Source: an uncultured Mollicutes bacterium (GTDB lineage: Bacteria > Bacillota_I > Bacilli_A > RFN20 > CAG-826). From it: DNA of 64,000 nt. Under the pieces are notes generated by a model. It saw nothing but the letters and a program-made list of their open reading frames with translations. It did not search any database and was not told the DNA's origin. The stretch lies in contig CAMESG010000001.1 in the NCBI GenBank assembly GCA_945936135.1, positions 1-64,000 of the forward strand, given 5' to 3'. The position numbers and the translations under genes are program-made. Positions within the stretch are counted from its first letter, which is position 1. Every line of letters begins with the position of its first letter. Shown here piece by piece: positions 1-64,000 of the stretch.

Positions 1-1
1 A

Positions 2-100
2 TACACCGCAATTGCTTGTGCGGGTTTCATCCCTTACGTGCAATTAAGAGTTTTAACAGAATTAACATGGATGGCTCCAGCGTTTCGTTCTTGGAAATAA
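2..100 (+). CDS. 3' end of an unidentified gene (partial)
   Basis: An open frame enters from the left edge and ends with TAA, about 19 bases before the comEA start. Its 32 visible residues are hydrophobic and rich in Ala, Thr, Leu and Trp, and end in a basic SWK tail. That would suit the last membrane segment of a membrane protein. I do not recognise the family. It could also be non-coding, since so little is visible. Confidence 0.4.
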   Translation, partial: YTAIACAGFIPYVQLRVLTELTWMAPAFRSWK

Positions 101-119
101 CGATAATAGGAGGAAACGT

Positions 120-653
120 ATGAAAACCATTTTGATCATCGTTGGAATAACCTTAGTCTGCCTCATCGGCTTTGGGACGATCGGGAAGATCACCGACAGC
201 ATCACGGAGACGAGTAATAGCCTCGTGGACAAGAACATCTTGACCTTGACGATCACGGGGAACGTGAAAAAGCCAGGAACCTATCGTCTAGAGATGGGCA
301 AGGTCTTGATTGATTTGATCGAAGCCGCGGGAGGGACGACGAGCAACGCGGATCCCCTTGCCTTTGACGTAAGCTATGCCTTAGAGAACAAGCAGGAGTT
401 TTACATTGCCCCTTTATACGACAATTCTTCGGCCTGCGCGACGGAGCCGATCGTGAAGTGCAACTTGAATTCGGCTTCCGCGGATGACCTTAATGCGATA
501 TCGGGCTTAACGAAGTCCGCGGCGAATGCGGTGGTGAGTTATCGAGCGAACGCGAGCTTTGGGGCATTAGAAGAAATCATGGACGTCCCAGGCATTGGAA
601 AAGCGACCTATATCAGCGTTCGTGACCGTCTTACGATCAAAGATCCGGATTGA
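120..653 (+). CDS. comEA: ComEA, competence DNA-binding protein
   Basis: Binds double-stranded DNA at the cell surface and passes it to the ComEC channel during transformation. The 177-residue product has one N-terminal membrane anchor (about 4-24), a SLBB domain (about 44-100, GNVKKPGTYRL) and a C-terminal helix-hairpin-helix pair (about 113-172, with NLNSAS and VPGIGKA), which is the standard ComEA order. The start has a strong AGGAGG site 6 bases upstream. comEC follows after 3 bases. The comEB gene usually found between the two in Bacilli is absent. This part of the locus looks intact. Confidence 0.93.
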   Translation: MKTILIIVGITLVCLIGFGTIGKITDSITETSNSLVDKNILTLTITGNVKKPGTYRLEMGKVLIDLIEAAGGTTSNADPLAFDVSYALENKQEFYIAPLYDNSSACATEPIVKCNLNSASADDLNAISGLTKSAANAVVSYRANASFGALEEIMDVPGIGKATYISVRDRLTIKDPD

Positions 654-656
654 TCC

Positions 657-2693
657 ATGAAGGCGCTCTTCCTTTTCCTGGGCTTGGGATTGGGGTTTGC
701 CTTTTTCCTGGAGGCCTTGGAGATTAAGACTCTTCTTGGCCTTCTTTCCTTGTTTCTTCTCTTACTTTCTTTTCGGAAAAAAGCCCCTTTATTCTTCATT
801 GTTTCCTTTTGCTTTGGCTTAGGTATGGCGGCCTTATGGAATCTCCCTACGCAAGAAGGGCAGCGAGAAATCGTAGGCATCGTCTATAAGCGGACCGACA
901 GTTACATTCTTCTTTACCATCCGGGGGTAAGGCTATGTGTAAGCGCCATAGATAACACCTATCAAGTCGGGGATATTCTGAAGGTATCCGGGAACGTCCA
1001 GACGTTGGTTCGTACCCATTATGAATCGCGGTTCGATTTCGGGCGATACCTCGAACGCTTCGGGGTGTGCGAAGAGATCCGTTACGCAAAGATCGAAAAC
1101 GTCTTCTTATGGCCGATCCGTTCGATCGAACTTCAAAATAAGTTCCTTGCACATTTTGATAATTCGACAAGTTCTATACTTTCTTCGATACTTTTCAACC
1201 GTAAGAATTTCGAAGAAGAAGCAACGGAGATCTTGCAATCCTTAAACCTCTTATTTCTTTATAGCGCATCGGGGATGCTATTATCGCGATTCCTTTCTCT
1301 GATCCGATTCTTCTGCGACAAGATCTTCAAGAAGAAGAAAACCGTCGATGGGATCGTCTTTGGGACATCCTTACTATTTATCCCTTTGGCCTTATCAAAA
1401 TTTGGCATGGGAAAGGTGATCTTGCTTCTGGGGCTCCGTTTTTATTTCGAACACATCCAAAAGAAGAAGATGCCTTCCTTAACGGTTCTTTCCATCGCGG
1501 GCATCCTCCAGATTCTGATCTTCCCTTATTGCGTTTTCCAAGATGGCTTCCTCCTTTCCTATGGGATCAGTTTGGCCTTTGCTTTCTTTGGAGGAAACCT
1601 TTCTCGAATCGAATCCAAACGAAAGCGGAAGATCGCTTCCTTTGCCTTCCTGCAAGCGATCGTTATTCCTATGGGGATCCAATTCAATGGGAGCTTTCAC
1701 CTGTTGAGCCCGTTGTTTTCGTTGTTGTTAACGCCCTTTGCGGTCCTCTTGTTTTCCTTGGGCTTCGTAAGCTATGCAAGCTTTCCTTTCGTTTCTTCCT
1801 TGAATGCCTTAGGGAATGGGACGATGACGTTGATCCGCGCGTTTTCGAAGATCGATCTTGCCTTGCCTCTGCCAAAATGGTCTCCGTGGGTCCTCGCTAT
1901 CTATTATGGGTGTTTCGTTGGGTGGATGCTTTTCAAAGAAATGGACTTCCCAAGAGTAAGAAAGCAACTTTCCTTCGGCTTTATCGGGATTTATTGTCTT
2001 AGCCTTCTCCCTTTAGGAAGTGCGGTTTCCCAGGGTGTCTATTTCATTGACGTCGGGCAAGGGGATGCGATTTTGATTCGCGATCATTTCACGTCTGTCC
2101 TTATCGATACCGGAGGGAACCTAGGCTTTGATATGGCAAGCGAATCCCTGATTCCCTTTTTTCGAAAGATCGGGATTGACCATATCGATGCGTTCATCGC
2201 CTCTCACCAGGATTATGACCACGTAGGAGCGAAAGAATCGTTGATCGAGCATTTCACGGTCAAAGAATGTTATGAGAAGGCAAGCGATTTTCCGCTCGAC
2301 GTCGGTTCTTTGCATTTTGAAAACTTCAACGTCTTCGAGGCAGACGAAGAAAACGATGCTTCTTTGGTCTTGAAGTTAGATTTCATGGGAAAGAAGTGGC
2401 TTTTCACTGGGGATGCGCCGATCGCGGTGGAGAAGAAGATCCTCTCTTCTGGCTTTGACGTCGACTGCGATATTCTCAAAGTCGGGCATCATGGATCAAA
2501 GACTTCAAGCTCAATGGCCTTCTTGATGGCGGCCTCTCCCGAGGAAGCCGTGATTTCCGTCGGAAGCCGAAACGTTTACCGCCATCCGGATAGAGAAGTG
2601 CTCGACCGATTGGAAGGGTTGAACATCAAGATACGCAGAACCGACGTCGAAGGGACGATTCGCTATGCAAAGTTTTCGCCCCCTTGGGTATAA
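657..2693 (+). CDS. comEC: ComEC/Rec2 competence channel
   Basis: Membrane channel that imports single-stranded DNA in natural transformation. In order: N-terminal membrane helices, an OB-like segment (about 80-125), the multi-helix competence domain (about 190-445) and a C-terminal metallo-beta-lactamase domain from about residue 459. That last domain starts at FIDVGQGDA and carries the metal motif SHQDYDHVG near residue 514, so the proposed nuclease site looks complete. Its 678 residues are slightly short for the family (about 750). It is cotranscribed with comEA. Its last codons contain the -10 box proposed for holA. Confidence 0.93.
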   Translation: MKALFLFLGLGLGFAFFLEALEIKTLLGLLSLFLLLLSFRKKAPLFFIVSFCFGLGMAALWNLPTQEGQREIVGIVYKRTDSYILLYHPGVRLCVSAIDNTYQVGDILKVSGNVQTLVRTHYESRFDFGRYLERFGVCEEIRYAKIENVFLWPIRSIELQNKFLAHFDNSTSSILSSILFNRKNFEEEATEILQSLNLLFLYSASGMLLSRFLSLIRFFCDKIFKKKKTVDGIVFGTSLLFIPLALSKFGMGKVILLLGLRFYFEHIQKKKMPSLTVLSIAGILQILIFPYCVFQDGFLLSYGISLAFAFFGGNLSRIESKRKRKIASFAFLQAIVIPMGIQFNGSFHLLSPLFSLLLTPFAVLLFSLGFVSYASFPFVSSLNALGNGTMTLIRAFSKIDLALPLPKWSPWVLAIYYGCFVGWMLFKEMDFPRVRKQLSFGFIGIYCLSLLPLGSAVSQGVYFIDVGQGDAILIRDHFTSVLIDTGGNLGFDMASESLIPFFRKIGIDHIDAFIASHQDYDHVGAKESLIEHFTVKECYEKASDFPLDVGSLHFENFNVFEADEENDASLVLKLDFMGKKWLFTGDAPIAVEKKILSSGFDVDCDILKVGHHGSKTSSSMAFLMAASPEEAVISVGSRNVYRHPDREVLDRLEGLNIKIRRTDVEGTIRYAKFSPPWV

Positions 2694-2694
2694 T
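2689..2694 (+). promoter_or_regulatory. TATAAT box directly before holA
   Basis: A perfect TATAAT overlaps the comEC stop codon and lies 6 bases before the GTG proposed to start holA. Transcription normally begins 6-7 bases after the -10 box, so the mRNA would start on or next to the start codon. No Shine-Dalgarno sequence is present. The -35 region is weak (TGCAAA at spacing 17). Confidence 0.5.
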
Positions 2695-2700
2695 GATAAG

Positions 2701-3699
2701 GTGATTTATTTGGTCTATTCCGAAGAGCCGGAACTCGCTAGGCGCAGCGCAATGAAACTCCTCAAAAAGGAGTTCCCCGTGCGCGATGAAACAAACTATA
2801 TCAACCTCAACTTCACGACCTCCTCGATCAAGGAGATCGTCGACGAGGTTTCCTTTCTTCCCCTGGGCGCCGAGTCGAAGGCCGTATTTGTCGAAAACTG
2901 CACCTTCTTGGTGAAGCCAGGGCGCGCAAAACCCGGCACGGGAAGCCAAAAGAAAAAAGAAAAGACGGTGGACGCGGACTTGGCTGCCCTTGCCGAATAT
3001 TGCAAATCGCCCCACGCGAACATCACCCTTTACCTTGTCGCTTATAGCAAGGATCTCGACGAAAGCAATCCCGTCTACCAAGCCGTGAAGAACACGGGTA
3101 AGATCTGCCCTGCCTTGGTTCCTCCGCGCGCCGGATGGATCGATTTCGCCCAGAAGTTCTTAAAGAAGTACGGCTCCGAATTGAACGCCGAAGCCGCGGG
3201 AGAAGTCGTCGACCGCGTCGATGGGGATTATGGACGGTTCCTAGGAGAACTTGCAAAGCTTTCGATTTACGCCAATGGAGAACCCGTCTCCACTCAAACG
3301 GTCGAGACCCTCGTTTCAAGAAAACTCGAAGACGATACCTTTGTTTTGTCGAATGCATTGCTTAAAAACGACGTGGCCTCTGCCCTATCGATCTATCATG
3401 ACCTCAACGTCCATAACGTGGATGAAGTACGGCTTCTGAATACCTTGGCAAGCCAGATCCGTTTCATGGATCTCGTATCCTTCTTGTATAACGCGGGGAT
3501 GAATAAGGATTCGATCGCCCGCGAGCTAGGCGCGAATCCAGGAAGGGTTGGCTACACCCTCGCGAGTCTTCGCTCAGTCAACCCACCCTCCTTGGAAAAA
3601 ATCCTAGAAGGGATCTATCAAACGGAAAAGGCGATCCTAAGCGGCGAAGAACAACCGAGATTTGCTTTCGAACGCTTCTTGGCGAATTTTCAGATATAG
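2701..3699 (+). CDS. holA: DNA polymerase III delta subunit
   Basis: Clamp-loader delta subunit, which opens the sliding clamp. The frame is open from an ATG at 2665 inside comEC. I chose the GTG at 2701 because the protein then begins with the beta strand IYLVYSEEPEL, as the family does, at 332 residues, a normal length. The C-terminal half has the helical collar domain (FAFERFLANFQI at the very end). comEC-holA-rpsT is the usual Bacilli order. The start has no Shine-Dalgarno sequence and probably relies on the adjacent -10 box for a leaderless mRNA. Confidence 0.9.
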   Translation: MIYLVYSEEPELARRSAMKLLKKEFPVRDETNYINLNFTTSSIKEIVDEVSFLPLGAESKAVFVENCTFLVKPGRAKPGTGSQKKKEKTVDADLAALAEYCKSPHANITLYLVAYSKDLDESNPVYQAVKNTGKICPALVPPRAGWIDFAQKFLKKYGSELNAEAAGEVVDRVDGDYGRFLGELAKLSIYANGEPVSTQTVETLVSRKLEDDTFVLSNALLKNDVASALSIYHDLNVHNVDEVRLLNTLASQIRFMDLVSFLYNAGMNKDSIARELGANPGRVGYTLASLRSVNPPSLEKILEGIYQTEKAILSGEEQPRFAFERFLANFQI

Positions 3700-3760
3700 T
3701 TTTTTCGATAGGCATAAGAACCGTTTTTCGATTGGTTCACGAAATCATCAAAAGGCCCTG

Positions 3761-3807
3761 TTGACCGATATTGTCCTCTTGTTAATTTATAATCAGGAGG
3801 AAGAGAC
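3761..3807 (+). promoter_or_regulatory. Promoter and ribosome site before a broken gene
   Basis: TATAAT at 3788-3793 is followed by a strong AGGAGG at 3796-3801 and an ATG at 3808. A TTGACC lies at 3761-3766, but its spacing to the -10 box is long (21). Intact expression signals ahead of a frame that breaks after a few codons show that a working gene once stood here. Confidence 0.55.
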
Positions 3808-4728
3808 ATGGCGGTGATCACCGTATTGCTTACCGTCGGCATTTGTTTGAGCGGCGGGTGCGAGAATTTATCGAACGCGGAGCGAATCGAGACAATGAAG
3901 GAATCTTCGACTCCTTGATCCAACGGGCGAAGGAATCCTTTGATTGTTCAGGCTTTTCCTTGACGGAAGGAGAGCAAAGATCTTTCCTTCAACAAAAGCT
4001 TTTTTCGTTCGCGAAAGAAAATGAACTGTATTCTGAAGAGTCGCTTTCTGCCCTTGAAAGCTCAATTTTAAACGATTCAAGCTACTTCGATTCCTCGGCT
4101 TCCTTTTTTTCGGCCAGAAATCTCGATCCCTTCGGTCAAATCCGCATTCCTAACGGAGGGCGTTCACTGGTTTTCCGAAATCGGATCGTTCTCTTTTGAA
4201 ACTGCAACGCCATCGAAAAGCAAACCCATAAAGAAAGACGAATCTTTCAAATGCTACGATGGCTCTGGGGGAGGGATTTCAACCTTGCCGAAAAAGGATT
4301 TCGAATTGACGGCGTTGAACGTTTCTTTTTCCTCATCCATTCATCCGCGCCCGTTTTCGGAATTTTTGCATCGAAAGATGCTTGCATTGCTTTATATAAT
4401 TTCTTGGCTGATTTTTTGAACGATCAAGTAATGTATCATTAAAGCGGCAGCGGTTCTTTGGCTTCTAATATTATTTCCGCGATAAAGTATTCATCCTCCC
4501 CTGAAATCGCGCCATCGGCTTTACCCGCGCTTGTCGCATCGACAATCGCCTCCATAACTGCGCAACTTTCTTCCTTTTTCAGTGGTTTCTTGGCATTCAC
4601 CCCCTGCAGACCCTGTGACGATTCTTCTTGGAATCGTTCTTGCGGTTTTTGTCGCGGCCGCTGTTTCCTCTTTTTCTTTGTTTGATTTCCTTTGTTTCTT
4701 GTCGGGTTCCTTTTGTTCTATTTTGTAA
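3808..4728 (+). pseudogene. Decayed membrane-protein gene, possibly SpmA/Gate-like
   Basis: From a well-marked ATG the frame reads MAVITVLLTVGICLSGG and then loses its sense. Protein-like text continues in another frame from about 3850 (VREFIERGANRDNEG), with stops at 4197-4199 and 4440-4442. A third stretch ends at TAA 4726-4728 with a membrane segment (VTILLGIVLAVFVAAA). The segment near 4500, PEIAPSALPALVASTIASI, resembles the last conserved block of nucleoside-recognition (Gate) proteins such as spore maturation protein A. That match is from memory. At least two frameshifts and two stops are needed to join the pieces. Sequencing error is an alternative explanation. Confidence 0.45.
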
Positions 4729-4810
4729 CTACTTACCGACCCTTGATGCGATTCGTAATGGGGCATTGCTTTAACAATGGCGAATCGGGATCTTCGGATA
4801 ATAATGGCTC

Positions 4811-4842
4811 AAAATGAAAAAGCATAGCCCGAAGGCTATGCT
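4811..4842 (-). terminator. Intrinsic terminator of rpsT
   Basis: Perfect 9-bp stem (AGCATAGCC with GGCTATGCT) and a 4-base loop. Read on the minus strand it is followed by a T run. It lies 20 bases beyond the rpsT stop codon. Confidence 0.9.
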
Positions 4843-4861
4843 TCGTTGGATTCGCTTTTGC

Positions 4862-5125
4862 TTAGGCGAGTTTGCCGACGGCCTTTTGAAGGGCGGCTTT
4901 TTTGCGGTTGACCGTGTTCTTCTTGAGAAGACCGGACTGTCCGGCTTTGTCAAGGAGCGAGATCGCGTTGTTCAAGGCGATGTTGGCCTCTTCCTTGTTG
5001 CCGGCATCGACGGCGGCGAGGACCTTTTTGCTCGCGGTGCGGACGCGGGACTTTTCCGCGCTGTTCTTGGCATTGGCCGCTTTATTCGTCGCGTCGCGCT
5101 TGATTTGGGATTTGATGTTTGGCAT
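4862..5125 (-). CDS. rpsT: Ribosomal protein bS20
   Basis: Primary-binding small-subunit protein that contacts 16S rRNA. The 87-residue basic sequence begins MPNIKSQIKR and keeps the family pattern of long Ala/Lys helices (SRVRTASKKV, VNRKKAALQKAVGKLA). An AAGGAAA ribosome site precedes the ATG. It has its own promoter and a strong terminator, so it is monocistronic. Its position after holA is conserved in Bacilli, although here it is in the opposite orientation and separated from holA by the broken gene. Confidence 0.97.
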   Translation of the reverse strand: MPNIKSQIKRDATNKAANAKNSAEKSRVRTASKKVLAAVDAGNKEEANIALNNAISLLDKAGQSGLLKKNTVNRKKAALQKAVGKLA

Positions 5126-5158
5126 GGTAAGTTTCCTTTTCTTAAAGTTCGCTGGTAA

Positions 5159-5187
5159 ATATTAGCCTCATGGGCAACAATTCGCAA
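5159..5187 (-). promoter_or_regulatory. rpsT promoter
   Basis: Reading the minus strand, TTGCGA (5187-5182) and TAATAT (5164-5159) are separated by 17 bases. The start codon is about 33 bases further on. Confidence 0.65.
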
Positions 5188-5201
5188 CCCTTTCTTTCAC
5201 G

Positions 5202-5224
5202 CGTGCGCGAATTCAAGGCGCACG
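5202..5224. repeat. Inverted repeat between the acyl-ligase gene and rpsT
   Basis: Arms CGTGCGC and GCGCACG with a 9-base loop lie just downstream of the acyl-ligase stop codon. No T run follows on either strand, so this is not a classical terminator. It may stabilise the 3' end of the transcript or bind a protein. Confidence 0.5.
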
Positions 5225-5239
5225 GGAGAGAAACGTAGG

Positions 5240-7276
5240 TCATTCCTTGTTTTTCTTGCCTTTCTTTTGGTTTTTTTCCTCTTTTTCTTTCAAGAGGACG
5301 AGGATCTCCTTGGTGAAGTCGTTCGCGGTGCCCAATTTCCCCCAGAGTTCCTCGGGGATATCGACGTCGAAGGCTTTGTTCAGGTCTTGGCAGGCTTCGA
5401 TGTAGCTCATGGAATCGCCGCCTAGATCCGTTGTCCAGATCGCGTCGGCATCGATCTTGTAATCGGGGATCGCGAGGATTTCTGAGAAGACTTTCTTGAC
5501 GCCTTTCAAGGTCTTCTCGATGAGTTCGGGATCGAAACCTTCGAAAGAGACCTCTTCTTTCAAGGGGGCTTCCGCGTTGTAGAAGTCCTTGGAGCCTTTT
5601 TCGATGGCCTGGCGGATCGCGAAGCGCTTGACCTTCATCGAGCCAGAGACCGGCAAGGGGCGCTTGTCGATCAAGATCGATTGGATCTTCTTTTCGTTCG
5701 GGAGGGAGGCGTTGATCGCGCGGATGTCCGCGTAGATCTGGATGATCTTCTCTTCGGGGACCGAGTTTTCGACTTCACAGACGAGGGTGATCTTCTCTTC
5801 GCTATCGCCTGGATGCTTGCAGCCTAAGCAGACGACGTTATTCAAGTGCTTGACGTCCTTGAAGTAGTATTCGATTTCGTCGGGGTAGACGTTCTCGCCG
5901 TTGCTGAGGATGATCGTGTCCTTGATGCGGCCTTTGAGGAAGTAGTTCCCGGAAGCGTCGATCGTTCCGATGTCGCCGGTCGGGAAATAGCCTTCTTCGT
6001 CGAGTTCCGTTTTCTTGCGGATGCCACCGATGATCTCTTCTTCGTGGGTGATGGGGGATTTGACCCAAAGCTCGCCGGAAGTGCTCCCTTCGTTGTATTT
6101 GATCTTATATTCAACGCCGTAGAAGGGTTTGCCGATCGAGCATTTTAGACGTTGCTCGACTTTCGGAGAGGTTTCGACGGAGCAGATGCCGACCTCGGTC
6201 ATGCCGAAGCCGTTATAGAGGGGGAAGCCTAAGCCGTTGATCACCGAAGCGGTGGTCGGGGAGAGGAAGCCGCCACCCGAGATGCAGTAGCGGATGTGCT
6301 TGCCGAGGGTCTTTTTTTGGAAGATCTTCTGAACCGTGTGGGTGGAGGCGAAGCCCGCTTCGCTTTTGGAGATCTTGAAGGTGTTGTAGGCGATGAGCTT
6401 CGCGAAAAGATCCTGACGGCTCGCCTTCATCGTGCTCACCATGCGGCTGACCGCGTGGGCGACGCCATCCCAAAACATCGGGACGGAGAAGACGTGGGTG
6501 CACTTGCCTTCGTGGCAGGCGTAGAGGAGGTCGTTGGTCGCCATCGAACGGGGATAGACGACGCAGGTTCCATAGAAGTTGTACCAGAGGTAGACGACCA
6601 TGAATCCGAAGACGTGGTGGTAAGGAAGCATCGCGAGGATGCGGATTTTCCCAGGATACATGAGGTCGAGGGTACGCTCGGGGATCGCCAAGGAAGAGCC
6701 GATTTGAGCGATCAGATTCTTGCCCGAGTAGACCATCATCTTCGCCGGCCCCGTGGTACCCGAGGAGCAGAAGATCATCGAATTGGCCCAGCGGGGACGG
6801 AAGGTGTATTCCGGTTCTGCGGCGAGGATGTTATCAAGTTGGAAGGAAGCAACGCAGAATTCCGTCTCTTCTTGGCAGACGATCGCTTTCGCATCGGCTT
6901 GGGTCAAGAGGTTATCCGTGTTTTCCTTGGGGAGTTTCGCGTCGAGGAGCAAGGGGATGCGATCGTTCATGAGGATCGCCCAGAAGATCATCGGCCAATA
7001 GGGGCTGTTTTTTAGTTTGATGCCGACGACTGCCTGTGCGGGGATACCCGAGAAGCAGGAGCTTAGTTTTGAAGCGATTTTGAAGGTTTCGTTTTTAAAA
7101 TCTTCGTAGGTGTGTTTGTGGTCTTTGCCTTTTTCGTCAAAGTAGATGTAGCAAAGGGCGTCGGGGTCGCGGGAAACGATGGCTTGGTAGATGTTTTCCA
7201 TCGTCTTTGCCGACTCCATGAAGTTTTTGGTTTCTCCGATGAAGCGGGAAACTTGTTCGTAGTTTGCTTTTTTCAT
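5240..7276 (-). CDS. AMP-dependent acyl ligase fused to an acyl carrier domain
   Basis: ANL-superfamily adenylating enzyme that should activate a carboxylic acid as acyl-AMP and load it onto its own carrier. The N-terminal ligase has the P-loop SSGTTGPAKM (171-180), a YNGFGMTEVG block, the PTGDIG and RIKD motifs, and NGENVYPDEIE. The last 100 residues form a carrier domain with LGGDSMS, where Ser622 is the likely phosphopantetheine site. A Lys-rich tail follows. There is no condensation, reductase or thioesterase domain. The gene stands alone and diverges from fmt. The substrate is unknown; a fatty acid for lipid synthesis is the simplest guess. Confidence 0.85.
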   Translation of the reverse strand: MKKANYEQVSRFIGETKNFMESAKTMENIYQAIVSRDPDALCYIYFDEKGKDHKHTYEDFKNETFKIASKLSSCFSGIPAQAVVGIKLKNSPYWPMIFWAILMNDRIPLLLDAKLPKENTDNLLTQADAKAIVCQEETEFCVASFQLDNILAAEPEYTFRPRWANSMIFCSSGTTGPAKMMVYSGKNLIAQIGSSLAIPERTLDLMYPGKIRILAMLPYHHVFGFMVVYLWYNFYGTCVVYPRSMATNDLLYACHEGKCTHVFSVPMFWDGVAHAVSRMVSTMKASRQDLFAKLIAYNTFKISKSEAGFASTHTVQKIFQKKTLGKHIRYCISGGGFLSPTTASVINGLGFPLYNGFGMTEVGICSVETSPKVEQRLKCSIGKPFYGVEYKIKYNEGSTSGELWVKSPITHEEEIIGGIRKKTELDEEGYFPTGDIGTIDASGNYFLKGRIKDTIILSNGENVYPDEIEYYFKDVKHLNNVVCLGCKHPGDSEEKITLVCEVENSVPEEKIIQIYADIRAINASLPNEKKIQSILIDKRPLPVSGSMKVKRFAIRQAIEKGSKDFYNAEAPLKEEVSFEGFDPELIEKTLKGVKKVFSEILAIPDYKIDADAIWTTDLGGDSMSYIEACQDLNKAFDVDIPEELWGKLGTANDFTKEILVLLKEKEEKNQKKGKKNKE

Positions 7277-7352
7277 ACACGCATAAAATACAACATTCTA
7301 TAGGGCTTGGATACACGAAATTTTGGGGTTTCAAGGTCAAAAATCCCCAACT

Positions 7353-7368
7353 CCCTTCTAGGGAAGGG
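7353..7368. promoter_or_regulatory. Palindrome between divergent genes
   Basis: CCCTTC and GAAGGG, separated by TAGG, form a perfect 6-bp inverted repeat in the 130-base gap between the divergently transcribed acyl-ligase gene and fmt. Its position fits an operator, but no regulator can be named. Confidence 0.35.
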
Positions 7369-7408
7369 CTTCTTAGAGTGGTAACATATAGGGCAGTGAG
7401 GGATGGAT

Positions 7409-8359
7409 ATGGAAAAACGTTTCAATAAGCCTAGCGACCTAAGGGTCGTCTATATGGGAACCCCCTCGATCAGCGCCATCGTGTTTCAGGGCTTGATCGA
7501 AGAAGGCTACAACATCGTCGGTTTGATCTGCAACGAAGATAAGGCCACGGGACGCAAGGGCAAGATGGAAATGCCCGCGACGAAGGTTTTGGCCTTAGCC
7601 CATGACATCCCTGTTTTTCAACCCCATCGAATCCGATTGGATTATGAATGGCTCAAGGATTTAAAGCCCGACGTGATCGTCACGATGGCCTATGGGCAGA
7701 TCGTGCCTCAAGGCGTTTTGGACATCCCGGTTTATGGTTGCTTAAACCTCCATGGCTCCTTGCTTCCTGAACTTCGCGGGGCGGCGCCGATCCAAAAGGC
7801 GATCATGGAAGGGAAGACGATAACGGGCGTGACCCTCCAACGGATGGCGGACAAGATGGACGCTGGGGTCATGTATTCCAAGGAAATCGTCGAAATTGAA
7901 CCGAAAGACAATTACACCAGCCTCGCCTCGAAGATCGGGGAAGCCGCAAAGCGGCAGATCCTGCGCGATCTATTGCCCTATGTGAATGGCGAACTCGTCG
8001 GGGAAGAGCAAGACGAAACAAAGGTCACCTTCGCGATGAAGATCAAACCGGAAGACGAGCACCTTCCCTTGGATCGCCCCATGAAAGAAACGATTGATTT
8101 GATCCGCGGTTTAAGCGAGACCCCGGGCGGTTATTGGATGTTGCGCGACTTGAAGCTCAAAGTCTATGAAGCCCATATTCAATCCAACGAAATCTTAGGA
8201 GAAGTCGGGGAAATCGTCTCTGACCATAAGGGAATATTCCTCCAACTCCAAGACGGGGTTTTGTCGATTGATCGCCTCCAGCTTGAAGGGAAAAAGGCGA
8301 TGGATGCGAAAAGCTTCGTGAACGGGCAACGGGATTTGAAGGGATTGCGCCTTGAGTAA
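7409..8359 (+). CDS. fmt: Methionyl-tRNA formyltransferase
   Basis: Formylates initiator Met-tRNA using 10-formyl-THF. The Rossmann-type domain begins VVYMGTPSISAIVF. The catalytic block is NLHGSLLPELRGAAPIQ (Asn-His) and the later Asp lies in MDAGVMYS. The C-terminal domain binds tRNA. I prefer the ATG at 7409 over the one at 7403, because the GAGGG site abuts the latter; this gives 316 residues, normal for Fmt. The 3' end overlaps the TTG start of the next gene. The def-fmt partner deformylase is not in this window. Confidence 0.95.
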   Translation: MEKRFNKPSDLRVVYMGTPSISAIVFQGLIEEGYNIVGLICNEDKATGRKGKMEMPATKVLALAHDIPVFQPHRIRLDYEWLKDLKPDVIVTMAYGQIVPQGVLDIPVYGCLNLHGSLLPELRGAAPIQKAIMEGKTITGVTLQRMADKMDAGVMYSKEIVEIEPKDNYTSLASKIGEAAKRQILRDLLPYVNGELVGEEQDETKVTFAMKIKPEDEHLPLDRPMKETIDLIRGLSETPGGYWMLRDLKLKVYEAHIQSNEILGEVGEIVSDHKGIFLQLQDGVLSIDRLQLEGKKAMDAKSFVNGQRDLKGLRLE

Positions 8360-10697
8360 ACCGTTTCGCCGTTTATCGGTGCATGAACTCGTCGACCCTT
8401 TGCTGCGTGCCGGGGACATCGATACCCGCATCTACAACCTCGAAACGATGAAGATGGGGTCGTTGCTCCATGCTTCGCATCAGAAAAAGCAAGGGAAGGA
8501 CTACCTTTCGGAATACCCGCTTGATGGGGTAGTTGAAACCGAGGTCGGGGACATTGCGCTTTCTGGACGCGCCGACGGGATCATCGAAGGAGGACCTCTT
8601 CCGATCATCGATGAAATCAAATCGACGGTTGCCCCGCTAGAAGTATTTTTCAAAGAACAGAGGGAGTGGCACTTAGGCCAAGCCCTTTGCTATGCCTACC
8701 TCTATTTAAAGAGCAAAAAGAACAAGACGGGGGCAAGCATTCGCCTTTCCTATATCTCGCAGGTGAGCTCGGAGAAGATGAACAAAACCTTCGATTTCAC
8801 CTTCGAAGAGATCGAAGAAACGGTCAAGGGGTACGTCCGAACCTATTACGAACGGATGGCCTTGCGGTTTCAACGGATCGAAGAACGCGATCAGAGCGTG
8901 AAAAATCTCCCCTTCCCTTACGAAGAGTTCCGCCAAGGGCAGAGGGATTTATCCCAACTCGTCTATGGGATTGCAAAGAAAGGCGGGATCTTGTTCGCAG
9001 AGGCCCCGACAGGGATCGGGAAGACGATCTCGACCCTCTATCCCTCCGTTTTGTCCTTCGATGAAAAAAGAGTCGAACGGATCTTCTATCTGACGGCGAA
9101 GAACACGGGTGGCACGGCGGCCTATCAAGCCCTGGGAGATCTTTATGCGAAAGGCTTCAAGGGAAGGGATTCCTTCCTTTACTCGAAGGAGAAGATCTGC
9201 CTTTGCCCAGGCCACGCCTGCAATCCCGACGATTGCCCTTTCGCGAAAGGCTACTATTCCAAAGTCCAAAAGGCCTTGGAAGAAGCGGTGCTTACCAAAG
9301 AGCGTTATGACTTTGAAACCGTCGTTTCTTTAGCGAGGAAATATGGCCTCTGCTCCTTTGAGTTCCAATTGGATTTATCCTTGTTCGCCGACGTCATTAT
9401 CGCCGATTACAACTACTTTTTCGATCCTCTTGTCTATCTTGAACGATACTTCGATGAAGGAAAGGATGTCTCCAAGACCTTAGTCCTTATCGACGAGGCC
9501 CATAACCTCGTGGATCGCGGGCGAATGATGTATTCTTCCTCCCTTCAAGAATGGGATCTTTACCTCGCGAAACAGGCGTTGAAGGGCAAAGAATTTACGA
9601 CCTTCCGCAAGCAATTGACCCTCCTAGAAAAAGCCTTCGAAGGTCTCGCGGATGAAGAACTTACCCCCTTGACCGAGATTCCTGAAATCTTTGGGGGTGT
9701 CTTCCTCGCCTTGAAGAAGGCCGAAAACAAATATTGGAAGTCACATCATGAATCGCTTCCGAAAGCCTACGTCAATTTTCGGAGGGAACTCTCCCGCTTC
9801 CTTCGCTTCAAGACCGATTTCTATGGGCCAGAGTACGCGATGTACGCCTACCGCCAAAACGAGAAAGTCGTCTTGAACCTCGATTGCTTGGACGCTTCGC
9901 GATTCCTATCGGAGTGCTTGTATCGCGCTCGCGGGGCGATCCTTTTTTCCGCGACCCTATCCCCCGTCACCTATTACATGAAGGCGATCACTTCAAAAGA
10001 CGACCATCCCTTCGTGATGCTCCCCTCCCCTTTCCCCAAGGAGAACTTCAAGAAGCTCGTCGCCCCCAAGGTCTCCGTTCGTTATAAAGACCGAGAACGA
10101 TCCTATGAAGAAGTCGCGGCTTACTTAAAGGCGTTCGTCGAAGCGAAGGTCGGGAATTACTTCCTTTATTTCCCGAGCTACGCCTATCTTCAAAACCTCC
10201 GTCCCTATTTGGATTTTCCCTATTGCAACGTCTTGGCCCAAGACCGCAAGATGAGCGAGGAAGAAAAACTTGACTTCCTCGATGCCTTCGAGGCAAACCC
10301 AAAGAAAACGACGATTGGTTTATTGATCTTAGGAGGCGCATTTTCCGAAGGCGTTGATCTTCCGGACGACCGTCTGATCGGCGTAGGGATCGTCGGGGTT
10401 GGCCTCCCGATGGTTTGCTATGAGAACGATCGAATCAAGGAGTATTTCGAGGAGAAAGAAGGCCAAGGCTTCAACTTTGCCTACAAATTCCCGGGGATCA
10501 ACAAAGTGACCCAGGCGGTCGGCCGCGTGATCCGTTCGGCAACCGACATTGGATCCTGCCTTTTGATCGACGATCGTTACCTAAGAAACGATTATCGTCC
10601 CCTCCTAGAGCGCCTGTGGCCGGATTATCAAACGATCTTCTCGCCGGAAGAAGTGAAAAAAGCCCTTTCTTCTTTCTACAAGAAAGACGGGGATTAA
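8352..10697 (+). CDS. RecB-type nuclease fused to an XPD/DinG-type helicase
   Basis: Predicted 5'-3' iron-sulfur DNA helicase with an N-terminal PD-(D/E)XK nuclease. The nuclease site is visible: GRADG with Asp75, then IIDEIK with Asp87-Glu88-Lys90, then a Q110/Y114 motif. The helicase has Walker A APTGIGKT (218-225), Cys283, 285, 290, 295 and 334 as candidate cluster ligands, DEAH (381-384) and the motif VI block QAVGRVIRS. The start is TTG, overlapping the fmt stop, with GAAGGG upstream. At 781 residues it is full length. Its role is probably repair of R-loops or damaged forks, which is family inference. Confidence 0.88.
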
Positions 10698-10699
10698 GG

Positions 10700-10705
10700 T
10701 ATAAT
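10700..10705 (+). promoter_or_regulatory. TATAAT box directly before lepA
   Basis: A perfect TATAAT ends 9 bases before the lepA ATG, with no Shine-Dalgarno sequence between. The predicted mRNA leader is only about 2-3 bases. The -35 element is poor. Confidence 0.5.
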
Positions 10706-10714
10706 CGCTCCGTT

Positions 10715-12526
10715 ATGTCCTTTGACTCTCAGCACATTCGTAACTTCAGCATCATCGCCCACATCGACCATGGCAAGAGCACGCTCGCCGATCGCATCTT
10801 AGAATTGACCGGTACCGTGGCCAAACGCGAGATGAAAGAACAGCTCCTCGACTCCATGGATTTGGAACGGGAACGCGGCATCACCATCAAATTGAACGCG
10901 GTTACCGTTTCTTATGAAGCAAAGAATGGAGAACGCTATGTTTTTAACCTCATCGATACTCCGGGGCACGTGGACTTTTCCTATGAAGTCAGCCGTTCAT
11001 TAGCCGCGTGCGAAGGCGCCTTGCTTGTCGTTGACGCAACCCAAGGCGTGCAAGCGCAAACGTTAGCGAACGTCTACCTCGCGATCGATAATGATCTTTC
11101 CTTGCTTCCGGTCATCAACAAGGTCGATTTGCCTTCTGCGATGCCAGGTCGCGTGAAAGACGACATTGAAAACCGCATCGGTGTCGATTGCAGCGACGCC
11201 TGCGAAGTCTCTGCGAAGACGGGCTTAGGGGTTCCTGACGTCTTGGAGAAGATCGTCAAAGACATCCCGGCGCCGAGCGGAGACCGAAAGGCGCCTTTGA
11301 AGGCCTTGATCTTCGATAGCTATTACGATTCTTACCGCGGGGTCGTCGTTTTGATGCGCGTCTTCGAAGGAGAAGTGAAGCCCGGCGATACCATCCTCCT
11401 CATGCAAAGCGGGAAACCGTATCTTGTCACCGAAGTCGGCATCCGCACGCCGGGCGAAGTCAAAATGGACTCGCTTGGCGCGGGAGAAGTCGGCTGGCTC
11501 ACGGCCCAAATCAAAGATATTCGGGACGTGCGCGCGGGTGAAACGATCACCTTAGCGAACCGCCCGACCCCAACACCATTGCCTGGGTATCGCAAGATCA
11601 ACCCGATGGTCTATTGCGGTCTTTATCCCGTCGATTCAAAGGAATATGGGGCTTTGAAGGATGCGCTGGAAAAGCTTTCTTTGAACGATGCCTCGCTTGT
11701 TTTTGAACCCGAAACTTCCCAAGCCTTGGGCTTTGGCTTCCGTTGCGGCTTCTTGGGCTTGCTTCATATGGACGTCGTCCAGGAGCGCCTTGAACGCGAA
11801 TACAATCTCAATCTCATTTTGACTGCCCCGAGCGTCATCTACAAAGTCGTCAAGACGGACGGCAGTGTCGAATTGATCGATAACCCGAGCAAACTGCCCG
11901 AACCATCAAAGGTTTCGGAGATCCATGAACCCTTTGTCCGTGCCGAGATCATGTCCCCGAAAGAACACGTGGGGGCGATCATGCAGCTATGCCAAGACCG
12001 TCGCGGCGTCTTTAAGGACATGCAAGTCTTCGACGATACGAGAAACATCTTGGTCTACGAACTCCCCTTAAGCGAGATCATCTATAGTTTCTTCGATCAA
12101 TTGAAATCCTCGACCAAGGGTTATGCCTCTTTAGACTACGAGTTCCTTGAATACCGTAAAAGCGATCTCTGCAAGATGGACATCCTTCTTAACGGAGAAC
12201 CGGTCGACGCTCTTTCTTCGATCGTCTATCGCCCGAATGCCTATAAACGCGGTTTAGGCTTGGTCTCGCGCCTGAAAAACGTGATCCCACGCCAACAATT
12301 CGAAGTCCCTATCCAGGCTTGCATCAATGGCAAGGCGATTGCAAGAGCCGACATCAAGTCGATGCGCAAAGACGTCTTGGCCAAGTGCTATGGCGGCGAC
12401 ATCTCGCGCAAGAAGAAGCTGCTTGAAAAACAAAAAGAAGGGAAGAAGCGCATGAAGGCTGTGGGATCGGTCGAGATTCCTCAGGAAGCCTTCATGAGCG
12501 TCTTGGCCATCGGGGACGACGATTGA
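10715..12526 (+). CDS. lepA: Elongation factor 4 (LepA)
   Basis: Ribosomal GTPase that acts in translation under stress or in initiation. The frame is open further upstream, but the ATG at 10715 gives [20 protein letters not shown], the usual N-terminus, and 603 residues. G motifs: AHIDHGKST, the switch block [13 protein letters not shown] and NKVD. The C-terminal LepA-specific domain includes [20 protein letters not shown]. The start lies in the tail of the helicase operon, with its own -10 box. In many Bacilli hemW follows lepA directly; here two genes intervene. Confidence 0.97.
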
Positions 12527-12534
12527 CGCCTCTA

Positions 12535-12549
12535 TTAGTAGTTTTTTAG
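12535..12549 (+). repeat. TTAGTAGTTTTTTAG element after lepA
   Basis: One copy of a dispersed AT-rich motif found after several stop codons in this window. It begins 9 bases beyond the lepA stop and abuts the -35 box of the next gene. Confidence 0.5.
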
Positions 12550-12577
12550 TTGCGAAAACACGCGAGTTTCCTATAAT
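12550..12577 (+). promoter_or_regulatory. Promoter of the Fic-like operon
   Basis: TTGCGA (12550-12555), a 16-base spacer and TATAAT (12572-12577). The start codon comes 17 bases after the -10 box, and no Shine-Dalgarno sequence is visible. Confidence 0.65.
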
Positions 12578-12593
12578 TACCTTAGATAAAACC

Positions 12594-14054
12594 ATGGCGG
12601 GAACGAATCAAAGCACGACACAATATTGCACCGATGTGCAGTATATGACGAAAAACGAGATGAGGCGTTTTCTCAAGACGAACCTCATCGATTTCCAATG
12701 GAACGAAACGCTTGGCTACCGCAAGAAGAACGCCGTCTTTTTGGATCTGCGCGATATCAATAACCGCCCGCTTAGCCTCACCAAGACCCAAGCGATCAAC
12801 GAAAAGGTTGAGCGTTGCTTCGATTTGATCAACGAGTTGCAGGAAAAGGTCGAGGAGATCTCGCAAGACAAAGACATCTATTCGACCGCGAAAAAGCAGA
12901 TCTATTCTTCCTTTTTGCGCAAGGCCTGCGCTTATGAAAACGTCGCGCTTTCGGAGTCTTATCTCACCGTGATGTTCACCGACGTCTATCAACGCTCCGA
13001 TCCCAAAGAACAGCCGATCAAAGGGTATTTGGATTTGCTTAACGAACTCGAAAGCAATCCCGGGAGCGCCTTGGACGAAGATTACCTCGCCCATTTGCTT
13101 GAAACCCTCGAAGGGACGGATGAATTGACCTCGTTCTACCGCGAAAGCGATCGGAAGAACCGCTATGCCGTCACGGCCTATGAAACGTATGATTGCTGCC
13201 CGGTCGCCTTGATTGAATCCAAGGTCTCTTCCTTGTTCGACAATGTGCGTTATGGGAAGCTCTTGAGCACCCCTTTGAAGGCCTTGCTCCTTGTTTATTA
13301 CATTGATTACCTAAAACCTTTTGACGCCCATAACGAGTTGATCGCAAGTTACTTAGGCAAAGCTTACTTAGCGCAAAACGGGATGGCCAAAGGCGCCTCC
13401 TTCCTTCCGTTTGAAGAATTGCTTACCCCAAACGATCGTTTGGCGGACGTCTGCAAGTCCGTCCAGCTTGATCATGACTTCACGTATTTCGTCTGCTACG
13501 CGGTCGAACGCTTGGCACCGATGCTCGAAAACGTGGCCCACGAGCTATCCTTGATCTATGCTCGTCACCTCCAGGAAGAGCAACATCGCCTCGGCGCAGC
13601 CGAAGCGCAAGCTGCCAAAAAAGAAGAACCGATCGAGGAAGTCTCGCCCGAAGACAAGCCTATCCCGGTTGAACCGATCGTTCCCAAGAAAGAAGTAAAG
13701 CCAAAAAAGGAATCCGACGTTCCTCTCGTCACCGAAGAAGAAATGCGAAACGTTTCTTCCGGTGTTGCGATCTTCACCCCTCGCCCCGCCTTAAGCGATA
13801 AAGAGGCGAAGGAAGTCGCCCGCTACATCCTCGAAACGCATCCGAACATCCGCAAAGCGCAGGCGAATTTCTACGCCACGCACTGCACGATCGGGCGTTA
13901 CTACACGATCCAGGATTACAAGAAAGCCACCCGCTGCGTCTACGAGACCGCCAGGACTTCGATGGACAACATGGCCAAGGAAGGCTTCTACAAGAAACTC
14001 CAATTCAAGAACAAATTCGTCTATTCCCCCATTAAGCAAGGAGAGAAACAATGA
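12594..14054 (+). CDS. Fic-like protein with a degenerate active site
   Basis: A 486-residue protein of unknown function. The helical core around residues 228-264 (KALLLVYYIDYLKPFDAHNE) lines up in pattern with the Fic motif region. The catalytic HPFxxGNGR reads KPFDAHNELI, so the His, the Gly-Asn-Gly and the Arg are all lost. A charged Pro/Glu/Lys linker (about 340-385) follows. The C-terminal 90 residues look like a winged helix, as found after Fic domains. No enzymatic AMP transfer is expected. It has its own promoter and overlaps the next gene by 4 bases. The Fic assignment is a fold-pattern judgement, not a database match. Confidence 0.55.
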   Translation: MAGTNQSTTQYCTDVQYMTKNEMRRFLKTNLIDFQWNETLGYRKKNAVFLDLRDINNRPLSLTKTQAINEKVERCFDLINELQEKVEEISQDKDIYSTAKKQIYSSFLRKACAYENVALSESYLTVMFTDVYQRSDPKEQPIKGYLDLLNELESNPGSALDEDYLAHLLETLEGTDELTSFYRESDRKNRYAVTAYETYDCCPVALIESKVSSLFDNVRYGKLLSTPLKALLLVYYIDYLKPFDAHNELIASYLGKAYLAQNGMAKGASFLPFEELLTPNDRLADVCKSVQLDHDFTYFVCYAVERLAPMLENVAHELSLIYARHLQEEQHRLGAAEAQAAKKEEPIEEVSPEDKPIPVEPIVPKKEVKPKKESDVPLVTEEEMRNVSSGVAIFTPRPALSDKEAKEVARYILETHPNIRKAQANFYATHCTIGRYYTIQDYKKATRCVYETARTSMDNMAKEGFYKKLQFKNKFVYSPIKQGEKQ

Positions 14055-14293
14055 ACCTCGTCACTCTAGCATCCGGTTTGCCGGGCTGGGCCTATCCCAT
14101 CATCATCTTCGGCGTCTTCGGCGTGATCGTCTTGATCGTCATGCTTTTGAAGAAGTACGTGAAGCCTTTTCAAAACCACGATAAGCCGAAAAGCGATAAG
14201 GAAGTCGCCGCGGAAGAGTTGGAACGTATCCTCCAACCCATCGAGGAAGATGAAGCCAAGAAGCAGATGAAGGACTTCGATCCGAAGAAATAA
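14051..14293 (+). CDS. Small single-span membrane protein
   Basis: An 80-residue protein with one membrane helix (about 13-33, PIIIFGVFGVIVLIVMLL), followed by a basic stretch and an acidic/basic cytoplasmic tail. Its ATG overlaps the stop of the Fic-like gene (ATGA) and a GGAG site lies just upstream, so the two are translationally coupled. hemW starts 3 bases after its stop. I do not recognise a family. The coupling suggests a membrane anchor or partner for the Fic-like protein. Confidence 0.7.
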   Translation: MNLVTLASGLPGWAYPIIIFGVFGVIVLIVMLLKKYVKPFQNHDKPKSDKEVAAEELERILQPIEEDEAKKQMKDFDPKK

Positions 14294-14295
14294 GA

Positions 14296-15414
14296 ATGCC
14301 TTCTTCCCCAAAAAGCCTCTACGTTCACATCCCTTTTTGCGATCACCTCTGCGCTTATTGCGATTTCTGTAAGGTGCTTTATCGCCCTTTGTGGGCAGAA
14401 GACTACCTAACGGCTCTTGATCGAGAGCTGTTTTTCTATTCTTCCCATCGTTTTGACACGATCTACCTCGGAGGAGGCACCCCCTCCTGCCTCCCCCTCC
14501 CCCAACTATGCCATGTCCTTACGTCATGTTCTCTTTTATTATCTTCGCATCCCGAATTCACCCTTGAAGCCAACCCCGAATCCTTTGACTTAGAGAAAGC
14601 CAAGGCCTGCGCGAAGCACGGGGTCAACCGGATTTCCTTTGGGGTTCAATCTTCCCAAGACAAATTCCTTGATCTTTTGGGAAGGAAACATACCTTCGAT
14701 GAGGCGAAAAAGGCCGTGGAGATCGCGAGAAGCGCAGGCATCGATAACATCAACGTCGATTTGATGTACGCGCTTCCCGGGGAGACCGTGGAAGACCTTG
14801 AAAAGGACATTGATGCCTTCTTATCGTTGAATGTTCCTCATATCTCGACCTATTCCTTGATTCTAGAAGAAGGGACGGCGTTCCATAACCAAGAGATCAA
14901 GGAAGCCAGCGAAGATCTTCAGGCGGACATGTACGAAAGGATTCTCTTCCGATTAAGAAACGCGGGATACCGTCGTTACGAAGTCTCAAACTTCGCGAAG
15001 CCAGGCTTGGAATCAAGGCATAATCAGACGTATTGGAAAGATCAAGAATACGTTGGGATCGGTTTAGGAGCCTCGGGGTATGAAAACGGGATCCGTTATA
15101 CGAAGCAGAAGAACCTAACCGCCTATTTAAAGAATCCAACCCTTCGAAAAGAAGAAGAGAAGGTCTCGTTGAAGGAAGATCGTTCCTATTACCTCCTTTG
15201 CAATCTGAGATTGGAAGAAGGATTTTCCCTTGGGGAATTCGAAAACCGTTTTAGCATCGATTTCTTTTCGTGCTATCCATCCGCGAGAAAGAAGATTTCC
15301 GAAGGCTTATTAAAAAAAGATGGCGGGCGCATCGCGTGCACGGATAAGGGAATGTTATTGATGGATGCGGTCCTCGTGGATTTATCGATGGATGAAGAAA
15401 GCGTGAGTTGCTGA
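14296..15414 (+). CDS. hemW: HemW-type radical SAM protein
   Basis: Radical SAM enzyme of the coproporphyrinogen-oxidase-like family, now regarded as a heme chaperone. The cluster motif is Cys15-x3-Cys19-x2-Cys22, followed by another Cys at 25 as in HemW. GGGTPS, SFGVQS and the C-terminal HemN domain are present. The length of 372 is normal. It lies directly behind the Fic-like pair in an operon downstream of lepA, matching the common lepA-hemW pairing. There are no heme genes in the window. Confidence 0.93.
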   Translation: MPSSPKSLYVHIPFCDHLCAYCDFCKVLYRPLWAEDYLTALDRELFFYSSHRFDTIYLGGGTPSCLPLPQLCHVLTSCSLLLSSHPEFTLEANPESFDLEKAKACAKHGVNRISFGVQSSQDKFLDLLGRKHTFDEAKKAVEIARSAGIDNINVDLMYALPGETVEDLEKDIDAFLSLNVPHISTYSLILEEGTAFHNQEIKEASEDLQADMYERILFRLRNAGYRRYEVSNFAKPGLESRHNQTYWKDQEYVGIGLGASGYENGIRYTKQKNLTAYLKNPTLRKEEEKVSLKEDRSYYLLCNLRLEEGFSLGEFENRFSIDFFSCYPSARKKISEGLLKKDGGRIACTDKGMLLMDAVLVDLSMDEESVSC

Positions 15415-15489
15415 GAACTTCGCGTTTCCTTTGTCTTGCGCAAATTTCGTTTCCTAACTTTTGTCCGCACGCCCTTTTGGGTAAGGAAC

Positions 15490-15752
15490 TTTTACATAAA
15501 TTTGAATGCCCACACTTCGAATAATGACGCCATCTATCTTTGCTTTTATCCGTTTTACGATGACTTGGGCTATTTTTCCAAAGAGGATATCGGTTCAATT
15601 TTGTTGATCCTCGTAACGGAAAATACAGAGGAACTTTTGCCTATAACGAAGAGACGATTATGGAAGTTGAGTTAGGGTTAGAATGCAAGGGCCCCACGGA
15701 TAAAGAGGTCATGAAGGAAAGACTAATTTCTAATTTTGAACTCGTGCTTTGA
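15490..15752 (+). pseudogene. Relic of an unidentified gene
   Basis: Two adjoining stretches in different frames read like one protein. INLNAHTSNNDAIYLCFYPF comes up to about 15570. Then, in another frame, comes FVDPRNGKYRGTFAYNEETI, running through a Glu/Lys-rich region to TGA at 15750-15752. There is no start codon or ribosome site, and the 5' end seems lost just after hemW. The family is unknown. One frameshift is required. Confidence 0.45.
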
Positions 15753-15900
15753 CCCCAGCCAAAAACGCATTAATTTTCAAGCAAGCTTCAAACGTCCGAC
15801 GGCGTGGCTTGATTTTTCGAAGGCAAGACATTTAGAGGCCTATTACCCTATCGTTTCCAGAAGACAGCGTATGCTTTCTTTGGATTTTGGCAATCTTCTG
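15753..15900. other. Non-coding stretch before the heat-shock promoter
   Basis: With the relic before it, this fills the 559-base gap between hemW and hrcA. One frame stays open, but it has no start signal and no recognisable sequence. I see no RNA gene. Confidence 0.4.
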
Positions 15901-15928
15901 TTGACAGTGCTAATGCACCGCCTATAAT
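15901..15928 (+). promoter_or_regulatory. hrcA operon promoter
   Basis: TTGACA (15901-15906) and TATAAT (15923-15928) with a 16-base spacer: a near-consensus vegetative promoter. The spacer holds the small inverted repeat GTGC-TAAT-GCAC (15907-15918). Confidence 0.9.
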
Positions 15929-15932
15929 AACG

Positions 15933-15959
15933 TTGGCACTCAGGAAGAATGACTGCCAG
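15933..15959 (+). promoter_or_regulatory. CIRCE operator
   Basis: TTGGCACTC, nine bases, then GACTGCCAG. The left arm matches the CIRCE arm with one change (consensus TTAGCACTC). The right arm fits the complement of the left at 7 of 9 positions. It lies just after the -10 box and before hrcA, where HrcA would block transcription. Confidence 0.88.
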
Positions 15960-15973
15960 AAAGGGGACGTTGA

Positions 15974-17038
15974 ATGACAAGAAGAGACGAAATATTGAAA
16001 CGAATCGTCGAACACTTCATCAAGACGGCGCAGCCGGTCGGAAGCCAGACGCTGCTCGATGAATACCATCTTGACGTGTCTTCGGCGACCATTCGCAACG
16101 AGATGAACGCCTTGGAGAAGGATGGGTTCCTTGAAAAGCCCCATGCTTCCGCAGGGCGCGTCCCGAGCGCGAAAGGGTACCAATACTTCGTCGAGCACCT
16201 TCGCGAAGATCGCTTCGACGAGAAAGTGCGATTCGCCCTCCAAAGGGTCCTCGATGAGCGGAACAAATCCGTCGAGGAGATCTTGGAGCAAAGCTGCGAG
16301 ATCCTCTCCAGCATGACGAACCTCGCTTCGATCGTCTTAGGACCGAAAGTCGAAGAAGAACACCTCGTCTCCGTCCAACTCATTCCGTTAGGACACCAGA
16401 CCGCCACCGCGGTCTTCGTAACCGACCAAGGCTATGTCGAGAACAAGACCTTCATCGTCAAAGAGCAGATCTCCATGGACGAATTGACAAAGGTCGTGAA
16501 ACTTCTCAACGAACGCCTTGCCGGAACGGCGATCTCGGACCTCGTTCCCAAGATGCAGGCGATGCAGCCGACCATCAAGGATTACTTGGTGGGGCAAGAC
16601 GTCGTTTACCAAGCCTTGATCGGCGCCTTCTTGAAGTTCGCGGGCAACCGCATGAACCTCTATGGGAAGGAAAACCTGCTCGATCAGCCGGAATTCGTTG
16701 ACGATGCGAAAAAACTTCGCAAGGTCCTCGATTTGCTTGATGATCCTAACGCCTTGCGGCAAGCTCTTGAAGACGTGCCCGAGAGCGAAGATAAGGTCAA
16801 GATCAACATCTCTCGACCCGATAGCGATCTAGGCGACATGGCGATCCTGAGCGCGAACGTCACCATTCCAGGTGGCCAGAAATCAACCCTCAACTTGGTG
16901 GGTCCGTCCCGCATGGATTACGACTTGGCGGTATCCTTGCTCCAATACGTAAGCCAGACGCTCGACGATTACTTCAACCAAGAAAGCGATGAGGAGGCAA
17001 CAGAATGTCCGAAGAAAACAAACATCCCGAAGGCGTAG
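15974..17038 (+). CDS. hrcA: Heat-inducible repressor HrcA
   Basis: Represses the chaperone operon by binding CIRCE; its folding depends on chaperonin. The N-terminal winged helix is clear (VGSQTLLDEYHLDVSSATIR, then LEKPHASAGRVPS), followed by the GAF-like HrcA domain. The length of 354 is normal. AAAGGGGA precedes the ATG. The C-terminus overlaps grpE by 34 bases. CIRCE sits in its own leader, so hrcA-grpE-dnaK-dnaJ is autoregulated. Confidence 0.96.
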   Translation: MTRRDEILKRIVEHFIKTAQPVGSQTLLDEYHLDVSSATIRNEMNALEKDGFLEKPHASAGRVPSAKGYQYFVEHLREDRFDEKVRFALQRVLDERNKSVEEILEQSCEILSSMTNLASIVLGPKVEEEHLVSVQLIPLGHQTATAVFVTDQGYVENKTFIVKEQISMDELTKVVKLLNERLAGTAISDLVPKMQAMQPTIKDYLVGQDVVYQALIGAFLKFAGNRMNLYGKENLLDQPEFVDDAKKLRKVLDLLDDPNALRQALEDVPESEDKVKINISRPDSDLGDMAILSANVTIPGGQKSTLNLVGPSRMDYDLAVSLLQYVSQTLDDYFNQESDEEATECPKKTNIPKA

Positions 17039-17646
17039 AGGAAGAAGCCTCGGCTCCCGAAGAGAAAGAAGCCCTCGGCAAGAAGGTCCCAAGGGCCAAA
17101 TACGAAAAGGCGCTCGAAGACCTCGAAAAAGCGCAAGCGGACGCCGAGCATTGGAAAAACGAATACTACAAGGCCTATGCCGATACGCAAAACCTTCGCC
17201 GGTCCTTAGAAGAGGACGTGCGCGAAGCGAAGCGTTACCGCGCGGAAGGCTTCCTCGATTCGTTGCTCCCGGCTCTTGATAGCTTCCATATGGCGCTCGA
17301 CATGGATGCGCCGACCAAGGAAGCAGAGAACTACCGCATCGGGTTCACCTATATCTACAACCAGATCGTCTCAACCCTTGTATCCGAAGGCGTGACCGAA
17401 ATGTCGCCCAAAGTCGGCGATAAGTTCGATGAAGCGACGATGCACGCGATGGATCTCGTCGAAAGCACGGAGATCCCCGCGGGACACGTCGTCCGCGTCG
17501 CGGCGAAGGGCTATAAGCTTCACGATCGCATGATCCGGGCCGCCATGGTTTACGTGGCGAAGGCCCCGGAACAAAAAGAAGAGGCGTCCGAAGAAAGCGA
17601 AGACGCCGAAAAAGAAAATCAATCACAAGAATGCCACCAGGCATAA
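17005..17646 (+). CDS. grpE: GrpE nucleotide-exchange factor
   Basis: Releases ADP from DnaK. The 213 residues comprise an acidic disordered head (1-30), a long coiled coil (about 33-75, with WKNEYYKAYADTQNLRRS) and the C-terminal beta domain containing VGDKFDEATMHAMD. A GAGGAGG site inside the end of hrcA serves the ATG at 17005. An acidic tail follows the beta domain. dnaK begins 15 bases after the stop. Confidence 0.95.
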   Translation: MSEENKHPEGVEEEASAPEEKEALGKKVPRAKYEKALEDLEKAQADAEHWKNEYYKAYADTQNLRRSLEEDVREAKRYRAEGFLDSLLPALDSFHMALDMDAPTKEAENYRIGFTYIYNQIVSTLVSEGVTEMSPKVGDKFDEATMHAMDLVESTEIPAGHVVRVAAKGYKLHDRMIRAAMVYVAKAPEQKEEASEESEDAEKENQSQECHQA

Positions 17647-17661
17647 AGGAGAATATTGAAT

Positions 17662-19485
17662 ATGGCAAAAGAAATTATCGTTGGTATCGACCTTGGCACG
17701 ACCAATTCCGTCATCTCGTACATGCAGGCGGACGGCAAGGTCAAGGTCATCCCTAACCCCGAAGGCACCAACACCACCCCGTCGGTCGTCGGCTTCAAGG
17801 CAAGCGGCGAAGAAATCGTCGGCAACGCTGCGAAGCGCCAGGCCATCACGAACGCCGACACCGTCTCTAGCGCCAAGCGCTACATGGGCGATGCGCATAA
17901 ATTCCACATCAATTGCTTGAACAAGGACTTCACCCCGCAGGAAATCTCTTCGAAGGTCCTTGCCTACATGAAGAGCTATGCCGAGAAGAACCTCGGTCAA
18001 CCCGTGAGCAAAGCGGTCATCACCGTCCCCGCTTACTTCAACGACGCGCAACGTCAGGCGACGAAAGACGCCGGCACGATCGCGGGTTTGGACGTCGTCC
18101 GCATCATCAACGAGCCGACGGCGGCCTGCCTTGCGTATGGCGTCGATAGCGATAAGTCCGAGAAAGTCTTGGTCTTCGACCTTGGCGGCGGCACGCTCGA
18201 CGTCTCGATCCTCGACATTGGCGATGGCACCTTCGAAGTCCTCTCGACCTCGGGCGATACGAAGCTTGGCGGCGATGACTGGGATATGGTGGTCGCCGAT
18301 TGGATCCAGGCCCAAATCAAGATCCAAAACGGCGTCGACCTCACCGACAAGATGGCGCGTCAACGCTTCATCGACGCGGCGGAACGCGCGAAGATCGAGC
18401 TCTCTAGCTCCGTCACCACGACGATCTCGCTTCCCTTCATCGGCATGTCCGCTGCTGGCCCAATCAACTTCGAGACGGAATTGACCCGCGCGAAATTCCA
18501 AGAATTGACCCGCCCGCTTCTCGAACGCTGCAAGGCCCCGATGGAAAAGGCGATGGCCGATGCGCATCTCACTTACAACGAGATCAACGAGATCTTGATG
18601 ATCGGCGGCTCGACCCGCATGCCGGCCGTCCAAGAGATGGTCAAAGCCGTTTCCGGCAAGAACATCAACCTCTCCGTCAACCCGGATGAAGCGGTCTCCG
18701 CTGGCGCCGCGGTTCAAGGCGCGGTCATTGCAGGCGATGTCAAGGACGTCGTTTTGCTCGACGTCACCCCGCTTACCCTTGGCATTGAGACCCTCGGTGG
18801 CGTGTTGACCCCGCTTATCGCCCGCAACACCACGATCCCGACGGAGAAATCCCAAATCTTCTCCACCGCGGAAGACAATCAACCGGCCGTCGACATCGTT
18901 GTCTACCAAGGCGAACGTCCGATGGCGCACGATAACAAGTTGCTCGGCCGCTTCCAGCTTAGCGGCATTCGCCAAGCCCCGAGAGGCACCCCGCGCATCG
19001 AGGTCAAGTTCTCGATCGACGTCAACGGCATCGTCAAGGTTTCCGCTAAGGACCTCGACACCCAAAAGTCCGCGGACATCACGATCCAAAACAGCAACGG
19101 CCTCTCCAAAGCCGACATCGACCGCATGGTCAAGGAAGCCGAAGAGCACAAAGCCGAAGATGAAAAGCGCAAGGGCGACATCGAAGTGAAAAACAAAGCC
19201 GAATCCTACGTCGATCAAATCAATCGCACGCTCCAAGAGCAGGGCGACAAGATCGATCCGCAACAGAAAGAGGCCTTGACCAAGCTTCGCGACGAAGCAA
19301 GCGCCGCCATCGCTGCCGATGACATCGAAAAGCTTCGCGAAATCGTCGGACGCCTGGAAGACGCCGCTTCGCAAGCCTACCAAGCGCAACAAGGCGCCGC
19401 AAACGCGGGCAACGCTGCGAATGGCACGACCGGCAACGAAACCGCAGACGACGTTGTTGACGCGGACTTCACCGACAAGAAATAA
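17662..19485 (+). CDS. dnaK: Chaperone DnaK (Hsp70)
   Basis: ATP-driven chaperone. I chose the ATG at 17662 because AAAGGAG lies 10 bases before it; a TTG at 17656 is too close to that site. The 607 residues open with [16 protein letters not shown]. Phosphate loops DLGGGT and [10 protein letters not shown], the linker-to-substrate block [17 protein letters not shown] and the C-terminal DDVVDADF tail are all standard. A Gly/Asn-rich disordered segment precedes the tail. The gene lies in the HrcA-controlled operon. Confidence 0.98.
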
Positions 19486-19496
19486 CTTTGAACCAT

Positions 19497-19530
19497 GCAT
19501 CGCGGCGTCTATGTAGAGGCGTCGCGATGC
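19497..19530 (+). repeat. Hairpin between dnaK and dnaJ
   Basis: Outer arms GCATCGCG (19497-19504) and CGCGATGC (19523-19530) pair perfectly, and the inner sequence pairs partly. No T run follows. It sits 11 bases after the dnaK stop and 11 bases before the dnaJ ribosome site. A role in processing, mRNA stability or partial termination, lowering dnaJ relative to dnaK, is plausible. Confidence 0.6.
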
Positions 19531-19554
19531 TGCTTTATAGAAAGGAGGAATTCC

Positions 19555-20697
19555 ATGGCGCAAAAACGCGATTACTACGAGGTTCTTGGCGTGTCCAAAA
19601 CCGCGACCAAGGACGAGATCAAGAGCGCATACCGCAAGCTTGCCAAGCAATTCCACCCCGACATTAACCATTCCCCGGACGCCCCTGAAAAATTTAAGGA
19701 AGTCCAGGAAGCTTACGATATTCTCTATGACGATCAAAAGCGCCAAGCCTACGATCAGTTTGGCTTCGCGGCCTTTGAACAAGGCGCTTCGACCGGGGGC
19801 GCGGGCCCCTTCGGCGGAGGTTTCGCCGGCCAAGGCTTCGGGGATGTCGATTTGAACGATATCTTCTCTAGCTTCTTTGGGGGCGGCGGAAGGCGCAGCC
19901 AAGGCGCTTCGACCGGGCCGGAAAAAGGCGAAGACAACCTTACGAGATGCCGCATTTCCTTCATGGATGCGATCCTCGGGAAAAAAGTCGTGATCCCCGC
20001 GACCTATGACGAACCTTGCGACCACTGCCACGGCACGGGCGCTGAATCGCCTAGTGATGTCGTCTCTTGCCCCCATTGCGGCGGCAGGGGCTTCGTCGTG
20101 AGGGAACAGCGCACGATCTTTGGCAATATGCAATCGAGGCAAAGCTGCCCCCATTGCGGCGGCTCCGGGCGGATCGTCAAACGCCCATGTTCTTCTTGCA
20201 ACGGCCAAGGCTATTCTCGCGTTCGCAAGGATTTGACGGTCAATGTGCCTGCAGGCATCAATAACGGCCAGCAGATCCGCGTTTCCGGCAAAGGGGGACG
20301 AGGGATCAATGGTGGCCCAAATGGCGATCTTTACGTCGAAATCATCGTCGAACCGCATGCGAACTTCAAGCGCGAAGGGAACGACATCCATTTGGAAGTG
20401 CCGCTTAGCTTCGTCGATTGCGCTCTCGGTTGCCAAATCGATGTTCCCACCGTCTATGGTGAGGTCACGGTCAAGATCCCGGAAGGGACGCAGCCGGGCG
20501 ACGTCTTGAAGATCCGTGATCGCGGGGTGAAAGATCTGCGCAGCCAAAAGCCGGGCGATCAATATTTGCATATTAAAGTCTCGACCCCGACAAAGCTTAG
20601 CAAAACCGAAAAGGATTTGCTCCTGGAGTTTCAAAAGCAAACAGGAAAGAAAGACGGGATTTACGACCGCTGGAAGGCGAAATTCAAGAAAAACTGA
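19555..20697 (+). CDS. dnaJ: Chaperone DnaJ (Hsp40)
   Basis: DnaK co-chaperone. The ATG at 19555 follows AAAGGAGG and gives 380 residues beginning MAQKRDYYEVLGVSKTATKD. The J domain has HPD at 34-36. A Gly/Phe-rich linker follows, then four CxxCxGxG zinc repeats (about 155-215), of which the second and third are written CPHCGGRG and CPHCGGSG. The C-terminal substrate and dimer domains are complete. It is the last gene of the heat-shock operon and is followed by a terminator. Confidence 0.97.
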   Translation: MAQKRDYYEVLGVSKTATKDEIKSAYRKLAKQFHPDINHSPDAPEKFKEVQEAYDILYDDQKRQAYDQFGFAAFEQGASTGGAGPFGGGFAGQGFGDVDLNDIFSSFFGGGGRRSQGASTGPEKGEDNLTRCRISFMDAILGKKVVIPATYDEPCDHCHGTGAESPSDVVSCPHCGGRGFVVREQRTIFGNMQSRQSCPHCGGSGRIVKRPCSSCNGQGYSRVRKDLTVNVPAGINNGQQIRVSGKGGRGINGGPNGDLYVEIIVEPHANFKREGNDIHLEVPLSFVDCALGCQIDVPTVYGEVTVKIPEGTQPGDVLKIRDRGVKDLRSQKPGDQYLHIKVSTPTKLSKTEKDLLLEFQKQTGKKDGIYDRWKAKFKKN

Positions 20698-20733
20698 AGT
20701 TCAGGACCAAACACCCTGAACTTTTTCTTTTTC
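20698..20733 (+). terminator. Terminator of the heat-shock operon
   Basis: Perfect 8-bp stem AGTTCAGG/CCTGAACT with a 9-base loop, followed by a T-rich run. It starts immediately after the dnaJ stop. Confidence 0.92.
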
Positions 20734-20760
20734 TCCCTTAAGGAGAAGAAAGAGAAAGGC

Positions 20761-20766
20761 TATAAT
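20761..20766 (+). promoter_or_regulatory. TATAAT box before the TM2-like gene
   Basis: A perfect -10 box 8 bases before the ATG, with no Shine-Dalgarno sequence. The predicted leader is 1-2 bases. The -35 element is not convincing (TTAAGG). Confidence 0.5.
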
Positions 20767-20774
20767 CATGAGGT

Positions 20775-21206
20775 ATGCCGAAATGTAAGAATTGCCTCCG
20801 CGAGATCGCAAAAACCGATTACGACGTTTGCCCCTATTGCGGGACCAAAGACCCGATCCCCGCGGATTATCAAACGATGGACGTCACTTCCTTGGTGAGC
20901 AAGATGAGCCCCGAGGAATTGCCGCATGCGAAATCCCTCAAGGTTTTCCGCCTCCTTGCCTTAACTCTGGGCTTTTTTGGCGCTTCTTGGTTTTATATTA
21001 AAAAGCAAAAGGCGGGCTGGATCAGCCTTGTCGTCAGTTTGCTTTCCTTCGCGGTTTTCGGGCTTTTGCTCTATTGCTTTGCTTGGAACAACGCCTATAT
21101 TTTCTTGATCGTCTTTGGCTTGGTTTGGCTGTTGCAGGCGATGTTCTGCTTGGTTTATTCCTTCCGGAGCAATTTGAAAGACGGCACCGGGGAGTTTTTG
21201 CGGTAA
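20775..21206 (+). CDS. Zinc-ribbon TM2-like membrane protein
   Basis: A 143-residue protein of unknown function. An N-terminal zinc ribbon has Cys pairs in PKCKNC and CPYCG. Three hydrophobic segments follow (about 58-75, 79-98 and 103-130). The first pair, with LGFFGASWFYIKKQKAGW between them, resembles the TM2 domain pattern of a glycine turn and Phe-Tyr. It starts a new transcription unit after the heat-shock terminator, and rsmE follows with 1 base between. TM2 proteins have no settled bacterial function. Confidence 0.7.
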   Translation: MPKCKNCLREIAKTDYDVCPYCGTKDPIPADYQTMDVTSLVSKMSPEELPHAKSLKVFRLLALTLGFFGASWFYIKKQKAGWISLVVSLLSFAVFGLLLYCFAWNNAYIFLIVFGLVWLLQAMFCLVYSFRSNLKDGTGEFLR

Positions 21207-21207
21207 G

Positions 21208-21924
21208 ATGCAACACTACCTTGGGCGGATTGAAAACGGCTTGGCTTTCTTAGAAGAGAGCGATCTACACCACCTTTTGCACGTCAAACGGGCGAAAATC
21301 GGCGAAGAAATCGAAGTGAGCCAAGAAGGCATTACCTATCTTTGCACTGTCGAATCCATCGATCCTTTGCGCCTTTTGGTCAAGGGTGAAAGAGAAGATG
21401 CGCGGGAATGGACAGGGAAGGCCTCGTTGGCCTTTGGAATATTAAAAGGCGACCATAATGAGCTCGTCGTCCAAAAAGGGACGGAAATCGGCTTAAGCGC
21501 CTTCTATCCCTTCCTTTCTTCTCGCACGGTCGTGAAGAAAGAAGGGCCGGAAGATAGCAAGCTTTTAAGGCTTCGCAAGATCGCCTGCGAGGCGACGAAG
21601 CAATGCCGCAGAGCCATTACGCCTGAAGTGATGTCCTATAAAACACTTGAAAGTATTCTCTCTTTGCCTTACGAAGCGAAATTCATCGCTTACGAAGGCG
21701 AAGCGATCCATGGCAAGGGATTTGCCGACGTTTTGAGGGAAATGCCTGAAATCAAAGAAAAATCGGTTCTCGTCTTGATTGGGCCGGAAGGCGGATTCAG
21801 CAAGGAAGAGGCAAAAGAAGCGGTTAATGCTGGCTTTATCCCCGTTTCGTTGGGGAAACGCATCCTTCGGGCGGAGACCGCGGCCCTTTACGTGGCATCG
21901 ATCCTGCAGACCGTCATGGAATAA
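21208..21924 (+). CDS. rsmE: 16S rRNA m3U1498 methyltransferase RsmE
   Basis: SPOUT-class methyltransferase for U1498 of 16S rRNA. The N-terminal PUA-like domain is followed by the trefoil-knot domain, with KGTEIGLSAFYPF, the SAM-binding VLIGPEGGFSKEE and the knot end LGKRILRAETAAL. The length of 238 is typical. In many Firmicutes it follows dnaJ-prmA; prmA is missing here. mtaB lies one gene further on, another common association. Confidence 0.96.
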   Translation: MQHYLGRIENGLAFLEESDLHHLLHVKRAKIGEEIEVSQEGITYLCTVESIDPLRLLVKGEREDAREWTGKASLAFGILKGDHNELVVQKGTEIGLSAFYPFLSSRTVVKKEGPEDSKLLRLRKIACEATKQCRRAITPEVMSYKTLESILSLPYEAKFIAYEGEAIHGKGFADVLREMPEIKEKSVLVLIGPEGGFSKEEAKEAVNAGFIPVSLGKRILRAETAALYVASILQTVME

Positions 21925-21933
21925 GGAGACAAC

Positions 21934-22731
21934 ATGGATTTTTTCCAAACCTTAGAAAAAGAGCAATGTCCAACCCCCTTCCAAAGAGAAGAGGAGATGA
22001 AGTTCTTTTTGCGATATTCCGGCGTTTTGACCGATTTCCCTGCCTATAAGCGTTTCGCGAATGCCTCGAAGCCCTTTGATATCATCCGCGCGAACATCAT
22101 CATCCGAGCTTTGCATAACAAATACATGATCGAGAAAGAGTTTTCCAAGGCTTTGAAGGCCGAAAGGGAAAATAATGAGGATCCTTTGGCCAAGGCGATC
22201 GAAAGAACGGAAGCGGCGATCAAGAACCTTCCTTATTGCCAAGAAGGAAATCATCGGATTTATGTTCCAATTTTTCCGCGTTCTCTTAACTCGATATACG
22301 ATGGTCAGTTTCCAAAGCTCCTTGAAGGAAATTACAAACAGATTCTTGAAACCTTTGAGCCCTTGTGCGTCGATCCTTTCGATATCTACGGAAACGGTCT
22401 CTATAATTCGTATTTTACGAAACTCGTTCTCGTGGCGGAGAATGATAAATTGAAGGCTTTTTATGATTACGATGCCTTTCGAATCTATATTGTGAACGAA
22501 CAAGGGAGACTTGAAAACGAGATCTGTCTTTTTGACCGTGGAATCCATAGAAGAAACACGTCGCATATGATCGAGAGGATTAAACCGGTCATTGAGGCTT
22601 ATTTCAATTTTGATAAAGAAGCCATGATAAGGGCTTTAGTTGATAACAAGTTGATTTCTAGTAGTTTATTATACAAAATAATATCGAAGGAAACGAAACT
22701 TTATCAAAGAATGGAGCGTCACAGACGATGA
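21934..22731 (+). CDS. Protein of unknown function between rsmE and mtaB
   Basis: A 265-residue, apparently cytoplasmic protein with no signal or membrane segment. It is rich in aromatic and basic residues, with segments such as FFLRYSGVLTDFPAYKRFAN and FPKLLEGNYKQI. A well-placed AAGGAG site precedes the ATG, and its stop overlaps the mtaB start by 4 bases (ATGA), so it is a real operon member. Base composition becomes AT-richer towards the 3' end, which includes a copy of the TAGTAGTTT motif. I recognise no family; a tRNA- or RNA-related role would be only guilt by association. Confidence 0.75.
   Translation: MDFFQTLEKEQCPTPFQREEEMKFFLRYSGVLTDFPAYKRFANASKPFDIIRANIIIRALHNKYMIEKEFSKALKAERENNEDPLAKAIERTEAAIKNLPYCQEGNHRIYVPIFPRSLNSIYDGQFPKLLEGNYKQILETFEPLCVDPFDIYGNGLYNSYFTKLVLVAENDKLKAFYDYDAFRIYIVNEQGRLENEICLFDRGIHRRNTSHMIERIKPVIEAYFNFDKEAMIRALVDNKLISSSLLYKIISKETKLYQRMERHRR
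22659..22673 (+). repeat. TAGTAGTTTATTATA element inside a gene end
   Basis: A copy of the dispersed AT-rich motif, here within the last 25 codons of the unknown gene and about 55 bases before the mtaB start. It is the only copy I found inside a reading frame. Confidence 0.4.
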
Positions 22732-24014
22732 AGAAAACTCTATATGTTCATACCCTTGGTTGCAAGGTCAATTCTTATGAAACAATGGCGATTGCAACCG
22801 AGTTGAAAACCAAGGGATACGAACTCGTTTCCAAGGCCAACGATGCTGCGGTGATCATTGTAAATACTTGTTCGGTAACGAAAACTGCAGAGCAAAAATC
22901 CCGCCAGCATATTTCTTCTTATCGCAAAGGAAACCCGGAAGCTGTTTTATTGGTCATGGGCTGCTATGCGCAAAGTCATGCGGAGGAAGCGGCTTCTCTT
23001 GGCGCCGATATCGTTTTAGGGACTTCGAATCGCGGCAAGGCCGTTGAGTATATCGATTCGTTCTTGAGCAATGGAGTTCCCATTATTGACGTTAAGAAAA
23101 CCGTTCGTTTTGAACATTATGAAGAATTGGGTGTTGTATCCTATTCCGAAAACGCTCGGGCTTATTTAAAAATTCAGGATGGTTGCAATAATTTCTGCAG
23201 CTATTGCTATATTCCCTATACGCGTGGCAATTCTAGAAGCCGTGATCCTAGGATGGTAGTCGATGAAGCGAAGGCTTTGGTCGAAGCCGGATATCAAGAA
23301 ATCATCATCACGGGCATCCATATCGGGACTTACGGGAAAGATTTGGCTGACGGATCCTTTGCTTTGGCCGATCTTCTTGAAGCAATCCTCAAAAAATGCT
23401 CCACGCTCCCGCGTCTTCGTATCTCTTCCATCGAAGAAAGCGAGATCGATGATCGCCTTTTTGACGTGATTCAAAGATACCCTCAAATCGTTGATCACCT
23501 TCACATTCCTTTGCAATCGGGCTCGAAAACCGTTTTGGAGAGGATGAGGCGAAAATACGATACCGATGCTTTCCTCGCAAAGATGGAAAAACTTCGGCAA
23601 ATCCGTCCGAATATTGCACTTACCACCGAAATTATCGTCGGATACCCAGAAGAAACCGAAGAAGAATGGGCGGAAACCCTTGAATTCTGCAAAAAAGCGC
23701 AATTCGCCGAAATCCATGTCTTTCCGTTCTCTCCACGTCCTGGTACGACCGCTGCGCAACGTCCCGACACGAAGCCCGAGATCAAGAAAAGACGCGTCCA
23801 TGAACTTATGGCGTTAAGCAAAGAACTTCGCGAAGCCTATAAAGCAAGGTTCTATGGGCAAGAAATGGAAGTCTTGTTTGAAAACTACGATGCGAAAAAT
23901 AAGCTTGCCTATGGCCACACTTCCAATTATTTGATGGTCAAGATTCCATCGGAGGTTCCTTTGCATGGTCAATGGAAGAAGATTGTCTATGAAAGTTCGA
24001 TTGCAGCGGATTAA
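22728..24014 (+). CDS. mtaB: tRNA t6A37 methylthiotransferase MtaB
   Basis: Radical SAM enzyme that adds a methylthio group to t6A37 of tRNAs. The N-terminal UPF0004 domain has Cys12 (TLGCKVNSYE), NTCSVT and MGCYAQ for the auxiliary cluster. The radical SAM motif is Cys153-x3-Cys157-x2-Cys160 (DGCNNFCSYCYIPY). A TRAM-like domain closes the 428 residues. The genes rsmE, unknown and mtaB form one operon with overlapping ends. Confidence 0.96.
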   Translation: MKKTLYVHTLGCKVNSYETMAIATELKTKGYELVSKANDAAVIIVNTCSVTKTAEQKSRQHISSYRKGNPEAVLLVMGCYAQSHAEEAASLGADIVLGTSNRGKAVEYIDSFLSNGVPIIDVKKTVRFEHYEELGVVSYSENARAYLKIQDGCNNFCSYCYIPYTRGNSRSRDPRMVVDEAKALVEAGYQEIIITGIHIGTYGKDLADGSFALADLLEAILKKCSTLPRLRISSIEESEIDDRLFDVIQRYPQIVDHLHIPLQSGSKTVLERMRRKYDTDAFLAKMEKLRQIRPNIALTTEIIVGYPEETEEEWAETLEFCKKAQFAEIHVFPFSPRPGTTAAQRPDTKPEIKKRRVHELMALSKELREAYKARFYGQEMEVLFENYDAKNKLAYGHTSNYLMVKIPSEVPLHGQWKKIVYESSIAAD

Positions 24015-24049
24015 TTCGGAAAATTTTTGACATCGTTCAATTATTCTTG

Positions 24050-24077
24050 TTGTAAAGTCTTTGAATCCCCGTATAAT
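24050..24077 (+). promoter_or_regulatory. rpmF promoter
   Basis: TTGTAA (24050-24055), a 16-base spacer and TATAAT (24072-24077). A consensus TTGACA further up (24027-24032) lacks a good -10 partner. Confidence 0.7.
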
Positions 24078-24112
24078 TTGCCACGTTGCATTAAGCAAAA
24101 GGAGGATTCACC

Positions 24113-24298
24113 ATGGTAGTCCCACAACGCCGTACCAGCAAAACCGCCAAGCGTCTTCGCCGCACCCATTTCAAACTCGAAGTCACGGGTCTTGTTACCT
24201 GCCCGCACTGCGGAGCGATGATTCGTTCCCACCGCGTTTGCCCGAAATGTGGCTACTACGCTGGCAAAGAAGTCATTCACCACGAAGACAAGGAATAA
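24113..24298 (+). CDS. rpmF: Ribosomal protein bL32 (zinc form)
   Basis: Large-subunit protein. The 61-residue basic sequence has the family start [17 protein letters not shown] and two CxxC pairs (CPHC, CPKC), the zinc-binding form. AAAGGAGG lies upstream of the ATG. The partner yceD/DUF177 gene, often directly upstream, is absent. It has its own promoter and terminator. Confidence 0.97.
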
Positions 24299-24315
24299 CT
24301 TCCCAAAGAAAGCAG

Positions 24316-24340
24316 ACACCCCGCTTGGGGTGTTTTCTTT
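24316..24340 (+). terminator. rpmF terminator
   Basis: 7-bp perfect stem ACACCCC/GGGGTGT with a GCTT loop, followed by T-rich sequence, 17 bases after the rpmF stop. Confidence 0.9.
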
Positions 24341-24380
24341 TGCTTGGCAAACGAGGATAATAAGCCAAAGAGGAACCTAT

Positions 24381-25034
24381 ATGGAATTCAATAAATACTT
24401 CGATCACACCATTCTCAAGGCGGAAGCCACGGAAGAAGACGTCAAGAAGATCTGCCAAGAAGCGAAAACATACGATTTCGCCTCTGTTTGCGTCAATCCT
24501 TGCTTTGTCCCGCTTGCTTCTTATGAACTCGCGGATACCGACGTCAAGGTCTGCACGGTCATCGGTTTCCCTTTGGGGGCAAACGAACCGGCGGTCAAGG
24601 CCATGGAAGCGGCCCTTGCCGTCGAAGAAGGCGCGACCGAAGTCGATATGGTCATCAACATTGGAAAAGCCAAGGAAGGCAATTTCGATTACATCCGCGA
24701 TGAAATCGCAAGAGTCAAAGACGCTTCTCGTGGGGCTTTGCTTAAAGTCATCATCGAATCGAGCGTTTTGACCGACGAAGAGATCGTCAAAGCCTGCCTC
24801 GCCTCTAAGGAAGCGAAAGCGGATTTCGTCAAAACGAGCACCGGGTTTCACAAAACGGGTGGCGCCTCGGTCCATGCCGTGGCCTTGATGCGCAAGACCG
24901 TTGGCGAGGAGATGGGCGTCAAAGCGAGTGGCGGCATCCATACGCTTGAAGAAGCCAACGCCATGATCGAAGCGGGCGCAAGCCGCATTGGCTGCTCCGC
25001 AAGTGTTGCGATCATGGAACAATACAAAGCCTAA
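24381..25034 (+). CDS. deoC: Deoxyribose-phosphate aldolase
   Basis: Cleaves 2-deoxyribose-5-phosphate to glyceraldehyde-3-phosphate and acetaldehyde in deoxynucleoside catabolism. A TIM barrel of 217 residues. Lys151 in [10 protein letters not shown] is the Schiff-base lysine, and Asp90 and Lys181 (VKASGGI) complete the site. The ATG at 24381 follows an AAAGAGGA ribosome site; the frame is open upstream through the rpmF region, but without support. The pathway partner deoB lies 28 kb away. Confidence 0.97.
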
Positions 25035-25045
25035 GAAAACAAAGA

Positions 25046-25074
25046 AGACGTCGAGCTTACCGGCGCCTTTTTTT
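25046..25074 (+). terminator. Probable deoC terminator
   Basis: Imperfect 7-bp stem AGACGTC/GGCGCCT (one mismatch, one G-U) with a 9-base loop, followed by seven T. Confidence 0.65.
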
Positions 25075-25128
25075 GCTGGAGTTGATAAGAAGATCGGCAA
25101 ATTGACTCTGTTTTGGCAATAACCTAGC

Positions 25129-26352
25129 ATGAGCCAATCTTTTGCCTATCAGATCCAAGAGAAGGGATGTGGGATCGCTTGTATCAAGACCCTTCTTTGC
25201 CTTGTTTCCAAAAATCCGGAGTATCGTTTTCTCAAAGAACCGGAAGCTTCAAAAGAAGCTCCCAGTCTCGAAGACCTGATGGATTATGGACGAGAAGAAG
25301 GAATGGAGCTCTTTGCCTTTCGAATTCCGAAAGAAGAACTCGATTCGATCTCGACTTTTCCTTGCATTCTCCTTGAAGAAAAAGAAAGAAAAACCCACAT
25401 GGTCGTTCTCTTGAACGTAAAAAAAGGAAAAGTCCAGCTCTTTGATCCCGCAGAAGGGAAGAAGGTATTGAAAATCGAAGAAGAAAAGAAAGTGTTTAAC
25501 GGCGTTTGCCTTCTCGTCTCTTCTTTTTACCCAAACTCGAAATTCAAAGCGGAAGACCCTCTTCCTTTTCGCTTTCGCCTCATCCCCGGGCTTTCTTTGC
25601 TGCTATCGACGTTTTTCTTCTTTTTCGGGACGCTCTTTTTCGGCAGCTCTTCGCCGATCTTTCTTCCTTTGCTTTTCTTTGGGATCGGCCTGGTTTCATT
25701 GATCTTCTTTTCCGTATCAGTTTCCCTTGGAATGAAATACTTCGATCAGGCCTATGGAAGAAAGATCGAAGACGGGGACCCAAAAAAGAGAAAGAAGAAA
25801 TATCTGTTGTTTCAACGTTACAAGCAGCGCGTGTTCGGTCGGAAATATTCTTCGATGGCGTCGATTTTTCTTTCGCTATCTTTAACGGGAGCTTTGGCTT
25901 TCCGGGATCCTATGATGGGTTTGACGTTGCTGATCGGCTTGGCTCTTTTGCCTTTGCTATGGATTTTCGACGAAAGCTATCTAGAAAAGGAGAAGAAAGA
26001 AGTTTCCGTTTTGGAAGAAAGGATTCTTGGAAGCGAATCCTCCAACAAAAATGAGATCCAAAGCTTGCTGAAAGGATCAAGGACCTTTTCCAATCGCTAC
26101 CTATTTCGTGGATTCTTTCTCCTCTTTGCCGCGGGGTTTGTTTCGTTTTTGTCGTTGCTTATCGAACACAGGCTTACCTTTGATGGATTCATTTATTGCT
26201 TCTTTCCTTTGACCTTCGTTCTTTCCCAGATGGATTCTCTCTTTGCAAGCCATAAAGAAAAAGAGACGAATTCGCGCTTAGATTTGGCGTTTCGCCATTG
26301 CTTTGTGGTTGAGGAAAAAACTCACGCACACACAAGCGCGGGAAAAGAGTAA
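25129..26352 (+). CDS. C39-peptidase domain fused to a membrane region, no ATPase
   Basis: The N-terminal 135 residues match a C39 (bacteriocin-leader) peptidase. Cys14 lies in KGCGIAC, His90 in KTHMVVLLNV and Asp106 in LFDPAEG, so the catalytic triad is intact. The rest has about four to six hydrophobic segments, in the place of the transporter domain of peptidase-containing ABC exporters. The protein ends at residue 407 with no nucleotide-binding domain. The next gene starts 1 base after its stop. It may mature and export a double-glycine peptide, but no such peptide is encoded nearby. Confidence 0.7.
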   Translation: MSQSFAYQIQEKGCGIACIKTLLCLVSKNPEYRFLKEPEASKEAPSLEDLMDYGREEGMELFAFRIPKEELDSISTFPCILLEEKERKTHMVVLLNVKKGKVQLFDPAEGKKVLKIEEEKKVFNGVCLLVSSFYPNSKFKAEDPLPFRFRLIPGLSLLLSTFFFFFGTLFFGSSSPIFLPLLFFGIGLVSLIFFSVSVSLGMKYFDQAYGRKIEDGDPKKRKKKYLLFQRYKQRVFGRKYSSMASIFLSLSLTGALAFRDPMMGLTLLIGLALLPLLWIFDESYLEKEKKEVSVLEERILGSESSNKNEIQSLLKGSRTFSNRYLFRGFFLLFAAGFVSFLSLLIEHRLTFDGFIYCFFPLTFVLSQMDSLFASHKEKETNSRLDLAFRHCFVVEEKTHAHTSAGKE

Positions 26353-26353
26353 A

Positions 26354-27503
26354 ATGTGGCGAATGATTTCCGGGCTACTTACCTTTCGACAATCCAATAG
26401 CGTCACGCTTCTTGTTTTCGGCGATGTTTCCGGTCTCACTTTTCTCGTAGGCGAGAACGCTGGAGAGCTTGCCCGTTTCTTGAAGGCGCCAGGACGTTCG
26501 AAATTGAAAGGCAATCTCTATTTCAACGATCTCAATTTGAAGGCTTTTCCTCCGGAATTCTTCGCGCCTACGCTTGATGCCAAGGGCTTTGAAGAACGTC
26601 TCGACGTTTCTCTTGAACGCGCCAAAACCTTTGTGTTTATCGACTTTTCTTACCTTTCAAAAGAAAAGGTCTGGCCCTTGATCGAATCATTGAAAGCCAA
26701 GGAACATTCCGTTCCGATCTTGGTTTATGCACCAGCTTGCTACGCTTCGTCTTTGTCTTTATTGTTCACAGAAATTCCTCCCGTGAAGGCGGAAGAGGAA
26801 ATCAAGCCAGAGGAAGCGAAAAACCTTTCTTACGATTTGTTTGTTGGGGATACGTTCTTCCATAAAGACAAAACCTATGGGGATATTTATCCCATGGCAA
26901 AGGAAGCAGAGCCCGAACCAAAGCCTGAGGCAGTAAATGAAGGCGAGATCGTAATTTCGGCGTCTAAACTTCCGGAAGATGAAGCGGAAGAAACAAACGA
27001 TATAAAAATCGAGGAAGAGAAACCGCTTAAAAAAGACACCAAGGTCCGTCGCTTTTTCCGCAAGGTTTGCGCCCCCTTCCGTCTTTTCTTCTCAAAAGGA
27101 TCCGATTACATCTTCATGGCGATCTTCTTGCTTCTTTCGTTCTTCTTGACCGTTTTGCTTTTCTCTACGAAAGTCGAAGAAAGATCCAAGTTGCCTTTTC
27201 TTTGCATCGGTTTATCGTTCATCTTCGATCTTTTCTCGATCGTTCCTGCGGTTTTCATCGTCCATGACTATAAATCGCCTTTCTGCCGCCGCGCGATCCT
27301 TGCCTATATCGTGGAAACGGGGCTTTGTCTCCTCTTTGCCGCGATATCGCTTACGATGTACCTAAGCAACGAGACGGAGAAACGAAATATGCTTTTCGCC
27401 ATCGGCTTTGCTTTGACGCCGATCGTGCTCGCCATTGCTTCCTATTGCATGGTTCTTTGGCTGAAAAAAGACAGAACGAAGAAAAAGAAGAAGGAGAACA
27501 CTC

Positions 27504-27514
<11 letters not shown>
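26354..27514 (+). CDS. Degenerate ABC-ATPase-like domain with four membrane helices
   Basis: A 386-residue protein. Residues 1-140 follow the outline of an ABC ATPase, but the key residues are gone. LVGENAGELARFLKAPG stands where Walker A would be, without GKS/T. GNLYFNDLNL is placed like the strand after it. FVFIDFSYLS stands where Walker B would be. No LSGGQ signature is present. A long acidic linker is followed by four membrane helices and a basic tail. I chose the ATG at 26354, 1 base after the C39 gene; an upstream start at 26303 would overlap it. It overlaps ybeY by 11 bases. The ATPase relationship is inference. Confidence 0.55.
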
Positions 27515-29248
<1,734 letters not shown>

Positions 29249-29262
<14 letters not shown>

Positions 29263-29980
29263 CGTCAAAAAGATAAAAGGAATCGTTATTCGCCTCGTGG
29301 ATTACAAGGAGGCGGATTTGATTGTGACCGCATTATCGGAGGAAGGGCTTCTTTCTTTTTATGCGCGCGGCGCGAGGAAATTGACCTCGAAGAACCAAGC
29401 GGCGTTGCAAAGCCTTGTCGAAAGCGAGTTTCTTCTTTCTTTATCGAGCCAAGGACTTGCGACCTTAAAGGAAGCAACGCCTTTGAAGAGCTTTTTGCCC
29501 AACGACTTTGAATCCTGCATCTATTCTTCTTTGCTTCTAGAAATCTTAACCCGTTTGATCGCCGAAGAAGACGCCTCTGGCCTATATTCTTCCTTCCGCT
29601 TCGTCTTGGAAGGGATAAACGATGGGAAAGATCCTTTGACGGGGGCTTTGATGTTCTTCGCGGAAGCCTTAACCCTGGCGGGAATCGGCCTAGAAGTTGA
29701 TTCCTGCGTCCTTTGCGGGGCAAAGAACAAGATTCGGACGGTTTCCTTTACAGAAGGGGGATACATTTGCGAGGATTGCTATGACCCCGAAAGCATGCAG
29801 ACCTATCCTTCGATGTATTTGAAAATTCTCCGTTATATCTTCAAGGCGCCCATCGAAGATTATGGACGCGTTGCTTTGGATAAGGACTACGGTTTAAGGG
29901 TTTTAAAAGGCCTATTGGACTACACAGAAGAGATGACGGGCGTCAAATTGCGTTCTTGCGACGCTTTGTTAGAAGCGTAG
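29249..29980 (+). CDS. recO: DNA repair protein RecO
   Basis: Mediator that loads RecA onto SSB-coated DNA. The N-terminal OB fold begins KIKGIVIRLVDYKEADLIV. The central helical part is followed by a zinc finger (CVLC and CEDC). 243 residues, normal. Its start overlaps the end of era. Two short inverted repeats and a promoter follow, before glyS. Confidence 0.94.
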
Positions 29981-29995
29981 TTCCCTCATAGAGGG

Positions 29996-30023
29996 TTGTT
30001 ATTGGGGCATATCCCCATACAAT
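29996..30023 (+). promoter_or_regulatory. glyS promoter with palindromic spacer
   Basis: TTGTTA (29996-30001), a 16-base spacer and TACAAT (30018-30023). The spacer contains the 15-base inverted repeat TGGGG-CATAT-CCCCA (30003-30017), which exactly fills the gap between the boxes and could be an operator. No T-box leader is present. Confidence 0.55.
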
Positions 30024-30063
30024 TTATCGATATCTTTCAGAGAAAGAAGAAAGGATTTCGCAC

Positions 30064-31449
30064 ATGTCTTCGCGATATACATTCGAACAAATCACGACCC
30101 ACCTCCAAGATGCGGGCTTCGTGTTCCAAGGATCCGCCATCTACGGCGGCTTGTCCAATACTTGGGATTATGGCCCTCTCGGGGCGGAAATGAAGCGCAA
30201 CATCCGCAATCTCTGGTGGAAGAAATTCGTCCAGGAGTCCCCAACCAACGTCGGCATCGACGCCGCGATTCTTATGAATCCCCGCGTTTGGGAAGCTACG
30301 GGCCACGTTTCCACCTTCAACGACCCGATGGTCGACTGCAAGGCCTGCAAAGCCCGCCACCGTGCCGATCAATTGATCAAAGGCCAATTCCCTGAGGCCG
30401 ATGTTGACGGCATGACCTTCGAGGAAATGGATGCCTTTATCAAGGATCACGACATTGTTTGCCCAGAATGCGGAAAGAAGGACTTCACTCCGATCCGCAA
30501 GTTCAACATGATGTTTAAGACCCATATCGGGGTTACCGAGGATGCTTCCAGCGTCGTTTACCTCCGTCCGGAGACCGCGCAGGGCGTTTTCGTGAACTTC
30601 AAGAACGTCCAACGCGTGACGCGTAAGAAGCTTCCGTTTGGTATCTGCAATACGGGCAAAAGCTTCCGCAATGAGATCACTCCGGGCAATTTCACCTTTC
30701 GCACGCGCGAATTTGAGCAGTGCGAGATGGAATTCTTCTGTAAGCCCGGAACCGATTTGGAATGGTTTGAATATTGGAAAGAATACTGCCGTACCTTCCT
30801 TTTCGAAGATTTGGGCGTGAAGAAGGACAGTCTTCGCTTCCGCGACCATGAACCTGCGGAGCTTGCCTTCTATTCCAAGGGCACGACGGACGTCGAATAC
30901 GACTTCCCAGGCATTGGCTGGGGCGAAATCCTCGGCGTTGCGGACCGCACCGATTACGATTTGAAGCGTCACGCCGAATATTCGAAGCAGGATTTAACCT
31001 ACTTTGACCCGGATACGAACGAGCGTTACCTCCCTTATTGTATCGAGCCGTCCATGGGCTTGGACCGTCTCTTCTTAATGGTGGCCATGGATGCTTACGA
31101 TGAGGAAACTCTTGAGAATGGCGAGACTCGTGTCGTGATGCATTTGAAACCGGCTCTTGCCCCCTATCAGGTCGCGGTCTTGCCCTTGTCCAAGAAACTC
31201 TCCGATTTGGCGAGAGAAGTTCATGCCTTGCTCGCGAAAGAATTCACCACGACTTTCGATGAAACGGGTTCCATCGGAAAACGCTACCGCCGCCAAGATG
31301 AGATCGGCACGCCTTATTGCGTCTGCGTCGACTTCCAGACCGCGGAAGACAATATGGTCACGATTCGCGATCGCGACACCATGCAACAAGTGCGCGTCCC
31401 GCTTGAAGGAATCGTTGATCATATTCGTGACATGATCCGCAAAGCATAA
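30064..31449 (+). CDS. glyS: Glycyl-tRNA synthetase, single-chain type
   Basis: Class II synthetase that charges tRNA-Gly. It is the alpha2-type single polypeptide (461 residues), not the two-subunit GlyQS form. It begins with [17 protein letters not shown], keeps motif 2 ([19 protein letters not shown]) and motif 3 (GLDRLFLM), and has a C-terminal anticodon-binding domain. CxxC pairs (CKAC, CPEC) in the insertion may bind zinc. An AAAGGA site precedes the ATG. Confidence 0.97.
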
Positions 31450-31454
31450 GTAGA

Positions 31455-31484
31455 TTACTAGTAATTAATTAGTAGTTATATAAT
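31455..31484 (+). promoter_or_regulatory. dnaG promoter
   Basis: TTACTA (31455-31460) and TATAAT (31479-31484) with an 18-base spacer, about 27 bases before the dnaG start. The -10 box overlaps a copy of the TTAGTAGTT motif. Confidence 0.6.
31469..31483 (+). repeat. TTAGTAGTTATATAA element after glyS
   Basis: A copy of the dispersed motif, starting 20 bases after the glyS stop in the sense direction and overlapping the dnaG -10 box. Confidence 0.5.
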
Positions 31485-31511
31485 CATAGATTATAAAGAA
31501 AGGAGGTAAAT

Positions 31512-33320
31512 ATGTACGACCACCAACTCGTTGAAGACTTATTAAAGAACGCCGACATCGTTGACGTCGTTCGTCATTACCTCCAAGGCAGCCTTATCAA
31601 AAAAGGAAAGAATTACGCCGCGGTTTGCCCCTTCCATGACGACCATGATCCCTCTTTGTCGGTCAATACCGACCTGCAGATCTATAAATGCTTCGTGTGC
31701 GGGCATGGCGGTAACGCCATTCGCTTCGTGCAAGAATACGAAAAGATCTCTTTTCCGGAAGCCATCCGGAAAACCGCCGAAATCGTCGGATTTCATGATC
31801 CCAGGCTGCTTTCTTCGCTTCCGGTTGCAAAAATCGACCCTGAGAAGAAACGCCTTTACGATTGCATCGTGGACGCGCAAACCTTCTACGCCTATATGCT
31901 TTCTACCTCCGAAGGCAAAGCCGCGAAGGACTATTTGGCAAAACGTGGTATGGATGATGGGATCATCGAACAATTCGGGATCGGTTACGCCCCGGCGGAT
32001 GGAGCGAAGACAATTTCCTTCTTGCAAAGCAAGGGGCACTCGTTAAAATCCATCGAAGATATCGGCATTGGTTTGCCCAACGGCATCGATCTAAAGGATC
32101 GCAATGCCGGGCGCATCACCTTCCCGCTAAAAGATGCCAAAGGACGGGTTGTCGGGTTCTCCGCTCGACAACTCATTAAGGATCCAAACAGCGGTAAATA
32201 CGTGAATTCGCCCGAAACGCCGATTTTCCACAAGGGAAGCGTGCTTTATAACTATCATAACGTTTCCGAAACAGCACGTCGCGAAGGCTATTGCTATGTT
32301 TTGGAAGGGTTTATGGACGTTATTGCCTTAGACCGGGCCGGTTTGAAGAACGCGGTGGCCTTGATGGGCACGGCCTTGACCGAAGAACAAGTTCAAATGC
32401 TAAGGAAACTTGGCTGCGAGATCCGCTTGTGCCTCGATGGAGATAACGCCGGGCAAATGGGCATGATGAAGGCGATTTCGCTCTTCACGAAAGCCAAAGT
32501 GCCCTACCGCATCGTCGATTACGGCGGAGACCAACGCGACCCGGACGACATTTTCCAAGAAGAAGGAAAGGACGCTCTTTGCAAGAAGATGGAGCATCTC
32601 TCCGACGGCCTTGAATTCCAATTGTCGTATTACGCGAACGTCAAAAAACTCTCGACCACGGAGGAAAAAGGAGCGGTCATTCGCCATTTTGCCCCTCTAT
32701 TTGCCCTAGAAGACGAATTGACGAAGGAAAACCACATCGCAAAGCTCGCCAAAGCCCTGGACTTCGAGCCAAGCGCCTTGCGTTTGCTTGTCCAAAAGGC
32801 AGGAAAAGAAGGCGGAGAAGAAGGAAACGTGCGCTTCTCAAGGCAGAATAGGATCTCACCTAACGCGGCGATGGCGGGACGAACCGCCAATCGTCTAGCC
32901 AAGGCCGAAGACACGATCCTCTATTACGCTTTGAGCTCGGAAGAAGCGAGAGCCTTCCTTCAAAACGAGGACAATCCCTTGTTTTCGACGGTCAAGCGCA
33001 ATTTGATCTTCTATATCCTCGATTACGCGAAAAACAACGAGGAGTTCGATATTCGCGGTTTGATGTCCTACATCGAATCGCAAGATCCAGAAGAAGAATA
33101 CAGCGGCCTGATCGCCGATCTATCGACGAGAAAGAAAGCGATGCTTCCCTATTCCGAACGCCAAATCCGAGATTGCCAAAAGGCGATCCTGGAAGAAAAA
33201 GATAAGGCAAGAAGCACCTTCCATACGGAAAAGGCCCTCGAAAGCGGAGATAAGGACACGATCCTTGCCGCCATCAACGCCGTGACGGAGAAAAACCGTG
33301 AGCGGTGGAAAAAGAAATAA
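31512..33320 (+). CDS. dnaG: DNA primase DnaG
   Basis: Makes RNA primers at the replication fork. The zinc domain has Cys39, His42, Cys60 and Cys63 (CPFHDDHDPS, CFVCGHGGN). The Toprim core has VLEGFMDVIAL and LCLDGDNAG. A C-terminal helicase-binding region completes 602 residues. AAAGGAGG precedes the ATG. It leads a macromolecular-synthesis operon with rpoD, the second sigma gene and trmK. Confidence 0.97.
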   Translation: MYDHQLVEDLLKNADIVDVVRHYLQGSLIKKGKNYAAVCPFHDDHDPSLSVNTDLQIYKCFVCGHGGNAIRFVQEYEKISFPEAIRKTAEIVGFHDPRLLSSLPVAKIDPEKKRLYDCIVDAQTFYAYMLSTSEGKAAKDYLAKRGMDDGIIEQFGIGYAPADGAKTISFLQSKGHSLKSIEDIGIGLPNGIDLKDRNAGRITFPLKDAKGRVVGFSARQLIKDPNSGKYVNSPETPIFHKGSVLYNYHNVSETARREGYCYVLEGFMDVIALDRAGLKNAVALMGTALTEEQVQMLRKLGCEIRLCLDGDNAGQMGMMKAISLFTKAKVPYRIVDYGGDQRDPDDIFQEEGKDALCKKMEHLSDGLEFQLSYYANVKKLSTTEEKGAVIRHFAPLFALEDELTKENHIAKLAKALDFEPSALRLLVQKAGKEGGEEGNVRFSRQNRISPNAAMAGRTANRLAKAEDTILYYALSSEEARAFLQNEDNPLFSTVKRNLIFYILDYAKNNEEFDIRGLMSYIESQDPEEEYSGLIADLSTRKKAMLPYSERQIRDCQKAILEEKDKARSTFHTEKALESGDKDTILAAINAVTEKNRERWKKK

Positions 33321-33329
33321 ACAATCACC

Positions 33330-33342
33330 TCGCGAATCGCGA
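33330..33342. repeat. TCGCGA-A-TCGCGA palindrome before rpoD
   Basis: Two TCGCGA hexamers separated by one base, in the gap between dnaG and rpoD. It forms a 13-base palindrome next to the ribosome site and may mark RNA processing or simply be chance. Confidence 0.3.
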
Positions 33343-33359
33343 AGTAAGGGAGAATGAAC

Positions 33360-34691
33360 ATGCCGAACAAAAAGACGAAAACCCAAGAAGAAATCAAGAA
33401 AGAGGAAGCGGAAGAAACGATTACCCTTTTTGATGACGACGCGGACGAAGAAACCTGCGCCTCCGCCGAAGCAAAGCTTCTCGAAGATGGGAAGAGCGCC
33501 GGCGAGTTGAGCATGGAAGAAATCCATCTCGCGCTCGATAAGTTCGATTTGACCGCGGAAGCGTTCGACCAAGCGATTGAAAAGCTTAAAAAAGCCGGTA
33601 TCAGCATCGAATCCTCCGATGATGAGGAAGAAGATGTGCCAGAAGATTTCGAAGCCATGGCCGTCGAAGAGGAAGAAGAACTCGAAGAGGAAGTAGATCT
33701 CGAAGAAGATGCGGTCGATAGCGAGGAAGCGGAAGCGGCGAACATGAGTGAAGCCGACCTCAACCACATGACGATCGGCGAAGTCAAAAACAACGACGCC
33801 GTGAAGATGTACCTCAAGGAAATCGGCAAGGTCAACTTGCTGAATCCGAAGGAAGAGCCGGAACTCGCGAAGGCGATCATCGTCGGAAATGCCCCGAACG
33901 CCACCGAGGAAGAAAAGGAGGCCGGACGCCTCGCCAAAGAGAAACTGATCACCGCGAACCTCCGTCTCGTCATCTCCATCGCCAAACACTACATCGGCCG
34001 CGGCATGCAATTGCTCGACCTCATCCAAGAAGGCAACATGGGCTTGATCAAAGCCGTTGAAAAGTTTGACTACACCAAAGGTTTCAAATTCTCAACCTAC
34101 GCTACGTGGTGGATTCGTCAGGCGATCACCCGCGCGATTGCGGACCAAGCGCGAACGATCCGCATCCCGGTTCACATGGTGGAAACCATCAACAAGATGA
34201 CGCGTGTGCAACGCCAACTCGTCCAGGAGCTAGGCCGCGATCCGACCGCCGAAGAGATCTCCGAGAAGATGGAAGGCGCTTTGAGCCCGGAAAAGATCCG
34301 CGAAATCCAACGCATCGCCTTGGAACCCGTTTCCCTTGAAACCCCGATCGGCGAAGAAGACGATTCTCACCTTGGGGACTTTATTGAAGACAAGGAGTCT
34401 GAATCGCCCGTCGAGTATGCGACGAAGGCCATGAAGAAGGAAGCCTTGCTCGAAATCATGAAGGAATTGACCCCGAAGGAAGAGAAAGTCCTCCGCCTTC
34501 GTTATGGTCTAGACGACAGCCGTCCCCGCACCCTTGAAGAAGTCGGCCGCCAATTCCAAGTCACCCGTGAGCGCATTCGTCAAATCGAAGCCAAGGCGAT
34601 TCGCAAGCTTCGCCACCCGGCCCGCATCAAGCGTCTAGGCGACGCCCGCGATACGGCCTTCTTGAGCAATTTGCCCGATACCAACGAATAA
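33360..34691 (+). CDS. rpoD: Primary sigma factor RpoD (SigA)
   Basis: Housekeeping sigma-70. I chose the ATG at 33360, 8 bases from AAGGGA; an ATG at 33354 is too close to it. 443 residues: a basic head, a region 1.1-like part (about 45-85), a very acidic linker, region 1.2 ([13 protein letters not shown]), region 2 with [20 protein letters not shown], region 3, and region 4 with [20 protein letters not shown]. The core promoter residues are conserved, which fits the TTGACA/TATAAT promoters seen here. The next gene is its paralogue, with 1 base between. Confidence 0.98.
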
Positions 34692-34692
34692 A

Positions 34693-35565
34693 ATGCCCTC
34701 TTCCCGTCTTGAGAAAGAAAACGTCTCTTTCCTTAACGAAGGAAGGGCGTTTTATTTTTCTTCCTTGCAACAAGCACCCGTCTTAAGCGATGAAGAAGAG
34801 GCTCATCTCCTTTCCGCCTTCCAAAAAGGAAAGAAGGAAGATGCTTCTCAAGAAGAAAAGGACGCTTCGAGGAAAGCCAGAGAAGAGCTCTCTTCCTCCT
34901 TGCTTCCCATGGTCGTTATGCTCGCTGGGCAATATGAATCGCCTTACGCGAGTTTCATGGATCTTGCTTCCGCGGGCCATCAAAGCTTGCTCTCGGCGCT
35001 AGATGCCTATGACGCTTCAAAAGAAACGAAACTATCGACCTTTGCTTACGTTTCGATCCAAAACGGGATGCGTTCGTTCTTGAAGAAGGAACTAAAGGAA
35101 GCAAACCTCCAAAACATTCCCTACGAGATGTATCAAAGGATCAAAGAAACGCAGACCGACCTTGAAGAAAGAGGCTTAACCGCGGATGCCGAGGCCATCG
35201 CCTCAATTCAAAAAGACATCTCGATGGAAATCATTGAAAAAGCCCTTTCTAGCGCCACTTCCTTGGTGTCGTTGGACAAACCGAAATCTTCGGGCGAGAC
35301 TTCCTTGCTAAATTCCATCGCCTCTTCCGCCCCGCTTCCTAGCGATCTATTGGATCAAGAGGAAACGATACGGAGGCTTGACGAGGCCTTCACGAGTTTA
35401 AGCCCAAAAGAGCGGTTTGTCCTCGCTTCGGTCTATGGGCTAGAGGGGCAAAGGAAGAAAACGATGAAAGAAATCGGGAAGACCCTTTCCTTGAGTGGGG
35501 AAAGGATCCGGCAAATCAAACTGCAAGCGCTCCATAAGCTGCGCTTGGCCTTCTTAAGGAGATAA
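34693..35565 (+). CDS. Diverged sigma-70 paralogue next to rpoD
   Basis: A 290-residue sigma factor-like protein. Region 1.2-like LSDEEEAHLL lies at 31-40 and region 2 at about 62-132. The DNA-melting part reads KLSTFAYVSIQNGMRSF where RpoD has [17 protein letters not shown], so the tandem Trp and the -10-contacting Gln/Arg are replaced. Region 4 (about 227-285) keeps SGERIRQIKLQALHKL. It shares with this RpoD an inserted stretch (EEK-A-R-A-EL pattern), which points to a local duplication. There is no region 1.1. It probably directs polymerase to other promoters; targets are unknown. Confidence 0.8.
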   Translation: MPSSRLEKENVSFLNEGRAFYFSSLQQAPVLSDEEEAHLLSAFQKGKKEDASQEEKDASRKAREELSSSLLPMVVMLAGQYESPYASFMDLASAGHQSLLSALDAYDASKETKLSTFAYVSIQNGMRSFLKKELKEANLQNIPYEMYQRIKETQTDLEERGLTADAEAIASIQKDISMEIIEKALSSATSLVSLDKPKSSGETSLLNSIASSAPLPSDLLDQEETIRRLDEAFTSLSPKERFVLASVYGLEGQRKKTMKEIGKTLSLSGERIRQIKLQALHKLRLAFLRR

Positions 35566-35567
35566 CG

Positions 35568-36245
35568 ATGGCGAGAAAACTGTCCAAACGGCTTCAAACG
35601 ATCGCGGATTTGGTCGAACCCGGCTGCTTTTTGGCGGACGTCGGCAGTGATCACGCCCTTTTGCCGATCCATCTTGTCCAAAGCGGCAAGATCTCCTGGG
35701 CGATGGCCATCGAGAACAAGATCGGCCCCTTCCTTCATATGTCCGCGGCGATCAAAGATGCCGAATTGAACGCCAAGATCTTCGCATCGAAAAGCGATGG
35801 CATCAGCGTGCTCGCGGATGGGGTGAATGCCCTTGCCGTCTGCGGCATGGGTGGCTTATTGAGCTGTAAAATCCTCGAAAGCCACCCCGAGAACCTTCAA
35901 AACATTCAATCCATCGTCACCGATCCGCATCGTGATCTAGAGGCAGTCCGTAGAAGGGTCACGGCCTTGGGCTACTATATTGACGATGAGCGCATGGTCT
36001 ACGAAGATAAGATCTATTATTCGATCATCCGGTTCAAAAAAGGAAAGCCTAGCAGGCCCTATGCCCTCGCGGATTACCTCTTTGGGCCGATTCTTCGCAA
36101 AAGAAGGGATGAGGTCTTTCTCGAATGGTTGGAAGCGCAGTTAAAGAAAATCAACGCGATTCTCAACAAAAACTTAGGAAAAGAAGCGAGAAGCAAGTAT
36201 TTGGCCTTGTACCGTTTGGTGCGAGACGAAATCGCAAAGAAGTAG
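35568..36245 (+). CDS. trmK: tRNA (adenine22-N1)-methyltransferase TrmK
   Basis: Methylates A22 of tRNA. The SAM-binding start is FLADVGSDHALLPIHLV, followed by CGMGGLLSCKIL as the catalytic-pocket segment, and the C-terminal coiled coil typical of TrmK (about 165-225). 225 residues. In Bacilli trmK follows sigA; here the second sigma gene has been placed between them. A GGAG site lies inside the end of that gene. Confidence 0.93.
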   Translation: MARKLSKRLQTIADLVEPGCFLADVGSDHALLPIHLVQSGKISWAMAIENKIGPFLHMSAAIKDAELNAKIFASKSDGISVLADGVNALAVCGMGGLLSCKILESHPENLQNIQSIVTDPHRDLEAVRRRVTALGYYIDDERMVYEDKIYYSIIRFKKGKPSRPYALADYLFGPILRKRRDEVFLEWLEAQLKKINAILNKNLGKEARSKYLALYRLVRDEIAKK

Positions 36246-36246
36246 C

Positions 36247-37095
36247 TTATATCGTTTCCAAAGCTTTTTTCACCCGTTCATAGACTTCCGATGGAGTCGA
36301 GGCGCCGCTTGCAAGAGCGACGCTTTTCTTTCCTTCAAGAGGAAGCCTAGAAAGCTCGTTTTCATCGAGGATCAAATAGGAAGGTATTCCTCTTTCTTTC
36401 CCGATTTCCACGAGCTTCCGAGAGTTATTCGAATGAGCGCTTCCCAAGACGATCAGCATTTCGGTATCCAAAGGAAGGTTTTTGATGGCTTGTTGACGGA
36501 TCTTTGTTGCATCGCAACGGGAAGGAAGAGCGTGAACGATGGAATAATGGTTTTGCAATTCTTCCAGCCCCTTCTCCCATTCCTCTTCGGAAAGGGTCGT
36601 TTGGGCAAGAAGCGAGGCCTTATCCCCGTTTTCTTTGCAAATCGGATCTTCCGCGTCAAGGAAAATCGCGTCAGGGCAATTCGCGAGGAACCCTTCGGAT
36701 TCCAAATGCCCTTTGATCCCGAGGTAATAAAGGGGGCGAACGGCGTTGAGGGCCAATTTCTCGTTTTCCAGGACAAAAGGACAGGTCGCATCAATCTCAA
36801 TAAGCCCTCTTTCCAGAGAAATTTCATGGAATCTTCTTGGGTGCCCGTGCGCCGAATAGACGATCACGTCCCCTTTTTCCCTTTGTTCCAATTGCTCTTC
36901 TAGAGGCGCCTTCCGTTCATCGAGGAGGAATAAGCCTTTTTCCTTCAAGGCCGCGACCGCGAATTCGTTGTGGACGATCATCCCGAGGAGATAGACATTC
37001 TGGTCTGGGTACTTGGTTTTTGCTTCCCAAGCGACCTTCAACGCGCGGAAAACGCCCTGGCAATAACCGTGAGGATGAACAACCTGAACCTTCAT
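36247..37095 (-). CDS. ispH: HMB-PP reductase IspH (LytB)
   Basis: Last enzyme of the MEP pathway, making IPP and DMAPP. The iron-sulfur ligands Cys12 (HGYCQGV), Cys105 (ATCPFV) and Cys194 (RCDATK) are all there, as are the substrate residues VHNE and SAHG. 282 residues. It converges with trmK (1-base gap) and diverges from the DEAD-box helicase gene. dxs and ispG are also in the window. Confidence 0.96.
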   Translation of the reverse strand: MKVQVVHPHGYCQGVFRALKVAWEAKTKYPDQNVYLLGMIVHNEFAVAALKEKGLFLLDERKAPLEEQLEQREKGDVIVYSAHGHPRRFHEISLERGLIEIDATCPFVLENEKLALNAVRPLYYLGIKGHLESEGFLANCPDAIFLDAEDPICKENGDKASLLAQTTLSEEEWEKGLEELQNHYSIVHALPSRCDATKIRQQAIKNLPLDTEMLIVLGSAHSNNSRKLVEIGKERGIPSYLILDENELSRLPLEGKKSVALASGASTPSEVYERVKKALETI

Positions 37096-37118
37096 GGCTC
37101 TATTTTCCGCCTTAAAGC

Positions 37119-37147
37119 GTGAAAAGAGAAGGAAGTTTGTTTATAAT
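37119..37147 (+). promoter_or_regulatory. Promoter of the DEAD-box helicase gene
   Basis: GTGAAA (37119-37124), a 17-base spacer and TATAAT (37142-37147). The ATG comes 10 bases after the -10 box and no Shine-Dalgarno sequence is present. The predicted leader is about 3-4 bases. Confidence 0.65.
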
Positions 37148-37157
37148 TCACCTCGAT

Positions 37158-38549
37158 ATGAGCAGCTTCAAAGAATTTGATTTGTCCAAAGAATTGGTTT
37201 CCGCCCTCGAAAAGCTAGGCTACGCCTCGCCTTCGCCCGTCCAAAGCCGGGTGATTCCCCAGGCGTTGCGCGGGAAATCCCTTGTTTGCCAAAGCGAGAC
37301 GGGTTCGGGCAAAACCCATAGTTATCTGATTCCGATGCTTGCGAAGACCGATCTCACGTTGACGCGTCTTCAAAACATCGTCATCTGCCCGAGCCGCGAA
37401 CTCGCGCGCCAGGTTTACGATTTTCTTTGCGAGTTCCAACGTTTCTTCCCAAGATTGAAGGTTCGCCTTTATTCTTCCGAACAAGACGTGAGCCAAAATA
37501 AGGAAGGGTCATCGATTCCTCCCCATTTTGCGATCGGCACCCCCGGGCGTTTGAAGGAGATCCTAAGCGCTTCCTATAGCTTTGGTCTTCATGGTGTTCG
37601 CCGCGTCGTCATGGATGAAGCGGACATGCTTTTGGAGCTTGGCTACTTCGAGGATATCGACGAAGTCTATTCAAAACTTCCGGAAAACGTCCAAACAATG
37701 GTTTTTTCGGCGACGATGAACGAAGCCTTGAAGGCGCAGTTAGAACGCTACATCGGCAGCGAATTCCTGTTTCAAGGCGAGAAAGCCAAGACCAGCAGCC
37801 GCGTTTTACATCACTTTGTGAACATTAAGCACATCGGGACGAACGAAGCCCTCGTCCGTTTCCTCAAGATCCGCAACCCCTATTTCGCCCTGGTCTTCGC
37901 CTCGAAGAAGGATACGGTCAAAGCGACCTACGAATACCTTCGCAACAACGGGGTGGAGGTCGTTTTGTTCTCCGGCGATTTGGATCAAAGAGAGCGCAAG
38001 CAGGCCATCCGCCGCATCCGCAGCAACAAATACGCGGTCGTCGTCTCTAGCGACCTTCTTGCCCGTGGCATCGATCTAGAGGACGTAAGCGACGTCATCA
38101 GTTTGGATCTCCCGAAGGACCTTTCCTATTATTACCATCGCGCCGGACGGACCGGGCGCTTCGATAAAACCGGCGATTCCTGGATTTTCTACAATGCCGA
38201 TAGCACCAGGCGGTGCTTGGAACTCCAAAGCCAAGGCTTGGTCTACGATAACTACATCTTGAAGGCGGACGCTTTGGATGTCGATGACATCGGCGTCGAG
38301 AAAAAGAAGCGCCACGACGGGAAGAAAGAGTTCTCGGACGATGAAAAGCGCGACGTGAAGCGCGCGAAGATCGAATCAAGAAGCGACAAGGTCAAGCCTG
38401 GATACAAGCGGAAACAAAAGCTTGCTGTGGAACGCGTCAAAAACAAATACCGCCGCAAAGCCATCCAAAAGGCCGTCAAAGCCAAGAAGGATGAGCGTTA
38501 CGCGGAAAGGGCAAGACGCAAAAGGGCAAGAGAAGAAGCAAACAAATAA
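37158..38549 (+). CDS. DEAD-box RNA helicase
   Basis: ATP-dependent RNA helicase, probably for ribosome assembly or mRNA decay. Q motif SPSPVQSRVIPQA, Walker A SETGSGKT, the PSRELA block, GTPGRL, DEAD (VMDEADML), SAT and the motif VI block HRAGRTGRFD are complete. A Lys/Arg-rich tail of about 80 residues follows the core, as in CshA/B-type helicases. I start it at 37158 (463 residues); the frame is open to 37119, but that lies within the promoter. Confidence 0.95.
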   Translation: MSSFKEFDLSKELVSALEKLGYASPSPVQSRVIPQALRGKSLVCQSETGSGKTHSYLIPMLAKTDLTLTRLQNIVICPSRELARQVYDFLCEFQRFFPRLKVRLYSSEQDVSQNKEGSSIPPHFAIGTPGRLKEILSASYSFGLHGVRRVVMDEADMLLELGYFEDIDEVYSKLPENVQTMVFSATMNEALKAQLERYIGSEFLFQGEKAKTSSRVLHHFVNIKHIGTNEALVRFLKIRNPYFALVFASKKDTVKATYEYLRNNGVEVVLFSGDLDQRERKQAIRRIRSNKYAVVVSSDLLARGIDLEDVSDVISLDLPKDLSYYYHRAGRTGRFDKTGDSWIFYNADSTRRCLELQSQGLVYDNYILKADALDVDDIGVEKKKRHDGKKEFSDDEKRDVKRAKIESRSDKVKPGYKRKQKLAVERVKNKYRRKAIQKAVKAKKDERYAERARRKRAREEANK

Positions 38550-38554
38550 AGATC

Positions 38555-39643
38555 TTAGAGTTTCTTCATTTCAAGGATCATCTCGGCGAGGATATCTTCA
38601 TCGTTCACGGTGCGGAGAACCTCGCCTTTTTTGAAGATTACCCATTTCCCATTGCCTCCGGCACAGCCTAGATCGGCATGCCTGGCTTCGCCGGGACCAT
38701 TGACGACGCAGCCCATGACGGCGATGGTCTTATGGATGTGGTGTTCTTCGGCGTATTCAAGGATTTTCTTCGCGGTTGGGATGAGATTGACGGAAGTGCG
38801 TCCACACGTTGGACAGGAAATGAAGGTAACGTGGTCCTCGTAAAGACCAAGATCATGGAGAAGGCGCTTGCAGGCTTTGATTTCTTCTTCGGGTTCTTCC
38901 GTAAGGGAAATGCGAATCGTATCGCCGATCCCTTCAAGCAATAAAGGGGCGATCCCCGCGGTGCTGCGGATGAGGCTGATGTCCTTTGGGCCGGCTTCGG
39001 TAATTCCAACGTGAAGGGGATAAGGGAAGGTTTTCGAGGCAAGCCGGTAGGCCTCGATTGTTTCCAAAACATTCGACCCCTTCAAGGAGATGACGATATC
39101 GTGAAAGTCGAGGTCTTCCAGGATCTTGACGTGCTTTTTCGCGCTTTCGACGAGGTATTCGGCCTTGATCACGTCTTTTCCAAAGTAGATCGAACGGTCC
39201 AAAGAACCCGAATTGACGCCGATGCGGATCGGAACGTGCTTTTCCTTGGCCATATCGACGACTTTCTTGACGTTTTCAATTGAGCCGATGTTGCCTGGAT
39301 TGATGCGGATGGCGTCGACGCCATTTTCCATCGCGATCAAAGCAAGGCGATAGTCGAAGTGGATGTCGGCGATCAAAGGAATATTCGTTTTTTCTTTGAT
39401 TTTAGAAAATGCTCGCGCATCGTCTTCATCGAGACAAGAGAGGCGCATGGCTTCCGCGCCGAGGGCGCCGCAGCGGTTGATTTGGGCCGCGACCTCCTCT
39501 ACTTTGCTGGTTTTGATGGAACACATGCTTTGGATCAAGACTTTTGCCTGCCCTCCAAGCTGTGTTTTTCCTAAAAATACGGGTCTAGTTTGCTCACGAT
39601 TCATATCAACAAATATTTTAGTGTGCAAAGCCTCTTTTTCCAT
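38555..39643 (-). CDS. ispG: HMB-PP synthase IspG (GcpE)
   Basis: Iron-sulfur enzyme converting MEcPP to HMBPP in the MEP pathway. The TIM-barrel part begins RPVFLGKTQLGGQAKVLIQS. The cluster domain has SCPTCGR and CVVNGPGEARHADLG. 362 residues from the first ATG; a second ATG 13 codons in also fits family length, and neither has a Shine-Dalgarno sequence. It converges with the DEAD-box gene (5 bases) and diverges from rpmG. Confidence 0.96.
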   Translation of the reverse strand: MEKEALHTKIFVDMNREQTRPVFLGKTQLGGQAKVLIQSMCSIKTSKVEEVAAQINRCGALGAEAMRLSCLDEDDARAFSKIKEKTNIPLIADIHFDYRLALIAMENGVDAIRINPGNIGSIENVKKVVDMAKEKHVPIRIGVNSGSLDRSIYFGKDVIKAEYLVESAKKHVKILEDLDFHDIVISLKGSNVLETIEAYRLASKTFPYPLHVGITEAGPKDISLIRSTAGIAPLLLEGIGDTIRISLTEEPEEEIKACKRLLHDLGLYEDHVTFISCPTCGRTSVNLIPTAKKILEYAEEHHIHKTIAVMGCVVNGPGEARHADLGCAGGNGKWVIFKKGEVLRTVNDEDILAEMILEMKKL

Positions 39644-39667
39644 ATAGTTTTTTATTTAGCGCTATGG

Positions 39668-39695
39668 TATTATCTTTCCCGCGAAGAAAAGGGAG
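39668..39695 (+). promoter_or_regulatory. rpmG promoter and ribosome site
   Basis: Extended -10 element TGG-TATTAT (box at 39668-39673), followed by AAGGGAG (39689-39695) 9 bases before the ATG. No clear -35 box, as is usual for extended -10 promoters. Confidence 0.5.
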
Positions 39696-39704
39696 TAATG
39701 GAAA

Positions 39705-39866
39705 ATGGCCAGCAAAAACCGCAACGAAGTCATCTTAAGGTGCACCGTGTGCCGTGAAGAAAACTACATCACGACCCGCAACAAGCGCAACCACCCTGAC
39801 AAAATGGAAATCAATAAGTATTGCCCGAAATGCAGGAAGATGACCCTTCATAAGGAAAAGAAATAA
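39705..39866 (+). CDS. rpmG: Ribosomal protein bL33 (zinc form)
   Basis: Large-subunit protein of 53 residues. The sequence MASKNRNEVILRCTVCREEN, with a second pair CPKC, gives four zinc-ligand cysteines. TTRNKRNHPDKMEI is the conserved central strand. The ATG follows AAGGGAG. Like bL32 in this window it is the zinc-binding form. It has its own terminator. Confidence 0.96.
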   Translation: MASKNRNEVILRCTVCREENYITTRNKRNHPDKMEINKYCPKCRKMTLHKEKK

Positions 39867-39886
39867 GGCTTCGGCCTTATTTTTTA
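39863..39886 (+). terminator. rpmG terminator
   Basis: Perfect 7-bp stem ATAAGGC/GCCTTAT capped by a TTCG tetraloop, then a T run. The stem overlaps the rpmG stop codon. Confidence 0.93.
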
Positions 39887-39919
39887 TGGTTTGGCCGGAA
39901 TTCATGATAGGATAAGCAC

Positions 39920-40336
39920 ATGATCGTTTTCATTCTCTTGATCGTCCTCACGCTTGATATCATCCCAATCGCCATTTTTTTGAAGAAAAAGAAGATTCGT
40001 CCAGGCTTAGGGGCGACGTTGATCCTTTTTATCGGCGTCATGGGCGCGATGAACCTTGTTAGCGGAATTTACCACATGGCGGGCAACGAACACGCCTATA
40101 AAGCTGCAATCGAGAAAAGGGAAGACATTCTCGAACGAGAAAGCGATCTCTTGGCGTTGCCTGTCGAAGAGCGGCCTGAAAAAGACACGAACAAAGTGAA
40201 AAAGGACGCCAGGTATTTCAATCTAGAGCTCGAAAATGACCGGAATCTTGCCTCTTCCCCCTGGGTTGGCGTCTTCACCTTCCGTTACGCGACCGAGCAT
40301 TTCGACGAACTTTACATCACCTTAACCATCGAATGA
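39920..40336 (+). CDS. Two-helix membrane protein of unknown function
   Basis: A 138-residue protein. Two N-terminal membrane helices (about 2-21 and 30-51) are joined by a short basic loop (KKKKIRP). A charged middle follows (about 60-100), then a beta-rich end (WVGVFTFRYATEHFDELYIT). I recognise no family. The ATG has no ribosome site but lies 6 bases after a TAGGAT box, so it may be leaderless. It sits between two terminators as a single gene. The function is unknown. Confidence 0.7.
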   Translation: MIVFILLIVLTLDIIPIAIFLKKKKIRPGLGATLILFIGVMGAMNLVSGIYHMAGNEHAYKAAIEKREDILERESDLLALPVEERPEKDTNKVKKDARYFNLELENDRNLASSPWVGVFTFRYATEHFDELYITLTIE

Positions 40337-40358
40337 GCCTCTTGGAGGCCCATTTTTT
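40337..40358 (+). terminator. Terminator after the two-helix protein
   Basis: GCCTC/GAGGC stem with a 3-base loop, followed by a T run, directly after the stop codon. Confidence 0.85.
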
Positions 40359-40385
40359 ATCGCGGAAAGACCAATTTCATTCGAT

Positions 40386-40440
40386 TTCCTTTAAAAGGAA
40401 CCCTTAAAGGGTTTTCTTCCGTTTTGGAAGTTCATATAAT
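40386..40440 (+). promoter_or_regulatory. Hairpins and promoter ahead of efp
   Basis: Two overlapping short inverted repeats (TTCCTTT/AAAGGAA at 40387-40400 and AACCC/GGGTT at 40399-40413) precede a TATAAT at 40435-40440. The -35 element is weak. The efp mRNA leader is about 40 bases and has an AAGGAG site. Confidence 0.5.
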
Positions 40441-40485
40441 ACCCGCAGTGCATTTTTTGCATGTAAAGAACAATAAGGAGCATTT

Positions 40486-41049
40486 ATGATCAACGTTACT
40501 GAACTCCGTCCTGGAAATTACTTCATCGACGAAGGAAATCTCTATCGCGTCATCGACATTCTTCTCAACAAGACCGCGATGCGCAAGATGGTCGCCAAGG
40601 TCAAGGTCAAGAACCTTCGCACCGGCGCCATCACCGAACTTGCCCGTAACTCTGGCTACGGCGTGGAAGACATCCATATCGACAAGAAAACCATGCAGTA
40701 TCTCTACGATTCTGGTGAAACCCTCGTCTTCATGGATGGCTCCACCTACGAACAAATCGAGCTTCCGCACGCCAATTGCACGGATATCCTCCCCTACCTT
40801 GCCCCGAATAGCGAAGTCACGATCGTCTCTTACGAAGACGAAGTCTTGGACGTCCAACTCCCGTCCAAAGTCGTTCTCGAAGTCGTCGAATGCGAGCCGG
40901 GCGTCCGCGGTGACACCGTTTCCAACGGCGGTTCCAAAGATGCGAAGCTTGAAACGGGCTTGAACATCCGCGTTCCTCTCTTCATCAACCAAGGCGAAAA
41001 GATCTACATCGATACCACGACCGGCAAATACGACGGAAGGGCCAACTAA
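40486..41049 (+). CDS. efp: Elongation factor P
   Basis: Relieves ribosome stalling at polyproline stretches. 187 residues with three domains: an N-terminal KOW-like domain (MINVTELRPGNYFIDEGNLY) and two OB folds, the last ending with GEKIYIDTTTGKYDGRAN. The tip loop (about 28-36, LNKTAMRK) has Met where a modified Lys or Arg would sit, with Arg and Lys following, so the modification state is open. yneF starts on the last base of its stop. Confidence 0.96.
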   Translation: MINVTELRPGNYFIDEGNLYRVIDILLNKTAMRKMVAKVKVKNLRTGAITELARNSGYGVEDIHIDKKTMQYLYDSGETLVFMDGSTYEQIELPHANCTDILPYLAPNSEVTIVSYEDEVLDVQLPSKVVLEVVECEPGVRGDTVSNGGSKDAKLETGLNIRVPLFINQGEKIYIDTTTGKYDGRAN

Positions 41050-41270
41050 TGACCTGGGATGCTGGCTGGTTTGCCTTGATGATGACCGCGCTCGTCTTGG
41101 GCTTGGTCGGTGGCTTCTTCGGAGCACGCTGGTTATTCAAGCGTGAGCTGAAGAAGAACCCGCCGGTCAATGAAAAGATGATCCGCGCGATGTTCATGTC
41201 AATGGGACGCAAGCCTTCCGAGGCTCAGATCCGTTCCGTCATGAAGAACATGAACCAGAACAACCTCTAA
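41049..41270 (+). CDS. yneF: YneF-family small membrane protein
   Basis: A 73-residue protein of the UPF0154 family. One N-terminal membrane helix (about 8-27) is followed by the signature KKNPPVNEKMIRAMFMSMGR and KPSEAQI. It overlaps efp by one base and is translationally coupled. The function is unknown in the family, which is widespread in Bacilli and mollicutes. Confidence 0.92.
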   Translation: MTWDAGWFALMMTALVLGLVGGFFGARWLFKRELKKNPPVNEKMIRAMFMSMGRKPSEAQIRSVMKNMNQNNL

Positions 41271-41289
41271 TACATAAGGTTAAGGCACT

Positions 41290-41322
41290 GCCCTGAGGCT
41301 TCGGCTTCGGGGCTTTTCTTTT
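41290..41322 (+). terminator. efp-yneF terminator
   Basis: 10-bp stem (two wobble pairs) with a TTCG tetraloop, arms 41290-41299 and 41304-41313, followed by TTTTCTTTT. Confidence 0.93.
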
Positions 41323-41741
41323 GCGCGGGGGTTTTCAAAGACAACAAATGGAAACTCAAGAGCAATGGACAGCATAGAAAATCAAAGTAAAGCATTTAGA
41401 AAAAGAAAAAGAGGCAACAGAGGAGAGAGTCTTAAATAATCTTCTTTTTTCATTCGTCAAGGGATGCTGTAGAAATCTAAATCGCAGGAAATGAAGACTC
41501 GTCCTAAGCACGACTCCTACGTTCATATGAGCGAAGAGTAGAAGGAGAAAGCCTTTGTTTTCAGTCATAGAAAACACGCGAAATTCGGAAGAGAAACTTA
41601 AAACTGAGAATTCTTAATTCAAAAATCAAAACTTACTTTTTAAAATTTAAAACATTCGATTACAAGGCACATTTAATAATAGTAAGTGCCTGAAATCAAA
41701 GGATAAACTTTTATATAAAAAACTACTAAAAAACTACAACA
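41323..41741. other. AT-rich gap between yneF and plsY
   Basis: Intergenic space between convergent genes. It is clearly AT-richer than its surroundings. A 73-codon minus frame (41577-41356) has no ribosome site and no recognisable sequence. Apart from the TAGTAGTTT element at its right end I see nothing functional. Confidence 0.5.
41716..41729 (-). repeat. TTAGTAGTTTTTTA element after plsY
   Basis: A copy of the dispersed motif on the minus strand, beginning 13 bases after the plsY stop in the sense direction. A second TAGTTTTTTAG lies between it and the stop. Confidence 0.5.
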
Positions 41742-42485
41742 CTACTTAGAGAAAGGACTTGCCGATTCTTTGCCTTCTTTGAGGCGTTGAATGTTGGCCG
41801 AGTGACGCAAGACCAAGATGATCGCCATGACCGTAATGACCAAGGCATATTCCAAGCCATATGTGATAAAGGGTTTTGCTCCGAAGCTCCAAAGAAGGAT
41901 ATCAAAATCAAAATTAACGGTCGCTTGAAGGATGAAAACCAGCCAAGCTACGATCGCTGCCCAAATGGAAACTATAATAGAAGTTAGGGAAATGATTTTC
42001 GTTTTCTTGGCGATCACGATGTAGGGGATCCCAGACAACGCAAATTGGATCCACGAAGTTCCACAAGTGATACCCATGAACGAAGCAACGGCTTTCCCAC
42101 CATGGAATTTGGTGTAGATCGGCCAGCAGTGCCCGCATGCCGCGGCAAGCCCTGCCAACCAATACCAGGTTTTCGCCCCACCGATGGTCGTGTAACCTAC
42201 CGGTAGACCCCAATTCATGTATTCTCTCAACGGGGAGAACGCCAGAATGGACCAAACGATGAAGATGGGCGCCAAGGATTTGATCATGTCGAGAAGAATG
42301 ACAACGAACCCGACTTTTCGTCCAAAGGCGCGCGCTACATTCGTCCCTCCCGAGTTTTTGCTTCCGATTTCTCTAGGGTCTTGATGGAAGAACACCTTTC
42401 CGATAATAACGCCTGTTGGAATCGATCCGATCAGGTAGCCAAGTAGAAGGGCGCCAAGCGCCACGAGTATGTTTGCGAGAACCAT
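41742..42485 (-). CDS. plsY: Glycerol-3-phosphate acyltransferase PlsY
   Basis: Membrane acyltransferase using acyl-phosphate to make lysophosphatidate. It shows the conserved GYLIGSIPTGVIIGK, GSKNSGGTNVARAFGRKVG and HGGKAVASF motifs with seven or so membrane segments. I chose the ATG at 42485 because GAGAGGAAG lies upstream and the first helix follows at once, giving 247 residues. The frame is open to 42548. It is longer than usual (about 200) through an extended middle. The divergent plsY/parE pair is conserved in Bacilli. Confidence 0.94.
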   Translation of the reverse strand: MVLANILVALGALLLGYLIGSIPTGVIIGKVFFHQDPREIGSKNSGGTNVARAFGRKVGFVVILLDMIKSLAPIFIVWSILAFSPLREYMNWGLPVGYTTIGGAKTWYWLAGLAAACGHCWPIYTKFHGGKAVASFMGITCGTSWIQFALSGIPYIVIAKKTKIISLTSIIVSIWAAIVAWLVFILQATVNFDFDILLWSFGAKPFITYGLEYALVITVMAIILVLRHSANIQRLKEGKESASPFSK

Positions 42486-42559
42486 CTTTTTAAGTCTTCC
42501 TCTCCAAAAATCACGCACCATTATGAACATTTCCCGCTTTTGCTTCAAGGAAAGTCGGT

Positions 42560-42565
42560 TATAAT
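42560..42565 (+). promoter_or_regulatory. parE -10 box
   Basis: Perfect TATAAT, 33 bases before the parE ATG. The leader has no Shine-Dalgarno sequence. TTGC-like -35 sequences are poorly spaced. Confidence 0.5.
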
Positions 42566-42598
42566 AAACGCAGTCTTTAGACTGTTTTCAATTTTAGT

Positions 42599-44548
42599 AT
42601 GGCGGATTTTAACACTTTTGAAGAGAACTACAGCGCGAAGGATATCGAAGTCCTTTCCGAAATGGAAGGCATTCGAAAACGCCCTGGCATGTATATTGGA
42701 TCGACGAATACCGCCGGTTTGCACCATTTGGTGTGGGAAATTGTCGATAACGGCGTCGATGAAGCCGTTAACGGCTATGGAGATCAGGTTTCGGTTACCA
42801 TCCACAAAGACGGATCGATTTCGGTGGAAGATGAAGGACGCGGCATCCCCGTTGACCTTCATCCGCAACTAAAGGTGCCCGCGATCGAACTTATTTACAC
42901 GACTTTGCATGCAGGTGGCAAATTCTCGAACAAGAATTATCAAACGTCCGCCGGTTTGCATGGCGTAGGCGCGACGGTCACGAACGCCCTTTCGGAGTAC
43001 GTCGACATCCAGGTGTTCCGCGTGGGCAAAATCTACCATATTCGCTTCGAAGACGGCGGAAAAAAGACCGTACCGCTCGAAGTAATCGGCGAAACGAAGA
43101 AACACGGCACCCTTGTTACCTTCAAGCCTGACGCCCGTATCTTCAAGACCGTCGAATTCAAATGGGAAACGATCTATAACCACCTCCAAGAAGAAGCTTT
43201 CCTCTTGAAAAAGGTCCATTTCTTTCTCAAAGATGAGCGCACGGGCCAAAAGCACGAATTCTTCTATCCGAATGGCTTGATGGAATACATCAATGTCCTA
43301 AACCAATCGAAGAAGCCGATCTCAGAAGTTTTTGGCTTTGACGATGAATCCTCCTACATCCGCATCGAAGTCGCCTTTCAATGGTGCGGCGATGACTACA
43401 ACGAGAACATCTATAGCTACGCAAACTCCGTCCGCACCCACGACGGGGGCACCCATGAAACGGGCCTTCGCCTCGCATTAACGCGCGCCGTCAACGACTG
43501 GGCGTTGCAAAACGGGGTGATCAAAGAGACCCAAAAGCTCGATGGCAAGGACATTCGCGAAGGCCTTACGGCGATCATCTCGGTCAAGATCCCCGAAGAC
43601 TTGCTCCAATACGAAGGCCAGACCAAGGGCAAATTAGGAACCCCCGAAGCAACGGGCGCCGTGAACGAATTCGTCTATACGAATCTCACCCACTACCTCG
43701 CGGAACACAAGGAATTCGCCGTTGACCTGGTCAAGAAGTGCCAGGCGTCCCGCGCCGCAAGAGAAGCGGCAAGGAAGGCCAAAGAAGCCGTGCGCAACGG
43801 CAAACAGAAGAAGGTCGATTTGATCATTTCGGACAAATTGGCCGCGGCACAGAGCAAAAACTACGCTGATAACGAACTCTTTATCGTTGAGGGTGATTCC
43901 GCGGGTGGCTCCGCCAAGACAGGGCGCGACCGCCTCCACCAGGCCATCCTTCCCCTTCGCGGCAAACCTTTGAACACCGATGGCGTCACGATGGATCGCT
44001 TGCTTCAAAACACCGAATTCTCCACGATCATTCAAACGATTGGGGCCGGCGTCGGCCAGAATTTCGACGTCGAAGACGCGCACTATGGCAAGATCATTAT
44101 CATGACCGATGCCGATACCGATGGCGCTCACATCCAAACGTTGCTTTTGACGTTCTTCTATAACTACATGAAGCCGCTGATCCAGCAGGGCATGGTGTAT
44201 TTAGCCTGCCCACCGCTTTATCGCGTCTACAAAAAGAGCAACGCGGCGAAAGAATTCGTTTACGCCTGGGATGATGAATCCCTTGAAGAAGCGAAAGCGA
44301 AGATCGGGCCCGGTTATGGCATCAACCGTTACAAAGGCTTGGGTGAAATGAACGCCGAGCAGCTTTACGCGACGACGATGAACAAAGCGACGCGCAAACT
44401 CTACCAGATCCGCATCGACGATCCGATCGTCGTCGAGAAGCGAATCTCCACGTTGATGGGCAACGATGCTTCGAAACGTCGCGAATGGATCGAAGAAAAC
44501 GTAGTTTTCAATGAAGAGGATCGCTTCATCAAGGAGGTCAAGGACTAA
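42599..44548 (+). CDS. parE: Topoisomerase IV subunit B (ParE)
   Basis: ATPase subunit of topoisomerase IV, which separates replicated chromosomes. GHKL-type ATP site: IVDNGVDEA, the DEGRGIPVD block and GLHGVGATVTNALS. The Toprim part has IVEGDSAGGSAK and MTDADTDGAHI. 649 residues. ParE rather than GyrB is inferred from plsY divergently upstream and parC directly downstream. No ribosome site precedes the ATG. Its stop overlaps the parC start. Confidence 0.94.
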   Translation: MADFNTFEENYSAKDIEVLSEMEGIRKRPGMYIGSTNTAGLHHLVWEIVDNGVDEAVNGYGDQVSVTIHKDGSISVEDEGRGIPVDLHPQLKVPAIELIYTTLHAGGKFSNKNYQTSAGLHGVGATVTNALSEYVDIQVFRVGKIYHIRFEDGGKKTVPLEVIGETKKHGTLVTFKPDARIFKTVEFKWETIYNHLQEEAFLLKKVHFFLKDERTGQKHEFFYPNGLMEYINVLNQSKKPISEVFGFDDESSYIRIEVAFQWCGDDYNENIYSYANSVRTHDGGTHETGLRLALTRAVNDWALQNGVIKETQKLDGKDIREGLTAIISVKIPEDLLQYEGQTKGKLGTPEATGAVNEFVYTNLTHYLAEHKEFAVDLVKKCQASRAAREAARKAKEAVRNGKQKKVDLIISDKLAAAQSKNYADNELFIVEGDSAGGSAKTGRDRLHQAILPLRGKPLNTDGVTMDRLLQNTEFSTIIQTIGAGVGQNFDVEDAHYGKIIIMTDADTDGAHIQTLLLTFFYNYMKPLIQQGMVYLACPPLYRVYKKSNAAKEFVYAWDDESLEEAKAKIGPGYGINRYKGLGEMNAEQLYATTMNKATRKLYQIRIDDPIVVEKRISTLMGNDASKRREWIEENVVFNEEDRFIKEVKD

Positions 44549-47190
44549 TGGCAAAGAAAAAGAAAGAAATGCCGATCGTCCCCGAGATGATCGTCCCCGG
44601 CACCCTCGATGACCTCATGGGCGAACGTTTTGGCATCTACGCCAAAGACGTCATCCAAGATCGTGCGATCCCTGACGCGCGCGACGGCATGAAGCCCGTC
44701 CAGCGCCGCATCATCTACGCGATGTGGAAAACGGGCAACACGATTGATCGCCCCACGAAGAAGTGCGCTCATATCGTCGGTGAGGTCATGGGTAAGTACC
44801 ACCCTCACGGCGACTCCTCGATTTACGAAGCCTTGGTTCGCATGTCGCAGACCTGGCGCATCCGTCTCCCGTTGATTGATTTCCAAGGAAACAACGGCTC
44901 GATGGACGGCGATGGCCCGGCCGCTTACCGTTATACCGAAGCCCGTCTTTCGGCCCTTTCTGGCGAATTGGTCCGCGATTTGAACAAAGACACCGTCGAC
45001 ATGGCCTTGACCTTCGACGATACCGAATTCGAGCCAAGCGTTTTGCCTTGCCGTTTCCCGAACCTTTTCGTGAACGGCTCTAGCGGCATTGCCGTCGGTA
45101 TGGCCACCGAAATCCCACCGCACAACCTCGAAGAGATCTCGCAGGCGATCATTTACCGCATCCAACACCCGAACTGCCCCATCGAAACCTTGATGAAGTT
45201 CGTTCCGGGGCCTGACTTCCCAACGGGTGGCATTCTTTACGAAAGCCAAGGATTGACCGATATCTATTTGACGGGACGTGGCCGTGTCGATATCGCGAGC
45301 CGTACGAAAATCGTCAATAACGACGACGGTACGAGCCAAATCATCGTGACCGAAATCCCCTATGGGGTCAATAAGTCCACCTTGGTCTATTCGATCGATA
45401 AGCTCCGTCATGACAAGACGATCGCCGGCATCTCCGAAGTCCGCGACGAAACCGATAAAACGGGTTTGCGGATCGCGATCGACATCAAAGACGGCTTCAA
45501 GCCTGAATCGATCTTGGCCTATTTGAAGCAAAAAACGCAGCTAAGGTCCTCTTATTCCGCGAATATGGTCTCCATCGTCGATGGGCGCCCGTTCACGCTG
45601 AACCTTTTGACCTATTGCGATACCTACATCCGTCACCAGGTCGACGTCATTACCCGCAGAACCAAGTTCGATCTCGAAAAGAACGAAGCGAGGCTCGAAA
45701 TCGTCGAAGGTTTGATCAAAGCCTCTTCGATCATCGACCAAATCGTCAAAGTGATCAAAGAATCCAAGGACAAAGCGGATTCCAAGATCAACATCCAACG
45801 CAAATTTGGCTTCACGCCCAATCAAAGCGAAGCCATCGTCATGATGCCGCTTTATAAGCTGTCCCATTTTGACGTGGACGTCGTGATCGACGAAGAGCAC
45901 AAGATCAAGGATCAGATCGAGGATTTGAACGAGACCTTGCGCAACCCCGGGAAGCTTAACGGCATCATCATCGCTGACCTTAGGGAAATCTATAAGAAAT
46001 ACGGGTCGCCCCGCAGGACGAGCATCGAAGTCGAAGAAGAAGCTCCGCGTCAGGTCAATACCTTGGACTTGGTCGCGAAAGAGACTGTGAAGGTCGCAAT
46101 TACGCGCGATGGCTACGTCAAACGTTCTTCCTTGGCCTCATGGCGCAGCTCCAACGGTCTTAATGGCGCGCTTCCTGGCTTGAAGGAAGGGGACACCCTT
46201 ATCTATAACGGGCAAGCGGATACCACCGATTTCGTCTTGCTTTTCACCAACAAAGGTAACTATCTATCCTTCCCTGTTCATGCCTTGAAAGCAAACAAAT
46301 GGAACGATGAAGGCGTTCACTTGAACGCGACGAGCAATTTGCCTCCCGACGAGAAGCTGCTTCGCGCCTTTATCGTCCGTTCCTTCCGCGAAGACCTTTT
46401 CATTGCCTTGGTCTCCAAAAAAGGGCAGATCAAGCGCACCAAGCTCAGCGCCTATCCCTTGAATCGCATCAGCCGCCCCGTGCGCGCGATGCGCTTGCTC
46501 GGAAGCGATGAAATCGCCGCCGTGGTCTTAACCAGCGGCAATAGCGATCTCTTCCTTGCGAGCGAAGATGGCTTGGCTTCGTTCTATAACGAAAACGAGA
46601 TCACGCCGAGCTTAACGGGCGCCGCCGGTGTCAAAGCCGCGAGCTTTAAAGGCGCCCAGGTCGCGGACATGCTTGCTTTTGAAAAGGGCGAGAACGGCAA
46701 AATCGTGCTATTGACCGATCGCGGCAACGTCCGCATCTTCGGGCTTACGAATATTGAATTGACCCATCGCTTGAACAAGGCCACCGTCCTCTTCAAAATG
46801 TTCAAAAACGAGCCGCATCACCTTATCTATATAGATAAAGTAGGAGAGAAGCAGGCGCCGTTTAGTTACAAGGCCACAGGAAGCGACGGATCCGTCTTCG
46901 ATGTCGAAGTACCCGACACCTATCTCACGCCTTTGGACAAGAACGTCAAAGGAGGCAACGTCAAACTCCCGAAAGACGTCTTCCTCGATCAGGTTTACCG
47001 GAATGACGATCTTATGATTACCGCCGAAACGGTTTCCCATATCGATGAAGCGCCAGTCCAGGAAGAAAAAGAAGAAATCTCGACCTCCGATCAAGGGGAT
47101 AACGTGGAGATTTTGAAACGAGAAGAAGATCGCCCTGCTGAGAAATTCGAACAGATTTCCATCTTTGGCGACGATGATATGGAAATTTGA
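44548..47190 (+). CDS. parC: Topoisomerase IV subunit A (ParC)
   Basis: DNA-cleaving subunit. It keeps RDGMKPVQRRIIYAM, the catalytic Tyr in AAYRYTEARLS and the quinolone-pocket segment YHPHGDSSIYEALVRM. The C-terminal beta-propeller lacks the GyrA box QRRGGKG, which supports ParC. 880 residues is longer than usual (about 800-830). The extra length is partly an acidic tail ending FGDDDMEI. The ATG overlaps the parE stop. Confidence 0.94.
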   Translation: MAKKKKEMPIVPEMIVPGTLDDLMGERFGIYAKDVIQDRAIPDARDGMKPVQRRIIYAMWKTGNTIDRPTKKCAHIVGEVMGKYHPHGDSSIYEALVRMSQTWRIRLPLIDFQGNNGSMDGDGPAAYRYTEARLSALSGELVRDLNKDTVDMALTFDDTEFEPSVLPCRFPNLFVNGSSGIAVGMATEIPPHNLEEISQAIIYRIQHPNCPIETLMKFVPGPDFPTGGILYESQGLTDIYLTGRGRVDIASRTKIVNNDDGTSQIIVTEIPYGVNKSTLVYSIDKLRHDKTIAGISEVRDETDKTGLRIAIDIKDGFKPESILAYLKQKTQLRSSYSANMVSIVDGRPFTLNLLTYCDTYIRHQVDVITRRTKFDLEKNEARLEIVEGLIKASSIIDQIVKVIKESKDKADSKINIQRKFGFTPNQSEAIVMMPLYKLSHFDVDVVIDEEHKIKDQIEDLNETLRNPGKLNGIIIADLREIYKKYGSPRRTSIEVEEEAPRQVNTLDLVAKETVKVAITRDGYVKRSSLASWRSSNGLNGALPGLKEGDTLIYNGQADTTDFVLLFTNKGNYLSFPVHALKANKWNDEGVHLNATSNLPPDEKLLRAFIVRSFREDLFIALVSKKGQIKRTKLSAYPLNRISRPVRAMRLLGSDEIAAVVLTSGNSDLFLASEDGLASFYNENEITPSLTGAAGVKAASFKGAQVADMLAFEKGENGKIVLLTDRGNVRIFGLTNIELTHRLNKATVLFKMFKNEPHHLIYIDKVGEKQAPFSYKATGSDGSVFDVEVPDTYLTPLDKNVKGGNVKLPKDVFLDQVYRNDDLMITAETVSHIDEAPVQEEKEEISTSDQGDNVEILKREEDRPAEKFEQISIFGDDDMEI

Positions 47191-47227
47191 GAAACATTCT
47201 ATTACTTCAATGCTTTTCTGTATCATA

Positions 47228-47240
47228 TAGTAGTATATTA
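47228..47240 (+). repeat. TAGTAGTATATTA element after parC
   Basis: A variant copy of the dispersed motif, 38 bases after the parC stop, in the sense direction. It is followed by further TAGTA/AGTAAG repeats. Confidence 0.4.
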
Positions 47241-47296
47241 GTACTTTAATAGTAAGTAAGATTCCGTTTTTTTTCGCGCCTGCGCCCTCTCTTGCG

Positions 47297-47325
47297 TTTA
47301 CGCGTGCGATAAATTCTTCTAAAAT
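47297..47325 (+). promoter_or_regulatory. yqeG promoter
   Basis: TTTACG (47297-47302), a 17-base spacer and TAAAAT (47320-47325). The ATG follows after 6 bases with no ribosome site, so a leaderless mRNA is predicted. Confidence 0.6.
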
Positions 47326-47331
47326 GAAACG

Positions 47332-47853
47332 ATGAAATTGCGCGACATTCCGACTTATTTGGCCAAAACGATCTACGAAGTCCCCGTTGATTTCTTTCTT
47401 TCCCGCGGCATCAAGATCTTGCTTTGCGATCTCGACAATACCCTTTTGCCTTATGGGCAATCCGAACCGAGCCAAGAGGCGATTGCCCTTAAGGAAAGGC
47501 TCGATCAAGCCGGGATTTCCTTAGTTGTCTGTTCCAATGCGCTTGGAGATCGCGTCAAACGTTTCTCTTCCCTTCTTGGCGTCGAGGCCTTCGGTATGAT
47601 GCGCAAACCCTTGAAAGGACCCTTGCTTCGCCTGATCAAAGGCCAAGGATGGGATAAAGACGCCCTTCTCTTCGTCGGCGATCAAATCCAGACAGATATT
47701 AAGGCCGGGAACGGCGCGGGACTAAAAACCATGTTAACCGAACCCTTCCCTTGCAAAGAACCGATTTGGACGAGATTCCATCGTCTTTTCGAGAAAAGCA
47801 AGAGAAAGAAAATCCTAGAAAAACACCTTACGCCCTACTGGAAGGAGGCATAA
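47332..47853 (+). CDS. yqeG: YqeG-family HAD phosphatase
   Basis: HAD-superfamily phosphatase of the YqeG (HAD IIIA) group. The nucleophile motif is LLCDLDNTLLPY, with the two Asp near residues 33-35. Motif III is GDQIQTDIKAGNGAGLKT. 173 residues. It heads the conserved yqeG-yqeH-yhbY-nadD-yqeK-rsfS cluster. The family is linked by context to ribosome assembly; the substrate is unknown. Confidence 0.94.
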   Translation: MKLRDIPTYLAKTIYEVPVDFFLSRGIKILLCDLDNTLLPYGQSEPSQEAIALKERLDQAGISLVVCSNALGDRVKRFSSLLGVEAFGMMRKPLKGPLLRLIKGQGWDKDALLFVGDQIQTDIKAGNGAGLKTMLTEPFPCKEPIWTRFHRLFEKSKRKKILEKHLTPYWKEA

Positions 47854-47857
47854 CCCT

Positions 47858-49003
47858 ATGTCGAAACTGAATTTGGTTCGCCGTTGCTATAGCTGCGGTG
47901 CGATCTTGCAGGATGGAGATCCCGCAGCCCCTGGCTATATCAGCCCGGAGGTCTTGCTAAAGCAAGATGCGCTCGTGCTTTTCTGCAACCATTGCTACGA
48001 ACAGCAAAAATACAACCTCCTCGACCATGATCTCACTTGCTCGCCGGATTACCTCACAATGATGCAGGATGCTGCCGCGACCGACGCTCTTGTCGTCTGC
48101 ATCGTCGATTTGTTTTCCTTTGAACTCGCCTTCCCTTCCGATTGCATGAACATCATCAAGGACAATCGCCTGCTCGTGATCGCGAATAAGCGCGACTTAT
48201 TACCGAAAAACATCGATGAAGACACGTTAAGGGAATACGTTGCCCATCGTTTCCGCATGGCGAGAGTCAAAGTCAACAAAGAGGACGTCTTCCTCGCTTC
48301 CATCAACTCCCTGGACCACGATCGGTCGCTTTGGAAGGAAATCGATCAACGGCGCCAACGCCATGATGTTTACGCCATCGGTGCATCTGGCGCCGGAAAA
48401 ACCATGTTGTTATCGGCGTTTCTTCGCAGTTATAAGAACAAAACCCCGAAATCTGTCGTTACCGAGAATTATCCCGGAACGAATCTTGCGGTCATGCAGA
48501 TCCCCTTGGATTCTTCAAGCTGGATCTACGATACTCCGGGTACGCCGTTAACGAATTCGATCACCTACCATTTACCGGTATCGGTCGCAAAACTTTGCGT
48601 TCCAAGCGAAGTCATCAAACCTCGTTCCTATTCCTTGATGGCGGGTGACGAATTGTTCCTTGGCGGCTTAGCGCGCATTGCCCTAAAAGAAGGAAGACGG
48701 ACCGAAATCACCTATTTTGGAGCGAAAACCATTCGCCCGGTGCGCGTGCGAAATAAAGATCCCGAAGCCACGTTCCTGCGTGGTATCCGCAGCGGCGATC
48801 TAGAGCCCACAAGCCCAGCCCTCTGTCATCCGAACCATTTCGCGGTTTACGACATCGAAGTCGAAGAAACCGGCGATCGGGATATCGGTATTGCGGGATT
48901 CGGCTGGATTCGATTCCGTGGCGATGGCCAGACGTTCCGAATCTACGTCCCGAAAGGCGTCGGTGTCTACACGAGCCGTTCGAAGATTCCGAATTCTAAA
49001 TAA
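47858..49003 (+). CDS. yqeH: Ribosome-assembly GTPase YqeH
   Basis: Circularly permuted GTPase for 30S assembly. The N-terminal zinc finger CYSCGAILQ pairs with CNHCYEQ. The G motifs come in permuted order: NKRDLLP (G4) before the P-loop GASGAGKT, then DTPG. The C-terminal RNA-binding domain is complete at 381 residues. Ribosome site AAGGAGG is in the end of yqeG. Confidence 0.96.
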   Translation: MSKLNLVRRCYSCGAILQDGDPAAPGYISPEVLLKQDALVLFCNHCYEQQKYNLLDHDLTCSPDYLTMMQDAAATDALVVCIVDLFSFELAFPSDCMNIIKDNRLLVIANKRDLLPKNIDEDTLREYVAHRFRMARVKVNKEDVFLASINSLDHDRSLWKEIDQRRQRHDVYAIGASGAGKTMLLSAFLRSYKNKTPKSVVTENYPGTNLAVMQIPLDSSSWIYDTPGTPLTNSITYHLPVSVAKLCVPSEVIKPRSYSLMAGDELFLGGLARIALKEGRRTEITYFGAKTIRPVRVRNKDPEATFLRGIRSGDLEPTSPALCHPNHFAVYDIEVEETGDRDIGIAGFGWIRFRGDGQTFRIYVPKGVGVYTSRSKIPNSK

Positions 49004-49020
49004 GTAAAGGATTACCGAAT

Positions 49021-49329
49021 ATGTTGAAACCCTATCAAAAGGCCTATCTCAAAAGTCTTGCCAATTCTATCGACCATCGCCATTTGCTCGGCAAAGGCGA
49101 ATTGGATGATTCCTTCCTCGGAAGCCTTGACGCCGCCTTGGAGGCCAATGAGTTGATCAAGGTGAGCATCTTGCCCTCTTCCGGCAGCAAAGCCAAAGAC
49201 GTCGGCAAAGCGCTTGAAGAGAAATTGAATGCCGACGTTGTCCAAATCATTGGGCGCGTCATCGTTTTGTATCGCCGCAGCGTCAAGCATCCGAAGATCG
49301 AGGTTCCTTGCCGCAAGGAGGACCGATAA
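49021..49329 (+). CDS. yhbY: YhbY-type (CRM-domain) RNA-binding protein
   Basis: Small CRM-domain protein that binds pre-ribosomal RNA. It shows the start LKPYQKAYLKSLA, the middle LLGKGEL where the family has a Gly-Lys-Gly loop, NELIKVSIL, and the end VVQIIGRVIVLYR. 102 residues, single domain. It lies between yqeH and nadD as in Bacillus, with aroE missing. The next gene begins 6 bases after the stop. Confidence 0.93.
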   Translation: MLKPYQKAYLKSLANSIDHRHLLGKGELDDSFLGSLDAALEANELIKVSILPSSGSKAKDVGKALEEKLNADVVQIIGRVIVLYRRSVKHPKIEVPCRKEDR

Positions 49330-49335
49330 AGGCCG

Positions 49336-50436
49336 ATGGAAAACATCGTGCTCTACGGGGGGAGCTTTGATCCCGTCCACAACGGGCATTTGCGTTTGGC
49401 GCGCGCCGCGAGCTTGCGACTAAACGCGAATGTGATTTTCGTTCCCTCCAAGAGCCTTCCCTCCAAAACCCTTTGCGCGCCCGCGGAACATCGACTCGCC
49501 ATGCTTCGCCTTGCCGTGAAGAATGAGCTTTCAACCGGTTATTCGGTATCGACCTTTGAATTGAGATCGAGAGAAGAAAACACCTATTGGGTGGATACCC
49601 TCAAATTCTTCAAGGCCAAATACCCGAAAGCCAAACTCTATTTCCTTTTGGGCGCGGATCAAGTCAACCAATTCCCCCATTGGAAGGATCCAGACGTTTG
49701 TTGCAGCCTCGCGACGCCTTTGTATTGCGTTAGAGACGGCGTCAAACTCGACGACAACGTATTGAAGCGATATCGGATGCAACGACTGCCATACGATAAG
49801 GCAGGCCCCGTATCTTCCTCGGCGATCCGTTCCTTGCAATCGATGGATGTGCCTATGTGCGTTCGCGATTACATCGAGAAGAACCAACTTTATTATTTTC
49901 AGAAGATCGCGACGCGGGTTTCTTCCAAACGCCTCGTTCATTGCGTCTCGGTCGCTAGATTATCCTACGAGATCGCGATAAGAAATCGCTTGCCGCGTCC
50001 TGAAACGGCCTACATCGCAGGGCTCCTCCATGATATCGGTAAGGCTATACCGAAATCTGAAGCGATTCCTATGATGCAGGAATACTTTCCGGATTATGTT
50101 GATTTCCCTGCGTGGACCTTTCATCAATTCTTGGGCGTCGTTTTAGCAAAACAAGAGTTCCATATCACCGACGGAAGCATCCTCGATGCGATTTGCTATC
50201 ACGCGACAGGGAAAGCGCATATGAATACGCTTGGGAAAATCATTTACAGCGCGGATAAAACCGATCCATTGAGGGGATATGATTCTTCCAAGTTGATTTC
50301 TGCCTGCGTCAAGAACGCGCATTTAGGATTCATTGAGGTGCTTAGAGAAAACAGGATTTATTTGCTGAATAAAGGATGGGATGTTGATAACCGCCTTACC
50401 GAAGAATGCATGAAATTATATTTAGGAGTGAAATAA
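49336..50436 (+). CDS. NadD-YqeK fusion: NaMN adenylyltransferase and HD hydrolase
   Basis: Two enzymes in one 366-residue chain. Residues 1-190 are NadD, which makes NaAD from NaMN and ATP: GGSFDPVHNGH gives His15-x2-His18, and SSSAIRS is the C-terminal motif. Residues 195-366 are YqeK, an HD-domain hydrolase (AGLLHDIGK near 230, YHATG, SADKTDP) thought to cleave Ap4A. In Bacillus these are adjacent separate genes. I see no stop or frameshift at the junction. The fusion also occurs in mollicute-related lineages, by memory. Confidence 0.95.
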   Translation: MENIVLYGGSFDPVHNGHLRLARAASLRLNANVIFVPSKSLPSKTLCAPAEHRLAMLRLAVKNELSTGYSVSTFELRSREENTYWVDTLKFFKAKYPKAKLYFLLGADQVNQFPHWKDPDVCCSLATPLYCVRDGVKLDDNVLKRYRMQRLPYDKAGPVSSSAIRSLQSMDVPMCVRDYIEKNQLYYFQKIATRVSSKRLVHCVSVARLSYEIAIRNRLPRPETAYIAGLLHDIGKAIPKSEAIPMMQEYFPDYVDFPAWTFHQFLGVVLAKQEFHITDGSILDAICYHATGKAHMNTLGKIIYSADKTDPLRGYDSSKLISACVKNAHLGFIEVLRENRIYLLNKGWDVDNRLTEECMKLYLGVK

Positions 50437-50439
50437 ACC

Positions 50440-50790
50440 ATGACAAAAAACAAACCTTTGAGCTTAACGCTCGCTGAATCGGTTTTGGAGGAACACAAAG
50501 CCGAGGGAATCGAGATCATCGACGTTGAGGATTTCTCCCCGTTTGCTTCCTATTATCTTTTGGCCACGGCGCCGAATCCGCGTGCGTTAGGTGCATACAA
50601 AGACTATCTTGAAGAGGCTTTTGAAAAGAATGGAATTGACGTTCCAGTTTCCGAAGGCAAACCGGAATCCGGTTGGGTGATCGTCCAGGGCGGCGAAGTC
50701 ATCTGTCAATTATTCTTAGCGCCGAACCGCAAAGAAATCGATCTTGCTGGATTGCTCAAAAACATCCAAAGCAAGAGTTCGAATCAATAA
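50440..50790 (+). CDS. rsfS: Ribosomal silencing factor RsfS
   Basis: Binds uL14 and blocks subunit joining when nutrients are scarce. 116 residues with DVEDFSPFASYYLLATAPN, SGWVIVQGGEVICQLF and a C-terminal helix; these match the family in order and spacing. The usual DxxS sequence around DVEDFSPFA is kept in form. It is the last gene of the yqeG cluster and is followed by a terminator. Confidence 0.94.
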   Translation: MTKNKPLSLTLAESVLEEHKAEGIEIIDVEDFSPFASYYLLATAPNPRALGAYKDYLEEAFEKNGIDVPVSEGKPESGWVIVQGGEVICQLFLAPNRKEIDLAGLLKNIQSKSSNQ

Positions 50791-50813
50791 TCACGAATAG
50801 AATTAGTTGATTT

Positions 50814-50843
50814 AGCCACGAATTAATCGTGGCTTTTTCTTTT
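50814..50843 (+). terminator. rsfS terminator
   Basis: 8-bp perfect stem AGCCACGA/TCGTGGCT with a 5-base loop and a T-rich tail. Confidence 0.93.
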
Positions 50844-50860
50844 CCATTACATGAACTTCG

Positions 50861-50876
50861 CATAATGTCCATTATG
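50861..50876. promoter_or_regulatory. Orphan palindrome CATAATG-TC-CATTATG
   Basis: A perfect 7-bp inverted repeat around two bases. Its form recalls binding sites of Fur-family regulators, but no gene begins downstream on either strand, so a regulatory role is uncertain. Confidence 0.3.
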
Positions 50877-50989
50877 TTAACTATTTAATTTGAAAGTTAG
50901 ATATATCCTTATTATTTAGAATAAGAACCAATATTCCGACCGATTGTGCTTAGCTTTTACACCATTCTAAAACACTTTTCCACATATAC

Positions 50990-51002
50990 TAAATAACTAC
51001 TA
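50990..51002 (-). repeat. TAGTAGTTATTTA element
   Basis: A copy of the dispersed motif on the minus strand, beyond the terminator of the ABC permease gene. A shorter plus-strand copy (TTAGTAGTT) lies at 51075-51083. Confidence 0.4.
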
Positions 51003-51124
51003 CTGCCTTCAATTCTCTTCTTTCGATGCCTCCGACACTTTTATGTTAGATTGAGGGTAGTCTTACCTTCAAAATTAGTAGTTCCTCTACCCTTTCTTGA
51101 TTGGTCTTCGTATCTCTGCTTGAG

Positions 51125-51154
51125 GATAAAAAAGCGCCCTCGGAATGAGGGCGC
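51125..51154 (-). terminator. Terminator of the ABC importer operon
   Basis: Perfect 8-bp GC-rich stem GCGCCCTC/GAGGGCGC with a 5-base loop. On the minus strand it is followed by a T run. It lies 10 bases beyond the permease stop. Confidence 0.94.
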
Positions 51155-51164
51155 AAAGAAATTT

Positions 51165-51986
51165 CTATCTTCGGTTTCCTTTTCGTTTGCTCTTGTGCTT
51201 TATCACGAACATCGGGATGTCTAAGACGAACATCAGGAGCAATGCAATAACGCTGTAAGGAAGGATGGACTCTACTTTCAACATGGGATTCGTTTGACAT
51301 TCCATGATTAAGCTTCCGATCCCATAATGCGTCGCGCTGTTCGCGCTCAGGACCTCGGACATGATCGTCACCTTCAAACTCAAGCCCAAGGATTGGGCAA
51401 TCCCTAACGATATATAAGGGAAAGCATCTGGCCAAAGAACGAAGACCACGGATTTCAAGGAACGCCGCCCAGATTCCAAGGCCAAGGCATCCAAGACTTC
51501 TGCTTCTTCTTCGCGGATTCCTTTTACGAAGGCTTCGTAAAGAATTGGGAAAGCCACGAAAAAGGTCAACACGGAAGGAATGTAATCCGCATAGGCCAAT
51601 TTCCCGGGGACGATCCATAACGCGCCGAGAATCAAAACGATCGCCGCCGTAGGGATGGTCTTGAAGAAAACGATGAAAGGTTTCAACGTATCTTCGAGTT
51701 TGGAAAACAACGCCCCTAAGGTTCCTAAGCCCATCGCGAGAACAAAGCTGATCGCAAAACCGATGATCAATCGTAACAAGGTCCAGCCAATCGCGCTCCA
51801 AGTTATCGGTGCTGCGTTACCGAATAATAACTCCCCCATGGAAAGGAAAGTTTCCCAAGGATTTAAAACGATCGATGATCCCTGGCTCGCTAAGGCTGCA
51901 GAGAGGATCCACCACATGGCAAGAAACAAAAAGACCCCCAATCCGAAGAATAGAGGGAATTGATACGGGGGTCTTTTCTTGTTCAT
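51165..51986 (-). CDS. ABC importer permease, SsuC/TauC type
   Basis: Membrane subunit of an importer of the nitrate/sulfonate/taurine/thiamine-precursor class. 273 residues with about six helices and the ATPase-contact loop EVLDALALESGRRSLKSV (the EAA-like loop, near 165-185). The basic C-terminus is cytoplasmic. The start is 3 bases after the binding-protein gene. No ATPase gene is present in this operon. The substrate cannot be told from sequence. Confidence 0.88.
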   Translation of the reverse strand: MNKKRPPYQFPLFFGLGVFLFLAMWWILSAALASQGSSIVLNPWETFLSMGELLFGNAAPITWSAIGWTLLRLIIGFAISFVLAMGLGTLGALFSKLEDTLKPFIVFFKTIPTAAIVLILGALWIVPGKLAYADYIPSVLTFFVAFPILYEAFVKGIREEEAEVLDALALESGRRSLKSVVFVLWPDAFPYISLGIAQSLGLSLKVTIMSEVLSANSATHYGIGSLIMECQTNPMLKVESILPYSVIALLLMFVLDIPMFVIKHKSKRKGNRR

Positions 51987-51989
51987 GGT

Positions 51990-53021
51990 TTATCCAAGGA
52001 ATAGATTGCTATCAAAGACGGGCGCGCCAAGCGCAGTTTGAAAGGAATTCGCGTAATCCATCTTCTTTTGCTTGGTATCAAGATCCGTATGGTAATGGAA
52101 AGGATTCGCGGTTGCCCCATGAAGGTTGACCATCGTCTGGATCGCCGAAGAATGGAGGCCGAAGCGTTTGTTTATGTTCCCTTCTTCATCAGACTCGGCG
52201 ACCTTTGAGGCGATCGGAGCCAAATCAGAGGCGACGTCTTGGATCGCTTGCTTCGTGACGTTCAACCAAGCGTCGATCGCGTCTTTGTGTTCGACGTAGG
52301 ATGTTTTGTTCACGAAGATCGCTGCCGCAGGGACGTCCGCCCCATCGTGAGCTTTCTTGAACTCTGCCTGGATGTCGTAAACAAGATTCAAGGGCAATCC
52401 CTCGGCCTTAAAACGGCTCATAAGCGCAGAATAGGCTGGCTCCGCGAGGATGTAATAATCGTAAGGATCGTTTTCAACCGAGCCCGCTTTAAGCAAAGAG
52501 GAAAGATCTTTTTGGACGTCGGAGACGGCGGCGCCATAGGTGATCGATACGTCGGTCGAAGAAGCGTATTCGCCCCAAGACCAGGCGTTTTTCGCTAAGT
52601 CGCGGAAGGCTTTCGAGACGTTGCCCATGTTCATGAAGGCGTCGACTCTAGGTTTGGAATCCCAGGTTTTCGACGCGTCATGCTGCGTGGAGACCACATA
52701 GAAGGTGCCTCCGCTGATCCACTCGGCCAAAACGTAGTTGCGGTTGTTCGTTGCAATGTTTGTCAAAGCCTGGGAGCCATCGAAAACGAGCGCATCGTAG
52801 GCATTGTCCGCAAAATGGGGGAGGACATCCTTCGCGGGATTCGAAGAAGAAAGCCAGTTCTCGTTGCTTGCTTGGTTATAGAAAGCAAGCGTCGGGGCGC
52901 CCGTCGGGGTGGCCCATTTTACTTCATAGGAAGGCTCTGCCTCGCTAGAAGAGGATGTTTCGTTGGAGCATCCCGCCAAGCTCAAAAGAAGCAAGGGCAT
53001 CAAGAATATCGTTTTGTTCAT
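51990..53021 (-). CDS. ABC importer substrate-binding lipoprotein
   Basis: A 343-residue lipoprotein: signal peptide MNKTIFLMPLLLLSLAGC with lipidated Cys18, then a Ser/Glu linker. The mature part resembles the SsuA/ThiY fold: VKWATPTGAPTLAFYNQA at the start of lobe 1, and YYILAEPAYSALMSRF at the lobe crossing. It begins 10 bases after deoB and may share its transcript, though the ribosome site is weak. Linkage to deoB and recycled nucleoside parts hints at a pyrimidine- or thiamine-related ligand, which is speculation. Confidence 0.85.
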   Translation of the reverse strand: MNKTIFLMPLLLLSLAGCSNETSSSSEAEPSYEVKWATPTGAPTLAFYNQASNENWLSSSNPAKDVLPHFADNAYDALVFDGSQALTNIATNNRNYVLAEWISGGTFYVVSTQHDASKTWDSKPRVDAFMNMGNVSKAFRDLAKNAWSWGEYASSTDVSITYGAAVSDVQKDLSSLLKAGSVENDPYDYYILAEPAYSALMSRFKAEGLPLNLVYDIQAEFKKAHDGADVPAAAIFVNKTSYVEHKDAIDAWLNVTKQAIQDVASDLAPIASKVAESDEEGNINKRFGLHSSAIQTMVNLHGATANPFHYHTDLDTKQKKMDYANSFQTALGAPVFDSNLFLG

Positions 53022-53030
53022 AATCGTGTC

Positions 53031-54242
53031 TTATTCTTCGAATATCGCCGCTAAGGGTTTGCCAAGGAGGTGCTTGGGCTTACGGAGGTGGAAATTCTCC
53101 AAGACCGTCGCGCCAATCGCGCCGAAAGTATCCTGTTCTTCGAGCTTACGACCTTTTTTAAAGGCAGGGCTATAAAGCAGCAAGGGCACGCGTTCGCGGG
53201 TATGGTCCGTTCCTTTGAAGATCGGATCGTTCCCGTGGTCTGCGGTGATCATCAATAGATCGTCTTCTTTCATGAAGGAGAGGAATTCTCCGACGCGCTT
53301 ATCGAAGGCTTCGAGGGCCCTTGCATAACCAACGGGGTTGCGGCGGTGGCCGAATTCGCTATCGAACTCGACGAGGTTCACGAAGCACATCCCGGTGAAA
53401 TCGAAATTCTTCAATTGATCGATCGTCTTGTCCATTCCGTCTTCATTGCTGACGGTGTGGACGGTTCTCGTGACGCCCGCGCCATTGAAGATGTCGCTGA
53501 TCTTGCCAACACAAGACGTCTCGAAGCCGTTGGCTTTCAAAACGTCCATCGCGGTGGATTCTTCGGGGCTGAGCGCATAATCGTGGCGATCGCCGCCAAC
53601 GCGCTTGAAATTGTCCTTGTTTGTTCCGATATAAGGTCTAGCGATAACACGACCGACCTTCCATTCGGGACGCATGCAGAGTTCACGGGCGATTTCGCAG
53701 CAGCGATAGAGTTCTTGGACGCCCGTGACTTCTTCGTGGGCGGCGATTTGGAGGACGCTATCCGCCGAAGTGTAGACGATCAGGGAGTTGTCCCTCATTT
53801 GCTCTTCGCCAAGCTTCACGAGGATTTCGGTGCCCGAAGAAGAATAGTTGCCGATGCAGGCGTGGCCCGTGCGTTTTTCGAGTTCATCGATCAACTCTTT
53901 CGGGAACCCGGTATCGGTAAAGGTTTGGAAGGGCTTTTGGGTGTTGATGCCCATCATCTCCCAGTGGCCGGTCATCGTGTCTTTGCCGCGGCTCGTCTCT
54001 CTTAGGGTCAAGCAATAGGCGTGGGGATGATCGCGATTTGGCGTGACGCCGGGGATGTTTGATAGTTCGCCTAGGCCCATAGCTTCCATGTTCGGAACCT
54101 TGAGGCCGCCGACAGATTCGGCCGCGTGGCGGAGCGTGTGGCTCCCGACGTCGCCGAAATCTGCGGCATCCGGCTCTTCGCCAATGCCAACGGAGTCTGC
54201 GACAATCACGAAGATCCGCTTAAATTTATAGGATGAATTCAT
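53031..54242 (-). CDS. deoB: Phosphopentomutase DeoB
   Basis: Interconverts (deoxy)ribose-1- and -5-phosphate in nucleoside breakdown. Alkaline-phosphatase-type metal sites: FVIVADSVGIGEEPDAAD, the catalytic Thr in GKDTMTGHWEM, and ITADHGNDP and GTDHTRE. The ATG at 54242 follows AGGAG; the frame is open upstream inside xerD. 403 residues, normal. Its product feeds deoC. Confidence 0.97.
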   Translation of the reverse strand: MNSSYKFKRIFVIVADSVGIGEEPDAADFGDVGSHTLRHAAESVGGLKVPNMEAMGLGELSNIPGVTPNRDHPHAYCLTLRETSRGKDTMTGHWEMMGINTQKPFQTFTDTGFPKELIDELEKRTGHACIGNYSSSGTEILVKLGEEQMRDNSLIVYTSADSVLQIAAHEEVTGVQELYRCCEIARELCMRPEWKVGRVIARPYIGTNKDNFKRVGGDRHDYALSPEESTAMDVLKANGFETSCVGKISDIFNGAGVTRTVHTVSNEDGMDKTIDQLKNFDFTGMCFVNLVEFDSEFGHRRNPVGYARALEAFDKRVGEFLSFMKEDDLLMITADHGNDPIFKGTDHTRERVPLLLYSPAFKKGRKLEEQDTFGAIGATVLENFHLRKPKHLLGKPLAAIFEE

Positions 54243-54276
54243 AGATTTTATCTCCTGGCTTAAGTATACCCCGCTT

Positions 54277-55179
54277 CTAATCGCGGTTCGAGAATTTTGC
54301 ATAGGCTTTGAGGATCCTGCGTTCCGAAACGTGAGTGTAGATCTCCGTGGTCGATAGATGCGCATGTCCCAACATCTCTTGGACGGCTCTTAGCTTTGCG
54401 CCCCCTTCTAGGAGATGGGTTGCGAAACAGTGCCTTAAGGTATGGGGGCTAATTTCCTTATCGATGCCCGCTCTTGCGGCGTATTTCCTTACGCTTAGGA
54501 AGAAATATTGACGGGAGATCGGCCCTCCCCTTTGGTTTAAGAAGACATTCTGCGAACGGATGGTTCCTTTCGGGGTGTTCTTTAAAAAGACGGGACGAGC
54601 TTCATCGAGGTATTTCACGAGGTATTCGAGGGCGAATTCTCCGATGGGGACACTTCTTTGCTTGTTGCCCTTGCCACTTCGAACGATGATCCATTGGTTC
54701 TTCAGGCTGATATCGCGGACGCAAAGGGCGCATAACTCACTGACGCGCAGCCCTGTCGCATACATCGTTTCCAGCATCGCCTTGTCGCGGATTTCCGAAG
54801 GCGTCTTGCCTTCTGGAGCATCCAGCAAGGCTTCGACTTCTTCAAAACTCAAAACGACGGGCAGACGCTTTTCCAGGCGGATTTTCGGAGGATTCTTTAA
54901 TGAAAACGAAATGATCCCGTTCTTATATAGAAATCGGTAAAAAGAAACGAGACAAGAGGTTCTCCTCGCCAACGTCGCGGGGGAGCGGCCCTCTTCGCCA
55001 AGCTTGAAGGAAAAATCGTCGGGATCGAAAGGCGTCAAATCATCCGTCCTCTTCTTTTCGGGGAAAAGGCGAAGGAAAATCGTGAGATCCTCTTCATACG
55101 AAGACACGGTCGCTTGCGATAAGCCGCGCCCTGCGAGGAGGTATTCTTTAAACGCCGATATCGCTTCACCGATTTCCAT
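54277..55179 (-). CDS. xerD: Tyrosine recombinase XerD-like
   Basis: Site-specific recombinase for chromosome-dimer resolution at dif. 300 residues: the N-terminal SAM-like core-binding domain (1-95) and the catalytic domain. The catalytic residues are visible in order: Arg in ATGLRVSEL, Lys in SGKGNKQR, His and Arg in HTLRHCFATH, His in LGHAHLSTTE, and Tyr in IYTHV. No partner XerC is in view. It overlaps dinB by 14 bases and precedes deoB. Housekeeping Xer is more likely than a mobile integrase, given the operon. Confidence 0.9.
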   Translation of the reverse strand: MEIGEAISAFKEYLLAGRGLSQATVSSYEEDLTIFLRLFPEKKRTDDLTPFDPDDFSFKLGEEGRSPATLARRTSCLVSFYRFLYKNGIISFSLKNPPKIRLEKRLPVVLSFEEVEALLDAPEGKTPSEIRDKAMLETMYATGLRVSELCALCVRDISLKNQWIIVRSGKGNKQRSVPIGEFALEYLVKYLDEARPVFLKNTPKGTIRSQNVFLNQRGGPISRQYFFLSVRKYAARAGIDKEISPHTLRHCFATHLLEGGAKLRAVQEMLGHAHLSTTEIYTHVSERRILKAYAKFSNRD

Positions 55180-56368
55180 TCTTCTTCTCCTTAATTTCTC
55201 TAGCGCGGATGAATTGATTTTTCCCGCTTTTGCGGTTCAAATCATGGATCAAGAGTTTCGTCTTATCCAACGCTTCGTAATCTTCGTAATTCCAAAGGCT
55301 CATCTGGACGGTTTGACGGGCTTCATCCTCCATTTTCGAGAAGGCAACGCCGATCAAACGGACCTCTTTGCCTTTTAGACGTTCAAAGCATTCGCCCATG
55401 AGCTTCCATGCTTCAAGATAAAGAACCTGCTCCTTATTCGTCGGGGTTTGAACCGTGAACGATTTTGAATGGAGACGGAACTCCGCGTCCTTTAAGGTCA
55501 AGGTAATCGTCGAAACAACTTTATGGCTTTCTTGGAGCTTGCTGGAAAGAGAGACAACCATCGATTTTAAGACGTCCTCGCCTTCTTGCGGGCTAGATAC
55601 GTTCTTCCGCAAAGTCTCCGACATCGAGATGCTCTTTTGATCGGCTTCTTCGATGCAGATCGAATCGTTGCCCCTCCCTTCAATCCAATCTTTCGCGGTG
55701 GAGGCGAATTTTCCTAAGGTTTTCAAGGTCGCGGCATCGTTTTCTTCTAGTTTTCTAGCAAGATCCCCGATGGTTTGAATCCCTAATTGACGTAAGACGG
55801 GTGCCGTTTTCTTTCCTATGCCCCAAAAGTTATCGATGGATAATGGATAGAGGATCTTCTCGATGTCTTTCCGCCGTATCGCGGTCAAGCCCATCGGCTT
55901 TTTTAAGTCGCTTCCCATCTTCGCGAGCCATTTCGTCGGGGCGATCCCGATCGAACACGATAAACCCGTTTCTTCTTTCAAATAGTTCTGCATCCGTCTT
56001 AAGAAACCCAAGGGATCCTTGTTTTTTCCTAATCGCTCGGTCATGTCGACGTAGGCTTCGTCGATGGACGCCATCTCCACGAGCGGGAAAAACTCGCGGA
56101 TTCTCCCGAAGAAAGACCGGCTCATCATCACGTAATAATCAAAATCGGGCGGAAGGATGATCAAATCCTCGCAGCAGGCCTTCGCTTGAAAGGAAGGCTG
56201 GGCGCTATGGACCCCATATTTCCGCGCGGCGTAATTGGCCGTGGAAATAATGCCGCTACGGCCTTCGCCGCCGATCGCCAAAGGCTTGCCTTGCAATTCG
56301 GGATGGCGAATTTCCTCCGCCGAAGCAAAAAAGGCATTTAGATCGATGTGAGCGATGATTTTGCTCAT
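55166..56368 (-). CDS. dinB: DNA polymerase IV (Y family)
   Basis: Translesion polymerase. It starts IIAHIDLNAFFASAEEI with the first catalytic Asp. ASIDEAYVDMT carries the Asp-Glu pair. The thumb helix-hairpin-helix FWGIGKKTAPVLRQLGI and the little-finger domain complete 400 residues. A C-terminal sliding-clamp motif is not evident. xerD overlaps its 3' end. No LexA-type operator was noticed upstream. Confidence 0.96.
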   Translation of the reverse strand: MSKIIAHIDLNAFFASAEEIRHPELQGKPLAIGGEGRSGIISTANYAARKYGVHSAQPSFQAKACCEDLIILPPDFDYYVMMSRSFFGRIREFFPLVEMASIDEAYVDMTERLGKNKDPLGFLRRMQNYLKEETGLSCSIGIAPTKWLAKMGSDLKKPMGLTAIRRKDIEKILYPLSIDNFWGIGKKTAPVLRQLGIQTIGDLARKLEENDAATLKTLGKFASTAKDWIEGRGNDSICIEEADQKSISMSETLRKNVSSPQEGEDVLKSMVVSLSSKLQESHKVVSTITLTLKDAEFRLHSKSFTVQTPTNKEQVLYLEAWKLMGECFERLKGKEVRLIGVAFSKMEDEARQTVQMSLWNYEDYEALDKTKLLIHDLNRKSGKNQFIRAREIKEKKNGNR

Positions 56369-56411
56369 GCATCCATTCTAAACGCCTTTGTCCGTTATGT
56401 TAATAGAACCC

Positions 56412-58283
56412 TTAGGACTTCGAGATAGCTAGATCAAGAATCGCTTTAGGTGTCAGTCCGTATTCTTTAAGGGTTTTCGCAGGTTTCAAAGCCTGAAGGA
56501 AGGCAACGGGCAACGCCTTCGCGGTGACCGACCCTCGATAACCCATCGACATCAAAGCCGCCATGAATTCTTCGGCAAAGCCACAGGAAGTTGAATACGA
56601 ATCATAAATAACGATGGATTCATAGGTTTTCGCGTATTCGACCAACGATTTAACGGTTGGGTGGAGAATCAACGGGCAAACGATGGAAACCTTTGCATCA
56701 AAGATGGATCGCAAAGCTTCAAGTTCTCTTGCTTTCGGGCCAACGGCAAGGACGAGAACCTTCTTGTTCTCTTCTTCGTGAAGAATGCGATAGGAAGAAA
56801 AGGTTAGGGAACGATCGAACTTTTCCGCTTTCAAAACCATCTCGCGAGGGATACGAATTCCAAAAATCCCGTGCTCCCCAAGGGAATATTCGTAAAGCAT
56901 CTTGGCTTCTTCCATATCCGAAGGCATCGAAAGCATGACGTTCGGAATGGATTTCAGAAATCCTTCGTCATAAATGCCTTGATGGGTCTCACCGTTAGCA
57001 CCCACGAGGCCGGACCTCTCGATCAATAAGGTCAGATTTGCGCCCATGCGTGCACAATCGTGTGAAATCTCGTCGTAAGCGCGCTGTAAAAAGGTGCTGT
57101 AAATATTGACGATAGGATGGAAACCGGAGATAGAAAGAGCACCTGAAAAAGTTAGAGCATGCTCTTCGGAAATTCCAAGATCAACACTACGATTCGGATA
57201 GGCGGCAAAGACATCTTCAAAATTGGCCCCTTTAAGCGTTGCCGCGGTGATAACAACAGCTTTTTCATTCTTTTCCATGACTTCTTTGGTCAATGAAGCG
57301 TAGAAATTCGACCAAGAAATAAAGCCGGGATGTATGTTTTTTGGCTTTGAACTTTCGATATCAAAGGGAGTAACGCCATGCCAGTAGCCGTCTTTATCCT
57401 TCTCCGCGGGGCCGTAGCCCTTGCCTTTTTGGGTTCGGACGTGCACAACGACGGGTTTATTCGTCTTTTTGGCTTTGATGAGGGCTTTTTCGATCTGTTT
57501 TTCGTTGTGTCCATCGACGAGTCCGATATAAACAAAGCCAAGGTTTTCGAAAATGTTGAAGGAAATAAGCTTCCTTTTCATCCAGTTTTTGAATTTCGTG
57601 AGCGTTTCGAGGATCTTTCTACGTATCTTTCCCTTGGAAAGGAACGCTCGGAAGCCCCTTTTTAGGCTTAAGTATCCATGCGCGGAAGAGATTTGTCTAA
57701 ACAATTGACCGATGCCGCCGACACTTTTTGTAATCGACATGTCGTTGTCGTTCAAAACGACGATCACCCGGTCTTTATGACCTCCTATGCTGTTCAAAGC
57801 TTCAAAAGAAAGCCCGTTAGCGATGGAAGCATCCCCGACAACAGCAATGATCTCGTAATCTCCGCCATTCATCGTTCGCGCGGCTCTAAAAGCATCCGCC
57901 GCAGAGAGAGCAGTAGAGGAATGGCCTGCATCATATGGATCGTATTCGGATTCTTTCCTAGATTGAAATCCGATGATACCGTTCTCTTTATTTAATAAGG
58001 AAAGATCGCGCCCGGTCAGCATTTTATGGGCATAAGATTGATGGCCGACGTCGAAAATAAGCTTATCTTTGGGGAAGTCAAAGACTCGATGCAAGGCCAC
58101 GGTCGTTTCAACGAGGCCGAGATTGCTAGACAGATGTCCGCCTTGATTCGAAGTAACTTCGAGAATCTTTTGCCTAAGCACGTCACACGCTTGTTCTATT
58201 TGATTAGAATTCAACGAAGAAAGGAAAACCTTATCATTTAGGCTTTCAATTGTAATTTCTTTGGTCAATTCTTTTCTTTTCAT
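56412..58283 (-). CDS. dxs: 1-deoxy-D-xylulose-5-phosphate synthase
   Basis: First step of the MEP isoprenoid pathway; thiamine-diphosphate dependent. Conserved parts: GGHLSSNLG, DVGHQSYAHKMLTGR, the TPP motif from VVGDASIANG to NDNDMSI, the catalytic Glu region SEEHALTFSGAL, and the DXS-type C-terminal domain. 623 residues. It follows xseB, as in Bacillus, but ispA is missing between them. The 31-base gap to xseB holds a TAGTAGTTT element next to the ATG. There is no ribosome site. Confidence 0.96.
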   Translation of the reverse strand: MKRKELTKEITIESLNDKVFLSSLNSNQIEQACDVLRQKILEVTSNQGGHLSSNLGLVETTVALHRVFDFPKDKLIFDVGHQSYAHKMLTGRDLSLLNKENGIIGFQSRKESEYDPYDAGHSSTALSAADAFRAARTMNGGDYEIIAVVGDASIANGLSFEALNSIGGHKDRVIVVLNDNDMSITKSVGGIGQLFRQISSAHGYLSLKRGFRAFLSKGKIRRKILETLTKFKNWMKRKLISFNIFENLGFVYIGLVDGHNEKQIEKALIKAKKTNKPVVVHVRTQKGKGYGPAEKDKDGYWHGVTPFDIESSKPKNIHPGFISWSNFYASLTKEVMEKNEKAVVITAATLKGANFEDVFAAYPNRSVDLGISEEHALTFSGALSISGFHPIVNIYSTFLQRAYDEISHDCARMGANLTLLIERSGLVGANGETHQGIYDEGFLKSIPNVMLSMPSDMEEAKMLYEYSLGEHGIFGIRIPREMVLKAEKFDRSLTFSSYRILHEEENKKVLVLAVGPKARELEALRSIFDAKVSIVCPLILHPTVKSLVEYAKTYESIVIYDSYSTSCGFAEEFMAALMSMGYRGSVTAKALPVAFLQALKPAKTLKEYGLTPKAILDLAISKS

Positions 58284-58285
58284 AC

Positions 58286-58299
58286 TATAAAACTACTAA
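58286..58299 (-). repeat. TTAGTAGTTTTATA element between xseB and dxs
   Basis: A copy of the dispersed motif, beginning 16 bases after the xseB stop in the sense direction and ending 3 bases before the dxs ATG. Confidence 0.5.
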
Positions 58300-58314
58300 T
58301 ACTATACTAGAATA

Positions 58315-58509
58315 CTATTGTTTTTCCGAAAGGGCTTTCATTTTCTCTTTTGCTTCGTTTAGTTCACCCGTGAGTTCTTTAACCAAGGCGTTGCCCTCTT
58401 CGAACAACTTGTAAACATCTTCTAACGGAAGGCTTTGGTTTTCCATGGCTTGAACGATCTCTTCTACTCTTTTCAAACGTTCTTCGAAGGGTCTCTTTTC
58501 ATTTTCCAT
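58315..58509 (-). CDS. xseB: Exonuclease VII small subunit
   Basis: Small subunit of exonuclease VII. 64 residues with the family core PFEERLKRVEEIVQAMENQS, then LEDVYKLFEEGNALVK: two amphipathic helices that pack on XseA. The ATG lies inside the end of xseA (11-base overlap). Confidence 0.95.
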   Translation of the reverse strand: MENEKRPFEERLKRVEEIVQAMENQSLPLEDVYKLFEEGNALVKELTGELNEAKEKMKALSEKQ

Positions 58510-59719
58510 TGTTGATCTCCTTTGCTTCGACGCGGCTAATTACCGTACCGTCACGCAATATCGTGCGAATAATGCTACCTTTTTTCAAATTATAAGCCTT
58601 TTGAATGGGCTTTCCATCTTCTCCGAGCGTCATCGTGTATCCGCGGTTTAAAACATGCTTGGGACTTAAGGCATCTAGTCTTTCTTTCAAAGAGGAAACC
58701 CGATGTGTTTTCTCAGCCAAAGTACGATCCGAATACACCGCCAATAACTTCGATGCCTGAGAGAGGCGCTTTTCGGTCTCCAAATAGATATTCTCGGGCT
58801 TTTGAAGAACGGGACGGTTCGCCAAAGAAGCCAATTCCTTCTCTAAGCGTTCGATTTTATGGGCGATCAGGTAAACCATTCGGCCTTGGGCTTCATCCAA
58901 TTGCCGTTCAATCTCATTTTGATCTGGCACTGCTGCTACGGCGGCCCCCGTCGGGGTTGAAACTCTTAAATCGGAGACGAAATCGACCAAGGTGGTATCG
59001 ACTTCGTGACCAACCGCCGAAATCACAGGAATCGGGCAAGAAGCGACGGCACGGACGAACTCTTCATCGTTGAATGCCCCTAAATCCTCATTAGAGCCGC
59101 CGCCGCGGCCGATGATAATGGTATCGACTTTCGCCTCGATCGCCTTTGAAAGTGCGCTTAGAAGGCTTTTTGGAGCCCCTTTCCCCTGAACAAGGCTCGG
59201 GAAGGTCTTCATCTCCGTCAAAGGCCAGCGAAGCACGAGATTCGTTAGAATGTCCTTCATCCCCGCGGATCCCTGGCCGGCGATGACGCCGATCGAGGCA
59301 GGAAAAAGGGGTATTTTCCGCTTGCGGCTTTCGTCAAAGAGGCCTTCCGCCGCTAGCTTCTTCTTCAATTCTTCGAGCTTAAGCAAGGCTTCGCCTTTGC
59401 CAAAAGGCTCGATGGATAGAACCGAAAGCTGGTATTGACCTCGCCCCGGATAGATTCCAACGCGGGAGGTCGCCAAAACATCGTCGCCATCCTTCGGGAG
59501 TCCCTTGCCAAGGAAGCGCATCTTCTCCACTTGGCTTGCCCACATCACACAAGAAACCAAGGCGCGATCGTCCTTTAACGAAAAATAGCAATGCCCCGAA
59601 GGATAGACTTTGAGGTTGCTGACTTCGCCTTTGACGACGATCGGATATGGGAAAAGGGATTCGATCCCCTGCTTTAAAAGAGAAGAGAATTCGCTGACGG
59701 AAAGAAAAGAGCGGCTCAT
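58499..59719 (-). CDS. xseA: Exonuclease VII large subunit
   Basis: Catalytic subunit of exonuclease VII, which degrades single-stranded DNA to oligonucleotides. An N-terminal OB fold (VKGEVSNLKVYPSGHCYFSL) is followed by the catalytic core IIIGRGGGSNEDLGAFNDEE and SAVGHEVDTTLVDFVSD, then a coiled coil and a short C-terminal beta segment (VLNRGYTMT). 406 residues, slightly short. It overlaps nusB by 4 bases; folD, usual between them, is absent. Confidence 0.97.
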   Translation of the reverse strand: MSRSFLSVSEFSSLLKQGIESLFPYPIVVKGEVSNLKVYPSGHCYFSLKDDRALVSCVMWASQVEKMRFLGKGLPKDGDDVLATSRVGIYPGRGQYQLSVLSIEPFGKGEALLKLEELKKKLAAEGLFDESRKRKIPLFPASIGVIAGQGSAGMKDILTNLVLRWPLTEMKTFPSLVQGKGAPKSLLSALSKAIEAKVDTIIIGRGGGSNEDLGAFNDEEFVRAVASCPIPVISAVGHEVDTTLVDFVSDLRVSTPTGAAVAAVPDQNEIERQLDEAQGRMVYLIAHKIERLEKELASLANRPVLQKPENIYLETEKRLSQASKLLAVYSDRTLAEKTHRVSSLKERLDALSPKHVLNRGYTMTLGEDGKPIQKAYNLKKGSIIRTILRDGTVISRVEAKEINNGK

Positions 59720-60171
59720 GCGAGCCTCTCGGTTAGGACGTTGTCCAGGATGCCGTTGACGAACTTGTAGTCCTTTTCGCCAAGGTATTTTTTGGCAAGA
59801 CGAACGGCGATGTCGATCACGACCCCTTTGTTCACCTCGGGATCGATGAAATTGTAATGGACGTAAGAGAGCAGAAGGATGGATTGGCTAAGGCGCGGAA
59901 GGCGGTCAAAGGTCCATTTCCTTAGATGGGGCGTATAGATTTCCTTGATCTCCGCCAAATGCTTCAAGGTCAAAACAACGCTCGCTTTAATGAAATAGTC
60001 GCATTCTTCGTAGGGACGCTCGCAAAGTGAGGAGACAATTGCTTCGACGTCGACCGATTCGCCCATATCAAGATAGGTCAAGGCATCGTAGATCGCGGTC
60101 ATGGCCAAGGGTTGCAAGGCGTTGCGCGACATCTGTTCGTTCACCATTTCGTTTTCCATACAAAGATCCAT
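59716..60171 (-). CDS. nusB: Transcription antitermination factor NusB
   Basis: Binds boxA RNA with S10 (NusE) for rRNA antitermination. 151 residues, all helical, with a QPLAMTAIYDALTYLD start, TFDRLPRLSQSILLLSYVHY and DYKFVNGILDNVL; all are family landmarks. The start could be 60171 or the ATG at 60159; neither has a clear ribosome site. A TAGGAT box lies 15 bases upstream of 60171. The neighbours are yqhY upstream and xseA downstream. Confidence 0.93.
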   Translation of the reverse strand: MDLCMENEMVNEQMSRNALQPLAMTAIYDALTYLDMGESVDVEAIVSSLCERPYEECDYFIKASVVLTLKHLAEIKEIYTPHLRKWTFDRLPRLSQSILLLSYVHYNFIDPEVNKGVVIDIAVRLAKKYLGEKDYKFVNGILDNVLTERLA

Positions 60172-60245
60172 TGCTAAAAGCGCCTTATCCTAGCACACCC
60201 GCCCAAGAGTTGCACCTTGAAACGATGTTTTCATAGACCTAGTAC

Positions 60246-60272
60246 GAAAAAGCCGGCTATTTCGGGCCGGCG
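60246..60272 (-). terminator. yqhY terminator
   Basis: GCCGGC arms (60252-60257 and 60266-60271) with an 8-base loop. On the minus strand a T run follows. It separates yqhY from nusB. Confidence 0.9.
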
Positions 60273-60288
60273 TTTCGTTCAACGAATG

Positions 60289-60639
60289 TTATTTTAGATC
60301 AACGACGCGGATTCTTACTTCGCAAGGCAGGCCTTCGCAGGCGATGTGCAGGGCCTCGATCACCTTTCCTTGGATGCGGAGGCAGACTTCGCGCACTTCG
60401 CAGTTCTTGGAAAGGATCAAGTCCATTCGGATCACGGCTTTGCCGTTGACGAGATTCGTCTGCACGCCGCCTTTCAGCTCGAAAAGCGATTGGAGAATGC
60501 TTTTGCGGCCGCCTTTATCGGAAGCGATATGGACGCCGTCGATGTCCTTGACGACGCGCATGACGATCGAGGTAATGGCCTCGGTGCTGATGCACATCTT
60601 CCCGTAGGAAGAATAGTTGTTGATCGTTAGATAGGCCAT
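60289..60639 (-). CDS. yqhY: Asp23/Gls24-family protein (YqhY)
   Basis: 116-residue DUF322 protein: TINNYSSYGKMCISTEAITS at the start, the GVHIASD middle and repeated beta/alpha units. Placement directly before nusB identifies it with YqhY of Bacillus, whose loss affects acetyl-CoA carboxylase activity; accB and accC are not adjacent here. The ribosome site is GGAGG. A terminator follows, and tkt ends 14 bases upstream of its start. Confidence 0.9.
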   Translation of the reverse strand: MAYLTINNYSSYGKMCISTEAITSIVMRVVKDIDGVHIASDKGGRKSILQSLFELKGGVQTNLVNGKAVIRMDLILSKNCEVREVCLRIQGKVIEALHIACEGLPCEVRIRVVDLK

Positions 60640-60653
60640 GGTTTTTAGCCTCC

Positions 60654-62639
60654 TTACTTAAGGAACGAAGCGACTTTCTTGGCGACTTCTTCTTTCGTGA
60701 AGCCAAAATGTGCCAGGACGTCTTTGTCTTTGCCGGATGCCCCGTAGGTATCGACCCCGATATGGAATTTCGCTAGATCGCCCCAACCGAAGGTCGAGCC
60801 CATCTCCAAGGAGACGCACTTGTCTCGCGGCAAGCAAAGGATCGCATCTTGCTCCTTTTCATCAAGAGCAAGGAAACGCTCAAGGCAAGGCATGGAAACA
60901 ACGTTGACCAAGATCTTTTGCCCTTCAAGGATCTTGGCGGCGTCGAGCGCGAGGCTCACTTCGCTGCCGGTCGCGAGGATCGTAAGGGCGGCGTTATCGA
61001 CCTTGCGGACGAGATAACCGCCTTTTTCAACGGCTTTTTCACTCGTTTCTTCCAAGATCGGAAGGTTTTGACGGGAGAGAATCAAGGCGGTTGGGGTCTT
61101 CTTGCTCTTCACGGCCAATTTCCAGGCGCCTTCGGTCTCTTTCGCGTCCGCCGGACGGATCACTTGGAGATTCGGGATCGCGCGGAGCGCCGCCAAATGC
61201 TCGATCGGCTCATGGGTCGCGCCATCTTCGCCAACCGCGAGGGAATCGTGGGTAAAGAGGAAGATTGAAGGAATCTCTTCCATCGCCGCCATCCGGATCG
61301 CGGGCTTGCAATAATCCGTGAACACGAAGAACAAGGCGCAATAAGGAAGCAAGCCGCCATGGAGGAGGATGCCGTTCACCGCGCTTGCCATCCCGAATTC
61401 GCGGATGCCGAAATGGACGTCGCGTCCTTCGGGGTGGGTGGGAGAGAACATGACGCTTCCTTTGATGTTGGTCTTGGTGGAACCCGCAACGTCCGCGGAT
61501 CCACCGAAGGTGAATGGGCAAGAAGCGTAGAGGCGTTCAAGGAATTTGCCACTCGAAGCGCGGGTTGCTTCCGCCTTTAGCTCGCCATAATCGCGAGAGG
61601 CAGGGAGATAGTTTTCGAATTTGCCTTCAAAGGCATCGTCGAAGCGCTTCATCTCTTCCGGGTGATAGGAAGCGTAGACTTTCTTCGCTTCGTTATAGGC
61701 TTCGTGGGCCTTTTGGCCACGAGCTTTGAAGGTGCTTTCAAAGAGGGCGTAGACCTCTTCCTTCACCGTGAAGGGCGGTTCATCGTAACCGTAACTCTTC
61801 TTGGCGTAGGCTCCGTCTTCTTCGCCCAAGGGAGAACCATGGGTCTTGCAGGAGCCTTCGTTCTTCGATCCTTTGCCGATCACCGTGTGGAAAAGGATAA
61901 CCGAAGGAAAGGTCGTTTCTTTCTTGGCTTTCGCGATCGCCGCGGACATTTCTTCGACCGAATCGCCGTTTTGGACTTCGATGACGTTCCAATTCTCCGC
62001 CAAGAAGCGGAGCTTAAGGTTGCTATCTTCCGAATCGCTCGTCGGGCCATCGAGGGTCGAGGTGTTTAAGTCGGCGAGGAGGATCAACTTGTTGAGGCGA
62101 TAATGCCCGGCCAGGGAGATCGCTTCGTGGCTGATGCCTTCTTCCAAACAGCCATCGCCGCAAAGGACGTAGGTGTAATGGCCGAAGAACTTGCCGGAAT
62201 TCGGATATTGGGCGGCAACCGCCTTTTCGGCGATCGCCATGCCAACGGCCTGGGCGATGCCTTGGCCCAAAGGTCCGCTTGTGGCATCAACGCCCGGCGT
62301 AAGCGTGACTTCGGGGTGGCCCGGGGTCAAGCTGCCGAGTTGGCGGAAATTCTTAAGATCGTCGAGAGACAGGGCGTATCCCGAAACGTGAAGCATGCTA
62401 TAAAGCAAGGCGCTCACGTGGCCGCTAGAAAAGACCAAGCGATCGCGGTTGATCCACTTAGGATCGCTAGGATCGGCGACGAGGTGGTCGCGGAATAAGG
62501 CGACCATGGCGGGGGTAGCGTCAAGCGCCATGCCCGGGTGACCGCTATTGGCCTTGTTGATCATGTCGATCAATAAGGCGCGAATCGAGGCGACGGCGAA
62601 CAGCGTTTCTTTCGAATCTTTCTTTTTTAGCAGTTGCAT
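60654..62639 (-). CDS. tkt: Transketolase
   Basis: Thiamine-diphosphate enzyme moving two-carbon units between pentose and hexose phosphates. SGHPGMALDATP, the TPP motif from CGDGCLEEGIS to LADLNTS, and GIREFGMASAVNGI are all typical. I chose the ATG at 62639, with AGGAG upstream (661 residues); the frame is open to 62690 inside aspS. It lies 10 bases after aspS. It links the deo genes and DXS substrates to central metabolism. Confidence 0.96.
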   Translation of the reverse strand: MQLLKKKDSKETLFAVASIRALLIDMINKANSGHPGMALDATPAMVALFRDHLVADPSDPKWINRDRLVFSSGHVSALLYSMLHVSGYALSLDDLKNFRQLGSLTPGHPEVTLTPGVDATSGPLGQGIAQAVGMAIAEKAVAAQYPNSGKFFGHYTYVLCGDGCLEEGISHEAISLAGHYRLNKLILLADLNTSTLDGPTSDSEDSNLKLRFLAENWNVIEVQNGDSVEEMSAAIAKAKKETTFPSVILFHTVIGKGSKNEGSCKTHGSPLGEEDGAYAKKSYGYDEPPFTVKEEVYALFESTFKARGQKAHEAYNEAKKVYASYHPEEMKRFDDAFEGKFENYLPASRDYGELKAEATRASSGKFLERLYASCPFTFGGSADVAGSTKTNIKGSVMFSPTHPEGRDVHFGIREFGMASAVNGILLHGGLLPYCALFFVFTDYCKPAIRMAAMEEIPSIFLFTHDSLAVGEDGATHEPIEHLAALRAIPNLQVIRPADAKETEGAWKLAVKSKKTPTALILSRQNLPILEETSEKAVEKGGYLVRKVDNAALTILATGSEVSLALDAAKILEGQKILVNVVSMPCLERFLALDEKEQDAILCLPRDKCVSLEMGSTFGWGDLAKFHIGVDTYGASGKDKDVLAHFGFTKEEVAKKVASFLK

Positions 62640-62649
62640 GGGGTTTCTC

Positions 62650-64000
62650 CTATTCTTGTTCTTCTTCGTCTTTGATTTGGATGCCGACATCGTTAAGCGC
62701 TTGTTCGCTTGCTCTGCCCGGGGCGTGCGAGGTTGGGTCGACTGCCTGCAAGTTCTTCGGAAAGGCGATGACGTCGCGGATGTTGTCGGTCCCGGCGAGG
62801 ATCATCGTCAGGCGTTCTAGCCCATAGGCGAGGCCGCCATGGGGCGGGGCGCCATAGGAGAAAGCATCGATGAACCAGCCAAATTTGGCTTTGACGTCTT
62901 CATCGCTTAGCCCAAGGAGGTTGAAGATCTTCCATTGGGTGTCATGATCGTAGATGCGGAGCGTTCCGCCGCCGCATTCATAGCCGTTGATGACGATGTC
63001 GTAGGCATAGGCCAAGACTTCTTCTGGCGCGGAATCGAGCAATTTGAGGTCTTCATCGCGCGGACGGGTGAAGGGATGGTGCTCGGCCGTATAGTGGCCA
63101 GGTTCCCCATCGACGGGGTCGAACATCGGGAAGTCCACGACCCAAAGGAGATCATAGGTGCCCGGTTGAATGAGATTGAGTTTCTTCGCGTAGAGGGCGC
63201 GAAGCGCGCCTAGACCGAAGTCGATCGCGCGGCGGTCATCGCTCGAAGCAAAGAGCAAAAGGTCGTCTTCCTTAAGGCCAAGGCCATCGATCAAGCGCTT
63301 CCCTTGCTCTTCGTTAAGGAATTTCGCAAAGGATCCCGATAAGACCCCATCGACAAGTTTCAAGGACAAAACGCCCTTGAGGCGGAACTTCCTCGCTTCG
63401 ATTTGCAAAGAATCCAAGACTTTGCGGCTTGTTTCCTTGCCTTGTCCCGGGATCACGATGCCTTTGATGTAGCTTGCGCCCTTGAAGCCATCGAAATCGA
63501 CACCTTCAAAATAGGTAGAAAGATCTTGGAGTTTCAAGCCGTAACGAGTATCTGGCTTATCCGAACCATAGACATCCATCGCCTCCCAATAGGGCATGCG
63601 GCGAAGCGGCAACTGCAGATCAATGCCTTTGATCTCTTTGAAGATCGTTTTCAAGAAGCCTTCGTTTAGGGCGAGGATCTGCTCTTGATCCAAGAAGGAA
63701 GTTTCGATATCGATCTGGGTGAATTCGGGCTGGCGATCGGCGCGAAGGTCCTCATCGCGGAAGCAACGGGCGATTTGATAATAACGTTCGACGCCGCCAA
63801 CCATCAAAAGCTGCTTCCAAAGCTGGGGGCTCTGGGGCAAGGCGTAGAAGGATCCATGGTGCAAACGGCTTGGGACAAGATAGTCTCTCGCGCCTTCTGG
63901 CGTCGCGAGGTTCAGGATCGGGGTTTCGACTTCCAAAAAGCGATGCTCATTGAAATAGCGATGCGTGATCTCGCAGATCTTGGCGCGGATGCGGAGGTTC
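62650..64000 (-). CDS. aspS: Aspartyl-tRNA synthetase, 3' part (partial)
   Basis: Class IIb synthetase. The visible 450 codons run from inside motif 1 (NLRIRAKICEITHRYF, FLEVETPIL) through motif 2 (CFRDEDLRADRQPEFTQID), the bacterial insertion (GAD) domain and motif 3 (GLAYGLERLTMILAG) to the stop. The N-terminal anticodon-binding domain lies beyond the window edge. It is directly followed by tkt. hisS, a common upstream partner, cannot be seen. Confidence 0.97.
   Translation of the reverse strand, partial: NLRIRAKICEITHRYFNEHRFLEVETPILNLATPEGARDYLVPSRLHHGSFYALPQSPQLWKQLLMVGGVERYYQIARCFRDEDLRADRQPEFTQIDIETSFLDQEQILALNEGFLKTIFKEIKGIDLQLPLRRMPYWEAMDVYGSDKPDTRYGLKLQDLSTYFEGVDFDGFKGASYIKGIVIPGQGKETSRKVLDSLQIEARKFRLKGVLSLKLVDGVLSGSFAKFLNEEQGKRLIDGLGLKEDDLLLFASSDDRRAIDFGLGALRALYAKKLNLIQPGTYDLLWVVDFPMFDPVDGEPGHYTAEHHPFTRPRDEDLKLLDSAPEEVLAYAYDIVINGYECGGGTLRIYDHDTQWKIFNLLGLSDEDVKAKFGWFIDAFSYGAPPHGGLAYGLERLTMILAGTDNIRDVIAFPKNLQAVDPTSHAPGRASEQALNDVGIQIKDEEEQE

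Follow-up and report, generated by a model that had tools for sequence, protein, structure and literature searches.

Genes between lepA and hemW

The 64-kb stretch of DNA analysed here (the window) contains, between two neighbours that we take to be lepA (upstream) and hemW (downstream), a pair of overlapping genes encoding a 486-aa protein with a degenerate Fic domain (the Fic-like protein) and an 80-aa protein with a single membrane helix. Both reading frames are as an earlier note on this DNA described them, and the ATGA at their junction is the overlap of the first stop with the second start. The features of this interval are as follows.

12535 to 12550, forward strand: promoter copy of the terminus repeat element, TTAGTAGTTTTTTAGT, at the Fic-like gene; conserved upstream in 70/80 loci
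12550 to 12577, forward strand: likely promoter, TTGCGA (12550-12555), 16 bp and TATAAT (12572-12577), read from the sequence by its likeness to the promoter consensus
12594 to 14054, forward strand: gene for the Fic-fold pseudoenzyme, an ORF of 486 aa plus stop, assigned by family and fold comparison
12594 to 12791, forward strand: N-terminal ~66 residues, helix-helix-helix-strand-strand in the secondary structure of the model, winged-helix-like by topology only
12792 to 13622, forward strand: degenerate Fic core, residues 67-343, by VIA-align to 3eqx_B
13314 to 13343, forward strand: KPFDAHNELI (residues 241-250) replacing HPFxxGNGR, by column counts in 73 homologues
13785 to 14051, forward strand: C-terminal winged helix, residues 398-486, with an invariant YETARTSM
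14051 to 14293, forward strand: one-helix membrane protein of 80 aa (ORF)

Homologues of the Fic-like protein are present in 47/61 relative genomes. Matching of the pattern YETARTSM in genome contigs gave 210 places, 204 of them homologues, from which 80 loci were kept; the records are titled as uncultured Bacilli, Bacillales and Erysipelotrichaceae, with names of rumen and gut isolates common. An alignment of 73 sequences was made from the window protein and 72 of these loci, leaving aside eight that were near-duplicate or truncated. Gene order is stable, with lepA found in 74 of the 80 loci and hemW in all 80. The Fic-like gene is missing in three genomes (G008, G025 and G027), most likely through an assembly gap, because the lepA orthologue is missing there too, as judged against a 78 percent full-length match in G028. 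An artefact of the lepA-hemW interval was ruled out, since the gene and the state of its motif are both conserved. Searches of the 64-kb window for RNA genes returned none with either Rfam or ARAGORN.

A small one-helix membrane ORF lies no more than 22 bp from the Fic-like stop in 80/80 loci, with the ATGA overlap in 19 of them; BLAST with the 80-aa protein of the window recovers it in 58/80 loci, and 44/80 loci plus the window entered its alignment. A Pfam search with the protein gave scattered weak matches only, and the lysines that follow the helix, together with an acidic tail, suggest that the tail is cytoplasmic. The conserved pairing put forward in the earlier note thus stands by position, but it is not exclusive. 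In two order-level loci (L030 and L034) the Fic-like gene directly precedes hemW with no membrane ORF between, and in families that lack the Fic-like gene lepA and hemW flank a small membrane ORF (L185, L187, L189, L190, L191 and L192), whose kinship to the 80-aa protein was judged by eye. Because it is kept in such families, the membrane gene may predate the Fic-like gene. Each of the two genes therefore occurs alone, which counts against a tight partnership. The membrane ORF between lepA and hemW may have a role of its own.

A predicted inactive Fic fold with a winged-helix end

Used alone as a query, the window protein is nearly silent: against Pfam-A at E <= 10 it matches only BEN (the best, E 0.069) and Nuf2_DHR10-like, and sequence searches of NCBIfam and the PDB give no match. 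The fold emerges from structure prediction and from the family. The AlphaFold model of the 486-aa protein (pLDDT 90.2, pTM 0.85) has a Fic fold, its top Foldseek match is SoFic (E 1.3e-6), and VIA-align superposes it on SoFic 3eqx_B with Z 22.9 over 276 residues at 3.7 A (model residues 54-339). A profile of the 73 sequences finds Fic structures in the PDB (4rgl, E 1.8e-14; 8cil, E 2.4e-10), and against five canonical Fic proteins from related genomes hhalign reports a probability of 97.8 and E 8.7e-13. The Pfam Fic model matches 27/73 homologues at E <= 0.01, the window protein itself not being among them, and its curated cut-off is exceeded by several homologues (top score 32.4 bits). The Fic fold claimed in the earlier note is hence borne out, and the protein is almost certainly a Fic-fold pseudoenzyme. 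Two of the 73 homologues also weakly match the NCBIfam MG284/MPN403 family protein of mycoplasmas (best E 0.0049), a possible distant relative.

The catalytic motif is replaced throughout the family. Profile-profile alignment by hhalign sets KPFDAHN onto HPFxDGNGR, and the substitution that the earlier note had read at this place is confirmed at residues 241-250; its degeneracy extends to the relatives, where the canonical HPFx[D/E]GN[G/K]R occurs in 0/73 homologues. The column of the catalytic His holds K in 51 sequences, Q in 7, E in 6, R in 4, M in 2, and V, N and A in one each. Other motif columns are kept (Pro in 72, Phe in 73 and Asn in 56 of the 73), as are R183, D295, T297 and Y298 in 73/73 homologues and E274 in 90 percent or more. 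That an active Fic protein decayed recently was ruled out, because the canonical motif is absent from all 73 sequences; the predicted dead site of the family is old and conserved. Predicted active Fic proteins coexist with the Fic-like protein in its own genome, which has four Pfam Fic matches over the cut-off (G000:C3:89807, C3:828, C2:154740 and C6:19662), at least three with the canonical motif.

The core is followed by a winged-helix end, as the earlier note had proposed from the sequence, and models and structure neighbours agree. Modelled alone, the C-terminal region forms a winged helix (pLDDT 90.9). Among solved structures, its neighbours are winged helices that bind DNA, for example TrmBL2 (Z 9.3) and AspA, a centromere protein of plasmids (Foldseek E 0.011); the winged helices of the Fic proteins 8cil and SoFic are neighbours as well. 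This end is the most conserved part of the family. YETARTSM is invariant in the 73 sequences, a count biased by the use of the motif as search pattern, and it is also invariant in 29 sequences found without the pattern; 17 columns of the winged helix are invariant across 30 sequences (29 of the 80 loci and the window). The mean net charge over the 73 homologues is +6.1 for the winged helix and -12.1 for the Fic core.

A repeat array at the replication terminus

Comparison of the DNA between lepA and the Fic-like start across loci revealed TTAGTAGTTTTTTAGT or close variants of it, matching at 13 or more of 16 positions upstream of the gene in 70/80 loci, against 5/1600 shuffled regions. In the window the element abuts the likely promoter TTGCGA-16-TATAAT. 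Its own genome (1.23 Mb) has seven matches with at most two mismatches, five of them inside the window, where 0.33 are expected, and the copy at the Fic-like gene is the most perfect both in the window and in the whole genome. The further features of the window that bear on the element are as follows.

31469 to 31484, forward strand: weaker terminus repeat (PWM 15.7 bits)
41714 to 41740, reverse strand: tandem terminus repeat (element match, PWM)
47227 to 47253, forward strand: weak tandem terminus repeat (PWM 13.9 and 13.2 bits)
50855 to 50882, forward strand: dif-like site in a convergent gene gap (19/22 arm positions shared with B. subtilis dif)
50988 to 51003, reverse strand: terminus repeat next to dif, in inverted orientation to it (element match, PWM, dif-to-repeat comparison)
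54277 to 55179, reverse strand: tyrosine recombinase of Xer type, 3.4 kb from dif (Pfam Phage_integrase, E 3.1e-51)
58284 to 58299, reverse strand: terminus repeat that ends where the ORF at 56412-58283 starts (element match, PWM)

The element belongs to a family of 11-bp direct repeats, TTAGTAnnnnn, whose members stand 11 or 22 bp from one another in the arrays of other genomes; two loci (L033 and L034) have three TTAGTA in a row at 11-bp steps. Terminus stretches from ten genomes (844 kb), picked around the Fic-like gene (in G101, G299 and G028 after site matches had been seen), contain 53 pairs of TTAGT at 11-bp spacing, versus 2 in 699 kb of control stretches, taken from eight of the ten genomes (not the window's genome or G299). 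At 22-bp spacing there are 25 pairs in terminus stretches versus 0 in controls; the other spacings from 6 to 30, which served as a second control, give 0-5 pairs in terminus stretches and 0-7 in control stretches. Most of the 53 pairs come from five genomes (G101, 19; G299, 10; G009, 7; G036, 7; G028, 5); the window, G286 and G057 have one exact pair each, and G166 has none.

Counted as 16-mers by group of genomes, matches number 102 versus 9 for the reversed control in 28 genomes of the window's genus that carry the Fic-like gene, and 8 versus 1 in the three genomes with the assembly gap at the locus. In 19 other genomes with the gene the counts are 36 versus 33, without aggregate enrichment, and 11 genomes of the order without the gene show no excess (6 versus 31). 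This co-occurrence of gene and array is weak evidence, with few independent events, because all the array genomes are related. In G040, which carries the Fic-like gene on another contig, two perfect copies of the element lie 132 bp apart (L239:1955 and 2087) upstream of an rpsL-like ORF.

The position of the array on the chromosome can be read from strand and skew. In G286 (one contig of 1,061,998 bases), GC skew and coding strand both change over at 205 kb, where dnaA lies, and at ~719 kb, with the Fic-like gene at 678 kb. G101 has dnaA at 713 kb, the switch of strand and GC skew at ~184 kb and the Fic-like gene at 219 kb, and 17 of 24 element matches fall between 142 and 220 kb. On each side of dif the array extends as far as 40 kb. 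Convergent gaps hold several of the repeats, and in all genomes read the dif gap is one of these. We are confident that the repeats are concentrated at the replication terminus.

The dif-like site of the window is well separated from the next-best match there (16/22 arm positions shared with B. subtilis dif). The first five genomes read each have such a site, with 17-20/22 arm positions, in a convergent gap at the strand switch, and a clade version of dif was found in 8/10 genomes, each time in a convergent gap. The distance from the Fic-like gene to dif is 35-44 kb in all eight, and in 8/8 an inverted repeat lies 105-125 bp 3' of dif, the first unit being at +105, +125, +105, +106, +107, +107, +117 and +117 bp. 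These dif-side repeats mostly continue with further units 11 bp on, and the DNA between dif and repeat has diverged. Single, non-tandem TTAGTA cores occur closer to dif in G286 (+24) and G101 (+47). Near the dif-side repeat, in the window (near 50960) and in the dif gaps of G101, G299 and G036, there is also TTTTCCACA or TTTCCACAT, sequences that to us resemble a DnaA box.

The partition protein family ParB_N was also surveyed: it matches weakly (42-65 bits) in 8/10 genomes with the Fic-like gene, being absent in G101 and G166, and strongly (113 and 119 bits) in G051 and G048, which lack the gene. Canonical ParB may have been lost where the array exists.

Candidate roles of the Fic-like protein

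The earlier note assigned the pair a regulatory or scaffolding role rather than AMP transfer. The scaffolding idea survives in kind, but it is too general, as the tie of the promoter element to the terminus repeats and dif points to the biology of the chromosome terminus. The location of the Fic-like gene among terminus-confined repeats, one of them in its own promoter, suggests that the protein was repurposed for the chromosome end. The Fic-like protein is the best candidate reader of the array because it has a conserved winged helix of DNA-binding type, its gene lies within the array and a site lies in its promoter, and the array is probably bound by it. The Fic domain would have lost catalysis and become a DNA-handling scaffold, and the loss of the active site fits such a shift from enzyme to scaffold. 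The C-terminal winged helix, perhaps aided by the winged-helix-like N-terminus, would bind the TTAGTAnnnnn repeats within ~45 kb of dif; because one repeat overlaps its own -35 region, the protein likely represses its own promoter. The 11-bp repeats would place the bound proteins in phase along the same side of the helix and gather the terminus, one repeat keeping a constant distance to dif. The membrane protein may take part by anchoring the complex at the membrane or the division site, and dif and the last-replicated DNA would thereby be placed for resolution and segregation.

The composite of these steps, namely a dead Fic protein that binds the array, represses itself and serves as organiser or tether of the terminus, perhaps by way of the membrane protein, is advanced tentatively. 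An organiser or tether function, taken as a separate claim, is slightly more doubtful. The most tentative form is that of a terminus organiser, in an order of uncultured Bacilli, that would bind helically phased repeats around dif and at a set distance from it, control itself through such a repeat, tie the terminus to the membrane with the co-expressed one-helix protein and be unrelated to MatP, RTP and Tus.

Among the alternatives, it is unlikely, although less so than for the others, that another protein reads the repeats and that the Fic-like protein scaffolds something else, its promoter site being incidental to the location of the gene. Only a single member of the array stands at the Fic-like gene, and the shorter relative in family f25 (below) shares the winged helix yet has no link to the terminus. 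Against this, the copy at the gene is the most perfect one and is conserved in 70/80 loci, and the element is not in excess in the genomes of the order that lack the gene.

Two further readings are improbable to a similar degree. In the first, the protein would be an Xer accessory factor, bound beside dif and setting the geometry of the Xer synapse, with the other repeats secondary, much as ArgR and PepA set synapse geometry at plasmid cer sites. Constant spacing between site and recombination core in 8/8 genomes, across diverged DNA, is what such a factor would show, and an Xer-type recombinase is encoded 3.4 kb from dif in the window. However, the 40-kb reach of the array to either side is too far for a local synapse, and chromosomal dif elsewhere works with FtsK and is not known to use an accessory sequence. 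In the second, the protein would be an ordinary transcription factor with operators in several nearby promoters, as the site in its own operon's promoter and the one where the ORF at 56412-58283 begins might indicate. Yet a promoter would not be expected in the convergent gaps that hold several of the sites, the dif gap among them in all genomes read, and the sites group by distance to dif rather than by pathway, with a fixed spacing to dif. When 20 other sites were annotated, gene ends and convergent gaps proved as frequent as promoters, and a regulon was rejected. Least probable is a fork trap like RTP/ter, in which the repeat-bound protein stops forks leaving the terminus: the winged helix, the terminus location, the site in the protein's own promoter and the same orientation relative to the fork at 23/34 places agree with it, but a trap needs polar sites, 11/34 places are opposite (p 0.058), and RTP (PF02334) has no match in ten genomes, the B. 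subtilis control being detected. An organiser or tether is preferred to the fork trap because polarity is not strict and arrays lie on both sides of dif.

The proposed terminus organiser shares parts with several known systems. The Fic AMP transferases SoFic (3eqx/3zcn), Coxiella Fic2 (8cil) and Dde_2494 (4rgl) have the Fic core in common with it, and in 8cil and SoFic a winged helix also follows the core; unlike them, the Fic-like family has no catalytic His or GNGR (0/73) and has a long charged linker, an extra N-terminal domain and terminus-linked sites. A FicTA toxin-antitoxin pair, in which an active toxin has its antitoxin beside it, is likewise a poor description, as the catalytic motif is absent and the neighbour is a membrane protein. 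BepC of Bartonella is a Fic-domain effector with a noncanonical Fic motif. It reportedly acts by bringing a partner, GEF-H1, to the plasma membrane (PMC7842960); unlike the protein proposed here, it is injected and acts in host cells, with no DNA-binding role. Plasmid centromere proteins (ParR/parC, TubR/tubC and AspA of pNOB8) bind helically phased direct repeats in arrays, and AspA is a fold neighbour of the winged helix of the Fic-like protein; here, in contrast, the site is a chromosomal terminus and no motor gene is seen beside the Fic-like gene.

To our knowledge, site-specific terminus systems (Tus, RTP and MatP) occur in few lineages and arose from unrelated proteins, RTP being a winged helix. 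The MatP/matS system of the E. coli Ter macrodomain resembles the present one in having an array of short sites confined to the terminus, with 23 matS within an 800-kb domain according to a passage of PMC3330122, and MatP also contacts membranes according to one of PMC6538776. It differs in its unrelated protein, in a 13-bp site rather than 11-bp direct repeats, and in that the array here spans ~80 kb and the membrane protein is separate. RTP/ter of B. subtilis and Tus/ter of E. coli likewise have terminus sites, one of them in the promoter of the protein's own gene, as here in 70/80 loci, and an excerpt of PMC10331603 describes both genes as autoregulated through that ter site. They differ in that there is no RTP homologue here and site polarity is not strict. 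The window protein matches neither the MatP model nor RTP (PF02334) in Pfam-A at E <= 10, and neither protein is among the best VIA-align matches of the full model or the winged helix, an observation that excludes nothing. With the defining motif absent and the RTP and MatP models unmatched, the family is filed under neither Fic AMP transferases, RTP nor MatP. In the open-licence literature searched, no description of a Fic-fold protein or of an 11-bp array at a chromosome terminus was recognised. If the proposal is true, it adds a further terminus system built on a dead Fic protein and linked to dif, a new variant of the terminus pair of site and reader, and shows a new way in which a toxin-type enzyme becomes a chromosome organiser, and it offers a testable entry into the end of replication in gut Bacilli without RTP. 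The dif-linked array is striking in itself and needs a reader even if the Fic-like protein is not the one.

The family f25, of the same class (L174, L175, L176, L177, L178, L180 and L181), has a shorter relative with the same winged helix, also between lepA and hemW, and in the 120-140 kb read no dif or strand switch lies near it. At most of the listed f25 loci the shorter relative is followed by an ORF of 214-270 aa, and a Spo0A C-terminal domain is present in both of the two that were searched (E 4e-18 and 1.5e-9). Upstream of the first gene, the f25 interval contains a TTTTGTCGAA-like sequence, which we take to be a 0A box.

Follow-up and report, generated by a model that had tools for sequence, protein, structure and literature searches.

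A second sigma-70 gene between rpoD and trmK

The window, that is, the entire stretch of 64,000 nucleotides analyzed here, comes from the genome of an uncultured Mollicutes bacterium of the gut and includes the gene array glyS-dnaG-rpoD-X-trmK, where X denotes an ORF of 290 amino acids (34693–35565, plus strand). The run that includes X opens with dnaG (DNA primase; 31512–33320, plus strand; Pfam DNAG_N, Zn_ribbon_DnaG, and Toprim), followed by rpoD (33354–34691, plus strand), which encodes the 445-amino acid primary sigma factor with regions 1.1, 1.2, 2, 3, and 4 all above the Pfam cut-offs. The rpoD gene ends at 34691 and X starts at 34693, 1 base downstream, exactly where the original prediction had put an RpoD paralog. 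The gene for tRNA adenine-22 N1 methyltransferase, trmK (35568–36245, plus strand; Pfam TrmK, 136.8 bits), follows after 2 bp, with its own AAGGAG at 35556–35561. As also predicted, no anti-sigma gene adjoins X, the neighbors being trmK and the opposing ispH.

The profile search proposed with the prediction places X in the sigma-70 family: Sigma70_r2 (32.0 bits; cut-off 24) and Sigma70_r4 (45.0 bits; cut-off 24.1) are both recovered, whereas regions 1.1, 1.2, and 3, all present in the neighboring RpoD, are undetected by Pfam in X. The best NCBIfam scores come from RpoD/SigA models, and from RpoS models too, all far below the cut-offs; only the superfamily model TIGR02937 is passed. X falls outside group 1 (RpoD/SigA), having no region 1.1 and scoring 92 bits against RpoD_Cterm, for which the cut-off is 354. 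The solved structures closest in sequence are SigA, RpoD, and RpoS. The AlphaFold2 model of X (mean pLDDT 81) has its first helices at region 1.2 and contains the sigma2, sigma3, and sigma4 helices, including a predicted three-helix region 3 (35122–35250, plus strand; helices 144–159, 166–172, and 178–186) that is unseen by Pfam. Foldseek searches with this model retrieve the SigA, RpoD, and RpoS chains of holoenzymes, with SigA/RpoD ranking first; the low whole-chain TM-scores presumably reflect flexible domain placement.

Assignment of X to a known alternative family such as SigH, SigB, SigF, or RpoH, which the original prediction had named as grounds for refutation, is not borne out, as no family model is passed. 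In particular, the family-level models for SigB/SigF/SigG, FliA, RpoH, and RpoS all score far below their cut-offs. The predicted region 3 helices and the lack of an anti-sigma neighbor speak against an ECF (group 4) sigma. SigE/SigK was examined with region-wise models derived from the RpoDs and the sporulation sigmas of the order. Region 4 of X (35338–35559, plus strand) is RpoD-type (48.5 bits with the RpoD model vs 27.3 with SigE/K) and the locus is that of rpoD, so that we reject this assignment as well. Region 2 is a near tie, slightly closer to SigE/SigK (31.0 bits vs 25.2 for RpoD), so that this part of X has moved towards alternative-sigma sequence.

Both changed and retained residues of X occupy positions whose roles are established for sigma70, namely, core binding (positions 403, 406, 407, and 409 in the E. 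coli numbering), −10 reading and melting (430–441), and −35 reading (585–589). In region 2.3/2.4 (KLSTFAYVSIQNGMRSFLKK; 35002–35094, plus strand), AYVSIQNGMR aligns with the corresponding RpoD segment, giving Y430F, W433V, W434S, R436Q, Q437N, T440R, and R441S; the predicted loss of the tandem Trp and of the −10-contacting Gln and Arg is thus confirmed residue by residue. The core-binding segment carries Q406S, E407A, and N409H and retains D403, as does every X copy. The prediction that the −35-reading helix is kept also holds: in GERIRQIK (35497–35520, plus strand), within region 4, E585, R586, R588, and Q589 are unchanged and R584 is replaced by G. Among the 14 X copies of the genus, E585 and R588 are invariant and Q589 is present in 11.

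No Shine-Dalgarno sequence is evident before X in the window (start context ...TAAAATG); elsewhere, X overlaps rpoD by 1–4 bases in several genomes, and a good Shine-Dalgarno sequence precedes some of the X genes. Translation of X is probably coupled and low, which would set its level below that of RpoD. The first codons of X contain a hairpin followed by a T-rich tract (34717–34753 or, within wider limits, 34717–34760, plus strand; −14.7 kcal/mol; z −3.75 for the hairpin alone), a possible attenuator that could end transcription after rpoD unless ribosomes follow. We rejected a conserved attenuator or terminator at this site: the hairpin occurs in the window genome and some others, and is not found in the nearest X-bearing relatives, such as G007, or in most other X genes. 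In a scan for an operon promoter, matches were no more frequent than in shuffled sequences. The gene spacing is what suggests the proposed constant co-expression of rpoD and X.

Distribution and divergence of X in the genus

The genus is represented by 31 genomes, of which 27 have a readable rpoD locus. In 14 of these, X occupies the site between rpoD and trmK that it has in the window (the G024 contig stops before trmK); in 12, trmK directly follows rpoD. The X gene of G011 (L090, 493–1299) is full length with one in-frame TAG at codon 92, either a real null allele or an assembly error. The original prediction had warned of absence or breakage in close relatives; the genus shows both absences and this one interrupted copy alongside the 14 intact ones. 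A species tree was built from five proteins (DnaG, RpoD, TrmK, IspH, and a DEAD helicase). On it, three changes explain the distribution of X, namely, one gain at the base of a 21-genome clade (support 100/99) and two later losses; the five outer genomes of the genus have neither X nor the 12-residue insert described below. Thus, the 12 absences are accounted for by two losses and an outgroup that never had X. Furthermore, the sub-groups of the X tree match the species groups, which, together with this mapping, indicates vertical inheritance. X is, then, a clade-level, losable gene. Among the named matches are Candidatus Alloenteromonas pullicola (L108) and rumen and gut MAGs labeled Bacilli or Erysipelotrichaceae; we found no published report of the rpoD-X locus in the open-access literature. 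A record titled as a Staphylococcus epidermidis MAG (L114), probably mislabeled, also has a dnaG-rpoD-trmK locus that matches the uncultured lineage studied here.

Five sigma factors are matched in the window genome (1.23 Mb, 100% complete), none of them a sporulation sigma. Besides RpoD and X, its ORF lists yield a short sigma at the nusG-rlmB site that SigH occupies in B. subtilis, and two ECF-like ones. Elsewhere, an ECF-type sigma gene (L094, 825–2339 / 2336–2905 for the pair) overlaps the gene for a 504-amino acid membrane protein that resembles a serpin on visual inspection; a DNA methyltransferase and a likely partner nuclease lie nearby. A genome without X carries an ORF of 139 codons from stop to stop (L191, 428–845; G026:C59) that consists of an RpoD-like region 4 alone and ends in KKLRHPARAK.

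X evolves fast under purifying selection. Nei-Gojobori dN/dS values in four close species pairs are 0.059 (G008/G028), 0.129 (G008/G009), 0.116 (G009/G028), and 0.076 (G024/G030); they come from relatives of the window genome, for which the comparison with the nearest X (G007) is saturated. With RpoD at 0.02–0.05 and TrmK at 0.08–0.13, X resembles TrmK and DnaG, and its values indicate a functional gene rather than decay. Identity is 44% for X vs 80% for RpoD between G008 and G014 and 34% vs 75% between G000 and G007, and tree path lengths exceed those of RpoD from about 7-fold (G008–G009) to 21-fold (G000–G007). The ORFs nevertheless stay intact down to 25–34% identity, and the DNA-reading and core-facing parts are, overall, better conserved than the linker.

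The X proteins differ in how much of the RpoD architecture Pfam still detects: regions 1.2-2-3-4 in G029 and G014; 2-3-4 in G010, G008, and G013; 2-4, with region 3 weak or undetected, in G012, G007, and the window genome; and 2-4 only in G020 and in G024, where region 4 is just below the cut-off. The Trp pair is complete in G029, reduced to the second Trp in G025, G010, G008, G009, G028, G014, G024, and G030, and lost in G013, G012, G020, G007, and G000. We tentatively propose, at somewhat less than even odds, that the genus forms a natural series in which an in-place duplicate of the primary sigma was turned stepwise into an alternative one, from G029-like forms (1.2-2-3-4, WW) through that of the window genome to those of G020 and G024 (2 and 4 only). 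Region 1.1 would have been lost first, and regions 1.2 and 3 would then have faded; each sub-lineage would have remodeled its −10 helix independently, and the −35 helix would have been the last to change. The species compared are sisters alive today rather than successive ancestors, so that the order in time is our reading of the architectures. If correct, the series would illustrate how sigmas resembling groups 3 and 4 can emerge from group 1, the two factors being produced from a single operon that lacks an anti-sigma gene.

The arrangement, predicted to be unusual, is not unique: several other families also have rpoD copies in tandem. Further tandem or near-tandem copies were found in G032, G039, G040, G044, G052, G057, L103, L107, and L145, and a class-wide sample of 119 genomes added those in G114, G154, and G172; in G120, as in G060, a sigma gene lies 3' of trmK. 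In G032 (L061), a second, near-complete RpoD is encoded upstream of rpoD and downstream of dnaG, and an insert specific to this genome is present in the two copies; this pair is a separate tandem duplication. A member of another family of the class (L207, G127:C2) has three consecutive, weakly RpoD-like ORFs of 399–603 amino acids with unusual, coiled-coil-like tails. One MAG, RUG14006, contains two near-full RpoDs on different contigs (L165 and L150), the second of which has neither dnaG nor trmK matches next to it.

Origin of X

RpoD of the clade and most clade X proteins have in common a 12-residue insert between regions 1.2 and 2.1 (in the window, 33888–33929 in rpoD and 34831–34872, KKEDASQEEKDASR, in X, both on the plus strand), so the alignment substantiates the predicted sharing of an insertion. 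The insert is absent from the X protein of G012 and one residue short in those of G024 and G030; in an alignment of ~140 RpoDs, only G040 and G051 have it among the other RpoDs inspected. On the species tree, X and the insert appear on one and the same branch. Once the insert is left out, all RpoDs are equally similar to X, and a local origin cannot be argued from similarity alone. The AU test rejects grouping X with the RpoDs of the genus (p 1e-7) as well as separate recent duplications in two sub-clades (p 0.014 and 0.004), and retains a single clade of all X proteins of the genus (p 0.28). Given X branches of 2–7 changes per site, we read the rejection of a local origin as long-branch attraction, without considering the matter settled. 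An origin from the RpoD of the clade appears more likely than not, judging from the insert and synteny. The proposed scenario of local duplication followed by divergence agrees with the insert, the synteny, and the shared branch, and is at odds with the AU test and the insert-free comparison. NCBIfam and Foldseek rank RpoD/SigA first for X, and the sigma tree puts it outside the RpoDs of the genus.

The alternative, which concerns the origin and not the function of X, is that an old alternative sigma merely came to lie beside rpoD, the insert having been acquired by gene conversion or by chance. The sigma-protein trees, with the strong AU rejection, would fit such a history, as would the region 2 scores, at least as good against SigE/K; the X proteins of L103/L107 and of family f5, which lack the insert, may also group with those of the genus. 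However, the insert and X arise on the same branch, region 4 is RpoD-type, branches of such length are drawn to outgroups, and the younger tandem copies in G039, L145, and G032 match their own RpoD best, which indicates that this locus was duplicated in place more than once. We therefore regard an old sigma as unlikely, albeit worth serious consideration.

Function and relation to known sigma factors

The best explanation, to which we assign a probability of about 0.6, is that X acts as a functional alternative sigma that arose when rpoD was duplicated in place, no later than in the ancestor of the 21-genome clade, and that has been inherited vertically since. Presumably co-transcribed with rpoD, X would compete for the same core RNA polymerase, keep RpoD-type −35 reading via region 4 and, through the replaced −10 residues, steer the polymerase to a limited number of promoters in which a standard −35 element is paired with a different −10 element. 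The replacement of all three core-binding residues Q406, E407, and N409 in the window X counts against this explanation; these changes fall in the same range as in functional SigE/SigK, which have S/I/T at these positions.

The same losses could make X a catalytically dead brake that occupies the core or −35 elements without melting the −10 region and so damps RpoD transcription: both melting Trp, the −10 readers, and Q406/E407/N409 were lost in the clade, and the −35 helix stays. Functional SigE and SigK work without both Trp, so that such losses do not show X to be dead; moreover, W434 is kept in 9 of the 14 genus copies, and there would be no call for a brake to acquire lineage-specific residues and keep them under purifying selection. 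We consider such a role improbable. Still less probable is a group 2-like backup that serves RpoD promoters under stress: the copies in G029, L103, L107, L145, and G039 do keep WW and most −10 residues, but in the window X the −10 contacts are replaced, whereas RpoS of group 2 keeps WWIRQ. Hardly any weight is left for a decaying duplicate without function. The absence of X from two sub-lineages and the in-frame TAG in G011 would be expected of decay; the 14 intact copies over a long divergence speak against a pseudogene, and the dN/dS in relatives rejects it.

Ideas on how alternative sigmas derive from the housekeeping one come mostly from inference on ancient cases that have run to completion. 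In the present group, the adjacent RpoD and X of related species have diverged to many different degrees, with purifying selection that can be measured, so that the order of change in core binding, −10 reading, −35 reading, and domain loss becomes testable in vitro. How a cell copes with an additional sigma made from the very operon of rpoD is a further question posed by this locus.

Among the known systems, group 2 sigmas (RpoS, cyanobacterial SigB-E, and Streptomyces HrdA/C/D) are RpoD-like and lack region 1.1 (PMC4598750), as does X. They are also non-essential, with which the absence of X from 12 genomes of the genus would be consistent. They retain the RpoD readers of both the −10 and −35 elements; W433, W434, R436, Q437, T440, and R441 are all changed in X, which, in addition, is in tandem with rpoD. 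SigE/SigK resemble X in region 2.3/2.4 (SIQNGMRSFLKK in X vs CIENEILMHLRKK), with N437 in common and both Trp lost, and differ in region 4, in the locus, and in that the window genome has no sporulation sigma match. The 'alternative primary' sigmas of Burkholderia and actinobacteria are, in the parts of the description available to us, paralogs attributed to rpoD duplication that keep all RpoD promoter-reading domains, unlike X, and the tandem layout seen with X does not figure in that part of the account (PMC2194791). With RpoD/SigA, finally, X shares the fold, region 4, the insert, and the operon, and it differs in lacking region 1.1, in regions 1.2 and 3 that escape detection, and in altered regions 2.2–2.4; X looks like a duplicated master sigma turning into a new alternative one.
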